Below, piece by piece: positions 1 to 40,806 of a DNA stretch of 40,806 nucleotides. The notes under the pieces are model-generated. The model was not told the origin of the DNA, did no database searches, and saw only the letters and a program-made list of their open reading frames with translations. Source of the DNA: a virus; the IMG/VR virus record IMGVR_UViG_3300019880_000004, positions 1 through 40,806 of that record, one strand, 5' to 3'. The translations under genes and the position numbers were made by a program. The first letter of the stretch is position 1; the number at the start of each line of letters is the position of its first letter.

Positions 1-147
1 CGAAACCGGCACCAGAACCGGAACCTGAACCGGAACCGTAACCGGAACCGGAACCGGAACCGGAACCGGAACCGGAACCGTCACCGGAACCGTCACCGGA
101 ACCGTCACCGGAACCGTCACCGGAACCGTCACCGGAACCGTCACCGT
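1..147. repeat. 6-bp / 12-bp tandem repeat
   Basis: The 12-bp unit GAACCGTCACCG is present in six perfect tandem copies at 75-146. It is preceded by degenerate and perfect 6-bp units (ACCGGA) from about 5 to 74. The period is a multiple of three, so copy-number change keeps the minus-strand reading frame. Half-units (CCGGAAC) also sit at the very end of the window, 40800-40806. This probably explains why the contig was opened here. Confidence 0.9.
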
Positions 148-166
148 CGTTCTTTAGCTTTTCCAT
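1..166 (-). CDS. Gly-Ser/Gly-Asp repeat protein, continues across the circular junction
   Basis: Read on the minus strand from ATG at 166-164, this frame encodes MEKLKN and then an almost pure Gly-X repeat. X is Asp or Ser in six GDGS units, then mostly Ser, with single Tyr, Ala and Phe substitutions. The frame is still open at base 1. If base 1 is joined to base 40806, it adds Gly-Ser-Gly and stops with TGA at 40798-40796, giving 58 residues. The start overlaps the last codons of the upstream gene (stop at 154). No strong SD is visible, so translational coupling is likely. A flexible, disordered chain is expected. Function is unknown, and no motif beyond the repeat can be seen. Repeat number may be miscounted by assembly. 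Confidence 0.6.
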   Translation of the reverse strand, partial: MEKLKNDGDGSGDGSGDGSGDGSGDGSGDGSGSGSGSGSGSGYGSGSGSGSGAGF

Positions 167-459
167 AGCGGCACACTTGCGATAGATTTTTTTGCTTTAT
201 CTGTAACGCTTAGTATTTCTACAACTTGTAGCAGTTCCACTTTATCCACCTCGGCTGGGAATTTACATTCTAGGGGACAAGAAACCCCGTCAACTGCTAG
301 CTGGCTAAGAGAAGCCGCACCTTTCCAATACCAAAGACGTCGTGCATTTCTCATCACAACCTCTTGTCCCTTTCTTGATTCTATATACCCTGCAAATACC
401 CCAGCAGAATATGTCCTAACTATCTTGTATTCTTTTTTATTAACTTTCTTTTTTGGCAT
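154..459 (-). CDS. DUF6948-like conserved phage protein
   Basis: This is a 101-residue protein. Its pattern VRTYSAGVFAGYIES, then RNARRLWYWKGAASLSQLA and a C-terminal W, resembles the small phage and prophage family I know as DUF6948, whose function is not established. It has a very basic N-terminus (MPKKKVNKKEYK) and Cys residues at about 61 and 65. The start is supported by an excellent SD, AAGGAGGCAATA before ATG. It is followed by the Gly-Ser repeat frame, which begins inside its last codons. It lies in the run of small genes between the two terminase subunits on the closed circle. The family call is from memory of the motif; no role is inferred. Confidence 0.7.
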   Translation of the reverse strand: MPKKKVNKKEYKIVRTYSAGVFAGYIESRKGQEVVMRNARRLWYWKGAASLSQLAVDGVSCPLECKFPAEVDKVELLQVVEILSVTDKAKKSIASVPLWKS

Positions 460-506
460 TATTGCCTCCTTTTTTTAACTGTTTACCCATGCCTTAAATG
501 CTCGTT

Positions 507-593
507 TCAGTCGCCTAATCTTTTAAAAGCAGATCTGTCTAGGTCTCTGCTCAACATAAAATCCTCGAGTTTAAATATTTTTGGAATGTTCAT
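507..593 (-). CDS. 28-aa ORF, possible truncated paralog
   Basis: This short minus-strand frame starts with ATG at 593, overlapping the TGA of the upstream gene (ATGA), and stops at 507-509. It begins MNIPKIFKLEDF, which closely matches the start of the upstream gene (MPFPKIFKETDF) through a shared 17-bp DNA repeat. After about 12 residues the similarity ends. It could be a coupled micro-gene or the remnant of a tandem duplication of the upstream gene. There is no independent SD evidence. Confidence 0.4.
   Translation of the reverse strand: MNIPKIFKLEDFMLSRDLDRSAFKRLGD
570..586. repeat. 17-bp direct repeat, copy 1
   Basis: TTTAAATATTTTTGGAA here is identical to 938-954. Each copy lies near the 5' end of a minus-strand frame and encodes PKIFK, which suggests local duplication of a gene start. 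Confidence 0.8.
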
Positions 594-970
594 AAGTTAT
601 TTATTTCTTGTTCTACTTTATCTAACTTTTTTTCTATTTTACGTTCTAATTCCTCAATACCTTCACTTATTGCATCTTCTATTTCTTCTTTAAACAGTTC
701 AAACCTATCTGTTAACTCACAATACTTATGCATGTGGTCTCGTCTAAAAACTTTTACTAACGATATCGCATCCTCAATTGCCTTGTCCTTATCTTTTTCT
801 TTCCTTATCTCTGCTTCTGGCATACCGCTATCTTCTTCATACCAATAACCAAAATCAACTAACCACATTTCAAAAATAGACTGAGCCTTGGCAGCCAGTT
901 CTGGGTAGTGTGTTAAACCTATAGAGAAATCAGTTTCTTTAAATATTTTTGGAAATGGCATGTGTTTCAT
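590..970 (-). CDS. coiled-coil hypothetical protein
   Basis: This is a 126-residue acidic protein that I do not recognise. Residues 1-50 are mixed and contain WLVDFGYWYEEDSG. The C-terminal half (about 75-126) is rich in Glu, Lys, Ile and Leu with heptad-like spacing (EEIEDAISEGIEELERKIEK), so it probably forms a coiled coil. The start is MKHM, with a second ATG three codons on; GGGG lies upstream at a usable distance. It follows the terminase small subunit after a 180-nt gap, and its stop overlaps the start of the 28-aa frame. Confidence 0.6.
   Translation of the reverse strand: MKHMPFPKIFKETDFSIGLTHYPELAAKAQSIFEMWLVDFGYWYEEDSGMPEAEIRKEKDKDKAIEDAISLVKVFRRDHMHKYCELTDRFELFKEEIEDAISEGIEELERKIEKKLDKVEQEINNL
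938..954. repeat. 17-bp direct repeat, copy 2
   Basis: This is the second exact copy of TTTAAATATTTTTGGAA. It encodes the PKIFK segment near the N-terminus of the coiled-coil protein. See the copy at 570-586. Confidence 0.8.
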
Positions 971-1150
971 TTTAATACCCCATAAAGATAACTAACCTAA
1001 AATAGTTTAACAGGTCTAGTCAACTTTTTATAAAAAATTTTATAAAAATGTAAAAGTTTGGTTGTAAGGGGATCGTAATAACAGTGGGTCGCCATGAAAT
1101 CCGGGGGTGCCGCCGGATAGCCCAGGTCTATTTTGAGACACAAATGCCAA
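971..1150. other. 180-nt late intergenic stretch with weak hairpin
   Basis: This is the gap between the terminase small subunit and the coiled-coil gene. It contains ATCCGG/CCGGAT arms (1099-1104 and 1113-1118, 8-nt loop), which on the minus strand would form a GC-rich hairpin after the TerS stop. It also has an AT-rich direct repeat (TTTTATAAAAA) near 1030-1050. The hairpin has only a short T run after it, so a terminator is uncertain. A TTGACT on the minus strand at about 1018-1023 has no well-spaced -10 partner. Confidence 0.35.
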
Positions 1151-1672
1151 TCATTTTAAGATGTCCTCAAGTGAAATTGCATCGGGGTCAGTTTCAGCAA
1201 CAGATTCAGTATCTGTTGTGCTTGGTTGCAATTGTGGAGTGACATCAATAGCTTGCTCAGAATGAGACGGTGCTAATTTTACTAAACGTTGTTGTGCATC
1301 GACTAAAGCTCCCTTTAAATCGATTGTATTGTTAATGTCTAAAACCATGCGATCACCGTATCGATGTGAAGCTCGTTTCGATAAGTGCCATTTTATATTC
1401 TCTGATTTTAATCTAGCTTTGTTAACATCCTCGTACTCATCTGGAATAGTTAAAAGATTATCGGCATGTAGTTCAAAGCCTATATTTTGCGCGCCGATGC
1501 AACTAGCGTCAAAAACGGTATCCTTATTACGCCAATCGGAAATGGTCGACGCTGCAATACCTGTTTCAGCTATAATATCTTTGAGTAGACGACCTTCCGC
1601 GTACATTTCAACGATTTTATCTTTAAATAAGTCTACTTCTGCTTTTTCTAACACTCTACCGTCACGACGCAA
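1151..1672 (-). CDS. terminase small subunit (TerS-like)
   Basis: This 173-residue protein has the layout of small terminase subunits. An N-terminal helix-turn-helix lies at about residues 28-50 (LLKDIIAETGIAASTISDW). Further on is the family signature around residues 80-112, with ARLKSENIKWHLSKR followed by YGDR, and then an acidic, Ser/Thr/Pro-rich tail. TerS binds the packaging site and loads concatemeric DNA onto the large subunit. The chosen start is TTG at 1672 with GGGGTG upstream; GTG six codons later is the alternative. On the closed circle it is the first gene of the leftward late unit, about 4 kb upstream of TerL. It directly abuts the divergent control region. Confidence 0.75.
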   Translation of the reverse strand: MRRDGRVLEKAEVDLFKDKIVEMYAEGRLLKDIIAETGIAASTISDWRNKDTVFDASCIGAQNIGFELHADNLLTIPDEYEDVNKARLKSENIKWHLSKRASHRYGDRMVLDINNTIDLKGALVDAQQRLVKLAPSHSEQAIDVTPQLQPSTTDTESVAETDPDAISLEDILK

Positions 1673-1684
1673 AATTCACCCCAT

Positions 1685-1710
1685 TAGCCTATAAACAATT
1701 TTATAGGCTA
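1685..1710. promoter_or_regulatory. 11-bp inverted repeat in TerS leader
   Basis: TAGCCTATAAA at 1685-1695 and its exact complement at 1700-1710 flank a 4-nt loop. The element is 13 bp upstream of the TTG start of TerS. It could be an operator for a dimeric repressor, or a leader hairpin affecting TerS translation on the minus strand. Confidence 0.6.
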
Positions 1711-1740
1711 AAAATACATGATCTCTATGGCTAAGAACAG

Positions 1741-1768
1741 TTGATTTTGTATCTTTTTAGGATAAAAT
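1741..1768 (+). promoter_or_regulatory. candidate rightward promoter
   Basis: TTGATT at 1741-1746 is followed after 16 nt by TAAAAT at 1763-1768. This resembles a sigma-70 promoter pointing at the TGGGAC cluster and the HTH gene. It is an inference from consensus only. Confidence 0.35.
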
Positions 1769-1796
1769 CCCAATTTCGGTGTTATGCGCTACATCC

Positions 1797-1975
1797 GTCC
1801 CAGTGGATTTACCTGGGACGGACCTGGGACGGCACCTGGGACAGTTCTATCTACTTATTATTATTAAATAATATATAATACTGTCCCAGTGTCCCAGGTA
1901 AATAGGTATTTCAACTTAGATTATTTCATCTCTTTAATCTAATTTAAAACACCTGGGACACTGGGACAGTGGGAC
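1797..1975. promoter_or_regulatory. operator or iteron cluster (nine TGGGAC/GTCCCA motifs)
   Basis: Nine copies of the hexamer TGGGAC, in either orientation, occur within 179 bp. Four are part of the longer ACCTGGGAC (1811, 1822, 1834, 1951), and its complement is at 1891-1899. A perfect 19-bp inverted repeat, CTGTCCCAGTGTCCCAGGT, lies at 1881-1899 with its complement at 1951-1969, separated by 51 nt. An AT-rich run at 1855-1880 lies between the left and middle groups. The cluster separates the divergent TerS and HTH genes. It could be a repressor operator array controlling both units, or an origin with iterons and an unwinding element. The sequence alone does not decide between these. Confidence 0.75.
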
Positions 1976-2001
1976 GGATTAAATCAAATATAGAGGATCT
2001 A

Positions 2002-2316
2002 ATGGCCAAATCGAACTTAGAGCGTTTAAAGCATCAAACTGACAACTTGCTTCGTCTTAGTGATGCTCCCATTAAGCTTAACCAAGCTGAACGTTTAATA
2101 GCTCGTTTTGGTTCAACTTCTATATTACATGCCCGCTTGAATGAGGTAGGTCTTAAAATCAACATACAAGCCATCTATAAATGGTATTGGCCTAAATCAC
2201 GCCAAGGCACTGGAGGGCTAATACCAACGCGTGCGTGGCCTTATATAATTAAGGCAGCCATATTAGAGGGTATTGTGTTAGGGCCCGAAGACTTTGATCC
2301 TAGACCACGGTTTTAA
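2002..2316 (+). CDS. HTH regulator, Cro/YdaS-like
   Basis: This 104-residue protein is probably a DNA-binding regulator. The segment LIARFGSTSILHARLNEVG, then INIQAIYKWYW and IPTRAWPYIIKAA, follows the pattern of small phage HTH proteins in which the recognition helix precedes IYKW and a conserved IP..W segment. The start chosen is ATG 2002, preceded by AGAGGA at 4-nt spacing. The frame is open back to GTG 1969, but that codon lies inside the operator cluster and has no SD. As the first gene rightward of the repeats, it is the natural candidate to bind them. An origin-binding role is an alternative. Confidence 0.6.
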   Translation: MAKSNLERLKHQTDNLLRLSDAPIKLNQAERLIARFGSTSILHARLNEVGLKINIQAIYKWYWPKSRQGTGGLIPTRAWPYIIKAAILEGIVLGPEDFDPRPRF

Positions 2317-2628
2317 TTCGTTTGTTCAAATCAAATATAAGATATCATTTTAAACTAGTTTGACTAGCATGCGTTATATTCGTTTAAATTTCGCACGACG
2401 TTGGCTTATAAACGGTTTTTGTTTCGTTGCCGTATGTTTGGACGTTGGACTTTTTCTCATCATGAGACAATTGAAACCACTGTTCTTTCTTATTAGTTTT
2501 AAGGTCGATTTAAAAATATTACATTTTATATAAAAACAACTAAACTTTTTTAGGTTATTGACGATAAGTATATTGTAACCAATTAAGGTTATAAATCAGT
2601 CCAGACTCGGACTATAAAGGGGTTTAAG
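2317..2628. other. 312-nt AT-rich leader region, no confident gene
   Basis: This gap lies upstream of the run of small early genes. It contains a 13-bp palindrome TCTCATCATGAGA at 2455-2467, a short inverted repeat CTAGT/ACTAG at 2355-2367, and AGTCC/GGACT arms at 2598-2613 just before the next SD. A 54-codon hydrophobic frame (2369-2533) fills much of it, but it lacks an SD and is not called. TTGACG near 2561 suggests a promoter, but no well-spaced -10 was found. Confidence 0.4.
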
Positions 2629-3027
2629 ATGATTATCAAACGCAAGATAAATGTTTTTAAAGTAGTAAACGGTCGAATTGAATACACCGACTTGATAAAA
2701 AAAGCTGTTTTAGATCATACTATTACATTCAAAAAACTACATATGAATGGCGGATGGGACTGGGTTGATAAAAAATACAGTTTTATAAAACTTCTTATAA
2801 GACGCGGACAAGTTTTAGAAGTCGAAACACACCAAGACCTATTAGTTACAATCGAATATTTACAAGATATAAAACTTGGCGTTATGCGAAGTTATTCATT
2901 TTCAATTAAATTCAATGAAGAGTATAAGACCAAAAAATGCGCGTATGCATCTTCTAAGAGATTAGAAAATGCTCGAGCTCGTTGGGTTGAATTTTGTAAT
3001 CAAACCAGCAAAAAAGTAGGTGCCTAA
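2629..3027 (+). CDS. hypothetical early protein, 132 aa
   Basis: I do not recognise this family. It is a basic 132-residue protein with alternating charged and aromatic residues (GGWDWVDKKYSF at about 42-53) and a Lys/Arg-rich C-terminus, with no signal peptide or membrane segment. ATG 2629 has an AAAGGGG SD eight bases upstream. Its stop overlaps the next start (TAATG). As the first well-supported gene after the leader it may act early in infection, perhaps in host takeover, but nothing in the sequence says how. Confidence 0.6.
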   Translation: MIIKRKINVFKVVNGRIEYTDLIKKAVLDHTITFKKLHMNGGWDWVDKKYSFIKLLIRRGQVLEVETHQDLLVTIEYLQDIKLGVMRSYSFSIKFNEEYKTKKCAYASSKRLENARARWVEFCNQTSKKVGA

Positions 3028-3137
3028 TGGGTATCACAACTTTATTAATCTTAATCTTTATCGCCGTCGTATCACTCGGCGGTGCAATCAATGAAACTAA
3101 AAACTTTAAATCTGAACGACCTTTAAGGGGGCTATAA
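3027..3137 (+). CDS. 36-aa single-span membrane peptide
   Basis: This micro-gene encodes MGITTLLILIFIAVVSLGG, followed by a polar tail. It is one transmembrane helix with a short hydrophilic C-terminus. ATG 3027 overlaps the stop of the preceding gene (TAATG), and its last codons (TTAAGGGGGCTATAA) supply the SD for the next gene. Its size, overlap and position argue that it is translated. Function is unknown. Confidence 0.55.
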   Translation: MGITTLLILIFIAVVSLGGAINETKNFKSERPLRGL

Positions 3138-3138
3138 A

Positions 3139-3447
3139 ATGAAAAAACCATTAGATATTTTAAAACACCATGTAACTGGTGCAATTGAACGCGGCGAAAA
3201 AACGCCTATAACTAGTGAACCCTATGAGGGTTGGACCAATCGTGAAACATGGAATGTGGCCCTAGTAATTGACAACGATGAAAAACTATTCAATCAAATG
3301 ATCGATGCGTATAAAAATAAACCTAATCCATTGGTTGAATTGTTAGTTGTGATCATTGCAAATTTTAAAAGATTTGATACGGATATTAGGGAGATAAACT
3401 TTGCTGAATTAGATGAGCATTACACTCAAAAAAGTAAGGAGTTGTAA
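3139..3447 (+). CDS. small conserved phage protein with GWTNRETWNVAL motif
   Basis: This 102-residue protein contains EGWTNRETWNVALVIDND at about residues 30-47. I recognise the motif from small phage and plasmid proteins of unknown role (DUF7249-like, from memory). The rest is predicted helical and acidic. ATG 3139 has an excellent SD (AAGGGGGCTATAAA). The next gene begins one base after its stop codon. The motif assignment is moderately sure; no biochemical role is claimed. Confidence 0.6.
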   Translation: MKKPLDILKHHVTGAIERGEKTPITSEPYEGWTNRETWNVALVIDNDEKLFNQMIDAYKNKPNPLVELLVVIIANFKRFDTDIREINFAELDEHYTQKSKEL

Positions 3448-3448
3448 G

Positions 3449-3604
3449 ATGAGTCAAAAATTAAAAGTCTTTAAAAAGCATAAAATTCATAACTTATATT
3501 GGTCATATACCATACTCGAGTATGTAACTCAAAACATGATACCCGTGGGATCATTAGTAATAGACCATACGGGGCGAGATATATCCAAGGCCCTTAAAGT
3601 ATGA
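3449..3604 (+). CDS. hypothetical protein, 51 aa
   Basis: The start MSQKLKVFKKHK at 3449 is chosen because AAGGAG stands just upstream, at the end of the previous gene. The protein is basic at the N-terminus, then mixed (ILEYVTQNMIPVGSLVIDHTG). Its TGA overlaps the next ATG (ATGA). The family is not recognised. Confidence 0.55.
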   Translation: MSQKLKVFKKHKIHNLYWSYTILEYVTQNMIPVGSLVIDHTGRDISKALKV

Positions 3605-3804
3605 AGTCTAAAAAAATAACTCATTTATACTTCCAATTTGGGCGCTTAGCGCCATGTTCGCATCCTGAACCTAGTGATATAGCTCGAGCTCTTGAAATGG
3701 CGGGGCTTATCATTGTTCATGGCGATAGATACGTCGAAACTATGAAGATGAAATCAATTCAAGTTTTAGATGAATACATTCGCGAAGTTTTAAAAGAACT
3801 CTAA
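3601..3804 (+). CDS. hypothetical protein, 67 aa
   Basis: This small protein starts in an ATGA overlap with the gene before it and ends in TAATG with the next. The middle contains PEPSDIARALEMAGLIIVHGD, and a helical C-terminus follows (VLDEYIREVLKEL). It is not recognised. Coupling on both sides supports translation. Confidence 0.55.
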   Translation: MKSKKITHLYFQFGRLAPCSHPEPSDIARALEMAGLIIVHGDRYVETMKMKSIQVLDEYIREVLKEL

Positions 3805-3998
3805 TGTCTCAAAATCGAACTCTTAATCGGGGCCATGCTCAATTTTTAAAAATGGCCCTTGTCTTAGTACCCTTGAAAAATCAATCAAACATTCCAAAAC
3901 AATACAAAATAGGCATAATTTCTCTACCCGGAGCGGCCCATTATTTCAAACAAAATCCGTTTTTAGATCCCAAGAGGCCAGTCAAATTACTTTTTTAA
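3804..3998 (+). CDS. hypothetical basic protein, 64 aa
   Basis: ATG 3804 shares its A with the previous TAA. The protein is Lys/Asn/Gln-rich with a short hydrophobic stretch (FLKMALVLVPL) and an IGIISLPGAAHYF segment. No family is recognised. It is the last of the six small early genes before a 63-nt gap and the RuvC-like gene. Confidence 0.5.
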   Translation: MSQNRTLNRGHAQFLKMALVLVPLKNQSNIPKQYKIGIISLPGAAHYFKQNPFLDPKRPVKLLF

Positions 3999-4004
3999 AA
4001 TGAA

Positions 4005-4031
4005 TTGACAAATTTGAACCTAAAGTAAAAT
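4005..4031 (+). promoter_or_regulatory. candidate promoter upstream of the RuvC-like gene
   Basis: A perfect TTGACA at 4005-4010 is followed after only 15 nt by TAAAAT at 4026-4031. The -35 is good but the spacing is short. It lies in one of the few gaps of the early unit. Confidence 0.35.
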
Positions 4032-4061
4032 CTTAAAAAGTAAAAAGTCGGGGAGGACTTT

Positions 4062-4532
4062 ATTTCATATATTTTAGGTGTAGACCCAGGATTGACGGGA
4101 GGATTAGCAGTCTTTGACCCTCATACAAATTGTATTGTGGCCTCTCATCTTATGCCGGTGGTGAAACGAAACGACAAACGAGAGATAGATCCATATCAGT
4201 TGTCAAAAATCTTAGAGCCATATTGCACACAAATTCAATTTGCAGTTTTAGAAGATGTATATGCCATGGTCGGTCAAGGTGTGGTTAGCATGTTTAGTTT
4301 TGGAGTTACAAAGGGAATGATTATGGGCTGCCTTGGAGCATATAACATAGAAATAATTAGAGTAACACCTAGCATTTGGAAAATTAATATGGGCCTTTCA
4401 AGCGATAAACAATTATCATTTAACATGGCTTCAAAGTTATTTCCTTTACAAAAACAAATGTGGGCGCTAAAAAAGCAAGAAGGAATCGCAGAAGCTGTTT
4501 TATTAGCAAAATATGGGGAGCGATTTTATTGA
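4062..4532 (+). CDS. RuvC-like Holliday junction resolvase, apparent ATT start
   Basis: Residues 1-17 read (M)SYILGVDPGLTGGLAVF, the RNase H-fold opening of RuvC-type nucleases, with the first catalytic Asp in VDPG. A second acidic cluster is VLEDVYA (about residues 64-70). The C-terminal motif EGIAEAVLLAKYG corresponds to the DGxAEALLLA signature of phage RuvC-like enzymes. In this frame there is no ATG, GTG or TTG between the stop at 4041 and the first catalytic Asp. The strong SD GGGAGG (4051-4056) is five bases from ATT 4062, so AUU initiation gives a 156-residue complete enzyme. The later TTG 4092 would delete the catalytic Asp. It likely resolves recombination or replication junctions before packaging. 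Its stop overlaps the helicase start. Confidence 0.8.
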   Translation: MSYILGVDPGLTGGLAVFDPHTNCIVASHLMPVVKRNDKREIDPYQLSKILEPYCTQIQFAVLEDVYAMVGQGVVSMFSFGVTKGMIMGCLGAYNIEIIRVTPSIWKINMGLSSDKQLSFNMASKLFPLQKQMWALKKQEGIAEAVLLAKYGERFY

Positions 4533-5959
4533 ATGAAAAGTTATTCAACTATCAAATTGAAGGCGCCAATTGGTTGCACATTAGAAAGTTCGCACTACTC
4601 GCTGATGAGCAAGGTTTGGGCAAATCTGCCCAGGCCATTACTGCTTGTAATATTATTAGTGCAAAACGTATACTTCTTATTTGCCCGGCGGTGGTTAGAA
4701 TTAATTGGGAGCGTGAGTTCAAAAAATTCTCGATTATAGACTATGAATTTCAAATTGTTGTTTCATCAAATGAGAAAATTACAAGGTCAAAATCTATCAT
4801 CATATCCTACGATTTGGCTGCGAATCTTACTCCCACTGATTTTGGCAATTTTGATATTCTTATCTTGGATGAGTCGCAGTACTTAAAATCTATAAACGCA
4901 AAAAGAACACAGAAAATATTAGGAGTTAATGGTTATGCAAGACAATGTCAAAAAATCTGGGCGCTTTCAGGTACCCCAACCCCCAACCACGCAGGCGAAC
5001 TATGGCCAATACTTTTCACTTGGGGAGCTACTAGACTCAAATACAATCCATTCATTGAAAAGTTTTGTATCACAAAGAGATCAAACTTCGGTGGACGAAC
5101 CGTTAATCAAATCATCGGAACAAAAATCAGCGCAATCCCAGACCTTAAAGAAATCTTAAAGCCTATTATGCTAAGACGAAAGACTGAAAGTGTATTAAAA
5201 GAACTTCCCCCAATCTCATTTAATAACGTGTACGTAGAGCCGGGAATGGTTGAATTAGACATGATGCCAAGTTTTGCTGACTACTATGCGCCGGGGCACA
5301 ACATGGAGGAAAAGCTTCTAGAGAAGATAGCAAAAGAAAACAAGTTAGTTCACGACACACTATCACACATACAACTTGGGCCCGAAGGCATGATGGTATT
5401 AGAAGGCCTGGCTAAATCCGTATCAACTTTGAGACGCTATATTGGTTTACAAAAAGTAGATGCCGTAGTTGAAATGGTAACCGAAGAACTGGAAGCGGAT
5501 AAAAAACAAAAGATTGTTATTTTTGCCTATCACAATGATGTCATGATGCAATTAATGACACGCTTAAGAAAATTTAATCCTGTTGCAGTTAGGGGCGGCA
5601 CACCCGGGGATAAGAGACAAAAAAATATCGATAAATTTCAATCTAACCCAAGAACTAGAGTATTTGTCGGTCAAATAATTGCAAGTGGGACAGGTATCAC
5701 ACTAACAGCAGCTAACCAAATTATATTTATAGAACAAGATTGGGTGCCAGGTAATAATATGCAGGCCGCAAAACGGTGTCACCGTATCGGACAGACAAGA
5801 CCAGTGTTTGTTAGATGTATCACCATACCCGACACCATTGACGAGCGTATCTCGCATGTGTTGCGCAGAAAAACTTCTGAACTTGCAGCGTTATTTGATA
5901 AAGAGTTGTTGGCAAATGCGATCGACGCATTTAAAGATGAGGACTCAAGTTTAGATTAA
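4529..5959 (+). CDS. SNF2-family DNA helicase/translocase
   Basis: The 476-residue protein carries the full SF2/SNF2 motif set. A Q-motif region (NYQIEGANWL) is followed by Walker A DEQGLGKS at about 26-33, motif II DESQ at about 114-117, motif III SGTPTPN near 148, and motif V (ASGTGITLTAANQII). Motif VI is AAKRCHRIGQ near 412-421. Such phage proteins are ATP-driven dsDNA translocases, often next to RuvC-like and nuclease genes, and probably remodel forks or junctions. The start chosen is TTG 4529, eight bases after GGGGAG and overlapping the RuvC stop (TTGA). The frame is open further upstream, but only as antiphase sequence of the RuvC gene. Confidence 0.85.
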   Translation: MNEKLFNYQIEGANWLHIRKFALLADEQGLGKSAQAITACNIISAKRILLICPAVVRINWEREFKKFSIIDYEFQIVVSSNEKITRSKSIIISYDLAANLTPTDFGNFDILILDESQYLKSINAKRTQKILGVNGYARQCQKIWALSGTPTPNHAGELWPILFTWGATRLKYNPFIEKFCITKRSNFGGRTVNQIIGTKISAIPDLKEILKPIMLRRKTESVLKELPPISFNNVYVEPGMVELDMMPSFADYYAPGHNMEEKLLEKIAKENKLVHDTLSHIQLGPEGMMVLEGLAKSVSTLRRYIGLQKVDAVVEMVTEELEADKKQKIVIFAYHNDVMMQLMTRLRKFNPVAVRGGTPGDKRQKNIDKFQSNPRTRVFVGQIIASGTGITLTAANQIIFIEQDWVPGNNMQAAKRCHRIGQTRPVFVRCITIPDTIDERISHVLRRKTSELAALFDKELLANAIDAFKDEDSSLD

Positions 5960-5980
5960 ACAAAATCAAGTGGGGGAATA

Positions 5981-6424
5981 ATGCAATTAGTAATAGAGGC
6001 AAAAGATTTAACTGAATTGAAGTTAAAAATTCAAAACTTAAATAACGAATTAAATTTTAATGTAGCGGGTTTCGGTAAACGAGAAGAAATGCCAGTTACT
6101 TTACAGCAAGCGCTAGTGGATTCTACGCCTCAAATTGAAACAAAACCTACAAAAAAAGTCACAGTATCACAACCAAAACCTGCAACTCCTGAACCTAAAG
6201 TTGAAGCGACAAAAGTAGAAACTCCTGTAACACCCACTACAAAACGCGGCAAAGTAATTACTAAAGAAGAACTTCAAGACCTAGTTCAACAATTAGTAAA
6301 TAAAAAAGGGATGCCAAAAGCCCGAACGTTTTTAACTACTATTGGTGTGGATGTTTTACGTAATGTACCCGTTGAAAGATACGTAGGCGTTTATGATGCT
6401 TTAAAGCTAGAACTACAAGCATAA
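5981..6424 (+). CDS. phage protein with Pro/Thr-rich linker
   Basis: This 147-residue protein has a helical N-terminus (1-35), a disordered linker rich in Pro, Thr, Val and Lys (about 50-95), and a C-terminal helical domain (KEELQDLVQQLVNKKG onward, 97-147). The C-terminus resembles small domains in phage proteins located next to helicase and DUF2800 genes. Function is unsettled; a ssDNA- or protein-binding adaptor is a guess. ATG 5981 follows GTGGGGGAATA, a good SD. It lies 21 bp after the helicase. Confidence 0.55.
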   Translation: MQLVIEAKDLTELKLKIQNLNNELNFNVAGFGKREEMPVTLQQALVDSTPQIETKPTKKVTVSQPKPATPEPKVEATKVETPVTPTTKRGKVITKEELQDLVQQLVNKKGMPKARTFLTTIGVDVLRNVPVERYVGVYDALKLELQA

Positions 6425-6430
6425 ATTAAA

Positions 6431-7582
6431 ATGACCAATCAACCTGAACATTCCCTTATAGGCGCGTCTTCTATGCATCGTTGGGCTAATTGCCCGGGAA
6501 GCGTAAATTTATCTAAAGGAATGCCTAACATCTCATCTAAATACGCACAAGAAGGTACAGAAGCACACGAATTGGCCGCGTATTATTTAGAACACGACAG
6601 ATTCCCCAACGAATTAGATCACCAAGAAAAGCACGAAATGATTGATGCGGTAATGGTGTACGTAAATGCAGTATTAGAAGATAAGCGTGCATTTAACCAA
6701 ACCTTTCGCGGCAATTTGTTTTTGGTAGAACAAGGTTTTCAGTTAAAAGCGATCGATTCCAATGCTTATGGAACTTCAGATTGTGTGATTTATAATGTTC
6801 AAACAAAAACTTTGATTGTTTATGACTTTAAATACGGCGCAGGCATAAGTGTAGATGTCGAGCATAACGAACAATTGATGTACTATGCTTTAGGGGCACT
6901 TCTTTCATTACCTAAAGGTGTAGTTGTAAATAAAGTAATTTTAAAAATAGTTCAGCCCCGATGCCCACACCCGGATGGGTATATTCGTGAATGGGCATTT
7001 CCTTCTTTTGAATTGTTAGACTTTTATGTAGATCTTGAAAATGCTATTAGAGAAACACAAAATCCCAAAGCCAGTTTGAAGTCAGGGGAGTGGTGTCGGT
7101 TTTGTCCGGCAGCGCCCAAATGTCCAATTTTAACAAAAAATGCACTAGATTTCGCACAAAATGTATTTGATGAAGTTGAAGTGAAGGCCTACGAGCCCAA
7201 CCAACTATCCGAGATGTTAGATAAAGCTGAGATAATAGATGATTTCATATCTAAAATTAGAGAATTTGCCTACCAAGAAGCAATGCACGGACGCTTGCCG
7301 CCTGGGTACAAGTTAGTGCAAAAACGCGGGACAAGAAAATGGCGTGACAATACTTTGGCTATAAATAATTTAAAGGGGTATGGGCTAACTGATATGGATT
7401 TATATGATGATCCCAAATTAAAAAGCCCAGCACAAATTGAAAAATTAATTAAAAAAGATGAGAAAAAGTTTCTAGAAGGGTTGGTTATCTTAGAGAGTTC
7501 AGGATTTAAGCTTGCGAAAATATCTGAGTCCGGGGAACCAATTCTTTTAGATGCTAAATCTTTATTTAAGGATGAGGTATGA
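6431..7582 (+). CDS. DUF2800 Cas4/RecB-like nuclease
   Basis: This 383-residue protein matches DUF2800. It opens with GASSMHRWANCPGSVNL, then EGTEAHELAA, a nuclease core with Asp117 (GTSD), Asp132-x-Lys134 (YDFKYGAG) and Gln148 in NEQLMYYAL. Three cysteines (C222, C225, C231, in CRFCPAAPKC) follow. With Cys21 they fit the one-plus-three [4Fe-4S] arrangement of Cas4/AddB-type PD-(D/E)XK nucleases. It is probably a DNA end-processing nuclease in recombination-dependent replication, alongside the helicase and the DUF2815 protein. ATG 6431 has little SD (an A-rich leader), so translation may depend on the upstream gene. Its stop overlaps the basic peptide start. Confidence 0.85.
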   Translation: MTNQPEHSLIGASSMHRWANCPGSVNLSKGMPNISSKYAQEGTEAHELAAYYLEHDRFPNELDHQEKHEMIDAVMVYVNAVLEDKRAFNQTFRGNLFLVEQGFQLKAIDSNAYGTSDCVIYNVQTKTLIVYDFKYGAGISVDVEHNEQLMYYALGALLSLPKGVVVNKVILKIVQPRCPHPDGYIREWAFPSFELLDFYVDLENAIRETQNPKASLKSGEWCRFCPAAPKCPILTKNALDFAQNVFDEVEVKAYEPNQLSEMLDKAEIIDDFISKIREFAYQEAMHGRLPPGYKLVQKRGTRKWRDNTLAINNLKGYGLTDMDLYDDPKLKSPAQIEKLIKKDEKKFLEGLVILESSGFKLAKISESGEPILLDAKSLFKDEV

Positions 7583-7686
7583 AACCTAAAAAGTTAAAAC
7601 GAAAAAAGAAAATTAAAAAGATGTTAAATATGAAACGAAACAACAGTGAACATGTTAAACACAAAACAAAAAGGGGAAAACGATGA
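7579..7686 (+). CDS. 35-aa Lys/Arg-rich peptide
   Basis: This tiny frame begins MKPKKLKRKKKIKKMLNMKR. More than half its residues are Lys or Arg. ATG 7579 overlaps the DUF2800 stop (ATGA) and is preceded by AAGGA at 7-nt spacing. Its own TGA overlaps the next start (ATGA), and its last codons contain the next gene's SD. Coupling on both sides supports translation. A nucleic-acid-binding role is plausible from charge, but unproven. Confidence 0.5.
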   Translation: MKPKKLKRKKKIKKMLNMKRNNSEHVKHKTKRGKR

Positions 7687-8273
7687 TAACACCAATATTT
7701 AGAGTGTCTTATCCGAATGTATTCGTGGCGAGAAAGAATGATCTTTCTGGTAAAGATGAATTTAGCCTAGTTGCTTTATTTAAAAAAGGCGAAGACATCA
7801 CAGCATTACAAGCCGAAGTGCTGCGAGCAGCAAAAGAAAAATGGGGCGAAGGCATCATAGCAAAAACAACGCAAGGTACGCATACCTTTCAACCCGTAGG
7901 GAAAGCGGCGTTTTCAATTAGACTTCCGTTTAGAGACCAAGGCGAAAGAGCATCGAGTGAAAAAGGGATGCCAGCCGGATACGAAGCAGGCGCAATGTTT
8001 ATAAATTTGAAATCTAATCAACGACCTGGATTAGTAGATGCAAAACGGCAAGACATCATTGAAGCCTCTGACTTTTATGCCGGATGCTATGCAAAAGCTG
8101 CGGTTAATGCTTATGCTTATGATAAAAAAGGTAATAAAGGCGTATCACTTGGGCTTCAAGCACTACAAAAAGTAAAAGATGGCGATCCGTTGGGTAATCT
8201 CATTGATCCTCACACGGCATTTGAAGCAATCGAAGAAGTCGACACTGAAGCCGGCGCACAATCACTATTTTAG
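7683..8273 (+). CDS. DUF2815 single-stranded DNA-binding-like protein
   Basis: The 196-residue protein matches DUF2815, a family found beside DUF2800 and phage polymerase genes and regarded as ssDNA-binding proteins. Visible features are VSYPNVFVARKND near the N-terminus, FSLVALFKKGED, a Gly-rich central part (AAFSIRLPFRDQGERASSEK), and DFYAGCYAKAAVNAYAYDKKGNKGVSLGLQALQKVKDGDPLG, shown here as the conserved C-terminal block. The tail is acidic (EEVDTEAGAQSLF), as in many SSBs. The start ATG 7683 follows AAAAGGGGAAAACG. It likely coats ssDNA for the polymerase and recombination genes of this unit. Confidence 0.8.
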   Translation: MITPIFRVSYPNVFVARKNDLSGKDEFSLVALFKKGEDITALQAEVLRAAKEKWGEGIIAKTTQGTHTFQPVGKAAFSIRLPFRDQGERASSEKGMPAGYEAGAMFINLKSNQRPGLVDAKRQDIIEASDFYAGCYAKAAVNAYAYDKKGNKGVSLGLQALQKVKDGDPLGNLIDPHTAFEAIEEVDTEAGAQSLF

Positions 8274-8283
8274 GAGAATTTTA

Positions 8284-8520
8284 ATGGAAGTGGCAAAATT
8301 AGTAAAAGAATCTAGGGAATTATTGGGTATGACCCAAAAAGAGTTATCTAAAAAGGTAGGCTTCAGCGATCAATTCCTAGGTAAAATTGAAAATGGATTT
8401 GCGCCACTCCCTTTAAGTAAAGCCCGAAAGTTTGTAAAGACTTTGGGCTTTACTTTTGATCATTTAAAAGAGGCTCTTATTGTCGATTACACTAGAAAAA
8501 TAACAAAAATTTTAAAATAA
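8284..8520 (+). CDS. XRE-family HTH protein, 78 aa
   Basis: ATG 8284 is chosen because TAGGAGAATTTTA lies directly upstream; the longer frame back to 8179 only overlaps the DUF2815 gene. The protein is one helix-turn-helix domain: LVKESRELLGMTQKELSKKV, then GFSDQFLGKIENG, the standard XRE pattern, followed by a helical tail. It probably represses or modulates phage genes. Its embedding in the replication unit rather than at the divergent control region is unusual for a master repressor, so a timing role is equally possible. Confidence 0.75.
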   Translation: MEVAKLVKESRELLGMTQKELSKKVGFSDQFLGKIENGFAPLPLSKARKFVKTLGFTFDHLKEALIVDYTRKITKILK

Positions 8521-8542
8521 AATCATCTAGGGGTTACTTAAA

Positions 8543-9622
8543 GTGGGGGATATTCTTTTTTGTGATTTTGAAACACGCTCGCCCGTAGATATTAAAAAGG
8601 CAGGTGCCGATGTGTACGCTAGAGACCCACATGCTCGTGTTATGGCCTTTGGCTATTGTTTCAATGATGATAACGTTACAGTTAATAAAATGGGTCAGGC
8701 GCCTCCCGCTAAAGTTATCGACCATGTTAGAAGTGGCGGTTATGTGGTGGCCCATAATGCACCTTTTGAATGGGTTATTTGGAATTATTGCTGGCGTCGT
8801 GAATTTTATCTTCCAGAAATAAAAATAGAACAAATGATTTGCACCATGAGCATGGCTTACGCGTGTGGTTTACCAGGATCTTTAGAAAAATCTTCCGCAG
8901 CTGCGGGCATTGATATGCAAAAAGACATGCAAGGCAATAGGATCATGCTTCAATTAGCGGCGCCAAAAGAAGGACCGACATTTTGGGGCACTTATTTATG
9001 GCACGAACCAGAAATATTCGAAGAAAAATTCAATAGAATGTATGAATATTGCGCAAAAGACGTAGAAGTCGAACGGAAACTTTACAAAAGACTAGTTCAA
9101 CTTTCTCCAAACGAAAAACAAATTTGGTATTTAGATCATAAGATAAACCAGCGCGGCGTCTATATAGACATACCCTCAGTTAGAAATGCACTCGAACTCG
9201 TAGAATTTGAACGCAAACGTCTTAATAAACGAATGCAAGATATTACTAATGGAGCCGTGGCCACATGTAATGCAACAAAGCAACTCACGGATTGGATTCT
9301 AGACCAAGGAGTTAAAGTCGAAAGTATAGCAAAGGCTGATATATTAGAACTCTTAAACGAAATTACTTTGCCCGATAACATTAGGGAAGCTTTACTAACA
9401 CGACAAGAAGCGGCCAAATCTTCTAACGCAAAACTTCAAAGTATGATTGAGTCAGTTTGTGATGACAATCGTGCCCGATCATTGTTTCAATATCATGGTG
9501 CAGGTACAGGTAGATGGGCAGGACGCAGAATTCAGGTACAGAATTTACCCCGCTCAAAAATAAGTTTAAAAGAAATCGAAGGGGTAATTGGGTTACTAAA
9601 TGGGGACGGAAATAATTTTTAG
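8543..9622 (+). CDS. family A DNA polymerase, N-terminal part (3'-5' exonuclease and thumb)
   Basis: This 359-residue frame holds the first half of a phage family A polymerase. Exo I is CDFETRS with Asp8/Glu10, Exo II is VVAHNAPFEWVIW, and Exo III is YCAKDVEVERKL. Then come a thumb-like region and polymerase motif 1, GAGTGRWAGRRIQVQNLP. It stops at 9622, just before the palm motif A expected next. The start is GTG 8543, with AGGGG upstream at long spacing. The next frame (9754-10674) supplies motifs A, B and C. Together they total 665 residues, about the length I expect of undivided relatives. Either the enzyme is a two-subunit polymerase or the gene has been interrupted. Confidence 0.85.
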   Translation: MGDILFCDFETRSPVDIKKAGADVYARDPHARVMAFGYCFNDDNVTVNKMGQAPPAKVIDHVRSGGYVVAHNAPFEWVIWNYCWRREFYLPEIKIEQMICTMSMAYACGLPGSLEKSSAAAGIDMQKDMQGNRIMLQLAAPKEGPTFWGTYLWHEPEIFEEKFNRMYEYCAKDVEVERKLYKRLVQLSPNEKQIWYLDHKINQRGVYIDIPSVRNALELVEFERKRLNKRMQDITNGAVATCNATKQLTDWILDQGVKVESIAKADILELLNEITLPDNIREALLTRQEAAKSSNAKLQSMIESVCDDNRARSLFQYHGAGTGRWAGRRIQVQNLPRSKISLKEIEGVIGLLNGDGNNF

Positions 9623-9764
9623 GGGCGATAAAACTTTAGACGAAATCGTAAAAGAATTAAAAAAAATTTTAGAAACCCAAAGTATGGTTGTTGGGATTTG
9701 CGAGATCGATGAGTTTTTCTTAGAAATTACTTTGATGAAACGGGATGAACTAGATGAACACTGA
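9600..9764 (+). CDS. 54-aa ORF between the two polymerase halves
   Basis: ATG 9600 lies inside the 3' end of the N-terminal polymerase frame, and the TGA at 9762-9764 lies 11 bases into the C-terminal frame. The product reads like a small alpha/beta protein: [20 protein letters not shown], then a segment ending [16 protein letters not shown]. It has no match I recognise. Its span coincides with the extra DNA separating two otherwise complete polymerase halves. It may be an inserted small gene, possibly one that keeps the halves separate. There is no strong SD at usual spacing. Confidence 0.5.
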
Positions 9765-10674
9765 GGGGATAAGAAATGAAATTGATCTTTTATATGGTCC
9801 TCCTCTCAGTATTATTTCTGATTGTATTCGTAGTTTTATCTGCGCTCCTCCTGGATACGATTTAATTGTATGCGATTATGCTAACATTGAAGGTCGAGTA
9901 TTAGCGTGGCTCGCCAACGAAACCTGGAAAATAAAAGCTTTTGAAGATTTCGATAAAAAAGCGGGTCCCGATATTTATATTCTTTCAGCCCAAAGAATGG
10001 GTCTTACCGACAGACAAATCGGTAAAGTTGCAGAACTTGCACTCGGGTATCAAGGTGGAGTAAACGCTTTTAAAAACATGGCTAAAATATATGGCCTTGT
10101 TATTGAAGATTCAAAAGCGGACTCAATAAAAAAAGCTTGGCGTTCTGCACACCCCCACATAAAAAAATATTGGTACGATTTAGAGAATGCGGCCATTAGA
10201 GCCGTAACAAACCCCGGCACGACACAAGCGGTAGTTACTCAAAACGCTACAATAAAATACCGCGTTGCAGGTTCGTTTTTATGGTGTTCACTTCCCTCAA
10301 AACGTGTGATTGCATACCCCTACCCAAAAATAGAACAAGTAAAAACACCTTGGGGTGAAATGAAGGACGCTTTTACTTATAATGGGGAGAATTCGCTTAC
10401 AAAACAGTGGGAGCGAATGACGGCATACGGGGGGCTTTTGGCAGAAAACATCACGCAAGCAGTAGCACGAGACGTACTTGCTCAAGCATTAATAAATTTA
10501 GAAAATAATAATTATAGCGTTGTTATGCACGTACACGACGAAATTGTTGTAGAGAGAGAAGAAGGTTTCGGTGCATTGGATGATATGAAATTTCATATGA
10601 AACGCATGAATCCGTGGGCAAAAGGACTTCCAATTGCTGTCGAAGGATATCGCGCTAAAAGGTATCGCAAATGA
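9754..10674 (+). CDS. family A DNA polymerase, C-terminal part (palm and fingers)
   Basis: This 306-residue frame carries the polymerase active site. Motif A is [17 protein letters not shown] with Asp41. Motif B is in the fingers helix, [17 protein letters not shown] (Arg87, Lys91, Tyr99). Motif C is [12 protein letters not shown] near the C-terminus, with the catalytic Asp in HDE. The first 36 residues ([17 protein letters not shown] onward) match the segment that normally precedes motif A, so nothing essential seems lost at the split. ATG 9754 has GGGATGAACTAG upstream. Its stop overlaps the primase-helicase start (ATGA). It needs the exonuclease half for proofreading and thumb contacts. 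Confidence 0.85.
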
Positions 10675-12809
10675 TACTTGATAAAGCACTTGAATTGTCA
10701 AAAAAAGGTTTTTATATATTTCCACTTCGAGTAGGCTCAAAACTTCCCGCCACTCAAGGCTTTGCTGAAATTGCAACACGCGATGAAAATAAATTAAGGG
10801 AATGGTGGGGTAATAACCCAAACTTTAACATTGGTCTTTACACGGGCAAATTTAACGGCGACGGCGAAACACTCGTAGCAATCGACGTTGATGCTAAGGA
10901 CGGCAAACTTGGCTTTGAATCCCTAGAAAAATTAAAAGAAGACGGCGTGATATTGCCCGATACTTTTTATCAAACTACCCCCACTGGCGGAAAACATCTT
11001 ATATATAAATCGACAATTGATTTTGCAAACGGCGTAAATAAGCTGGGACCCGGATTAGATATTAGAGGCAAAGGCGGCTACTTAGTCGGTGCCGGAAGTA
11101 TTATAGATGGCAAAGAATACTACTGTTTTGATTTTGAAGTGGCCGATGCCACCGAGCAACTTGTCGCAAGACTAAATCGGGCTAAAGAGAGAAAACCACA
11201 AGAAAACATAAAACTAGAGATTAATGCAGATAGAGCCATCAGCCGTGCTCAAAGATATCTCGAAACCGCACCTATTGCTAGGCAAGGCGAAGGCGGCACA
11301 ACAACTACCTATATGGTAGCTTGTTCCGTAAAAGATTTTGGCCTTACTGCCAATGAAACCATGAATGTAATGTGGGACTGGAACAAAAGGTGCGAACCTC
11401 CCTGGGGCGCAGATGAACTGAGAAACCAAATTGACAGCGCCTTTAAATATGGCCAAGAAGCACCCGGCTCAAAAAACCCCGAAGTTTTATTCAAAGAAGA
11501 AGTTGAAGAGCAAGCCGATGACCCAATAACAGAAATAAATAAAAGATATGCTTATGTTGTTATGGGCGGCAAAGGTTTTATACTGGAAGAAAAGAACAAT
11601 GAAATATCGTTCTTATTACCACAAACTTTTCACACTAAACTTAAATCAAAAACATTAATGTTTAACGGCAAAGTACAACAGCTTTCAAATATTTGGATAG
11701 CAAGCGCTAAGCGAAGGACTTACGATGGGGTTTGTTTTGAACCTAAAGAAGTAGGACACACAAATAAATATAACTTGTGGCGGGGATTTACAGTTAAACA
11801 AAAACCTGCGGATAATTTTGAAGCTGAACTAGCGCTAGATCTTTTTTTAACCCACGTTAAAGAAAATGTATGCCACGGCAACATAGAGCATTTTAATTGG
11901 TTAATAACTTTTTTTTCGCATCTAATACAAAAGCCTCAAGAAAAACCAATCGTCGCTATTGTATTGAGGGGCCAAAAAGGTGTTGGTAAAAACATCCTTG
12001 TCGAAACCATCGGACACCTTCTAGGCCCCTATTTTTATCTTACCTCAAGTTCTAGGTATTTATTGGGTAATTTTAATTCCCACTTAGAACGATGCTTAAT
12101 GTTTGTACTTGATGAAGCGTTTTGGAGTGGTAACAAGGCTGCTGAAGGGGCGCTAAAAGATATTGTTACCGGCACAAATCATTTCATCGAACGAAAAGGG
12201 ATTGAGGCGTATACATCTAAAAACCTAACCCGCGTATTGATATTAGGTAACGAAGACTGGTTAGTCCCTGCTACAAACGATGAGCGCCGTTTTGCAGTTT
12301 TTGATGTCGGCAATTACAAAAGAAACAACATCGAGTTTTTTGAAGGTATTTTAAATGGCATGAAGGCGGGCGGGTATGAAGCCCTGTTTGATTATCTAAT
12401 GACCTGGGACCTCACTACTTCAAACATAAAAATAGCGCCGCAAACTATTGGTCTTATGAATCAAAAAGTCAGTTCTTTAAGTGTATTTAATGAATTTTGG
12501 CTAGAGTGCCTAAAGGATGGCAAGATAGTAAATTCTACTTTCAGTGAAGAATGGTGCGAACAAGTGCCAACAAACGAATTGCGCCAGGCCCACCGGTTAT
12601 ATTCTAAAGAGAAAGGGGTTACTAATTGGCTCGCTTCGGATGAAGAAATAGGCAAATCCCTAAAGAAATGCTTACCCGAAGTAAAGCGAGGTCGATTAAC
12701 TACTGATTCCCGCCCAAGAACCTACGTTTTAGGCTCACTTGCTGAAGCCAGGAAAGCTTGGGATAATTTCATGGGCCATAATTTTGATTGGCAAACTGAG
12801 ACACCCTAA
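10671..12809 (+). CDS. primase-polymerase / SF3-type helicase fusion (DUF5906-like)
   Basis: The 712-residue protein is a replicative primase-helicase. The N-terminal AEP Prim-Pol domain (about 1-185) shows the catalytic [12 protein letters not shown] (Asp72, Asp74), the sxH-type GGKHLIY (His109) and [16 protein letters not shown] (Asp130). A helical linker follows to about residue 285. The C-terminal AAA+ part has Walker A GQKGVGKN (434-441), Walker [12 protein letters not shown] (about 474-484) and a sensor-like LILGNEDW followed by [11 protein letters not shown]. It would unwind DNA and prime synthesis for the split polymerase. ATG 10671 overlaps the polymerase stop and has AAAGG upstream. 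Confidence 0.88.
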
Positions 12810-12863
12810 GTACCCCAAACCATTTTAGTTTATAGCAACGCAACAGATTCCCTACTCTTTTTG

Positions 12864-12892
12864 TTTACTTTTTGACATACTGCGCCGATAAT
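12864..12892 (+). promoter_or_regulatory. candidate promoter for the lipoprotein gene
   Basis: TTTACT (12864-12869), 17 nt, then GATAAT (12887-12892) just before the lipoprotein start. A perfect TTGACA at 12872-12877 also lies here, but it is only nine bases from GATAAT, so it does not pair with it. A separate promoter would fit a lysogen-expressed gene. Confidence 0.35.
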
Positions 12893-12910
12893 ATGCATAT
12901 GAGGTGCATA

Positions 12911-13324
12911 ATGAAAAAACAGTACGTAGTTCATACTTATAAAGAAATCTTAACAATTGTGGTCTTAGGGGCTTTATGCGCTTTGAGTATTACAGCGTGT
13001 GGTAAATCCCCTCTTAATACCTCGAATTTGTCGTCAGGAGCCTGCCAGAATCTTATATCTACAGGTAACTGGTTTGATCCTACTCTACCAGACACAATGG
13101 TTTTAAACGCCAATTGTGCGGGTACTACAACCTATTGTAATGAAAAATTTACATACCAGATCCAAGCCGACAATGTGACCGTGATCTTAACCGTAACCCA
13201 AACCAACGGCGGTCCTCAATGTAATGCCATGGGAGTCAATATGTGTACTGTCGGGTTTACAACTAATAACACTTTAATGCAGTTAACTTGTTCGTTTGGT
13301 ACTTACCAATATCAAAGGCAATAA
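12911..13324 (+). CDS. Cys-rich lipoprotein, candidate moron
   Basis: The 137-residue product starts MKKQYVVHTYKEI, followed by a hydrophobic core and the lipobox LSITAC. It is expected to be cleaved by signal peptidase II and lipidated, and so anchored in a Gram-negative envelope. The mature part holds six further cysteines, consistent with three disulfides, and is Thr/Asn-rich without a recognised domain. ATG 12911 follows GAGGTG at 5-nt spacing. It lies between the replication genes and the integrase, with 100 nt of non-coding DNA and a candidate promoter ahead. A lysogen-expressed surface gene (for example superinfection exclusion) is the leading inference; no homolog is recognised. Confidence 0.75.
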   Translation: MKKQYVVHTYKEILTIVVLGALCALSITACGKSPLNTSNLSSGACQNLISTGNWFDPTLPDTMVLNANCAGTTTYCNEKFTYQIQADNVTVILTVTQTNGGPQCNAMGVNMCTVGFTTNNTLMQLTCSFGTYQYQRQ

Positions 13325-13394
13325 TCCGTGAAAAAACTAATTAAATATCTAATAGAAGCTTTTGTTTTAGCATCAAAACCGTACGGGGGACCGC

Positions 13395-14291
13395 ATGAAA
13401 ATGAAACTAACGATAAATGATCTTTTTATGTCTGCCTTAACTCACCATTGGAATGCCGAACGTTATAAAAAATCAGGATGGGCAAAAGAAGTAGAGAGGA
13501 TTTATGCTTCAAAAATTATTAATAGCTTTGGTTTTATTGAAATTACAAGAGTTAAGGCAAAAGATATTAGAAATTGGCATAAAGATCTTATGGAAACTCC
13601 CGTAGAGGCTAATCGGGCTTTAAATGTCTTATCAAAACTTTTTTCATACGCGGAAGAACAAGAAATAATCCCGCAAAACCAAAACCCTTGCAAATTAGTA
13701 AAGCCACATAGAGAAAAGAAACGTAAGCGTTTTGCCACACCTGAGGAGTTAAAAAAGATTCTAGACAGGTTAGAGATCAATAAAGAATCAAATCCAAAAG
13801 CAGTGCTATTTATTTATCTTTTGATTTTTAGTGGAGCAAGGCCTCGGTCAATTGAACGCGCTAAATGGTCACAACTAAAAACCTTAGACCATGACGGCGA
13901 AATGTTCGGTCTTCTTACCTTTGATGGCAAATCTACAAGCTCAACTGGCGAAGATGAACAAGTTATTATTCCACCTATTGCAATGGAATTACTTGTAAAA
14001 ACTATCCCTACAGAGGACGCATTAGTCGGAATAAAAATGCCGCGAGATTTTTGGGATAAAATACGTAAAGAAGCGGGCTGCGCCGATCTATGGGCTCGTG
14101 ATTTAAGGCGCACTTTTGCAACAATAGGTTTATCAAACGGCGAATCAAGTGGCGTTATAGGTGAACTTCTTAATCATAAGTCTGCGGATACTACTAAAAT
14201 TTACACACAACTTCTTCAAACTAAAAAGATTGAGACAACTAAAAATATCGCCGCTACAATCCATGGCTTTTTAAAGATAGGTGTAAAATGA
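13395..14291 (+). CDS. int: tyrosine recombinase (integrase)
   Basis: This 298-residue protein has an N-terminal SAM-like core-binding domain (about 1-105) and a catalytic domain. Residues visible: Arg149 in SGARPRSIE, a candidate Lys179 in FDGKS, Arg238 in ARDLRRTFAT, His261 in LNHKSADTT, and the Tyr270 nucleophile in KIYTQLL. The box II His of the usual HDLRRTF is Arg235 here. It should integrate the circular genome at a host att site, which marks the phage as temperate. ATG 13395 follows GGGGGACCGC. No excisionase is recognisable, though the small gene after it (ATGA overlap) is in the right place. attP cannot be located without host sequence. Confidence 0.88.
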   Translation: MKMKLTINDLFMSALTHHWNAERYKKSGWAKEVERIYASKIINSFGFIEITRVKAKDIRNWHKDLMETPVEANRALNVLSKLFSYAEEQEIIPQNQNPCKLVKPHREKKRKRFATPEELKKILDRLEINKESNPKAVLFIYLLIFSGARPRSIERAKWSQLKTLDHDGEMFGLLTFDGKSTSSTGEDEQVIIPPIAMELLVKTIPTEDALVGIKMPRDFWDKIRKEAGCADLWARDLRRTFATIGLSNGESSGVIGELLNHKSADTTKIYTQLLQTKKIETTKNIAATIHGFLKIGVK

Positions 14292-14563
14292 AAATAGGAA
14301 AAATAGATATCATCAATGCGCTAAGCGTAGCAATGAGACAAGCCGAAGGCCTAGGACATCCCGAAATTGCTCGAAGACTTCATTCATATAGAGAAAACAT
14401 TCACCTTTATATGAGGGAGACAGATCAAATATACTTATCGGATTTAATTTACATCGTAGCAAAAGAAACTAGTGTTGCGTCCCCATTGGAGCATAGGTTG
14501 TCGTCTCAAGAGCAATCTGAACATGTAGATGGTAAGGACCCCCAGCGAAAGAATGATGAATAA
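14288..14563 (+). CDS. small protein coupled to the integrase
   Basis: The 91-residue protein starts in an ATGA overlap with the integrase. It is helical, with LSVAMRQAEGLGHPEIARRL at about 12-31 and ETDQIYLSDLIYIVAKE in the middle, and its C-terminus is polar and charged. I do not recognise it; a recombination directionality role is a guess from position. Its last 95 bp overlap the M15 peptidase gene on the opposite strand, so the two big transcription units collide here with no spacer. Confidence 0.6.
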   Translation: MKIGKIDIINALSVAMRQAEGLGHPEIARRLHSYRENIHLYMRETDQIYLSDLIYIVAKETSVASPLEHRLSSQEQSEHVDGKDPQRKNDE

Positions 14564-14852
14564 TAGTAGGTTTACCGTCATTTCTGGGGTAGCTTGATTG
14601 CATATAATCTATAATTTCTTTTACTTGCTCGTCAGTATAGAGCCTACCGCCCTCGAATTCGTTTCTAACATCAAATGCACGGTTTGCTTCATGCACACCG
14701 CTATCACCACAAATGTGCTCTTTAACCCTCGTAATGATAAGCTCTTGACTGAACTTTTCCCTACAAAATAGATCCATATGCATAGCCATGTCTTGTAAAA
14801 ATATAGTAACAGATTCGAACTCTTTTTCTATATCGGGGGATTTAAACTTCAT
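14469..14852 (-). CDS. M15-family peptidase, probable endolysin
   Basis: The 127-residue protein fits a minimal M15 zinc peptidase. The metal motif is GDSGVHEANRAFDVRNE (His54, Asp61), and the final metal ligand lies in YHLHVQI (His108/His110). Such enzymes cut peptide bonds in the peptidoglycan stem (D-Ala-D-Ala carboxypeptidase or L-Ala-D-Glu endopeptidase), and in phages they are endolysins. The start chosen is ATG 14852, inside the stop of the upstream gene with AGGA ahead; an in-frame ATG at 14882 would add ten basic residues. No signal peptide is visible, so a holin is needed. It is the last gene of the late unit and overlaps the rightward unit by 95 bp. Confidence 0.82.
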   Translation of the reverse strand: MKFKSPDIEKEFESVTIFLQDMAMHMDLFCREKFSQELIITRVKEHICGDSGVHEANRAFDVRNEFEGGRLYTDEQVKEIIDYMQSSYPRNDGKPTIIHHSFAGGPYHLHVQIALETTTYAPMGTQH

Positions 14853-15030
14853 CTTTTTCCTGCTTATTTTTTTGTTTTTCACTTCCGAATAAATCTAAAG
14901 CGCTATCCTTAACTCCGCCAGACAGTAGTTCTTTAGCGGACTGAGTAGCTGCAGCACCCGATAAAGAAGACGTAGAATCAGGACTTTCTAATTCATAATC
15001 AGGATTTAAACTATCTAATTTCTTTTTCAT
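14842..15030 (-). CDS. hypothetical protein, 62 aa, lysis cassette
   Basis: This is a hydrophilic 62-residue protein (MKKKLDSLNPDYELESPDST, Ser/Ala-rich middle, Lys-rich end) without membrane or signal sequence. Its start overlaps the previous stop (ATGA) and its end overlaps the M15 start. It is not recognised. Position suggests late expression with the lysis genes, or a minor structural role. Confidence 0.5.
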   Translation of the reverse strand: MKKKLDSLNPDYELESPDSTSSLSGAAATQSAKELLSGGVKDSALDLFGSEKQKNKQEKDEV

Positions 15031-15344
15031 TTAACCGCCAATACTTTTATAAGTAATAAAATAGCCGCGATTTCTGCAGTAATCGCAATCGGCTTTTGTT
15101 GGTACCAAGAAATGTTCATGCCCACATCTAGAGCCTGTTGTAATGACGCTTCACAGGCCATTTTACTGGCACAACACGTGTCACACTTGTCTTTATAAAT
15201 TTCTAAATCGGCGCCATTTACTAAAATGTTATTTCTTTTCACCGCCGTTGGGGGGTGTTGAAGCAGCGGATCCACCGCTCTCGATCTCGGACTTAAGCTC
15301 ATCATCAGTAAGACCAGCATTGTGCTCTTTAATTTTTTGCGCAT
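15027..15344 (-). CDS. exported/membrane protein nested in the i-spanin-like gene
   Basis: The 105-residue frame begins inside the 15229-15486 gene in another phase and overlaps it by 116 nt. It has a basic hydrophobic leader (MRKKLKSTMLVLLMMSLSPR), a periplasm-like middle with a Cys cluster (KCDTCCASKMAC), and a C-terminal hydrophobic span (ITAEIAAILLLIKVL). No lipobox is present, so it is not a typical Rz1. AAGGA lies nine bases before ATG 15344. The nested arrangement recalls Rz/Rz1, so an unusual outer or unimolecular spanin is possible. Confidence in function is low. Confidence 0.5.
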   Translation of the reverse strand: MRKKLKSTMLVLLMMSLSPRSRAVDPLLQHPPTAVKRNNILVNGADLEIYKDKCDTCCASKMACEASLQQALDVGMNISWYQQKPIAITAEIAAILLLIKVLAVK

Positions 15345-15486
15345 CTAATAAGTCCTTTGCAGTAAGAGCAAGCTTTATATTCTCGCTCTTTAATTTATTT
15401 TCTTCTGATTTACCCATTTCATAGCCGATAAAAAGCCACGGGACGTTTTCTTTTAAAAACCCCAGCAGCTTAGCTAGGAGGTCCAT
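15229..15486 (-). CDS. Rz-like inner-membrane spanin candidate
   Basis: The 85-residue protein has an N-terminal hydrophobic segment (about 1-23, LLGFLKENVPWLFIGYEMG). A charged helix follows (SEENKLKSENIKLALTAKD), then a Gly/Ser/Pro-rich tail. This one-span plus coiled-coil layout fits an i-spanin. Its start overlaps the upstream stop (TAATG). The next gene begins inside it out of frame, as Rz1 often does in Rz. No sequence family is recognised, so the call rests on topology and context. Confidence 0.5.
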   Translation of the reverse strand: MDLLAKLLGFLKENVPWLFIGYEMGKSEENKLKSENIKLALTAKDLLDAQKIKEHNAGLTDDELKSEIESGGSAASTPPNGGEKK

Positions 15487-15815
15487 TAGTGGGCTACATT
15501 ACCTTGAACGTAATCAAGTATTTTACCTAACCAAATGCAGATCTTATTTACTGTTGTAAGACCCGTGTATTGAGCTGGGATTGCAGCCCCCTTTGCTACT
15601 CCGTCATAAAAATAAAGTAGATCTCTTACACCTGAAAGAACGGCGTTTAGTCCAAGCATCGCAGCAACGGCTACTGCCATCATCCCGCCATGAGCTTGTA
15701 ACCAACTTGGTTCAGTAGCGGCAACTGCTGCAGCCACAGGACCGGTCGGACTTGAAGCCTGCGAAAATGCATATCCACCCACAAAAGTAATCACTAAAGT
15801 TAATAATTTTTTCAT
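15486..15815 (-). CDS. membrane protein, holin candidate
   Basis: The 109-residue protein has a signal-like N-terminus (MKKLLTLVITFVGGYAFSQA, with a plausible cleavage after Ala). It then has an Ala-rich stretch, a hydrophobic span (MMAVAVAAMLGLNAVLSGV), and a further amphipathic or hydrophobic C-terminal region. Two or three membrane segments plus its place between the fibre and the peptidase make it a holin candidate. Pilin-like (TrbC/VirB2) proteins look similar, so this is not certain. Its start overlaps the previous gene by 4 bp (ATGA). Confidence 0.5.
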   Translation of the reverse strand: MKKLLTLVITFVGGYAFSQASSPTGPVAAAVAATEPSWLQAHGGMMAVAVAAMLGLNAVLSGVRDLLYFYDGVAKGAAIPAQYTGLTTVNKICIWLGKILDYVQGNVAH

Positions 15816-16048
15816 TTCAAACCTCCATTTGGTTTATCATTTAATTTATCAAATAGTATCGCCATTCCTTTTTTTAATCGTGGGATATCAGAGATCTTTT
15901 CTTCAATAGAAGATAATTTATCAGTTAAATGTTTTACTGCAACGGTGTTATCAAATGTTGCCGTGATCCATTTTTTCATACCCCACGAAATAAGTCCTAA
16001 GAAAAATGTCCCTAAACTTCCTAAGATTGCCCAAACTATTTCGTTCAT
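15812..16048 (-). CDS. one-span membrane protein, holin/antiholin candidate
   Basis: The 78-residue protein has one N-terminal transmembrane helix (about 3-24, IVWAILGSLGTFFLGLISWGM). A charged helix follows (VKHLTDKLSSIEEKISDIPRL). The topology fits small class III-like holins or hemolysin XhlA-type proteins. It starts in a stop-start overlap with the fibre gene. Whether this or the next gene is the true holin cannot be decided from sequence. Confidence 0.5.
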   Translation of the reverse strand: MNEIVWAILGSLGTFFLGLISWGMKKWITATFDNTVAVKHLTDKLSSIEEKISDIPRLKKGMAILFDKLNDKPNGGLK

Positions 16049-17790
16049 TAAGATGACCTAGGGTTTAATCGTTCAATTGATACTTCGGCAAAAACTTCTG
16101 TACCTGCTAAAGAAGGATTACCTACCCCAAAACCATTAAGTGCATTAGCAGTATTCACAAAATGTTGTAATTCATAAACTTTCGCACTCGAAATTACTAC
16201 CGTTCCATTTATAAAGGACGAAGTCCCCCCAGCAGTAGTACTAGCTATAAATTCAGAAGATCCTAAAATAGCGGTAGTAGAGTCTGTAATATTAAAAAAT
16301 CGAGTTTGATGTTGATCGACAGAATTTGCCGGGGCTCGTGCTTTAACAACATAAGAACCGGGCTGTAAAGTAATTTGATTACTGGATAAAGCGGCCCAAT
16401 TAGCACTTCTAGTAATAGTGTTTAAAGTCCTTGTAAGCCAAGTTAAATTAGGAGTAGCCCCTTCATTTGTACCGCTCGACTGCTCACTCCTGGCGATAAA
16501 AACTTTAGCCGATTCATACCAACTTTGTGTGTACCAATTACTACCATCTGGCACAATAGTTAGAGATTCGCGAACGGCTCTTAGTGTAACGGTAGTTTCA
16601 CCATCAATTGTTTCGGCGCCATTGGGGTCTATAATAATATCGTTAGCATCTAAACTAATCTTTTTAATTGTGATTCTTTTTTTAACTGCATTGGCCGCAG
16701 CATGCAGGCTTATAGTTATGTTACCGCCAGCAGTATTAACTAATATTACATCGTCACTTGAAGTTGTCGTATAGTTTGTAGTTTTTGTTACTACACTTAA
16801 ATTCGGTGCAGAAGCCCCCGCCGATAACACCGACCAATTGTTAGAAGCATCGGCAGTTAATAAAAGGCCAGAAGCAACATCAGTTAAAACAATCGCTGCA
16901 GTACCGCCATCTAAAGTATCACTTCCATTTCGATTAATCGTAATTGTATTCGCTCCCGCTTCTAATTTAATACTTAAATTAAACGGCACTCCAACTGCGG
17001 CAATAGAAGGTAAATTTATAATTACGGCCCCACCAGTTGTATCAATAGAAAATAATTTACCGTTGTTACCAAGGACCGGGGCAATCGGCGAATCAGAAAA
17101 TGTTTTATAAAGGGTATCTCTAAAAAATGCAGAGGCTAATTGAGCCGCAGCATTCGCCGCACTATTAGAAGCCGCGGTTGCACTAGCAGCACTTGACGAG
17201 GCGGATGCTGATGAAGCCGAAGCACTCGCAGCGGCAGCACCGGCGGACGCACCTGCATTAGCCGCATAAGTTTGAGCATTTTGAATATCTGCAGCAGTGG
17301 GCCCGGAACTTAACCCATCACCGCCAGGATTAACAATAAAAACAGTATTAGGCTCTAAGTCGGGAGGTAAAGTTAAATCAAACGTATTGGCCGGATACCC
17401 CGCAGACAGCTTTACAGACCTGGTAACAAGGTCTGAAATATACTGCATAATCATTGTTAATTTATCAAAAGCTTTTTCCAACGACTCGGCGGGCAAGGGA
17501 TCATTTTCTACTAAATCTAGAGTTTGGGTTTCAACGGGATTTCTATAAATTGAAATTGTATAATCACTTGAATAGGCAGTCATTGTAGTAACTGCGCCGC
17601 CGGCTTGGATACCTGCTCCTGTAAGTGTATAATCGGTATTTAAAATTAAAATTGTTTCTACAAAAGTTAATTCGTTTCTTAAAATAACTACAAGGTCTGC
17701 GTTTGCTAAAAAATAATAAGGATAAGAAAAGACAGTACTCGAACCGTCACCGGTGTATGAAACCCTACTTGTGGTTGTTGCTAATGACAT
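16048..17790 (-). CDS. T7 gp17-like tail fibre
   Basis: The 580-residue protein begins with the T7-type fibre anchor (about 1-135). It includes SRVSYTGDGSSTVFSYPYYF, LNTDYTLTGAG, ISIYRNP and ESLEKAFDKLTMIMQYISDL. An Ala/Ser collar (about 170-215), probably a helical bundle, follows, and then beta-rich repeats with Thr-Asn-Gly patterns. The C-terminal 130 residues, beginning about LTWLTRTLNTI, are likely the receptor-binding head. The anchor attaches fibres to the tail tube made by the gp11/gp12-like proteins. ATG 17790 has a strong SD (GGGGGATAAGAT). Position matches T7, directly after the gp16-like gene. Confidence 0.85.
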   Translation of the reverse strand: MSLATTTSRVSYTGDGSSTVFSYPYYFLANADLVVILRNELTFVETILILNTDYTLTGAGIQAGGAVTTMTAYSSDYTISIYRNPVETQTLDLVENDPLPAESLEKAFDKLTMIMQYISDLVTRSVKLSAGYPANTFDLTLPPDLEPNTVFIVNPGGDGLSSGPTAADIQNAQTYAANAGASAGAAAASASASSASASSSAASATAASNSAANAAAQLASAFFRDTLYKTFSDSPIAPVLGNNGKLFSIDTTGGAVIINLPSIAAVGVPFNLSIKLEAGANTITINRNGSDTLDGGTAAIVLTDVASGLLLTADASNNWSVLSAGASAPNLSVVTKTTNYTTTSSDDVILVNTAGGNITISLHAAANAVKKRITIKKISLDANDIIIDPNGAETIDGETTVTLRAVRESLTIVPDGSNWYTQSWYESAKVFIARSEQSSGTNEGATPNLTWLTRTLNTITRSANWAALSSNQITLQPGSYVVKARAPANSVDQHQTRFFNITDSTTAILGSSEFIASTTAGGTSSFINGTVVISSAKVYELQHFVNTANALNGFGVGNPSLAGTEVFAEVSIERLNPRSS

Positions 17791-17813
17791 ATCTTATCCC
17801 CCGTTTATACTCA

Positions 17814-20800
17814 CTATTGTGGTACTTGTTTTTCTATCTCGTCTAGTATTTTATTTGCGCCATGTGCCTCGTTCATAATTAACATATAAAACTGGTCTAT
17901 TTGCTGCCGCTTTTGATTCGGGTCGGTATTTGGATCTTTATATATTTTTTGGATGAGTTGCATTTGCTGCGACATTGCCGTTTTGTATCCCGATAAGTTA
18001 ACCATTTGATTAGCAGCTTGTGCCGCCACATACTCTTTTTGCATGTTTTCATAGTCGCCTTGTTTAGCTAGCATCTGAATTGTATTTAATCTTGTTTGTA
18101 CTTTTTCAAATCGGTCATAAAAATCACCGACGCTTTGAGGATTAGCTGCAGGATAACGAATCACAAAAGCTTTTATAAACGGGATATCAGATAGAGTTTT
18201 CGCTGGCGGATTTTCATTATAACTAATACCTAACTCCTTTGCTGCTCCACTTGCTTCAAGAACTTTATCGGCAGCTTGAACTGCATATTGACCCATATTT
18301 CCACCCCAAGATCTTACGTAATTATCTAAGATAATCGGAGAACCTAAACTTCCAGGTTTTTGCGTCAAGTCAGTAGGCACTTGCCTTAGGATTCCGCCCA
18401 TTATTTTCGCCATATCAGAAGTATATGGATTAGATTGATACTCAGGTAAAACAGTTTTCATGTGGTCTGATATCAAAGGACTTCCGGTCATTAAACTTTT
18501 ATTAGCGAACTGTTCAATCATAGGACTAGCGAATGCCGGTATATATTGTGGCAAAGCAGAGTCTGCCATAGTTTGTTTAAAATCTTTAAATGCGCGCGGG
18601 TTGTCTGTAAAATAAGATTCTAAAACTCTTTCAGGTAAAGATCCAAACACAACCCCAGGTTCAAAAGGTTTAGGTACACGCCACATATGATCTTTAGTCA
18701 TAAAAATAAATGAAGTATCTTTTACGTAGTTTGGGATATCACGCCATCTAGGATCGTCATGGTTTGCATACCATAAATAAACACTCGGTAACGTTACTGC
18801 CGTCATAAGTTTGGATGCAGTACCTACAGGATCTTCATTAAATTTTTGACCTATTAAATCTAAACCCTGAATGCGCATGTTTTCAAATGGCGTAATCATG
18901 TTCCATGCTCTTAGTTTTGCTCCCGATCTAGAAACATCAATCCCGGAATCTCGGGCTTCCATTTGTGCCGTAGGAATATCCTTACCCATGCCTCTAGCCA
19001 CTTGATACTTTCCAAATGTTCTAGCCTCATCAAGTATGTGAGTGATCATGGCCATAGATTGCAGCGGACTTTTTATGGTGTTCCATGCTGAATCTAAAAA
19101 TCCTGTTTCACCATTTAATTTTAAAATTTGTTTTTGTATTGTTTCAGAATCTAAACTTGCTATAGCATCGTTTGCTCCGCCAGCTCTTAACCATTCGGCA
19201 TACTCCGGACTATTTTTCATTAGTCCGCCTAAGCCTTGAAGTGTGGTAAGAACTGGAACAAACCTGTTAGGGGAAGCAAAATAAGAAGTTAATTCTTGAC
19301 GGATAAAGTGGCGAGCTTGAAAGTCAGGAGATGCAATCATTCCGTTTCTTAGCGTTTTTGCTGGTACTGAAAGCATTTTTACTACATTACCAACATCTTG
19401 GGCATCCAACTGTTTCACTGAGTCTGCTAGTAATTGCGGGACTTCATATATTTGTCTTTTGCCATCTTTGTAACTGGCTATTTGATTATCTTCTAAATCG
19501 TTTTTTGGTTTAAAAACTGTGAATGCTTCGGCATCTTCCGGGTTAAGACCTAACTTGGATAGCTGCTGCGCAGCTTCACTTTGAGTTATATCAATTGCTT
19601 TTTTAGGTGTTGCAATTTTTTGACCTAAATCTGGATTACCCTTTTTATCAATCAAATCAGTGAGAGTTTGTAACGCTCTATTCTTTTCAGCCAAACTTAT
19701 TATGGCGTTCGTGTTTCGGATTGTGGACTCGATGGGGTCGATGATTTGTCGCTCTGATCCTTTAAGCTCTCTAATTGGATTTGATACGTTGAGACCCGAC
19801 CCGTTAGAACCAGAACTACCAGTTTCATCAGCTCCCATGACACGTTTAAAAGAAACGTAATTTTTGTTGTATTCGAGGATGGTAGCGTAATTTTCTTTTG
19901 ATATAATGCCACTGTCTCTCCCGTATTTTAAAACATCATTATTAAAATCTTGGAATTGTTTAAAGGCAGGACCAAACTTTTCCGCGCCATCTTTTATAAC
20001 TTGTTTAGCTGACTCGACGTCTACGCCATGTTCTTTACCAGCAGCATCTAATTCAAGAGCCCGCTTCGATATAGCAAAAGCTCTAAAGCCATTCAAATCG
20101 CCACCAACAGTATTAAAAATATCACGAAGGCCCGGAGTGCCAGTCGGCTGTAGAGTTTTAAAATCAGCAGGTCCCGCTTCAATCGCGGCCTCTGCTCTAC
20201 GACCATTAGCTTGAATCGTTCTAACCATCGCATACGGATCATCCTTTGGACTTAAGACCTTACCGTCAGTTAAAGCTTCAGTGGCTACTTTTATTGGATC
20301 AAATTTATCAACAGTATTATAATAAAATTGATCCCACGACATTTGCTTTTTCGGAGGTTCTTCGGGTGCTCCTATTCTTGACAATACTTTTTGCTCTGAT
20401 TCTGTACGAGTTGTGTCGGGACCAGATGCCTCTTTGGCAATTTCTAGTGGGGCTACTTTTAGTTGGCCACTTCCTTCATTTTTGGTAGCAGCACTTAATG
20501 CAGGATGGGCAGCTTCTAATTCAGGATTAGGTTTTATATTTAAACTTGTGACGTCATCTGCGCCAGGACTTCTAGCTTTATTTAAACTTTCAGGTAATGC
20601 CGGATCATCGGATAAAAGTTGCTGACGTAATACCGGATCTTGAGATGCAGTCTCGAATACTTCATTAGGATGCATCCCAGTCTTTGCATAAGTGTCCATT
20701 AATTTTGTTTGTATACGCGATTGTATTGCGTTGTTTATAGGGGTCGATAGTGGTTTAGCGGCTAAAGTTGCAGTATGAAAAGCACCGAGTAATAACGCGT

Positions 20801-21551
20801 TATCAACAAAGTCATCCACATTCGGAACTTTGCCGTCCATAGCTTTACCCACAGTTGTCATTGTAGCTAATTCGGCAGCCGATGTTGCCCCAAGCTTTGT
20901 TAAGGGCCCAACTGCTGCCGGCAATGCTTTACCTACTAACGGTCCTGCTACAGCCGTTGCTGCGCCCGTACCGCCAGCTTTTAATGTTTCTAGTAATGTT
21001 CCGCTTGCTCTATCGTAAAAATCATCAAAGCTTTGTATGTCGCCCTTGGTGTAATGATCCATTAGTGTTTTTCTAATGGCGGCAGGCAGAGCAAACGCAC
21101 CGGCTCCCGCACCCGCAACACCGAATCCTACTGTGCCCACAACAGGTAAAGTAACTGTACCCGCAGCTCCCCCAACAGCGCCACCGCCAATACCGCCCGC
21201 CACCATTGCCGGTAAGTCACCGGCTAAAGTTGCAGTATTAGAAATGATCCTAGCAGCGCGCCCGGCGTCTTGAGGTAATACTGTATCAGGCATTTTTTGT
21301 CTTGTAATACCAAGCGCTGTAGTAGACATTTGCCAGCCTGCCATCCAATCATCTAAAAAAGTATTAGCTTCATGCTGATCAGGATTTGCTTCTTTACCTT
21401 TTTGTGATTCACGATATTGGGCTAAATGATTATCAAATATTTTTTGAGTAGGCTTCATATCAGGTTCAGGAGTAGCATTAGGTACAAACCCTAAATCAGA
21501 ATGATCTTGAGTTTGACTATCCGGTACAAATCCCAAATCCTCGTTTGCCAT
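17814..21551 (-). CDS. gp16-like large internal virion protein
   Basis: At 1245 residues this is the largest protein and holds the position of T7 gp16. The N-terminus repeats DLGFVP twice within 25 residues. A Gly/Ala-rich hydrophobic stretch (about 105-150) could cross a membrane. Around residues 730-830, SPDFQARHFIRQELTSYF resembles the large polyvalent protein domain LPD38. The rest is helical and charged. I see no lytic transglycosylase motif at the N-terminus, unlike T7 gp16. It is probably ejected with the DNA to extend the tail channel across the cell envelope. ATG 21551 overlaps the previous stop (TAATG). Confidence 0.75.
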   Translation of the reverse strand: MANEDLGFVPDSQTQDHSDLGFVPNATPEPDMKPTQKIFDNHLAQYRESQKGKEANPDQHEANTFLDDWMAGWQMSTTALGITRQKMPDTVLPQDAGRAARIISNTATLAGDLPAMVAGGIGGGAVGGAAGTVTLPVVGTVGFGVAGAGAGAFALPAAIRKTLMDHYTKGDIQSFDDFYDRASGTLLETLKAGGTGAATAVAGPLVGKALPAAVGPLTKLGATSAAELATMTTVGKAMDGKVPNVDDFVDNALLLGAFHTATLAAKPLSTPINNAIQSRIQTKLMDTYAKTGMHPNEVFETASQDPVLRQQLLSDDPALPESLNKARSPGADDVTSLNIKPNPELEAAHPALSAATKNEGSGQLKVAPLEIAKEASGPDTTRTESEQKVLSRIGAPEEPPKKQMSWDQFYYNTVDKFDPIKVATEALTDGKVLSPKDDPYAMVRTIQANGRRAEAAIEAGPADFKTLQPTGTPGLRDIFNTVGGDLNGFRAFAISKRALELDAAGKEHGVDVESAKQVIKDGAEKFGPAFKQFQDFNNDVLKYGRDSGIISKENYATILEYNKNYVSFKRVMGADETGSSGSNGSGLNVSNPIRELKGSERQIIDPIESTIRNTNAIISLAEKNRALQTLTDLIDKKGNPDLGQKIATPKKAIDITQSEAAQQLSKLGLNPEDAEAFTVFKPKNDLEDNQIASYKDGKRQIYEVPQLLADSVKQLDAQDVGNVVKMLSVPAKTLRNGMIASPDFQARHFIRQELTSYFASPNRFVPVLTTLQGLGGLMKNSPEYAEWLRAGGANDAIASLDSETIQKQILKLNGETGFLDSAWNTIKSPLQSMAMITHILDEARTFGKYQVARGMGKDIPTAQMEARDSGIDVSRSGAKLRAWNMITPFENMRIQGLDLIGQKFNEDPVGTASKLMTAVTLPSVYLWYANHDDPRWRDIPNYVKDTSFIFMTKDHMWRVPKPFEPGVVFGSLPERVLESYFTDNPRAFKDFKQTMADSALPQYIPAFASPMIEQFANKSLMTGSPLISDHMKTVLPEYQSNPYTSDMAKIMGGILRQVPTDLTQKPGSLGSPIILDNYVRSWGGNMGQYAVQAADKVLEASGAAKELGISYNENPPAKTLSDIPFIKAFVIRYPAANPQSVGDFYDRFEKVQTRLNTIQMLAKQGDYENMQKEYVAAQAANQMVNLSGYKTAMSQQMQLIQKIYKDPNTDPNQKRQQIDQFYMLIMNEAHGANKILDEIEKQVPQ

Positions 21552-23089
21552 TATTGACCTTGAACTTTAAAGCCCCTGGCTTTTGCGTCGTTTATTTTTG
21601 AACTCGGTAATTTACCCGGGCGTCCGTTTGGATCAATTACATCAATCATCTTTTCGCCGGGCGCTAATGGCGGCTGAGACATACCTCTACGTTGATTCAC
21701 AATACTCTTAATTACTTCTTGAGGACTTCTTTGGTACTGATCAATGTCTTGGCCTAAATAATCAGATGATTTGGGGTTTAAAAGTTGTGCTGGCGTTTTA
21801 CCAGATTTTAATCCTTCTTGATAACTAGATAAGAAGTTTGATTGCCATATTTGAAAATTCTTAGCACCTTCAGGATCCGCTAGTTTTGTAACAGGATCAG
21901 GCTTTGCAATTGCTTGATATGCGCTTTGTATAAAGGTCTTTTTCATTTGTGAATTAGCTTCGCCTTCAATAGTACCTTTATTACTTATCTCGCCTCTTAA
22001 GTTTTTAAGATCCGCCATATTAAGGCCATTACCAAAATGTTTATTTAATTCGTTTTCATCCGTGATCTTTCTTGGATCCCCGTCAGGTAAATGGATTCTA
22101 TCGTAAAGATCTTTCATGATGTACGGGTCCGTTTGAATCCTATTATCTTTAGTTTCATTATTTTGGCGTTTGATCATATTAATAAATTGTTCTTTAGATC
22201 CGCCGCCTGTTGGATCGAGATTAGAATCTAAAACGTCTTGCGGTTTTAAGTTGCCGTCTTGTATTTTTTGTAAGAAATCATTTTGAGTTTTTGTTTGTTC
22301 TGCCGTTAAGGCATCGCGCTGTTGTTTTTCTAATTGTTTTTGTTTTGTATCGTTAGCACTTTCTTGAGTCTTAACTTCGCTGTATAGTTGATGTTTTAAA
22401 TCGCCATCAATGTAGTCACCAAACTTATTATCGTCTAACTGTTTTTTAGCCATTTCAGGATCTAAACGGATCCAGCCTCTAACTGCCGATTTCGCTAATT
22501 CAGTATTTGAATGGTCTTTAAGTTTACCCGCAGCTTCTGCAGGTAACCCGCCTCCTGCAACAAGAGCATCGATCCCCTGTATCTGCTGGCTTTGAGTAAA
22601 CTCAAAAGATGAAGGATCATTTAATAATGTTGATGAACTATTATTAAGTGAAGTCATGTAGTTTGATTTTGCTTTTTCGCCGGCTAATTGTGATGACCCT
22701 TGTGCGGCGGTATTAAGAAAATGCGCTTGAAGTTCGGCACTTGCAGTTTTAAAGTAATTAGCACCGGCACCTGTTTTTACATTATCTTCAATGCCATCGA
22801 CCGTGTCTCGCACATGGTCTTTAAATTTATCTACATCTAGAGAACCGTCTTGAAGTTGTTGATGATATTCATTAGTAAGATTAGCCTGCGCTTGAGTAAG
22901 TGCCACATGGGTATCTGAAACATCCGCTTGATTTTCTCTTTTAGAAAGTATATCGCCAAAATTGGAAATGGCGCCGCCTAATTGCTCTAACCCCTTACCT
23001 TCGCCTTCTGCCGAAGCTGGTCTTAAATATTTTACTTCTGGTACAGTGTTGGCTTCAGTTTTTAATTGGTATTGTTTTATTATCGGCAT
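21551..23089 (-). CDS. gp15-like internal virion protein
   Basis: This is a 512-residue, Gln/Lys/Asp-rich, largely helical protein in the T7 gene 15 position. It includes DPEMAKKQLDDNKFGDYIDG (around 215-235), a motif I associate with internal or tape-like proteins of podoviruses and prophages. A long coiled region (TQESANDTKQKQLEKQQRDA) follows, and the C-terminus ends with Lys and Gly residues (KINDAKARGFKVQGQ). It likely forms the internal core and ejects into the host. Start and stop overlap the neighbours by TAATG. Confidence 0.7.
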   Translation of the reverse strand: MPIIKQYQLKTEANTVPEVKYLRPASAEGEGKGLEQLGGAISNFGDILSKRENQADVSDTHVALTQAQANLTNEYHQQLQDGSLDVDKFKDHVRDTVDGIEDNVKTGAGANYFKTASAELQAHFLNTAAQGSSQLAGEKAKSNYMTSLNNSSSTLLNDPSSFEFTQSQQIQGIDALVAGGGLPAEAAGKLKDHSNTELAKSAVRGWIRLDPEMAKKQLDDNKFGDYIDGDLKHQLYSEVKTQESANDTKQKQLEKQQRDALTAEQTKTQNDFLQKIQDGNLKPQDVLDSNLDPTGGGSKEQFINMIKRQNNETKDNRIQTDPYIMKDLYDRIHLPDGDPRKITDENELNKHFGNGLNMADLKNLRGEISNKGTIEGEANSQMKKTFIQSAYQAIAKPDPVTKLADPEGAKNFQIWQSNFLSSYQEGLKSGKTPAQLLNPKSSDYLGQDIDQYQRSPQEVIKSIVNQRRGMSQPPLAPGEKMIDVIDPNGRPGKLPSSKINDAKARGFKVQGQ

Positions 23090-23538
23090 TATTTAATTTT
23101 CCCCGCTAAGCTTCCAATTCCTCCGAGTAAACCACTTGCCACTCCATATCCCGCTCTTGTTTGAGCAGATTGACCTTCCATTTGATCGGCTTTTGCGCCC
23201 ATCTCATATGACCAAGCTTTTAGCTGCGATTGATGGCGAATTGTTAGTGCATCAAGTTCCGCGTTTGAAGCTGATTCTTGTAATACATCAAGAGCTGAAC
23301 CTTCAGACTTAATTCCCGAAGCCGCAATAGCTGCACGTTCGCCGCCAATTTGTTTGCCACTTGCAATCCGGGCCCTACGTTCGTTTTCTTGACCTTCTTG
23401 AATTGCTTCTATTGCTTGAGAATTTTTAAGACTGGAATTAAAATCGGAAGCTTCTTTAGCTTCCATTCCAGCTTTGCCGGCGCCAAAGGCGCTAGCTAAC
23501 CCTCCTACTACTCCTACGACTGCCGCTGCTACTGCCAT
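23089..23538 (-). CDS. gp14-like internal virion protein
   Basis: The 149-residue protein opens with a Gly/Ala/Val-rich hydrophobic segment (AAAVVGVVGGLASAFGAG). Helical sequence with EGQENERRARIASGKQIGGE and GIKSEGSALDVLQES follows, a pattern common to the smallest ejected core protein of T7-like phages. Its C-terminus is again Gly-rich (GYGVASGLLGGIGSLAG). It probably inserts in the outer membrane during ejection. It lies between the gp13- and gp15-like genes, as in T7. Confidence 0.75.
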   Translation of the reverse strand: MAVAAAVVGVVGGLASAFGAGKAGMEAKEASDFNSSLKNSQAIEAIQEGQENERRARIASGKQIGGERAAIAASGIKSEGSALDVLQESASNAELDALTIRHQSQLKAWSYEMGAKADQMEGQSAQTRAGYGVASGLLGGIGSLAGKIK

Positions 23539-23978
23539 TATCTAACCTTCGCGTATAAAGAATTATCACTGCCATCAGGCCAATACTTTTGCATAACAGG
23601 CGCTTCTAATCTAAAACCTAAAGACTTCATCCAACGATGACCGGGTTTATGATCTAATTCAACTACTGCTTCAATTCTAGTGTATCTTGTAAGTTCATAT
23701 TCAAATCCCCTTGCTACTGCTTTGTGAATTTGAACCATATGCCTTTTAACATTATCCCCAAAAAAAGCCCAGCATTCCCCGCGACCATTCCAGAAAGGAA
23801 TAATACCGCAGCAAAAAAGAATTCTTTTAGTCGTGGCGCAAAGGATGCTATACGACATACCCGGTTTTGCCAAAACATCATAATTAGGTATTCCAAATAA
23901 TTTTTTAAACTTTTGGTTTCTCTCGACTTTCAAAAGTTCTTCTAAATGTTCTTTTTTAAAATCTACGACTTCAATCAT
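23538..23978 (-). CDS. gp13-like protein (DUF2833, GNAT-like fold)
   Basis: The 146-residue protein resembles T7 gp13 and DUF2833, predicted acetyltransferase-like folds involved in virion assembly. Visible motifs are a CGIIPFWNGRGECWAFFG core, a helix, and EAVVELDHKPGHRWMKSLGF, which follows the GNAT pattern of a beta strand before H-R-W-x-x-x-x-G-F. Catalysis is not implied. It sits directly after the tail tubular B gene, which supports the assignment. Confidence 0.78.
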   Translation of the reverse strand: MIEVVDFKKEHLEELLKVERNQKFKKLFGIPNYDVLAKPGMSYSILCATTKRILFCCGIIPFWNGRGECWAFFGDNVKRHMVQIHKAVARGFEYELTRYTRIEAVVELDHKPGHRWMKSLGFRLEAPVMQKYWPDGSDNSLYAKVR

Positions 23979-23980
23979 TA

Positions 23981-26704
23981 TTACCCTCGATCCTGCGTGA
24001 TCATTTGCGGCATTACAGCTTGTATGGTACCTGGCAGTGGCTGATCTTGTCTAAAACAAAAATTGTTTTCAAAGTCATAATCGGCATCTACTGTAAAAGT
24101 CTCTATACCTGTAAATAAAGGTACAGCCCTTGATAGAGGATTAGCTGAGGTTCTGAAAGTCACTACATCAAGGGCATCAAAATTAAATCCTACTTTTAAG
24201 CCTAAAGTCTGTTCTAAAAGCATTCCCACTCTATGAGTACGTCTTGTTTTACCCAAAGCTGTGCCATCGGCAGAGCCCGCTTCCAGTCGTAGCATTTCGC
24301 CGTCAGAGTTATATGTGTATCCAATTTGAACCACAGCGGCGGGATAAGTTAAAACTATTTTACCCCTAGTTACTGTTAATGGCGGATGAACCGCACCGTC
24401 TGTTAAGGGTATTACTACTTCGCCTTCTAAATGATTTATCGAAGAAATTGTTGTAACCATTTTTCTAACTGTACCGTTAGACACATAAGGTTTAAATGAA
24501 GTTGAATTAATTATGTTGCCTTGAACATCTTTTGCAGTAAACGTATTGCCTGTGGGTACCGTATTTACAAATCCTGTTTGATTATTTAGTTCGTCCATTC
24601 CTAAAATATCTTCTATTAAAATCTTATCCCCCACTAATAATCCATGACTGGGGGCTGTGATAACCATTGGATTAGCGTTTGTAATAGCCGTGATATCCAC
24701 TGGCGCATCATATGTAAGACCCGCATCTACAAAAAAAGCATCTTGTTGTTTGTCTGTTCTATCAAATAACTTTGTAATGTAACTTACATGTCTCACAACT
24801 TGGCCATTAATGTATCTTTTTATTATTAGCCACACATCTTGTCTTAGTGTATCTGAGGATGGTAACACGGCTATACTTTCAACGATAGCTGCACTTCCTG
24901 CCGCGTCACTCACTCCGCCAAGAACATGACGTGACCATCCAGTTCTAAGTGCATCTAAGTCTCTATCGTAAGTGGCTGTTGCGAGCACTCCATCATTTCT
25001 AACGGACCAAATAAAACTTTGTGGTTCTTTTTGATAGGCCATTTGTTTAATGCCAACCGGCGAAATATGTTCAGCCACTTGAGTAATATCTGTAGATCTA
25101 AACCCACCGGCATCAAAAAAGTATGCAAATTCTCTAAATCTTTTCCCGGCTCTTTGAACGTAAACTGTTGCTTTACCCGCTTGCACTGGGTCAACAAATT
25201 CAGATCCATACGATGTTGATTTATGAGCATTAATGTTGTCGGGGGTTAACGCTTCCCCTAGGGTCGAAGGCGATACCCACCATTCGCCCGCAACTGTACC
25301 TGTCAGTAATCCACGCTCATCAGACTTTAACCATCTAACACTGTTTACATCATTCGAATTAAAAGTAAATTGAACCGCGTTATCGGGTTGAACTGAGCCG
25401 TTTAATTGTGTTGGTTGAAAGTTTTCATATTGACCAATGACGGATCCATCAATTTCTTGCGGGTTAGAATTAGTTGCCGCTAAAAATAATCTATCTTCAT
25501 GAAATGTTATAACTGCAGGATATCCCGTAGTGTCTGAATATGTACCCAATCGCCAGAATTGCTTAGGGCTAGTGTTTGTAAGTGTTGCTAATACGTCCGC
25601 TGTAACGCTAATCGGGCTTGTAAAGGCCGTTATGATTACATATCCCCACGTTGATCCTTCCTTCATTCGAATGAGTCGACCCACATCAGTAACACTAAAC
25701 AAAGCAGGACTAGCAGTACCCCCGGCAATATATGCATTAGTAAAAGTAGAATTGCGCAAATCAAAAGTAACACTATCAATAACTTGAATAGTCCATACAC
25801 CGTTGGCCTCCGTAGTACCCGTAACACCTGTGATATAAATACTATCTCCGCTTACAAACCCGTGTGGTGTTGCTGTCGTGATTCTGATGGCCCCACTTCC
25901 GTTATCCGCTGCATTTGAAATGGCGATATTAGGTCCGACTGCAATTGTGATACCGGTGCCTGTAGCGGCACTCGGAGTTAGCGTTGTTTGACTGGAATTG
26001 GGAGTTAAATAAGGACCATCTTGAAGATCCAAGTTATTTAGTTGCCAATCGGTATGTCCATAGCGAATTAATTTTGCAGGTTTATGGTTTGGATGAACTA
26101 TGTAGAGCACATCATTACTTTGTGTGAAGCGTAGATCAAATACTTCAGCACTTGTATAGGTAGAACTAATTTCATAAATTTTAGAGACCGTGCCACCAGA
26201 AGTATAGGAATCAACGGCACTTGATAATATCCCGTTAAGTGTGTAGTGATTAGCATCATTAACTACGATAGAAAATTCTAAATTGTTTATTTGAGTAGAA
26301 CCGCCCACACCTTCATGAATTACTCTATCACCCGTTGTATATCCGTGCGCAGTCACATTTATTTTAGGATTAGCTCCTCCTAGATTTACTCCCAAAACCG
26401 ATTGGGATGGCAAAGTAATATTGGCATTATCTTTATAAAACCTAATATAGTTATTACCAAACTCGATCATATATGCTTGTGTTAAAGAAAATTCGAAAGG
26501 ATGAAGTCTTGCAATCCCGTTATCTTTAGTCGCAAACACATACATCTCGCCGGGTCTTCGAATGAGCGGCCCCTGAAGTGTGGGTAAATAATTAAGACAA
26601 GTTTTTAATGCTTTTTTATACGCAGGTGCATCGACTCTACCAAAGAAAAGAGGACTTACTTCACCGCCGGAAAAATCAGACTGCAACGGGGAGACTTTAG
26701 GCAT
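23981..26704 (-). CDS. tail tubular protein B (gp12-like) with three FCCH-like insertions
   Basis: The 907-residue protein opens with the gp12-type motif: FSGGEVSPLFFGRVD, then TCLNYLPTLQGPLIRRPGE and the MIEFGNNYIRFYKD strand. It forms the tail nozzle with the gp11-like protein. It is longer than T7 gp12 (794 residues, from memory). The extra length can be traced to three copies of an E1 FCCH-like beta domain, at about 111-174, 268-332 and 670-745. Each carries an HG(F/Y/L)..GD.(I/V) core and a late YxxGGT- or SNGTV-type strand. Such domains are common in phage tail proteins and may bind surface glycans. ATG 26704 has AAGGAGATAAA. Confidence 0.85.
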   Translation of the reverse strand: MPKVSPLQSDFSGGEVSPLFFGRVDAPAYKKALKTCLNYLPTLQGPLIRRPGEMYVFATKDNGIARLHPFEFSLTQAYMIEFGNNYIRFYKDNANITLPSQSVLGVNLGGANPKINVTAHGYTTGDRVIHEGVGGSTQINNLEFSIVVNDANHYTLNGILSSAVDSYTSGGTVSKIYEISSTYTSAEVFDLRFTQSNDVLYIVHPNHKPAKLIRYGHTDWQLNNLDLQDGPYLTPNSSQTTLTPSAATGTGITIAVGPNIAISNAADNGSGAIRITTATPHGFVSGDSIYITGVTGTTEANGVWTIQVIDSVTFDLRNSTFTNAYIAGGTASPALFSVTDVGRLIRMKEGSTWGYVIITAFTSPISVTADVLATLTNTSPKQFWRLGTYSDTTGYPAVITFHEDRLFLAATNSNPQEIDGSVIGQYENFQPTQLNGSVQPDNAVQFTFNSNDVNSVRWLKSDERGLLTGTVAGEWWVSPSTLGEALTPDNINAHKSTSYGSEFVDPVQAGKATVYVQRAGKRFREFAYFFDAGGFRSTDITQVAEHISPVGIKQMAYQKEPQSFIWSVRNDGVLATATYDRDLDALRTGWSRHVLGGVSDAAGSAAIVESIAVLPSSDTLRQDVWLIIKRYINGQVVRHVSYITKLFDRTDKQQDAFFVDAGLTYDAPVDITAITNANPMVITAPSHGLLVGDKILIEDILGMDELNNQTGFVNTVPTGNTFTAKDVQGNIINSTSFKPYVSNGTVRKMVTTISSINHLEGEVVIPLTDGAVHPPLTVTRGKIVLTYPAAVVQIGYTYNSDGEMLRLEAGSADGTALGKTRRTHRVGMLLEQTLGLKVGFNFDALDVVTFRTSANPLSRAVPLFTGIETFTVDADYDFENNFCFRQDQPLPGTIQAVMPQMITQDRG

Positions 26705-26705
26705 T

Positions 26706-27278
26706 TTATCTCCTTATCGTTATCCACGCATCGTCCGGTGGTAAAAATGTTGGTTTTTCAATTGCATTTACTTTTTTAGCTTCATCAATATTATCTTTGT
26801 AGTCTGCTCTTGCTGCAGCTTTTTTCTCATTACTTTGAGTTATTTCTTCACATAATTCCATTGCTAAATCTGCCGATACAGCTTCTCTAAATAGAGGATC
26901 CATAAGATTGGGATCAGTAATGTCTGCCACGTATCTAATCTGTAGTGGGGCTGAATCGTTAGTAACAATTGTGTTACCCTCAATTACCCATTCAATATCT
27001 TCTCGATTTGAAATCGGATCCGGCGCAAGTAATCTTAAAAAATCTGTTGGAAGCGGATATGCAAATCTATAATCAAAAAGTGGCGGAGTAACCGATGCCG
27101 GAAGTGATGCCCGTTTAATAGCAAAATTCCAAGTATGTCTTCTTAGTTCTTTTAATCTTGTTGGGTTGTAAGCTGTATTACAAGACCGTGCATTTTTAGA
27201 ATTATCAGTAATATCGACAATTCTAGCCGCGCCTAATTTTTGTAGTGCTCGATTACATATTTCAACTACTGATGCCAT
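26706..27278 (-). CDS. tail tubular protein A (gp11-like)
   Basis: The 190-residue protein matches T7 gp11 in size (196, from memory) and motif. It has VEICNRALQKLGAARIVDI at the N-terminus, TRLKELRRHTWNFAIKRASL around 52-71, and FAYPLPTDFLRLLAPD. It forms the gatekeeper ring beneath the portal, to which the nozzle and fibres attach. The start is ATG 27278 with a weak SD (only GAG nearby), and the upstream 58-aa gene ends four bases earlier, so coupling is likely. Confidence 0.85.
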   Translation of the reverse strand: MASVVEICNRALQKLGAARIVDITDNSKNARSCNTAYNPTRLKELRRHTWNFAIKRASLPASVTPPLFDYRFAYPLPTDFLRLLAPDPISNREDIEWVIEGNTIVTNDSAPLQIRYVADITDPNLMDPLFREAVSADLAMELCEEITQSNEKKAAARADYKDNIDEAKKVNAIEKPTFLPPDDAWITIRR

Positions 27279-27281
27279 TAA

Positions 27282-27458
27282 TTACATACTCGCTTCTTTT
27301 AAAACCTTAGCTGATTTTGCAAGTGAGTCTTGTACCGCCAGCGGAACTTCTTGCATTAATGTTTGTACCGCAGTAGTACAAGAATCGTATTCTTGTTTTG
27401 TCAATTTAAGGCTATTGATTAAATTCATTAAAAGTTGTACCGCTTGTTTTTTATCCAT
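27282..27458 (-). CDS. 58-aa helical protein
   Basis: This short gene begins MDKKQAVQLLMNLINSLKLT and is probably entirely helical (with TAVQTLMQEVPLAVQDSLAK further on). ATG 27458 has AAAGGA at 7-nt spacing, and it overlaps the preceding 32-aa frame. It ends just before the gp11-like start. A minor virion or chaperone role is possible from position; no family is recognised. Confidence 0.6.
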   Translation of the reverse strand: MDKKQAVQLLMNLINSLKLTKQEYDSCTTAVQTLMQEVPLAVQDSLAKSAKVLKEASM

Positions 27459-27549
27459 TTATTATTCCTTTAAAAATTAATCTAAATTTCACTAGACCAA
27501 TAATTTTATGGTTAGTAAATATTTCACCGTCTTTAACCCGTGGCATCAT
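27451..27549 (-). CDS. 32-aa ORF
   Basis: ATG 27549 overlaps the fibre stop (ATGA), and its TAA overlaps the ATG of the 58-aa gene. The product (MMPRVKDGEIFTNHKIIGLV and on) is basic with a short hydrophobic end. Continuous stop-start coupling is the main support, and the SD is weak. It could instead be a chance frame that merely carries ribosomes to the next gene. Confidence 0.4.
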   Translation of the reverse strand: MMPRVKDGEIFTNHKIIGLVKFRLIFKGIING

Positions 27550-28544
27550 GGAATGCTTTCTATTATATGCCATGCGACCGTACTTGTGTCTAGAACGCTT
27601 GAACTCGTGATCACAAAACTAGTAGCATTTGTTTTTGCCGAAACTCTTAATGCACCCACAGTGCCGCCGTCAGTTTGCGAAGTCACAAAAATTCTGCTAT
27701 TTGCCGTAACTGAAGTATTAGAAACTGTCACAGTTCCACCCACTAAAACAGCGGTCCCAATTTTAGAGTTAGTTCCGGTCTTTACCTGAAGCCCTTTTCC
27801 AAGCGTACTTATCAATGCATTCCCTGTAGATGAATTTACATCCCCAGTAAATGTTGGGCTAGCAAGGGGTGCCTTTAAAGCAATCGTGGCGGCATAGCCT
27901 GAATATGTCGTGTGATCTGCTGCTGATAATACCCCAGCCACTGAATTTGTAGCAATTGCGATAGTTAAAGTTCTAGTTGAAGTCGTATAAGTAAACGGAG
28001 CCGAAGCAACAACAGCGGCTGCGGCATGAAATCCGTTAGTTTGTGTTGAATCATAAACAAGAACGGTCCCATTAGACCCAGGAGATTGTACTTCATCATA
28101 AGTGCCATCACTGGTGTAGATTCCACCTTTTTGTTGCACGAAATTACCAACTGGATCTAGCAATAAATGTGTAGCATCTAACGCTCTCCCTATTTTTATT
28201 GCATTCACGCTCGACCCTACTGTTGGCGGCGTGAAAGTCAGAAGACCTGGATTTGCGCCATCTAAATACATTTCTACATCTATAAAAACTCCGAAATTAA
28301 ATCCATCAACGACAATTCCTTGCCCTAAATAAATATCTGCCACGCCACCCAAGACATGCTTTGCAATTCCATAAACGGCGGGGTAATAACTATCTCCTCC
28401 ATTTATCGCTTTTTTAAAAGCATGGGGGGACTGACCTGTCCCGTTATTTATTAACGAATAAACAACGTCTTGCTCAACTACATCGTTGTCGACTGGGTAT
28501 TGATACAAAATATGGGCAAAACCACCATATGTTCTTGGGTTCAT
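27546..28544 (-). CDS. fibre/decoration protein with conserved C-terminal knob
   Basis: The 332-residue protein starts MNPRTYGGFAHILYQYPVDN and has a beta-rich body. A short LSAADHTTYSGYAATIALK segment follows, of the kind joining fibre trunks to tips. The last 85 residues (GLQVKTGTNSKIGTAVLVGG, SNTSVTANSRIFVTSQ, SSVLDTSTVAWHIIE) are a module I recognise at the C-terminus of many phage structural proteins, probably a trimeric beta knob. It starts in ATGA overlap with the larger fibre-like gene, so the two may form one appendage. The site, between capsid and tail genes, differs from T7. Confidence 0.7.
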   Translation of the reverse strand: MNPRTYGGFAHILYQYPVDNDVVEQDVVYSLINNGTGQSPHAFKKAINGGDSYYPAVYGIAKHVLGGVADIYLGQGIVVDGFNFGVFIDVEMYLDGANPGLLTFTPPTVGSSVNAIKIGRALDATHLLLDPVGNFVQQKGGIYTSDGTYDEVQSPGSNGTVLVYDSTQTNGFHAAAAVVASAPFTYTTSTRTLTIAIATNSVAGVLSAADHTTYSGYAATIALKAPLASPTFTGDVNSSTGNALISTLGKGLQVKTGTNSKIGTAVLVGGTVTVSNTSVTANSRIFVTSQTDGGTVGALRVSAKTNATSFVITSSSVLDTSTVAWHIIESIP

Positions 28545-30112
28545 ATATAACTTATACTAAAATTATTTAACCCGTTTGCATTTCCTAAAAACGTTCCTGT
28601 CGTATCAGTATAAATTCCAACTGTATCCCCAGCTGTCACGTCAATGTGTATGCCCCCACCAAAAGTTGTGCTCGCCACTCCATTTGCACATAGGTAACCC
28701 ACATTTGTTCCATTCTTTGTGGCATAAAGACTTCCTCCCGCCAAAAGAGTTGCTGTAGATATATTAATTATAACAAATCCATCTTTAGGCGCGGTAAATA
28801 AACCGGTTCCAGTCGAATAAGAAGAAGAGGTATCATAAACGACAGTATCAAAAATGATTGGGTTGTTGGCTGTGACCGCTGAGTTTGAAGCAAGATTAAC
28901 TCGCGCTGAAACTTTAGATGCAGGTCCATCAACATAAATTTTAGTGGCGGCATCCTGGTCCGCGGTCGGGTCAATAACATTGCTAATTTTGTTATTTATG
29001 AAATCAATAGTTCCGGGAACTGGCGCTACATTATCTCCGCCAGCTGACCAATCAATTGTGGGGTTTCCATTTGCATTTCCTAAGAAAAAATTGCCCCAGT
29101 CTAAACGAGTAGCGCCATTTCTTTGTAAAATATAATTATTCCAGTCAAGGGATAAAGTTCCGGCGCTATCCTTGCCCTGTCTCGTATCCCAATCGATTGC
29201 AGTTTGGCTTGTAGTATCTACCAATTGTCTTGCAGAGCCATAAATCAAAGACGTAGTTCCAGTTGGATCTTGAAAAAAGCCATTCTGCCAGTCAAGTGAA
29301 GTAGTTGAGCCATCATTATATGTTAGTAAGCGAGTATTAAAATCAATTGATTGCAGCGAACTAGATAAGTCTAAAATAGTGCCGGAGTTTACATTTATAA
29401 CCGGCTGTCCTGTATTGCTAATTGTAGAAATATCCATGTTTAATATTTTGTGAGTAGCGTCCCCGATGTTTAATGTATTATTAGTGCCTGGCAATAGATC
29501 TACGTTAAAGGCAACACTTGCCAAATTCGACAAAGTTGTGTTTGCTCCCCCGCCGCCTACAGTGCTTAGAGAAATTCTTGTTCCCGTATCATTCGTCCAC
29601 CATAAATCTATTCCATCAGATTCAATTGCTCCGTTTTCTGGAGTTGTCATAACCGTTCCAGAATCTATTTTCAGGGAAGCCGTCTCTACAGCAATCGTTA
29701 CTCCAGGCAAATGTAAATTTGCTGTTGGAGCATTAGTGCCAATGCCCAATCGATTGTTTGTATTATCCCAAAATAGATTTGCATTATCTTGCGCGATTGT
29801 ACTTCCGTCAGAGAATAAAACAGAACCGGCGGTTAAAGAAGGTAGGGTAAATTTATTATTAAAAGTTGCCCAATCTGTTTGGTTTAAATATCCGTCATGA
29901 GTACTGTCTGCTACATGCATACTTATTGCGGGAGTTAATCCACCACTCGACACAACCGGTGCCGTACCGCTTACAGTAGTTACTGCGCCAATAAATGTTT
30001 TTAATTGATTAGCTGTAACTTTTTTAGTTGTTCCAGCTTCGTTAACTGGAATTTCATCTGGGCCTAAAGCGCTTCCTGCTGCGGGTAACGCTGATATTTT
30101 TACGTCTGCCAT
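28541..30112 (-). CDS. fibre-like protein with a C1q-like C-terminal domain
   Basis: The 523-residue protein has an N-terminal anchor-like part (MADVKISALPAAGSALGPDE, then KKVTANQLKTFIG). DSTHDGYLNQTDWATFNNK follows, a motif common in phage fibres and head fibres. From about 240 to 360 there are repeated strands with the pattern (S/T)(L/I)DW..., at least five times, probably a beta-helix or prism shaft. The last 125 residues (NPIIFDTVVYDTSSSYSTGT, LFTAPKDGFVIINIS, GDTVGIYTD) resemble a C1q/TNF-like jelly roll, a plausible receptor-binding tip. It is distinct from the gp17-like fibre, so the virion may carry two appendage types. Confidence 0.72.
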   Translation of the reverse strand: MADVKISALPAAGSALGPDEIPVNEAGTTKKVTANQLKTFIGAVTTVSGTAPVVSSGGLTPAISMHVADSTHDGYLNQTDWATFNNKFTLPSLTAGSVLFSDGSTIAQDNANLFWDNTNNRLGIGTNAPTANLHLPGVTIAVETASLKIDSGTVMTTPENGAIESDGIDLWWTNDTGTRISLSTVGGGGANTTLSNLASVAFNVDLLPGTNNTLNIGDATHKILNMDISTISNTGQPVINVNSGTILDLSSSLQSIDFNTRLLTYNDGSTTSLDWQNGFFQDPTGTTSLIYGSARQLVDTTSQTAIDWDTRQGKDSAGTLSLDWNNYILQRNGATRLDWGNFFLGNANGNPTIDWSAGGDNVAPVPGTIDFINNKISNVIDPTADQDAATKIYVDGPASKVSARVNLASNSAVTANNPIIFDTVVYDTSSSYSTGTGLFTAPKDGFVIINISTATLLAGGSLYATKNGTNVGYLCANGVASTTFGGGIHIDVTAGDTVGIYTDTTGTFLGNANGLNNFSISYI

Positions 30113-30113
30113 T

Positions 30114-30293
30114 TTAAGTCTCCGTGATTAATAAATCACCGTTTTCGAGCGCGATTTTGTCGCCGCCTTCAGTTAATATATGATTTCCAGTTACAGGTGT
30201 TCCACTGTCTCCTTCATTATCAAATAGGACATCTGAAGGAATTAAATTTGCATTTGAATAGGATTTTTGGATAGTTGAAGGGAGAAAAAACAT
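30114..30293 (-). CDS. 59-aa small protein before the fibre gene
   Basis: ATG 30293 to TAA 30114-30116 encodes 59 residues ending in a beta-like segment (ILTEGGDKIALENGDLLITE). An AAGGGG-type SD lies eight bases before the start. It is 1 bp from the fibre-like gene. It may be a small appendage or decoration subunit; no family is recognised. Confidence 0.5.
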   Translation of the reverse strand: MFFLPSTIQKSYSNANLIPSDVLFDNEGDSGTPVTGNHILTEGGDKIALENGDLLITET

Positions 30294-30315
30294 TAAGACA
30301 TCCCCTTTACATTAA

Positions 30316-30615
30316 CTACCCATTATTTCGGTAGTACGTGATGTTAAGTGCCGGAGCTCCGCTAGCGAGAATAAATCTAATGGCGTTTAAATCCCCCGAA
30401 TATAAAAATACTACGCCATCAGCTAGGAGCATTCCTATTGTTGCTGTTGGGGCAACACCATCGTCTCGCCATCTCACATCTCCGCCGGAAGGTTGTATTA
30501 AAGCAATATGGGATCTATCCGGAGGTGTTAAACCGGTAGACGCGGCCACACTTGCTATTTGTTGAAAGCCATTGGGCACCATGCGGCCTAGAATTGTAGT
30601 TACATTGTTTGCCAC
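30316..30615 (-). CDS. small structural-type protein, 99 aa
   Basis: The 99-residue protein has a fold-like pattern (DRSHIALIQPSGGDVRWRDD, then IGMLLADGVVFLYSGDLNAI and ILASGAPALNITYYR) typical of small beta-rich phage proteins found among head genes. The start is GTG 30615 with TAGGAG at 7-nt spacing. It probably decorates the capsid or forms the base of a head fibre. No specific family name is claimed. Confidence 0.6.
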   Translation of the reverse strand: MANNVTTILGRMVPNGFQQIASVAASTGLTPPDRSHIALIQPSGGDVRWRDDGVAPTATIGMLLADGVVFLYSGDLNAIRFILASGAPALNITYYRNNG

Positions 30616-30624
30616 ATTACACTC

Positions 30625-30816
30625 CTATAGCGGGAAGTTGTCTTTTAATATTCTATTGATAATCATTTCTAATGCCCGAATCACTTGATCTTTTTCTGTG
30701 ATCACGGCTGCATCATAAGTGAGTTCAATGTTTTTATTAACTGTAGCAAGTCCTGCAGATTCTGTTATTTGAAACTCAGTCTCCCCTTTGTTAATTTCAT
30801 ATCGTACTGTTGCCAT
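30625..30816 (-). CDS. hypothetical protein, 63 aa
   Basis: A 63-residue protein (MATVRYEINKGETEFQITES, then NKNIELTYDAAVI and a helical VIRALEMIINRIL). ATG 30816 has a clear SD (GGGAGTTAAA). It lies between the two small structural-type genes. It is not recognised; a head-associated subunit is plausible by position. Confidence 0.6.
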   Translation of the reverse strand: MATVRYEINKGETEFQITESAGLATVNKNIELTYDAAVITEKDQVIRALEMIINRILKDNFPL

Positions 30817-30836
30817 TTTAACTCCCTTGAGGGTGC

Positions 30837-30901
30837 TACTCGTAAGGCGGTCAAACTTTAATTCACGTTGGTAGACGGATAAAAATTATTCCTTACGAGT
30901 A
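30837..30901. repeat. 11-bp inverted repeat in a late intergenic gap
   Basis: TACTCGTAAGG at 30837-30847 and its exact complement CCTTACGAGTA at 30891-30901 are separated by 43 nt. They fill the 99-nt gap between two late genes. On the minus-strand mRNA they could pair into a long hairpin, or act as a protein site. No T run follows, so a terminator is unlikely. Confidence 0.55.
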
Positions 30902-30915
30902 CGCACGAGTTTCAA

Positions 30916-31416
30916 TTATTCTGAATAAGCCACTTCAACTAAAATTGAACCTGAACCATCTTGTGCTGCCGCTAATGTGCCTACAACATCATACATAAGT
31001 TCTGGGTCAGCGCTTAGGCCAAGAAGTTGCCATAAACGTTGTTCAAAGTTTGCCGGTGTAATTACGTTACCGAAAACTTCTTGTTGTTTTGCTAAAGCGC
31101 CACCGTGGACGTTAATTGCTGCTGCGAAGAAATCTGCATCAACAACTGCACTGCCTTTATCTGTTGTTTGATAAAGACCTAGGTCCATTGTGCCGGTAGT
31201 GCCAATATCTGGGCAGCTTACTTCAACTGAATACACAACTGCATTGCTTGGAATACTGCAAAACAAGTATGTTGATCCGATTGAGTCTCCAGTTACTGCC
31301 GCTACAACTCCTAAAGCTTTCTTAACGTCTGCTCTAGTTACTGCGCTATTACCTAACACCCTTGGTGTTGCGTCACGACCGCTTACTGCGGTCGATTTTG
31401 TTATTACTACTGCCAT
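30916..31416 (-). CDS. capsid-associated (decoration-type) protein
   Basis: The 166-residue protein sits immediately downstream of the capsid gene. It shows VTGDSIGSTYLFCSIPSNAV, then SCPDIGTTGTMDLGLYQTTD and a C-terminal beta segment (GSGSILVEVAYSE). I have seen this pattern in small proteins after major capsid genes in podoviruses. A decoration or cement role is inferred. ATG 31416 has TAGGAGATTTTAAT. Confidence 0.65.
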   Translation of the reverse strand: MAVVITKSTAVSGRDATPRVLGNSAVTRADVKKALGVVAAVTGDSIGSTYLFCSIPSNAVVYSVEVSCPDIGTTGTMDLGLYQTTDKGSAVVDADFFAAAINVHGGALAKQQEVFGNVITPANFEQRLWQLLGLSADPELMYDVVGTLAAAQDGSGSILVEVAYSE

Positions 31417-31444
31417 ATTAAAATCTCCTATTTAAAAGTTAAAG

Positions 31445-32338
31445 TTATGGGATATCACAAGCGATTTGTACTGTTTTCTTTTCTTCTAATCGCGTTGCAC
31501 CCATTGTCATGTACAAGTAACACTGCCAAGGCATACCTTGAAGATCTTTACGTTGGTCGATATCAGTTACGATATCATTCCATACGCCTAGGTACATTCC
31601 CGACTTAGCCCAAACAGGTACTAGTGTATCTGCGTTACCATCTGATGAAAGTTGTAGTCGTTCACTGTGTATAAAATTAATTCCTAAGAATCGTTGGATA
31701 CGACCTTCAACAAGAACTGGTTTATCGTTATAATCCATGCTGATCACTTGTGCTTCAGCTAGTAGGTCATCGTGTTGTTTAGCAGTTACTACGCAATTGA
31801 TTGTATCCATATCTAAATCAACTTCATTTGCTAGCAAGATTCGTTTTGATTCTCTTAGTTTAGCAACTGTAAGTCCTGAAGCTGAATTTGATCCGAAAGT
31901 ACGGATAATTTTTTGTGATGAAGGAAGGGTTACAGAAGTTCCGCCTTGTTCGCCGGTTTTTGCAGTACCGTTCAATGCTGCGATAATTAGATCATCAGCT
32001 TGACGGTTTGCAGCGTAAACTGCGTTTTGTACGTAAGTAGATTTTGGATCGATCAACAAACGCAATTGGTCAAAACGATCGATTAGTTGTGGCAAATCGA
32101 AATCTGATGGGAATACCCAACGTCTATCAACGGCTGCGTCTACTCGACCCATTGGTTGAAAACGTGAAGTTACTGGTTGCATATTGATAGCTGCCACTTG
32201 ATCAACAGGTGAAGCTTGTTTACCAATATGTGAGCCTGACATTACTGCAGCTCTTAGGCGTGATTCTTTTTGTTGTAATAGAACTTGTATGTTTGTCGCA
32301 AATTGTTCGACATACAGTTGAGGTAAATTAATAGACAT
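31445..32338 (-). CDS. major capsid protein
   Basis: The 297-residue protein is the major capsid candidate. Its N-terminal helix (MSINLPQLYVEQFATNIQVL) is followed by QPVTSRFQPMGRVDAAVDRR, WVFPSDFDLPQLIDRFDQL and VQNAVYAANRQADDLIIAAL. The central part (KLRESKRILLANEVDLD, VVTAKQHDDLLAEAQ) is typical of HK97-fold capsids of this podovirus group. ATG 32338 is chosen for its strong SD (GGAGGGACATCAA), not the ATG at 32353. A 228-nt structured non-coding leader separates it from the scaffold gene, the only long gap among the structural genes. Confidence 0.85.
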   Translation of the reverse strand: MSINLPQLYVEQFATNIQVLLQQKESRLRAAVMSGSHIGKQASPVDQVAAINMQPVTSRFQPMGRVDAAVDRRWVFPSDFDLPQLIDRFDQLRLLIDPKSTYVQNAVYAANRQADDLIIAALNGTAKTGEQGGTSVTLPSSQKIIRTFGSNSASGLTVAKLRESKRILLANEVDLDMDTINCVVTAKQHDDLLAEAQVISMDYNDKPVLVEGRIQRFLGINFIHSERLQLSSDGNADTLVPVWAKSGMYLGVWNDIVTDIDQRKDLQGMPWQCYLYMTMGATRLEEKKTVQIACDIP

Positions 32339-32566
32339 TTGATGTCCCTCCAAAAAACGGTTGATAATAAAAATTTGGTTTTTCGAAGGGGCTTATCCTG
32401 TGAAGGGGCCATCTTCATATATTGTAGGGTCACAATACAAGACGTTTGCTTTCAAACGGTCAGTCGGGCATTGAAGCTTGTCGACAATTCCAAGGGTCGC
32501 CCGAAGGCGACCAACTTGTCAATAGGCTTTTCGGGCTAGTTTTTAAAAACTTTATTTAATTTATGC
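32339..32566 (-). promoter_or_regulatory. structured leader of the capsid gene
   Basis: This 228-nt non-coding stretch precedes the capsid gene. On the minus strand it can form a hairpin at 32491-32518: GGTCGCC-TTCG-GGCGACC, a 7-bp stem with a UUCG tetraloop, extended by four more pairs beyond a 2-nt bulge. A second hairpin at 32443-32458 has CGTTTG/CAAACG arms. A third, ATTGT/ACAAT, lies at about 32421-32436. None has a clear T run after it. Possible roles are mRNA processing or stabilisation, attenuation between scaffold and capsid, or a capsid promoter; TACAAT near 32420 lacks a good -35. Confidence 0.6.
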
Positions 32567-33433
32567 TTAACTAACTAAATATTCGTGGAGCCGATTCATT
32601 TTCTCGACTTCTTCCCTGCCCCCAGACAGATAGCGGCGTAAGAAGTCTTGGTCCTGGCGTAGTCGACCTATTTCGGCCCGGGCTTCGCTTGGACTATAGG
32701 CGCGGTCACCAAAACCATTACTTCGGGTATCGCTTGAAACAAAACTATCTTCTCCTAACTTTGTGCCAAGTGCGTGGAGGATCTTCATTCCTTCGGCCAT
32801 TCCGACTGCATCGCCCACCGCTTTTAGCACACTCGCTGCTTTATCACCAAATAATTGCACAGCTCTATCTGCCACACGGCTATTTTGTTCGTATGCTGCG
32901 CCCCAGTCTTTTTTTAACGTTGTTTCTTGCTTAGCGATATTATCTTGTCTCATCTGAATATCGGCTTGTCTTTTGTTTCCTACGTACTCGTTCCATTTCT
33001 TAGCGATACTTTCGCCTTGAGCTCGGGTTAAATTATTTTCATGAAATAATTTTTTAGACCATTCTGCAAAGTCTGGGTCTCCGTATTCTTTTGGAACCTC
33101 TACTTGATAATCTTTAGCTTCTTTTGGTTTACCTAAACGATCATAAACATTGTTCCAATTAGGATCATCAGATTTTTCTGGTAATTTTAAAATGCGATCT
33201 TGGGGCATGCCTTGAAGTTTTTCGAAGTTTCTATAAGAATCGATAACCGTATCTATGCCTTTGAAGCCTTTTGTAGTTACATAGTTTTTTAAATCATCGT
33301 TAAGCCCGGTCGTCCAGTCCGAGGCCACTTGTGTCTGGCTCGGGCTTGAGTTGTTCTGCGGTGCCGCTGGTGCGCTTGCCGCCGAGGTTGCTGCTGTTGT
33401 TTGCGCTTGATTTGTCGTTACTTCCATTGTCAT
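32567..33433 (-). CDS. scaffolding / capsid assembly protein
   Basis: The 288-residue protein has a disordered N-terminus rich in Thr, Ala, Gln and Ser (about 1-40), then DWTTGLNDDLKNYVTTKGFK. KLPEKSDDPNWNNVYDRLGK and DFAEWSKKLFHENNLTRAQ follow, matching a common podovirus scaffold/capsid assembly family. The acidic, charged helical C-terminus would bind the inner capsid. The start is ATG 33433 (GTGGGGGATAA), with a second ATG two codons on. Its first 134 bp overlap the 3' end of the Bbp19-like gene in another frame. Confidence 0.78.
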   Translation of the reverse strand: MTMEVTTNQAQTTAATSAASAPAAPQNNSSPSQTQVASDWTTGLNDDLKNYVTTKGFKGIDTVIDSYRNFEKLQGMPQDRILKLPEKSDDPNWNNVYDRLGKPKEAKDYQVEVPKEYGDPDFAEWSKKLFHENNLTRAQGESIAKKWNEYVGNKRQADIQMRQDNIAKQETTLKKDWGAAYEQNSRVADRAVQLFGDKAASVLKAVGDAVGMAEGMKILHALGTKLGEDSFVSSDTRSNGFGDRAYSPSEARAEIGRLRQDQDFLRRYLSGGREEVEKMNRLHEYLVS

Positions 33434-33722
33434 TTATCCCCCACTTTCTTAATATCTTGTTTTGTAATTCGTACGTATTCAAAGTTAATCTCTCCATTAT
33501 CCTTAACCATACTTCTCTGCGTCCTTCAAGAACTGCATGTAGTCTTTGGTCCGCATGAAATGTAGTTTGATAGGCTCTACAGAAATCAGATAGATCTTCT
33601 AATACGGTTTTAACGAATACATTTTCGTCATTGAAAACCTGTTTATATGCTTGTTGATTGTAAGCAAGCAGTTCACGTGCCTGTTCTTCGACAGCCTCTA
33701 TGTTCTCTTTATTTTTATTCAT
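33300..33722 (-). CDS. Bbp19-like phage protein
   Basis: The 140-residue protein matches the small Bbp19-like family found between portal and scaffold genes (first seen in Bordetella phage BPP-1). YKQVFNDENVFVKTVLEDLSD is followed by TFHADQRLHAVLEGRREVWL (the family core is HADPRxHAFxEGRRxVxLRI). The N-terminal 85 residues form this domain. The remaining 50 are disordered (Asn/Ser-rich, then PEPDTSGLGLDDRA), and they overlap the scaffold gene out of frame. Its function is unknown; position suggests head assembly. Confidence 0.8.
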   Translation of the reverse strand: MNKNKENIEAVEEQARELLAYNQQAYKQVFNDENVFVKTVLEDLSDFCRAYQTTFHADQRLHAVLEGRREVWLRIMERLTLNTYELQNKILRKWGINDNGSNDKSSANNSSNLGGKRTSGTAEQLKPEPDTSGLGLDDRA

Positions 33723-33743
33723 TTGACCCTTTTAATAAAAAAC

Positions 33744-35447
33744 TTAAATCCCGCCAGCTTTTTTTGCTGCTGCTACTGACTTAATCATAGACGCAGCATT
33801 CGGTAAAGCATTTATGGTTTGTTGTTGCTGCGCTTGCTGCGCCCTACCCTGTCGTCTTTGCGCGACAACATCTGGCCCGTTCATCCATGATTCAGGTACT
33901 CCTTGAATATCTGCTAATTGGGGAATGATAACATCTAAATTAAAATTATCTAAAACACTTGGGTCTTGCATTTGAGCCGCGATATTTAATGCCGTCTCTA
34001 GGGTGCGCATAACTCCAGAAGCTTCCTCTGATCTTTGAGCTCTAGAAAGTGGCGAATCATATTCAATACGATATTCGGCTTGGTATTGTTTTAATTCCAT
34101 TGGCATAGGAGGTAAAATACCTTGCCTTGATAATACATCCACTTCTCGCTCGATCATTGGACCTAAATATTCAGATTGTTGTCGCCCGATTGTTGGCGCA
34201 AGTAAAATGCCTTTTTCTCTGGTACGCTCTAAAACTTCTGTTGCAGTCATTGCGGGTGTTTCAGTTAATATCTGAAATATCGTAACTAGGAATGCATCTT
34301 TAACAATTTGGCGGTCATCATTCATTACTTCTTGGCCGGCAGATAAATTACCAACGGGAAGGGCATGAATGAGTGGTCGTCCGTCCGCAGTCACACCACC
34401 GGGATTAATCGCGCCAGGCTTCATTGAAAAATTATCAACGACACCATCATCATGAGCCAAAAGAACAGGATCAACAGTGCGATGACCTTGTTTAAGCATT
34501 GTCTTTTTTTGTTCGTTTAAAGTTTTAATTGTCGGCAAAACTTCCATCGCAGGTGACCGACCATAAACCTCGTTTTCCGCTTGTTCATATCTCGAGATTG
34601 CATAAGGGAAAGTATTAAATCCCCCTTCAGATAAAAGTTTTCTTCCGACCATTGAAACGTAGTAAGAAACGTAAGGCATACCTTTCATGTCGGCTCTAAA
34701 AATATCGACATCTTCTCTGGGCTTCACTTGGTGAATAAACCAAGTCTCATAATCAGGATTTGTTTCTAATTGAGATCGTAAAAGATCGGGGATATTTTCC
34801 CCCCATTTATGGTAGGCTTGGCGTGCGGTCATTGGAAAGTAACGCACACAGTCGTCCACTATGCCTTGGTGATTTTCACTAAAAAACAGTTGCGAGAGAT
34901 GAATTGATTTATATCTAAGTCCAGGACCATTGGCCAGCTCATCTATGAACATGGCACTCGTACCATACGCACCAAGCGATTTATAAACTTGCTGATTTTG
35001 CGAAGCAAAGTTTGCAGTCGGTGCATACCGGTGCTTAAAAAGTAACCGATTTACTTCTTCAAAGTAAAGTCTAACTTGTCGCGATTTTTGAAGTGCTGGT
35101 TCATCAACCATGAGCCGATGCCACGTTTGATTTCGAGGCGTAAGTAATGAATCTAAGATCGAAGCAAATCTGCCCAACGCTGTAGAAGCCGTCGAATCAA
35201 AAATAAACTCGGTCCTTTTTTCGCCTTTAGTAATGAATTGATTATAGGTGTTGAAGTTTCGGTTGTGTAACGGAACCATCCGTTGAGCAATTTCTTGCCA
35301 TTGTGATTCGAAGTTCCAACGATTACCCGCGCGCCTTTGAAAGTCTCTAATAACTGTCGCGGCGATTTCTTCATTTTTTGTGTCCTGTTTCCGGTCGCTA
35401 GCATCTAACGACTTAACACCTGAATATGGAATTTTATCTATTGCCAT
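33744..35447 (-). CDS. portal (head-to-tail connector) protein
   Basis: The 567-residue protein fits the T7 gp8-type connector family (PF12236). Signs are WNFESQWQEIAQRMVPLHNR at about 42-61, FIFDSTASTALGRFASILDSLLTPRNQTWHRL (around 75-107), and PYAISRYEQAENEVYGRSP with LPTIKTLNEQKKTMLKQGH further on. The C-terminus is Gln/Ala-rich (GRAQQAQQQQTINAL). Twelve copies would form the portal through which DNA is packaged and to which the gp11-like ring binds. ATG 35447 overlaps the previous stop (TAATG). Confidence 0.88.
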   Translation of the reverse strand: MAIDKIPYSGVKSLDASDRKQDTKNEEIAATVIRDFQRRAGNRWNFESQWQEIAQRMVPLHNRNFNTYNQFITKGEKRTEFIFDSTASTALGRFASILDSLLTPRNQTWHRLMVDEPALQKSRQVRLYFEEVNRLLFKHRYAPTANFASQNQQVYKSLGAYGTSAMFIDELANGPGLRYKSIHLSQLFFSENHQGIVDDCVRYFPMTARQAYHKWGENIPDLLRSQLETNPDYETWFIHQVKPREDVDIFRADMKGMPYVSYYVSMVGRKLLSEGGFNTFPYAISRYEQAENEVYGRSPAMEVLPTIKTLNEQKKTMLKQGHRTVDPVLLAHDDGVVDNFSMKPGAINPGGVTADGRPLIHALPVGNLSAGQEVMNDDRQIVKDAFLVTIFQILTETPAMTATEVLERTREKGILLAPTIGRQQSEYLGPMIEREVDVLSRQGILPPMPMELKQYQAEYRIEYDSPLSRAQRSEEASGVMRTLETALNIAAQMQDPSVLDNFNLDVIIPQLADIQGVPESWMNGPDVVAQRRQGRAQQAQQQQTINALPNAASMIKSVAAAKKAGGI

Positions 35448-35638
35448 TAACTACCCAGTAGTGTTCGTGCGGATGTGTTTGCTCGACCCGCAAGGCCGGC
35501 TCCGCCTGTGATATTTGTTGATGCCGCTTTTTGTTTCTTTAAAAGATCTTGCTGCGCTTGGTTTTCTGCAATACTTGGATCTGGGGGTGGGGGTGCTACT
35601 ACCGATTGAACTTGTTTAAAAGCTTGTCCGCCACTCAT
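35447..35638 (-). CDS. small Pro-rich protein between terminase and portal
   Basis: The 63-residue protein (MSGGQAFKQVQSVVAPPPPD, then QKAASTNITGGAGLAGRANT and SARTLLGS) is typical of tiny proteins between TerL and portal in podoviruses, whose role is unknown. ATG 35638 is preferred for GGGGGATATTTTT; a TTG at 35671 would extend it into the TerL 3' end. The frame ends TAATG with the portal. Confidence 0.65.
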   Translation of the reverse strand: MSGGQAFKQVQSVVAPPPPDPSIAENQAQQDLLKKQKAASTNITGGAGLAGRANTSARTLLGS

Positions 35639-35663
35639 AAAAATATCCCCCTTATTGTTTACT

Positions 35664-37199
35664 TCACTCAAACATATTATAATTAACGTCTTTTGCTTGT
35701 CTAGATCCTTTTCTTGAAGTACCTGATGCTAAATCGGCCCGGGCGACTTGAACAGCAAAAGTACAGGCTAATGCGTCACCGTGGTCTGGGGATGATAGCC
35801 CGCGCTTTTTCATTTCTTCTTTTGACTCTAAAATCAATTGATCACTCCGGGCCATAAACTTATATTGTGGGCCCGTTAAGTCATCGGTTAGTTCTTGTAA
35901 ATTATCAATAGTGCCGCCTTTAAGCCAATCACGCATTTTAGCCCAAAGTTCGGTCCTTTTGTTGCCCCACTCATTGATCTCAGACTTTGATCCAAACCAC
36001 ACTTCGTAAACTTTGTATTTCATTTCTCGTAAACGATCTATGATGCCGGTACCATTACCGGCATCGATACATACGGCATCGGGGTTATATTTATTTATTA
36101 GCTCAGCACATTTATTTGCCACTTGCATGTTGTCTTGATGTTTTAAAGTGATCGGTGCAATAACCTTACCGTTGCGTCCTTGTCGGAAGCGGATAACGGT
36201 TGAATCGTCTCCATATCTCGCTGGATCAACTCCCATAATAAGCGCTGCGTGCATATCAGTTTGTATTTCTCTTTGCGTGGCATCAACGACAATTTCTCTA
36301 GAAATGAATTGGTTATCACCTTGTCTTGGGAATTCACCTTTAACTTCAACTCGCGACTCATCAGAATCTTCTCCGTGTTCTTTTATAATTTGATCATATA
36401 CTGCTCGATCTGTGCCTTCAACGGTTCGAGAATCGAGATATCTTCTATTCCAGAAATCTCGATTTTTATGGAAGCATTCAAAGAATTCTCCCGTATTTCG
36501 TCGACCGTTACTAAAAGCGAATTGAAATCGGTAGATGCTAAGTTCTGTAAAAAATCCCGCAGCGACAGTCCAGATTGGTTTAGGTATACCAGATGCCTCA
36601 TCAAAAATCACCATCATGCCTTTTTGGTTGTGAGCTCCCGCAAAACTTTCTGGATTTTCTTCCGACCACAGTTGTGCGTGAGCGTAATAATATGTTGGAT
36701 CTATTTGCAATTGTTTTTTTAGCGCATCCGCAAACCAGGCCGCCGGTTGAAGATGTGTAGAAGATCTATCAAACCAATGCGCATTAATTAATAAGGTATG
36801 CCAAGTCCCTAGCTCTGCCCAGGTTTTTGTCTTCAATTGATCTTCTGAGTTCGCAGTTATAATGGACGAGGCCCCCAGGTGACAACTCATGTGCCAAGAA
36901 ATAAGCCAGGCAACCAAAGCAGATTTGCCCACTCCACGACCAGAAACTGTCGCTGACTTGTAGACACTCGGATTTTGCCCATTTATTTTCTTTAATTTGT
37001 TTTCTTCTAGGTGCTTTTTTATTCTTAAGAGTTCTTCTTTTTGCCATTCTCTGGGTCCTGTGTGGTGTTCTAATGGCGTGCCTTTTTTACCCCAAGGGAA
37101 TGCGAACATTACAAACGCATATGGGTCGTCCGCAATTTCTTGCGACCATAAAGCAGCCATTAATTGTTTCTCTTGTAGGGAATCTGTACCGCGTGACAC
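35664..37199 (-). CDS. terminase large subunit (TerL)
   Basis: The 511-residue protein has an ATPase domain with Walker A SGRGVGKS (86-93) and Walker B VIFDEA (197-202). The RNase H-like nuclease domain has IMGVDPARYGDDST (Asp325), DAVCIDAGNGTG (Asp379) and PDHGDALACTF (Asp472/Asp475). It packages DNA into the prohead and cuts concatemers, with TerS choosing the site. The start is GTG 37199 in a TAGTG overlap with the previous gene; an ATG at codon 14 is the alternative. It is followed by the small Pro-rich gene and portal. Confidence 0.92.
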   Translation of the reverse strand: MSRGTDSLQEKQLMAALWSQEIADDPYAFVMFAFPWGKKGTPLEHHTGPREWQKEELLRIKKHLEENKLKKINGQNPSVYKSATVSGRGVGKSALVAWLISWHMSCHLGASSIITANSEDQLKTKTWAELGTWHTLLINAHWFDRSSTHLQPAAWFADALKKQLQIDPTYYYAHAQLWSEENPESFAGAHNQKGMMVIFDEASGIPKPIWTVAAGFFTELSIYRFQFAFSNGRRNTGEFFECFHKNRDFWNRRYLDSRTVEGTDRAVYDQIIKEHGEDSDESRVEVKGEFPRQGDNQFISREIVVDATQREIQTDMHAALIMGVDPARYGDDSTVIRFRQGRNGKVIAPITLKHQDNMQVANKCAELINKYNPDAVCIDAGNGTGIIDRLREMKYKVYEVWFGSKSEINEWGNKRTELWAKMRDWLKGGTIDNLQELTDDLTGPQYKFMARSDQLILESKEEMKKRGLSSPDHGDALACTFAVQVARADLASGTSRKGSRQAKDVNYNMFE

Positions 37200-37447
37200 T
37201 ATTTAACCGGCGTCAGTTTCTTATCAACTTTTTTCTCGTGAGTAACAGTGTTGTGATAAAGGCATCGATCTTGATCTGCGGTAACATGTTCTTGTTTCGG
37301 ATCGGATACTAGGGTAACACACACGCCCATTACATTAAAATCTAACGGTGCCGGTACTTGAATATGCGTTGGCCTATGGCCTGTGATTGCTTCGTGAACT
37401 TCTATGCATCTTTTAATGTGACCCCAATTAAATAGATTTACTTCCAT
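37199..37447 (-). CDS. hypothetical protein, 82 aa, before TerL
   Basis: ATG 37447 is chosen for GGGAGGGGTTA upstream (an earlier in-frame ATG at 37465 lies before that SD). The product starts MEVNLFNWGHIKRCIEVHEA, with THIQVPAPLDFNVMGVCVTL in the middle and a Lys-rich C-terminus; it contains His and Cys residues but no clear metal motif. Its TAG overlaps the TerL GTG. It is not recognised. Confidence 0.6.
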   Translation of the reverse strand: MEVNLFNWGHIKRCIEVHEAITGHRPTHIQVPAPLDFNVMGVCVTLVSDPKQEHVTADQDRCLYHNTVTHEKKVDKKLTPVK

Positions 37448-37492
37448 TAACCCCTCCCACCACATGTGAGAAGGCTAAATCAGGACTAAGGG

Positions 37493-37639
37493 TTATTCAA
37501 GCCAAAAGAATTTAGGCCCTTTTCTTACGAAATGCGCCGTACTACCTAGGGTCATTAATATTATTGCCGCTTGAAAATACGTATTGGTTAGTTCAAAATA
37601 ATGTGTGTAGTGTGTTATATCATAAAGATAAATTTGCAT
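37493..37639 (-). CDS. 48-aa membrane-type peptide, divergent partner
   Basis: ATG 37639 on the minus strand has GGAG at 5-nt spacing, and that SD is part of a palindrome that also serves the plus-strand gene at 37660. The peptide has aromatic residues at the N-terminus (MQIYLYDITHYTHYF) and a hydrophobic stretch (FQAAIILMTLGSTAHFV) ending in a basic tail. Not recognised. A longer frame (ATG 37675) would read through the shared SD and is less likely. Confidence 0.5.
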   Translation of the reverse strand: MQIYLYDITHYTHYFELTNTYFQAAIILMTLGSTAHFVRKGPKFFWLE

Positions 37640-37644
37640 AATAA

Positions 37645-37652
37645 CTCCGGAG
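37645..37652. promoter_or_regulatory. palindromic Shine-Dalgarno shared by divergent genes
   Basis: CTCCGGAG at 37645-37652 is self-complementary. On the plus strand it extends to GGAGG ahead of ATG 37660; on the minus strand it gives GGAG ahead of ATG 37639. The two start codons are separated by only 20 bp, so each SD is the complement of the other. Confidence 0.65.
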
Positions 37653-37659
37653 GTTAAAG

Positions 37660-37821
37660 ATGCCATATGATCCAAAAAAAGCTAGGGATAGCGTCAATAA
37701 GGAATTCCAACTAGATGACAACAAAGGCGAGGACCAAATATCTGCCGGTATTAGTAAGGCGTGGGATGCGCTAACTGGAAAATCTTCCGACGATGCAGAT
37801 AAGAAAAAGAAAAAAGACTGA
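37660..37821 (+). CDS. 53-aa acidic/Lys protein on the opposite strand
   Basis: This is the only convincing plus-strand gene within the leftward late region. ATG 37660 has a near-perfect SD (CCGGAGGTTAAAG). The product (MPYDPKKARDSVNKEFQLDD, then ISAGISKAWDALTGKSS, ending in a Lys run) is hydrophilic. It converges with the ribbon-helix-helix gene (stops 1 bp apart) and diverges from the 48-aa gene. It would be antisense to late transcripts. A lysogeny- or early-phase role is possible; no homolog is recognised. Confidence 0.6.
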   Translation: MPYDPKKARDSVNKEFQLDDNKGEDQISAGISKAWDALTGKSSDDADKKKKKD

Positions 37822-37822
37822 T

Positions 37823-37981
37823 TCATTTGTTCTCCAAATGTTTTTCTAAAATATAACTTACAATCTTGTTGAAAGTTATGTTGTTGGCAGCGGCTCGTTT
37901 TTCTAGTTCTAAGAAAACAAATTCAGAGATGCGTATTGTTTTGGTTAATGACAGTGTCTTTTTTGGTATATTATATTTCAT
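37823..37981 (-). CDS. ribbon-helix-helix (Arc/MetJ-like) protein
   Basis: The 52-residue form from ATG 37981 (AAGGTT upstream) contains SLTKTIRISEFVFLELEKRA, then ITFNKIVSYILEKHLENK. This matches the beta-strand, helix, helix order of RHH DNA-binding dimers and the size of Arc. A TTG at 38038 would add 19 basic residues. It may repress a phage promoter. Its partner site is unknown; the adjacent small convergent gene recalls antitoxin-like neighbours, but there is no recognisable toxin. Confidence 0.65.
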   Translation of the reverse strand: MKYNIPKKTLSLTKTIRISEFVFLELEKRAAANNITFNKIVSYILEKHLENK

Positions 37982-38045
37982 ACTAACCTTATCGGACACA
38001 TTTGTACGAGCTTTAGTTTTATTTTTTGTATGATCCAATTTGAGA

Positions 38046-38264
38046 TTAATCGTACACTTTCACAATAACTCGCATACAGCACATGGCGCATGCATAAGAC
38101 TTTATATCCATGGCCCTGCCGTGCTGATCTAATCCTTTGACACTCATTACTTTATATTCTCTTTTTGCGCGGCAAACAGAGCACCAAACTTTGTTTTTTG
38201 AAGGTGAGTTTTTTATACCTTTGGGCCTTCCCGGATTACCAAAAAGAAATTTAAGTTTTGACAT
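38046..38264 (-). CDS. zinc-ribbon-like protein, 72 aa
   Basis: The protein has two Cys pairs: WCSVCRAKREYK (CxxC) and YACAMCC in the C-terminal part, consistent with a treble-clef or zinc-ribbon fold. It begins MSKLKFLFGNPGRPKGIKNS, where GRPKG resembles an AT-hook core. It overlaps the previous gene by 14 bp. DNA binding is plausible but unproven. Confidence 0.6.
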   Translation of the reverse strand: MSKLKFLFGNPGRPKGIKNSPSKNKVWCSVCRAKREYKVMSVKGLDQHGRAMDIKSYACAMCCMRVIVKVYD

Positions 38265-38475
38265 CTAATAAACACTTGCGATTAAACTTCGAGCCCCTAA
38301 AAGCACCGGCAGTTTTTCTAAGTTCGAGCGTGGTGCCGCATTGATACACAATAGTCTTATGATAGGTTTCTCCCGCCTTCATGGTTATTTCTTCAGAAAG
38401 TCTCGGTGTTGAGCAATAGGGACATCCGGGAAAGTACTGTTTTGCATATGTCGGTATCGGTTTAAAATCTGACAT
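38251..38475 (-). CDS. Cys-pair small protein, 74 aa
   Basis: This 74-residue protein has a CPYC pair (QYFPGCPYCSTPRLSEE) and a later pair of Cys (YQCGTTLEL, NRKCLLD), suggesting metal binding. It resembles the neighbouring zinc-ribbon gene in type, but not clearly in sequence. The SD is AAGGA very close to ATG 38475, an unusual spacing. Confidence 0.55.
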   Translation of the reverse strand: MSDFKPIPTYAKQYFPGCPYCSTPRLSEEITMKAGETYHKTIVYQCGTTLELRKTAGAFRGSKFNRKCLLDVKT

Positions 38476-38517
38476 TCCTTTTTAGAATGCGCGGGTATAT
38501 TTAAATTTCAAGTCCAG

Positions 38518-38778
38518 TTATTTCTTTTTCTTCTTTACTCGCTCGGGTAATCCATGTGGGGTATCCGAGTTCCATTCATCAAAAGTCGCTTTACTGATTT
38601 TACCTTGCTTTAGCATCTCTCCAAATTTACGTCTTTGAGCTTCGCTTTTAAATGGCATACGGCTTCTCCTTTTACAGTCTAAAACAATTCTAACAACACC
38701 AATTAAAATAAGTAAAGTCCCGGATATAAATCCAAAACCAATAATAAAAGAGGACACTACCTCATCCACGCTAACCAT
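38518..38778 (-). CDS. TM segment fused to MPFKSEAQRRKF-type phage protein
   Basis: The frame from ATG 38778 encodes 86 residues. Residues 1-40 contain a transmembrane helix (FIIGFGFISGTLLILIGVV) and a basic stop-transfer segment. Residues 41-86 (MPFKSEAQRRKFGEMLKQGK, then ISKATFDEWN and LPERV) are a complete small phage protein normally encoded alone. An internal ATG at 38658 has a good SD (AAAAGGAGAAGCCGT), so both a membrane-bound fusion and a soluble 46-residue form may be made. GTG 38757 (TAGTG with the previous stop) is an alternative first start. Confidence 0.6.
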   Translation of the reverse strand: MVSVDEVVSSFIIGFGFISGTLLILIGVVRIVLDCKRRSRMPFKSEAQRRKFGEMLKQGKISKATFDEWNSDTPHGLPERVKKKKK

Positions 38779-38969
38779 ATTATAATCATCCCGCCTATAA
38801 CTACGGCCCAGATGCGCCAAGCTTTTTCACTGAAAAGATCTACGTAATCAATAAACTTTTTCCGTTCTATTAAGAAATCTGGCTTTTGAAATTCTGGGGT
38901 TTGGGGGCGAGGCGGCTCAGCATCGATGTTAGACAGTAAGTTTATCTTGTTTGGAAGTTTTTTGCTCAT
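38757..38969 (-). CDS. C-terminally anchored membrane protein, 70 aa
   Basis: The protein has a hydrophilic N-terminus (MSKKLPNKINLLSNIDAEPP) and one C-terminal transmembrane helix (AVVIGGMIIIWLAWM). Tail-anchored topology is likely. Its end overlaps the next gene's start region by 22 bp. Not recognised. Together with the next gene's TM segment it forms a small membrane pair. Confidence 0.55.
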   Translation of the reverse strand: MSKKLPNKINLLSNIDAEPPRPQTPEFQKPDFLIERKKFIDYVDLFSEKAWRIWAVVIGGMIIIWLAWMR

Positions 38970-39132
38970 TATAAACCCGCTCCATTTCTTTAACTAACAT
39001 CACTTGTATGTCACTAACACTATCTGACAACTTACCTTTTAACTCATCAGATATATTCGATGTTAGCGCTAAATTTAAAAAGTTTGCAAAAGTTATTTGG
39101 CTTATAAACAGTAGACGCTCTGTTTCTTTCAT
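38929..39132 (-). CDS. hypothetical helical protein, 67 aa
   Basis: ATG 39132 is preferred (SD GGGGGAATCAAC, 19 bp after the previous stop). The product MKETERLLFISQITFANFLN, then SDELKGKLSDSVSDIQVMLV is helical. An ATG at 39174 would start inside the preceding gene. The end overlaps the 70-aa membrane gene by 41 bp. Not recognised. Confidence 0.55.
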   Translation of the reverse strand: MKETERLLFISQITFANFLNLALTSNISDELKGKLSDSVSDIQVMLVKEMERVYNEQKTSKQDKLTV

Positions 39133-39151
39133 GTTGATTCCCCCGTATTGT

Positions 39152-39526
39152 TCATTTATCGGCTCCTTTGGCAATTTCTTCGACCTTGGCGCCTATCTCT
39201 AAGAATTTCATTAGATCACCTTCTCTTTTGTCAGCTAATTCATCTGACAAACATGGATCCATATATGAACACTTGATTACTCGGTCAGCGCATTCCAAAG
39301 CCTCTTTTTGTTTTCGAATTATTTCTATAAAATGCATAATATGATTGGCGCATGCAACAAATAATGAAGCATCTTCTTTTGTTTGTGTTATTATAGGATT
39401 GTCGCCCTGACATAGCCCTTTAATATGAACTGCTCGAATAAAGTGTTGGCACTGTTCTACTTCCCCTTGAGTCGCATTCTTCCGAGCCGTCTCCAAGTTT
39501 TGCAATAAAGTTTCAAGGTTAGTCAT
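39152..39526 (-). CDS. hypothetical helical protein, 124 aa
   Basis: This is a 124-residue, mostly helical, Cys/His-containing protein (LLQNLETARKNATQGEVEQC, then HIMHFIEIIRKQKEALECAD and DLMKFLEIGAKVEEI). It starts one base after the upstream stop. Coiled-coil character is likely for about 1-45 and 75-95. No family is recognised. Confidence 0.55.
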   Translation of the reverse strand: MTNLETLLQNLETARKNATQGEVEQCQHFIRAVHIKGLCQGDNPIITQTKEDASLFVACANHIMHFIEIIRKQKEALECADRVIKCSYMDPCLSDELADKREGDLMKFLEIGAKVEEIAKGADK

Positions 39527-39727
39527 TTAATTTTGTTCTTTTTTAAAATACATATCATCAACCTCTGTTAATATTATCTCAATCCAAGCCTGAGCTTCGG
39601 TAATATCTTTAAATTTATTTAAAATTTCAGACGCCTGTCCTAATCCAAATGCGAGCCCATGATAAAACGCTCTTCTGTTTCCAGACTCTTGCGCAACACT
39701 ATCAATGTAATCAACTGCTTTACTCAT
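39527..39727 (-). CDS. hypothetical protein, 66 aa
   Basis: The protein (MSKAVDYIDSVAQESGNRRA, then FYHGLAFGLGQASEILNKF) resembles in pattern the 90-aa protein two genes upstream (aromatic-x-x-G-x-x-x-G...), so an old duplication is possible. ATG 39727 overlaps the 25-aa ORF stop (ATGA) and uses its GGGAGACAGA as SD. Confidence 0.55.
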   Translation of the reverse strand: MSKAVDYIDSVAQESGNRRAFYHGLAFGLGQASEILNKFKDITEAQAWIEIILTEVDDMYFKKEQN

Positions 39728-39801
39728 TCTGTCTCCCTGCGGTAAGCATCGAGGGCGTCACTCAATTTTCTGTTAATTTCATGGCCATATTTAGATGGCA
39801 T
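39724..39801 (-). CDS. 25-aa coupled micro-ORF
   Basis: ATG 39801 has a strong SD (AGAAGGAGTTTTTG). The product (MPSKYGHEINRKLSDALDAY, then RRETE) ends in a motif also found at the C-terminus of the 90-aa protein (TLESYRKGTE). Both genes end in the same ATGA arrangement with an SD inside the last codons. It may be a truncated copy or a genuine micro-gene. Confidence 0.5.
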   Translation of the reverse strand: MPSKYGHEINRKLSDALDAYRRETE

Positions 39802-40033
39802 CAAAAACTCCTTCTGGATAATCTTTTATAACCTGCCTGATATATTCTGGGTGTGTAAAAATTAAAAATAGTTTTGGCATACCTGCAATTTCTTTTTTAT
39901 ATATCGGGAAACTTACCGCATCTTTTTTCTCTTCTGCGGTCAAATGGGTTTCAAACGCAGGATGGAAGTCGTTTTTTTCAAAACTTATATGATACATCTC
40001 ACATCTTTTACAAAACGACCATGTTCGATTCAT
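39791..40033 (-). CDS. hypothetical protein, 80 aa
   Basis: This 80-residue protein has a CxxCxxxH start (WSFCKRCEMYHISF), which could bind zinc, and a C-terminal segment FTHPEYIRQVIKDYPEGVFD. ATG 40033 overlaps the previous gene by 4 bp, and its 3' end overlaps the 25-aa ORF. Not recognised. Confidence 0.55.
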   Translation of the reverse strand: MNRTWSFCKRCEMYHISFEKNDFHPAFETHLTAEEKKDAVSFPIYKKEIAGMPKLFLIFTHPEYIRQVIKDYPEGVFDAI

Positions 40034-40302
40034 TCCGTCCCCTTGCGATAAGATTCGAGGGTGCTATCCAAGATGTTTGCTATTCCTAACAGATTTTCTT
40101 TTCGAAGTGATTCAGCTATCGCCTTGTGAGAATCAGCCAAAACCTCAGCCCGCTTTTTCATTTCTGCAACGCCAGCGTCGAAGCCGTTTTTATAACTGCT
40201 ATTGAAAGACATATTTTCAAAAAACTCGCTTGTTTTTAAAAACATACGGCACTTATCCTCACGAATCTCATTCAGTGTCTTTTGTTTGTCGTCGGTAGTC
40301 AT
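40030..40302 (-). CDS. hypothetical protein, 90 aa
   Basis: The protein is helical (MTTDDKQKTLNEIREDKCRM, then AEVLADSHKAIAESLRKENL) and ends LDSTLESYRKGTE. The start overlaps the 57-aa ORF stop (ATGA), and the end carries GGGGACGGA as SD for the next gene. Part of the coupled small-gene array. Not recognised. Confidence 0.55.
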   Translation of the reverse strand: MTTDDKQKTLNEIREDKCRMFLKTSEFFENMSFNSSYKNGFDAGVAEMKKRAEVLADSHKAIAESLRKENLLGIANILDSTLESYRKGTE

Positions 40303-40472
40303 TTTAAAATCCCCTTTATTTTCCTTAGCGCGGACCCAGACATTTGCATATAAACCTTGTGGTCCGGGCCTTCGCCTTCTGTCATTAGGGCCAAAGCCTC
40401 TCTCGCAATTGCCAAAGCTTTTTCTAACTTTTCAATCTTCTCATATAGTTTTAATTCTAGATCTTTGGTCAT
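40299..40472 (-). CDS. 57-aa helical protein
   Basis: ATG 40472 overlaps the upstream stop (ATGA) and TGA 40299-40301 overlaps the next start. The product (MTKDLELKLYEKIEKLEKAL, then AIAREALALMTEGEGPDHKV) has a clear Leu/Lys/Glu coiled-coil half. Coupling on both sides makes translation likely. Function unknown. Confidence 0.6.
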   Translation of the reverse strand: MTKDLELKLYEKIEKLEKALAIAREALALMTEGEGPDHKVYMQMSGSALRKIKGILK

Positions 40473-40762
40473 TTGCGATCCAATTTTTTTATTATATCAG
40501 CTGTTGCATAAACAATCGTTCGCCGTTCCCAGTCGGTATTAATCGGGTACCATACTTCCATTTCGGCTATTTCGGGAAAGTCCCCGGCCTTAACCAAACA
40601 AGCGGTTGCTCTCGGCAAAACTAATCTAACTGGATATGGATCTTCGCCGTCAAGCTCGTAACTTCTTACTATATGGGAACCCTCCAGGAATACGGCTTTC
40701 CATTTTTTGTAAAAAAGCTCTGGAGCTGCCCATTGAATGATTTTACTAATTAGCTTTTTCAC
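40469..40762 (-). CDS. hypothetical protein, 97 aa
   Basis: The start is GTG 40762 with a strong AAGGAGGAGTGA SD. The protein has LISKIIQWAAPELFYKKWKA near the N-terminus, then beta-like stretches and EVWYPINTDWERRTIVYATA near the end. It is the first gene after the junction-spanning Gly-Ser frame (33 bp). No family is recognised. Confidence 0.55.
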   Translation of the reverse strand: MKKLISKIIQWAAPELFYKKWKAVFLEGSHIVRSYELDGEDPYPVRLVLPRATACLVKAGDFPEIAEMEVWYPINTDWERRTIVYATADIIKKLDRK

Positions 40763-40806
40763 TCACTCCTCCTTTTCATTGGCAAGCTATCCATATCAAC
40801 CGGAAC

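Follow-up and report, generated by a model that had tools for sequence, protein, structure and literature searches.

A probable small gene lying against the late operon of a podovirus, with back-to-back Shine-Dalgarno sequences at two divergent starts

The plus-strand reading frame P53 (37660..37821) is probably a real gene, and its start codon abuts that of a probable gene on the opposite strand, M48 (37493..37639), in such a way that the two Shine-Dalgarno (SD) sequences lie back to back. Our preferred explanation, which we hold with roughly even confidence, is that P53 is an accessory gene set against the late operon and passively excluded by read-through antisense transcription. Both frames lie in a virus record of 40,806 bases, analysed here over its full length (the window), that bears an integrase and is assigned to the podoviruses by its PHROG matches.

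The double Shine-Dalgarno element and P53

Positions 37637-37662 read CAT-AATAA-CTCCGGAG-GTTAAAG-ATG. On the plus side, GGAGG is followed after 6 nt by the ATG at 37660-37662, which opens a 53-aa ORF ending at 37821; on the minus side, GGAG is followed after 5 nt by the ATG at 37637-37639, which opens a 48-aa ORF ending at 37493. The palindrome CTCCGGAG at 37645..37652 comprises the GGAG of the plus-strand gene and the complement that serves as the GGAG of the minus-strand gene, and it sits inside an imperfect inverted repeat, TAAC-TCCGGAG-GTTA. The sequence is as described in the initial annotation, which had reported start codons 20 bp apart on opposite strands with one palindromic SD for both. 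The window holds a single copy of CTCCGGAG, where base composition predicts 0.22, and none of its other divergent ATG pairs spaced 10-45 bp apart has an SD core for each start. The annotation had also placed the start of each transcript necessarily inside the other gene or past it, which is slightly too strong, since a start inside the 20-bp gap is also possible. Unless a transcript begins in that gap, mRNA overlap follows from the start geometry: with starts 20 bp apart, 5' overlap is expected as soon as the leaders exceed about 20 nt, and RNAs that span both SD regions would have complementary 5' ends, as had been proposed.

P53 occupies a gap between two minus-strand genes and encodes a small hydrophilic protein with 12 K/R residues, 12 D/E residues and a lysine-rich tail. 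A model of position-specific base use, trained on 21 long genes and applied to all six frames, puts the P53 frame 14.3 nats ahead of the next best. Its codon score is 0.176 per codon, compared with a median of 0.155 for pieces of true genes and values below 0.051 for 95% of spurious ORFs. Because its synonymous codon choice is unlike that of the phage (-3.5), this coding signal stems mostly from amino-acid composition. The purine content of the plus strand over P53 is 0.648 versus 0.544 +/- 0.043 in the coding strands of the phage, and its GC content is similar to that of the phage. Among the eight plus-strand ORFs of at least 40 codons with an SD between 15.4 and 40.8 kb, P53 is the only one that starts with ATG and has the top coding score, supporting the earlier view of it as the sole convincing plus-strand gene of this region; the frame model and codon score likewise bear out its coding status. 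A small plus-strand gene of this kind could easily be missed by a gene finder.

Two base pairs after the P53 stop lies a terminator-like hairpin on the plus strand, CATTTG-TTCTC-CAAATG followed by TTTTTCT (37824..37847), which lies within the 3' end of the RHH gene described below. The hairpin is weak (-3.1 kcal/mol, z -4.2). In local 40-nt shuffles a hairpin of this kind arises in 1.3% of cases, and the window as a whole would be expected to contain about five on each strand. The best promoter match for P53 (9 of 12 positions, within M48) is not above chance. A single-sequence structure prediction gave two helices with a pLDDT of 70 and a pTM of 0.27, which is uninformative, and comparison of the predicted fold with viral folds gave no match. 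Separately, a 62-aa minus-strand late gene at 14842-15030 weakly resembles P53 and is a possible paralogue: it has the best Smith-Waterman score of 354 window ORFs, a score equalled by 4% of shuffles, and BLASTP returned nothing.

The gene that P53 faces, at 37823..37981 on the minus strand, encodes a 52-aa ribbon-helix-helix (RHH, Arc-like) protein that matches the Arc-like repressor family phrog_582 (E 2.4e-4); NCBIfam gave no match for it, and Pfam none to an RHH family. As initially annotated, the two genes face each other; they are arranged tail to tail with stops 1 bp apart. We considered CTCCGGAG as an operator for the RHH protein and rejected it: there is no second good copy, and the number of copies with three mismatches equals chance. 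With no second copy of the element to act as an operator, the suggestion that the RHH gene forms part of a switch gained no support.

Genome setting and proposed exclusion of P53

According to PHROG matches, the window carries the small terminase subunit gene terS on the minus strand (1151-1672), helicase, exonuclease, DNA polymerase and primase genes on the plus strand (4.4-12.8 kb), the integrase gene on the plus strand (13395-14291), and tail, capsid, portal and large-terminase genes on the minus strand (16 to 37.2 kb); small minus-strand genes occupy 37.2-40.8 kb. All mapped genes in 15-40.8 kb run leftward except P53, and the terminase, portal, major capsid protein (MCP) and tail genes share this direction. 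Between M48 and the large terminase gene lies an 82-aa minus-strand gene (37199..37447) with a GGGAGG SD and a frame preferred by 14.2 nats; the large terminase TerL (35664..37199, minus strand; phrog_2, E 1.6e-35) is the late-operon gene next downstream of it. A search for a terminal repeat shared by the record ends found none. If the record is circularly permuted, which we assume, the small minus-strand genes would lie between TerS and TerL in one leftward operon. No strict intrinsic terminator was found on the minus strand in 36-40.8 kb.

Two other features of the window were observed in passing. The DNA polymerase homology is split, such that the plus-strand ORFs at 8543-9622 and 9754-10674 match adjacent parts of phrog_17 (669-988 and 993-1230); a split gene, an intron and a frameshift are all candidates for the arrangement at 8543-10674. 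Also, the motif CTGGGAC occurs eight times in both orientations within 170 bp at 1797-1967, in an AT-rich stretch that separates the TerS gene, which runs leftward, from the early genes, which run rightward (10 copies in the window versus 2.1 expected); the copies may mark a cluster of operators or an origin of replication.

In our preferred explanation, P53 would be a small accessory, moron-like gene opposing the late operon within a variable cassette of small genes between TerS and TerL, and its start would abut that of the late-operon gene M48, the back-to-back SDs forming CTCCGGAG. Leftward late transcription begun kilobases upstream would cross P53 in antisense, and the late antisense RNA would lower P53 expression through RNA polymerase collision and duplex formation. 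P53 would then be made only while the late operon is quiet, i.e., early in infection or during lysogeny; its promoter would lie within M48 or past it, and its transcript would end at the hairpin past the stop. M48 itself probably lacks a promoter of its own nearby and is read from the late operon beginning kilobases upstream; its RNA would therefore be antisense to all of P53. Because such a read-through RNA would cover the whole of P53, the 8-bp SD overlap would add little, and passive exclusion is the simplest working model. Of the elements of this model, the start geometry, P53's coding signal and the hairpin sequence are observed; the two transcripts, their timing, the exclusion and the status of M48 as a gene are inferred.

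Relatives that could show whether this arrangement is kept are distant. The nearest have TerL proteins that are 63-64% identical (L001, MW202898.1); a search for closer relatives using the TerL, portal, MCP, 82-aa and RHH proteins yielded none above 64%, and the RHH protein had one distant match at 43%. For P53 and M48, no credible relative was found in IMG/VR peptide scans, in tblastn searches against phages with E values up to 10, in PHROGs, Pfam and NCBIfam, or across 181 loci; P53 additionally gave nothing credible in tblastn against plasmids and no match in 48 whole records of related, distant phages. The missing matches in the collections searched are not proof that P53 and M48 are orphans. 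In three annotated relatives (MW202898.1, OR003940.1 and MW202483.1), no gene running against its neighbours is annotated between a point shortly upstream of TerL and the far end of the structural genes.

Alternative readings of the pair

The case for M48 bears on several of the alternatives. This frame has a GGAG-5-ATG start and one moderately hydrophobic segment (residues 20-38), and the initial proposal of a minus-strand gene is plausible on the basis of SD spacing and of shuffles of the flank, in which an ATG 4-8 nt off the fixed CTCC opens an ORF of 48 codons or more in 0.3% of cases, and in 1.4% if any start at 3-10 nt is allowed. The proposal is less well served by the frame model, in which M48 is the best of six frames by only 2.1 nats, and by its neutral codon score (-0.015 per codon). 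We regard M48 as probably a gene, less surely so than P53. The same narrow frame margin and neutral codon score, together with the absence of a relative in our searches, would fit a reading in which there is no gene M48, the stretch 37448-37640 serves only as leader and promoter region for P53, and the minus-strand CTCC arose by chance; because so long an ORF correctly spaced from the CTCC complement is rare in the shuffles, we consider this reading rather unlikely. If M48 instead encoded a small hydrophobic toxin held in check by the P53 leader acting as antisense RNA, the pair would resemble a type I toxin-antitoxin system. M48 is indeed short with one hydrophobic stretch, and by geometry a plus-strand antisense RNA would cover its SD; yet its best 19-residue segment reaches a hydropathy of only 1.18, it matches no toxin family in PHROGs, Pfam or NCBIfam, and the opposite RNA encodes a protein, P53, rather than being a non-coding antitoxin, making this reading extremely unlikely. 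It is also very unlikely that P53 is spurious and that the minus strand is an unbroken operon in which a 68-aa ORF at 37620-37826 is the real gene. This ORF has a GGAG SD ahead of it and an ATGA overlap with the RHH stop, and a gene finder could choose it over P53; however, its frame scores 18-21 nats below P53, by which the frame model rules it out as a replacement for P53, its purine content of 0.372 is 4 sd under that of the genes of this phage, and its codon score is -0.112 per codon.

The initial annotation had favored a dedicated two-gene switch, in which short divergent mRNAs would pair at their complementary SD regions and block each other's translation. What speaks for it is that both SDs lie in one 8-bp palindrome within the 20 bp between the starts, that such a two-sided SD pair is unique in the window, and that divergent 5'-overlapping mRNAs form RNase III-cleaved duplexes in E. 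coli (PMC7373196). Beyond this geometry, the two divergent genes offered no support for a small switch. Two abutting SDs always give CTCC-GGAG and, therefore, the palindrome is inevitable and does not by itself argue for a regulatory device; folding of the two leaders is no stronger than that of shuffled sequences (z 0.76 and -0.29), so their structure is not unusual; promoter-like sites near the pair are not above chance; and M48 is probably carried on a long operon RNA rather than on a short divergent one. Taken together, we judge the dedicated switch improbable, and find it quite improbable that the palindromic double SD is itself regulatory, acting as a translation-level excludon that chooses which small phage protein is made. 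If the SDs truly excluded each other, hardly any excludon could be more compact, its essential overlap having shrunk to the ribosome-binding sites. In our preferred explanation of passive exclusion, the palindrome is a by-product of tight packing, and the case as it stands mainly shows how phages pack divergent genes, with the SD palindrome as an expected by-product rather than a signal.

Recurrence of the layout and comparison with known systems

The same 26-bp layout is present at 79 other sites in IMG/VR, and at least two of these look like true gene pairs, in unrelated viruses. In one, a Prim-Pol gene (PF09250, E 2.5e-40) lies opposite a 62-aa gene, and this conserved divergent pair with the CTCCGGAG layout is kept in four records (L211:8950-11440, and also L222, L230 and L250); because four records exist, this pair is the better test subject. 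In the other (L206/L259), a DUF3310 gene (PF11753, E 2.3e-15) lies opposite a 309-aa ORF. Both pairs are like P53/M48 in having the identical 26-bp layout with two starts and the palindrome, and differ from it in that the proteins and the viruses are unrelated. Both ORFs reach at least 40 codons at 15 of the 79 CTCCGGAG sites versus 9.6% of control ATG pairs, a difference that amounts to no clear two-sided ORF enrichment because several hits copy one locus.

The layout of P53/M48 is of an already known kind. Bacteria commonly have divergent transcripts that overlap at their 5' ends. The divergent excludon is a concept from Listeria, and in Dickeya dadantii 63 putative cases with 5' overlap have been described (PMC9239193); in E. 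coli, divergent 5'-overlapping transcripts are the commonest class among the top duplex-forming coding loci (PMC7373196). P53 and M48 are likewise divergent units with starts close enough for 5' overlap, such that their transcripts would overlap at the 5' ends and mutual antagonism is possible. The pair differs from the described excludons in that it is known from sequence geometry only and in that its overlap would extend as far as the SDs and start codons themselves.

A phage moron is an independent gene inside a late operon. P53 is like a moron in that it is lone and small, opposes the late operon, is followed by a weak hairpin that may be a terminator of its own and has no counterpart in relatives, being absent from the same place in related phages, which are distant ones. 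It is unlike a moron in that no convincing promoter was found for it and its base composition is phage-like. As a putative moron, P53 would thus be so named from its orientation and its absence in relatives only.
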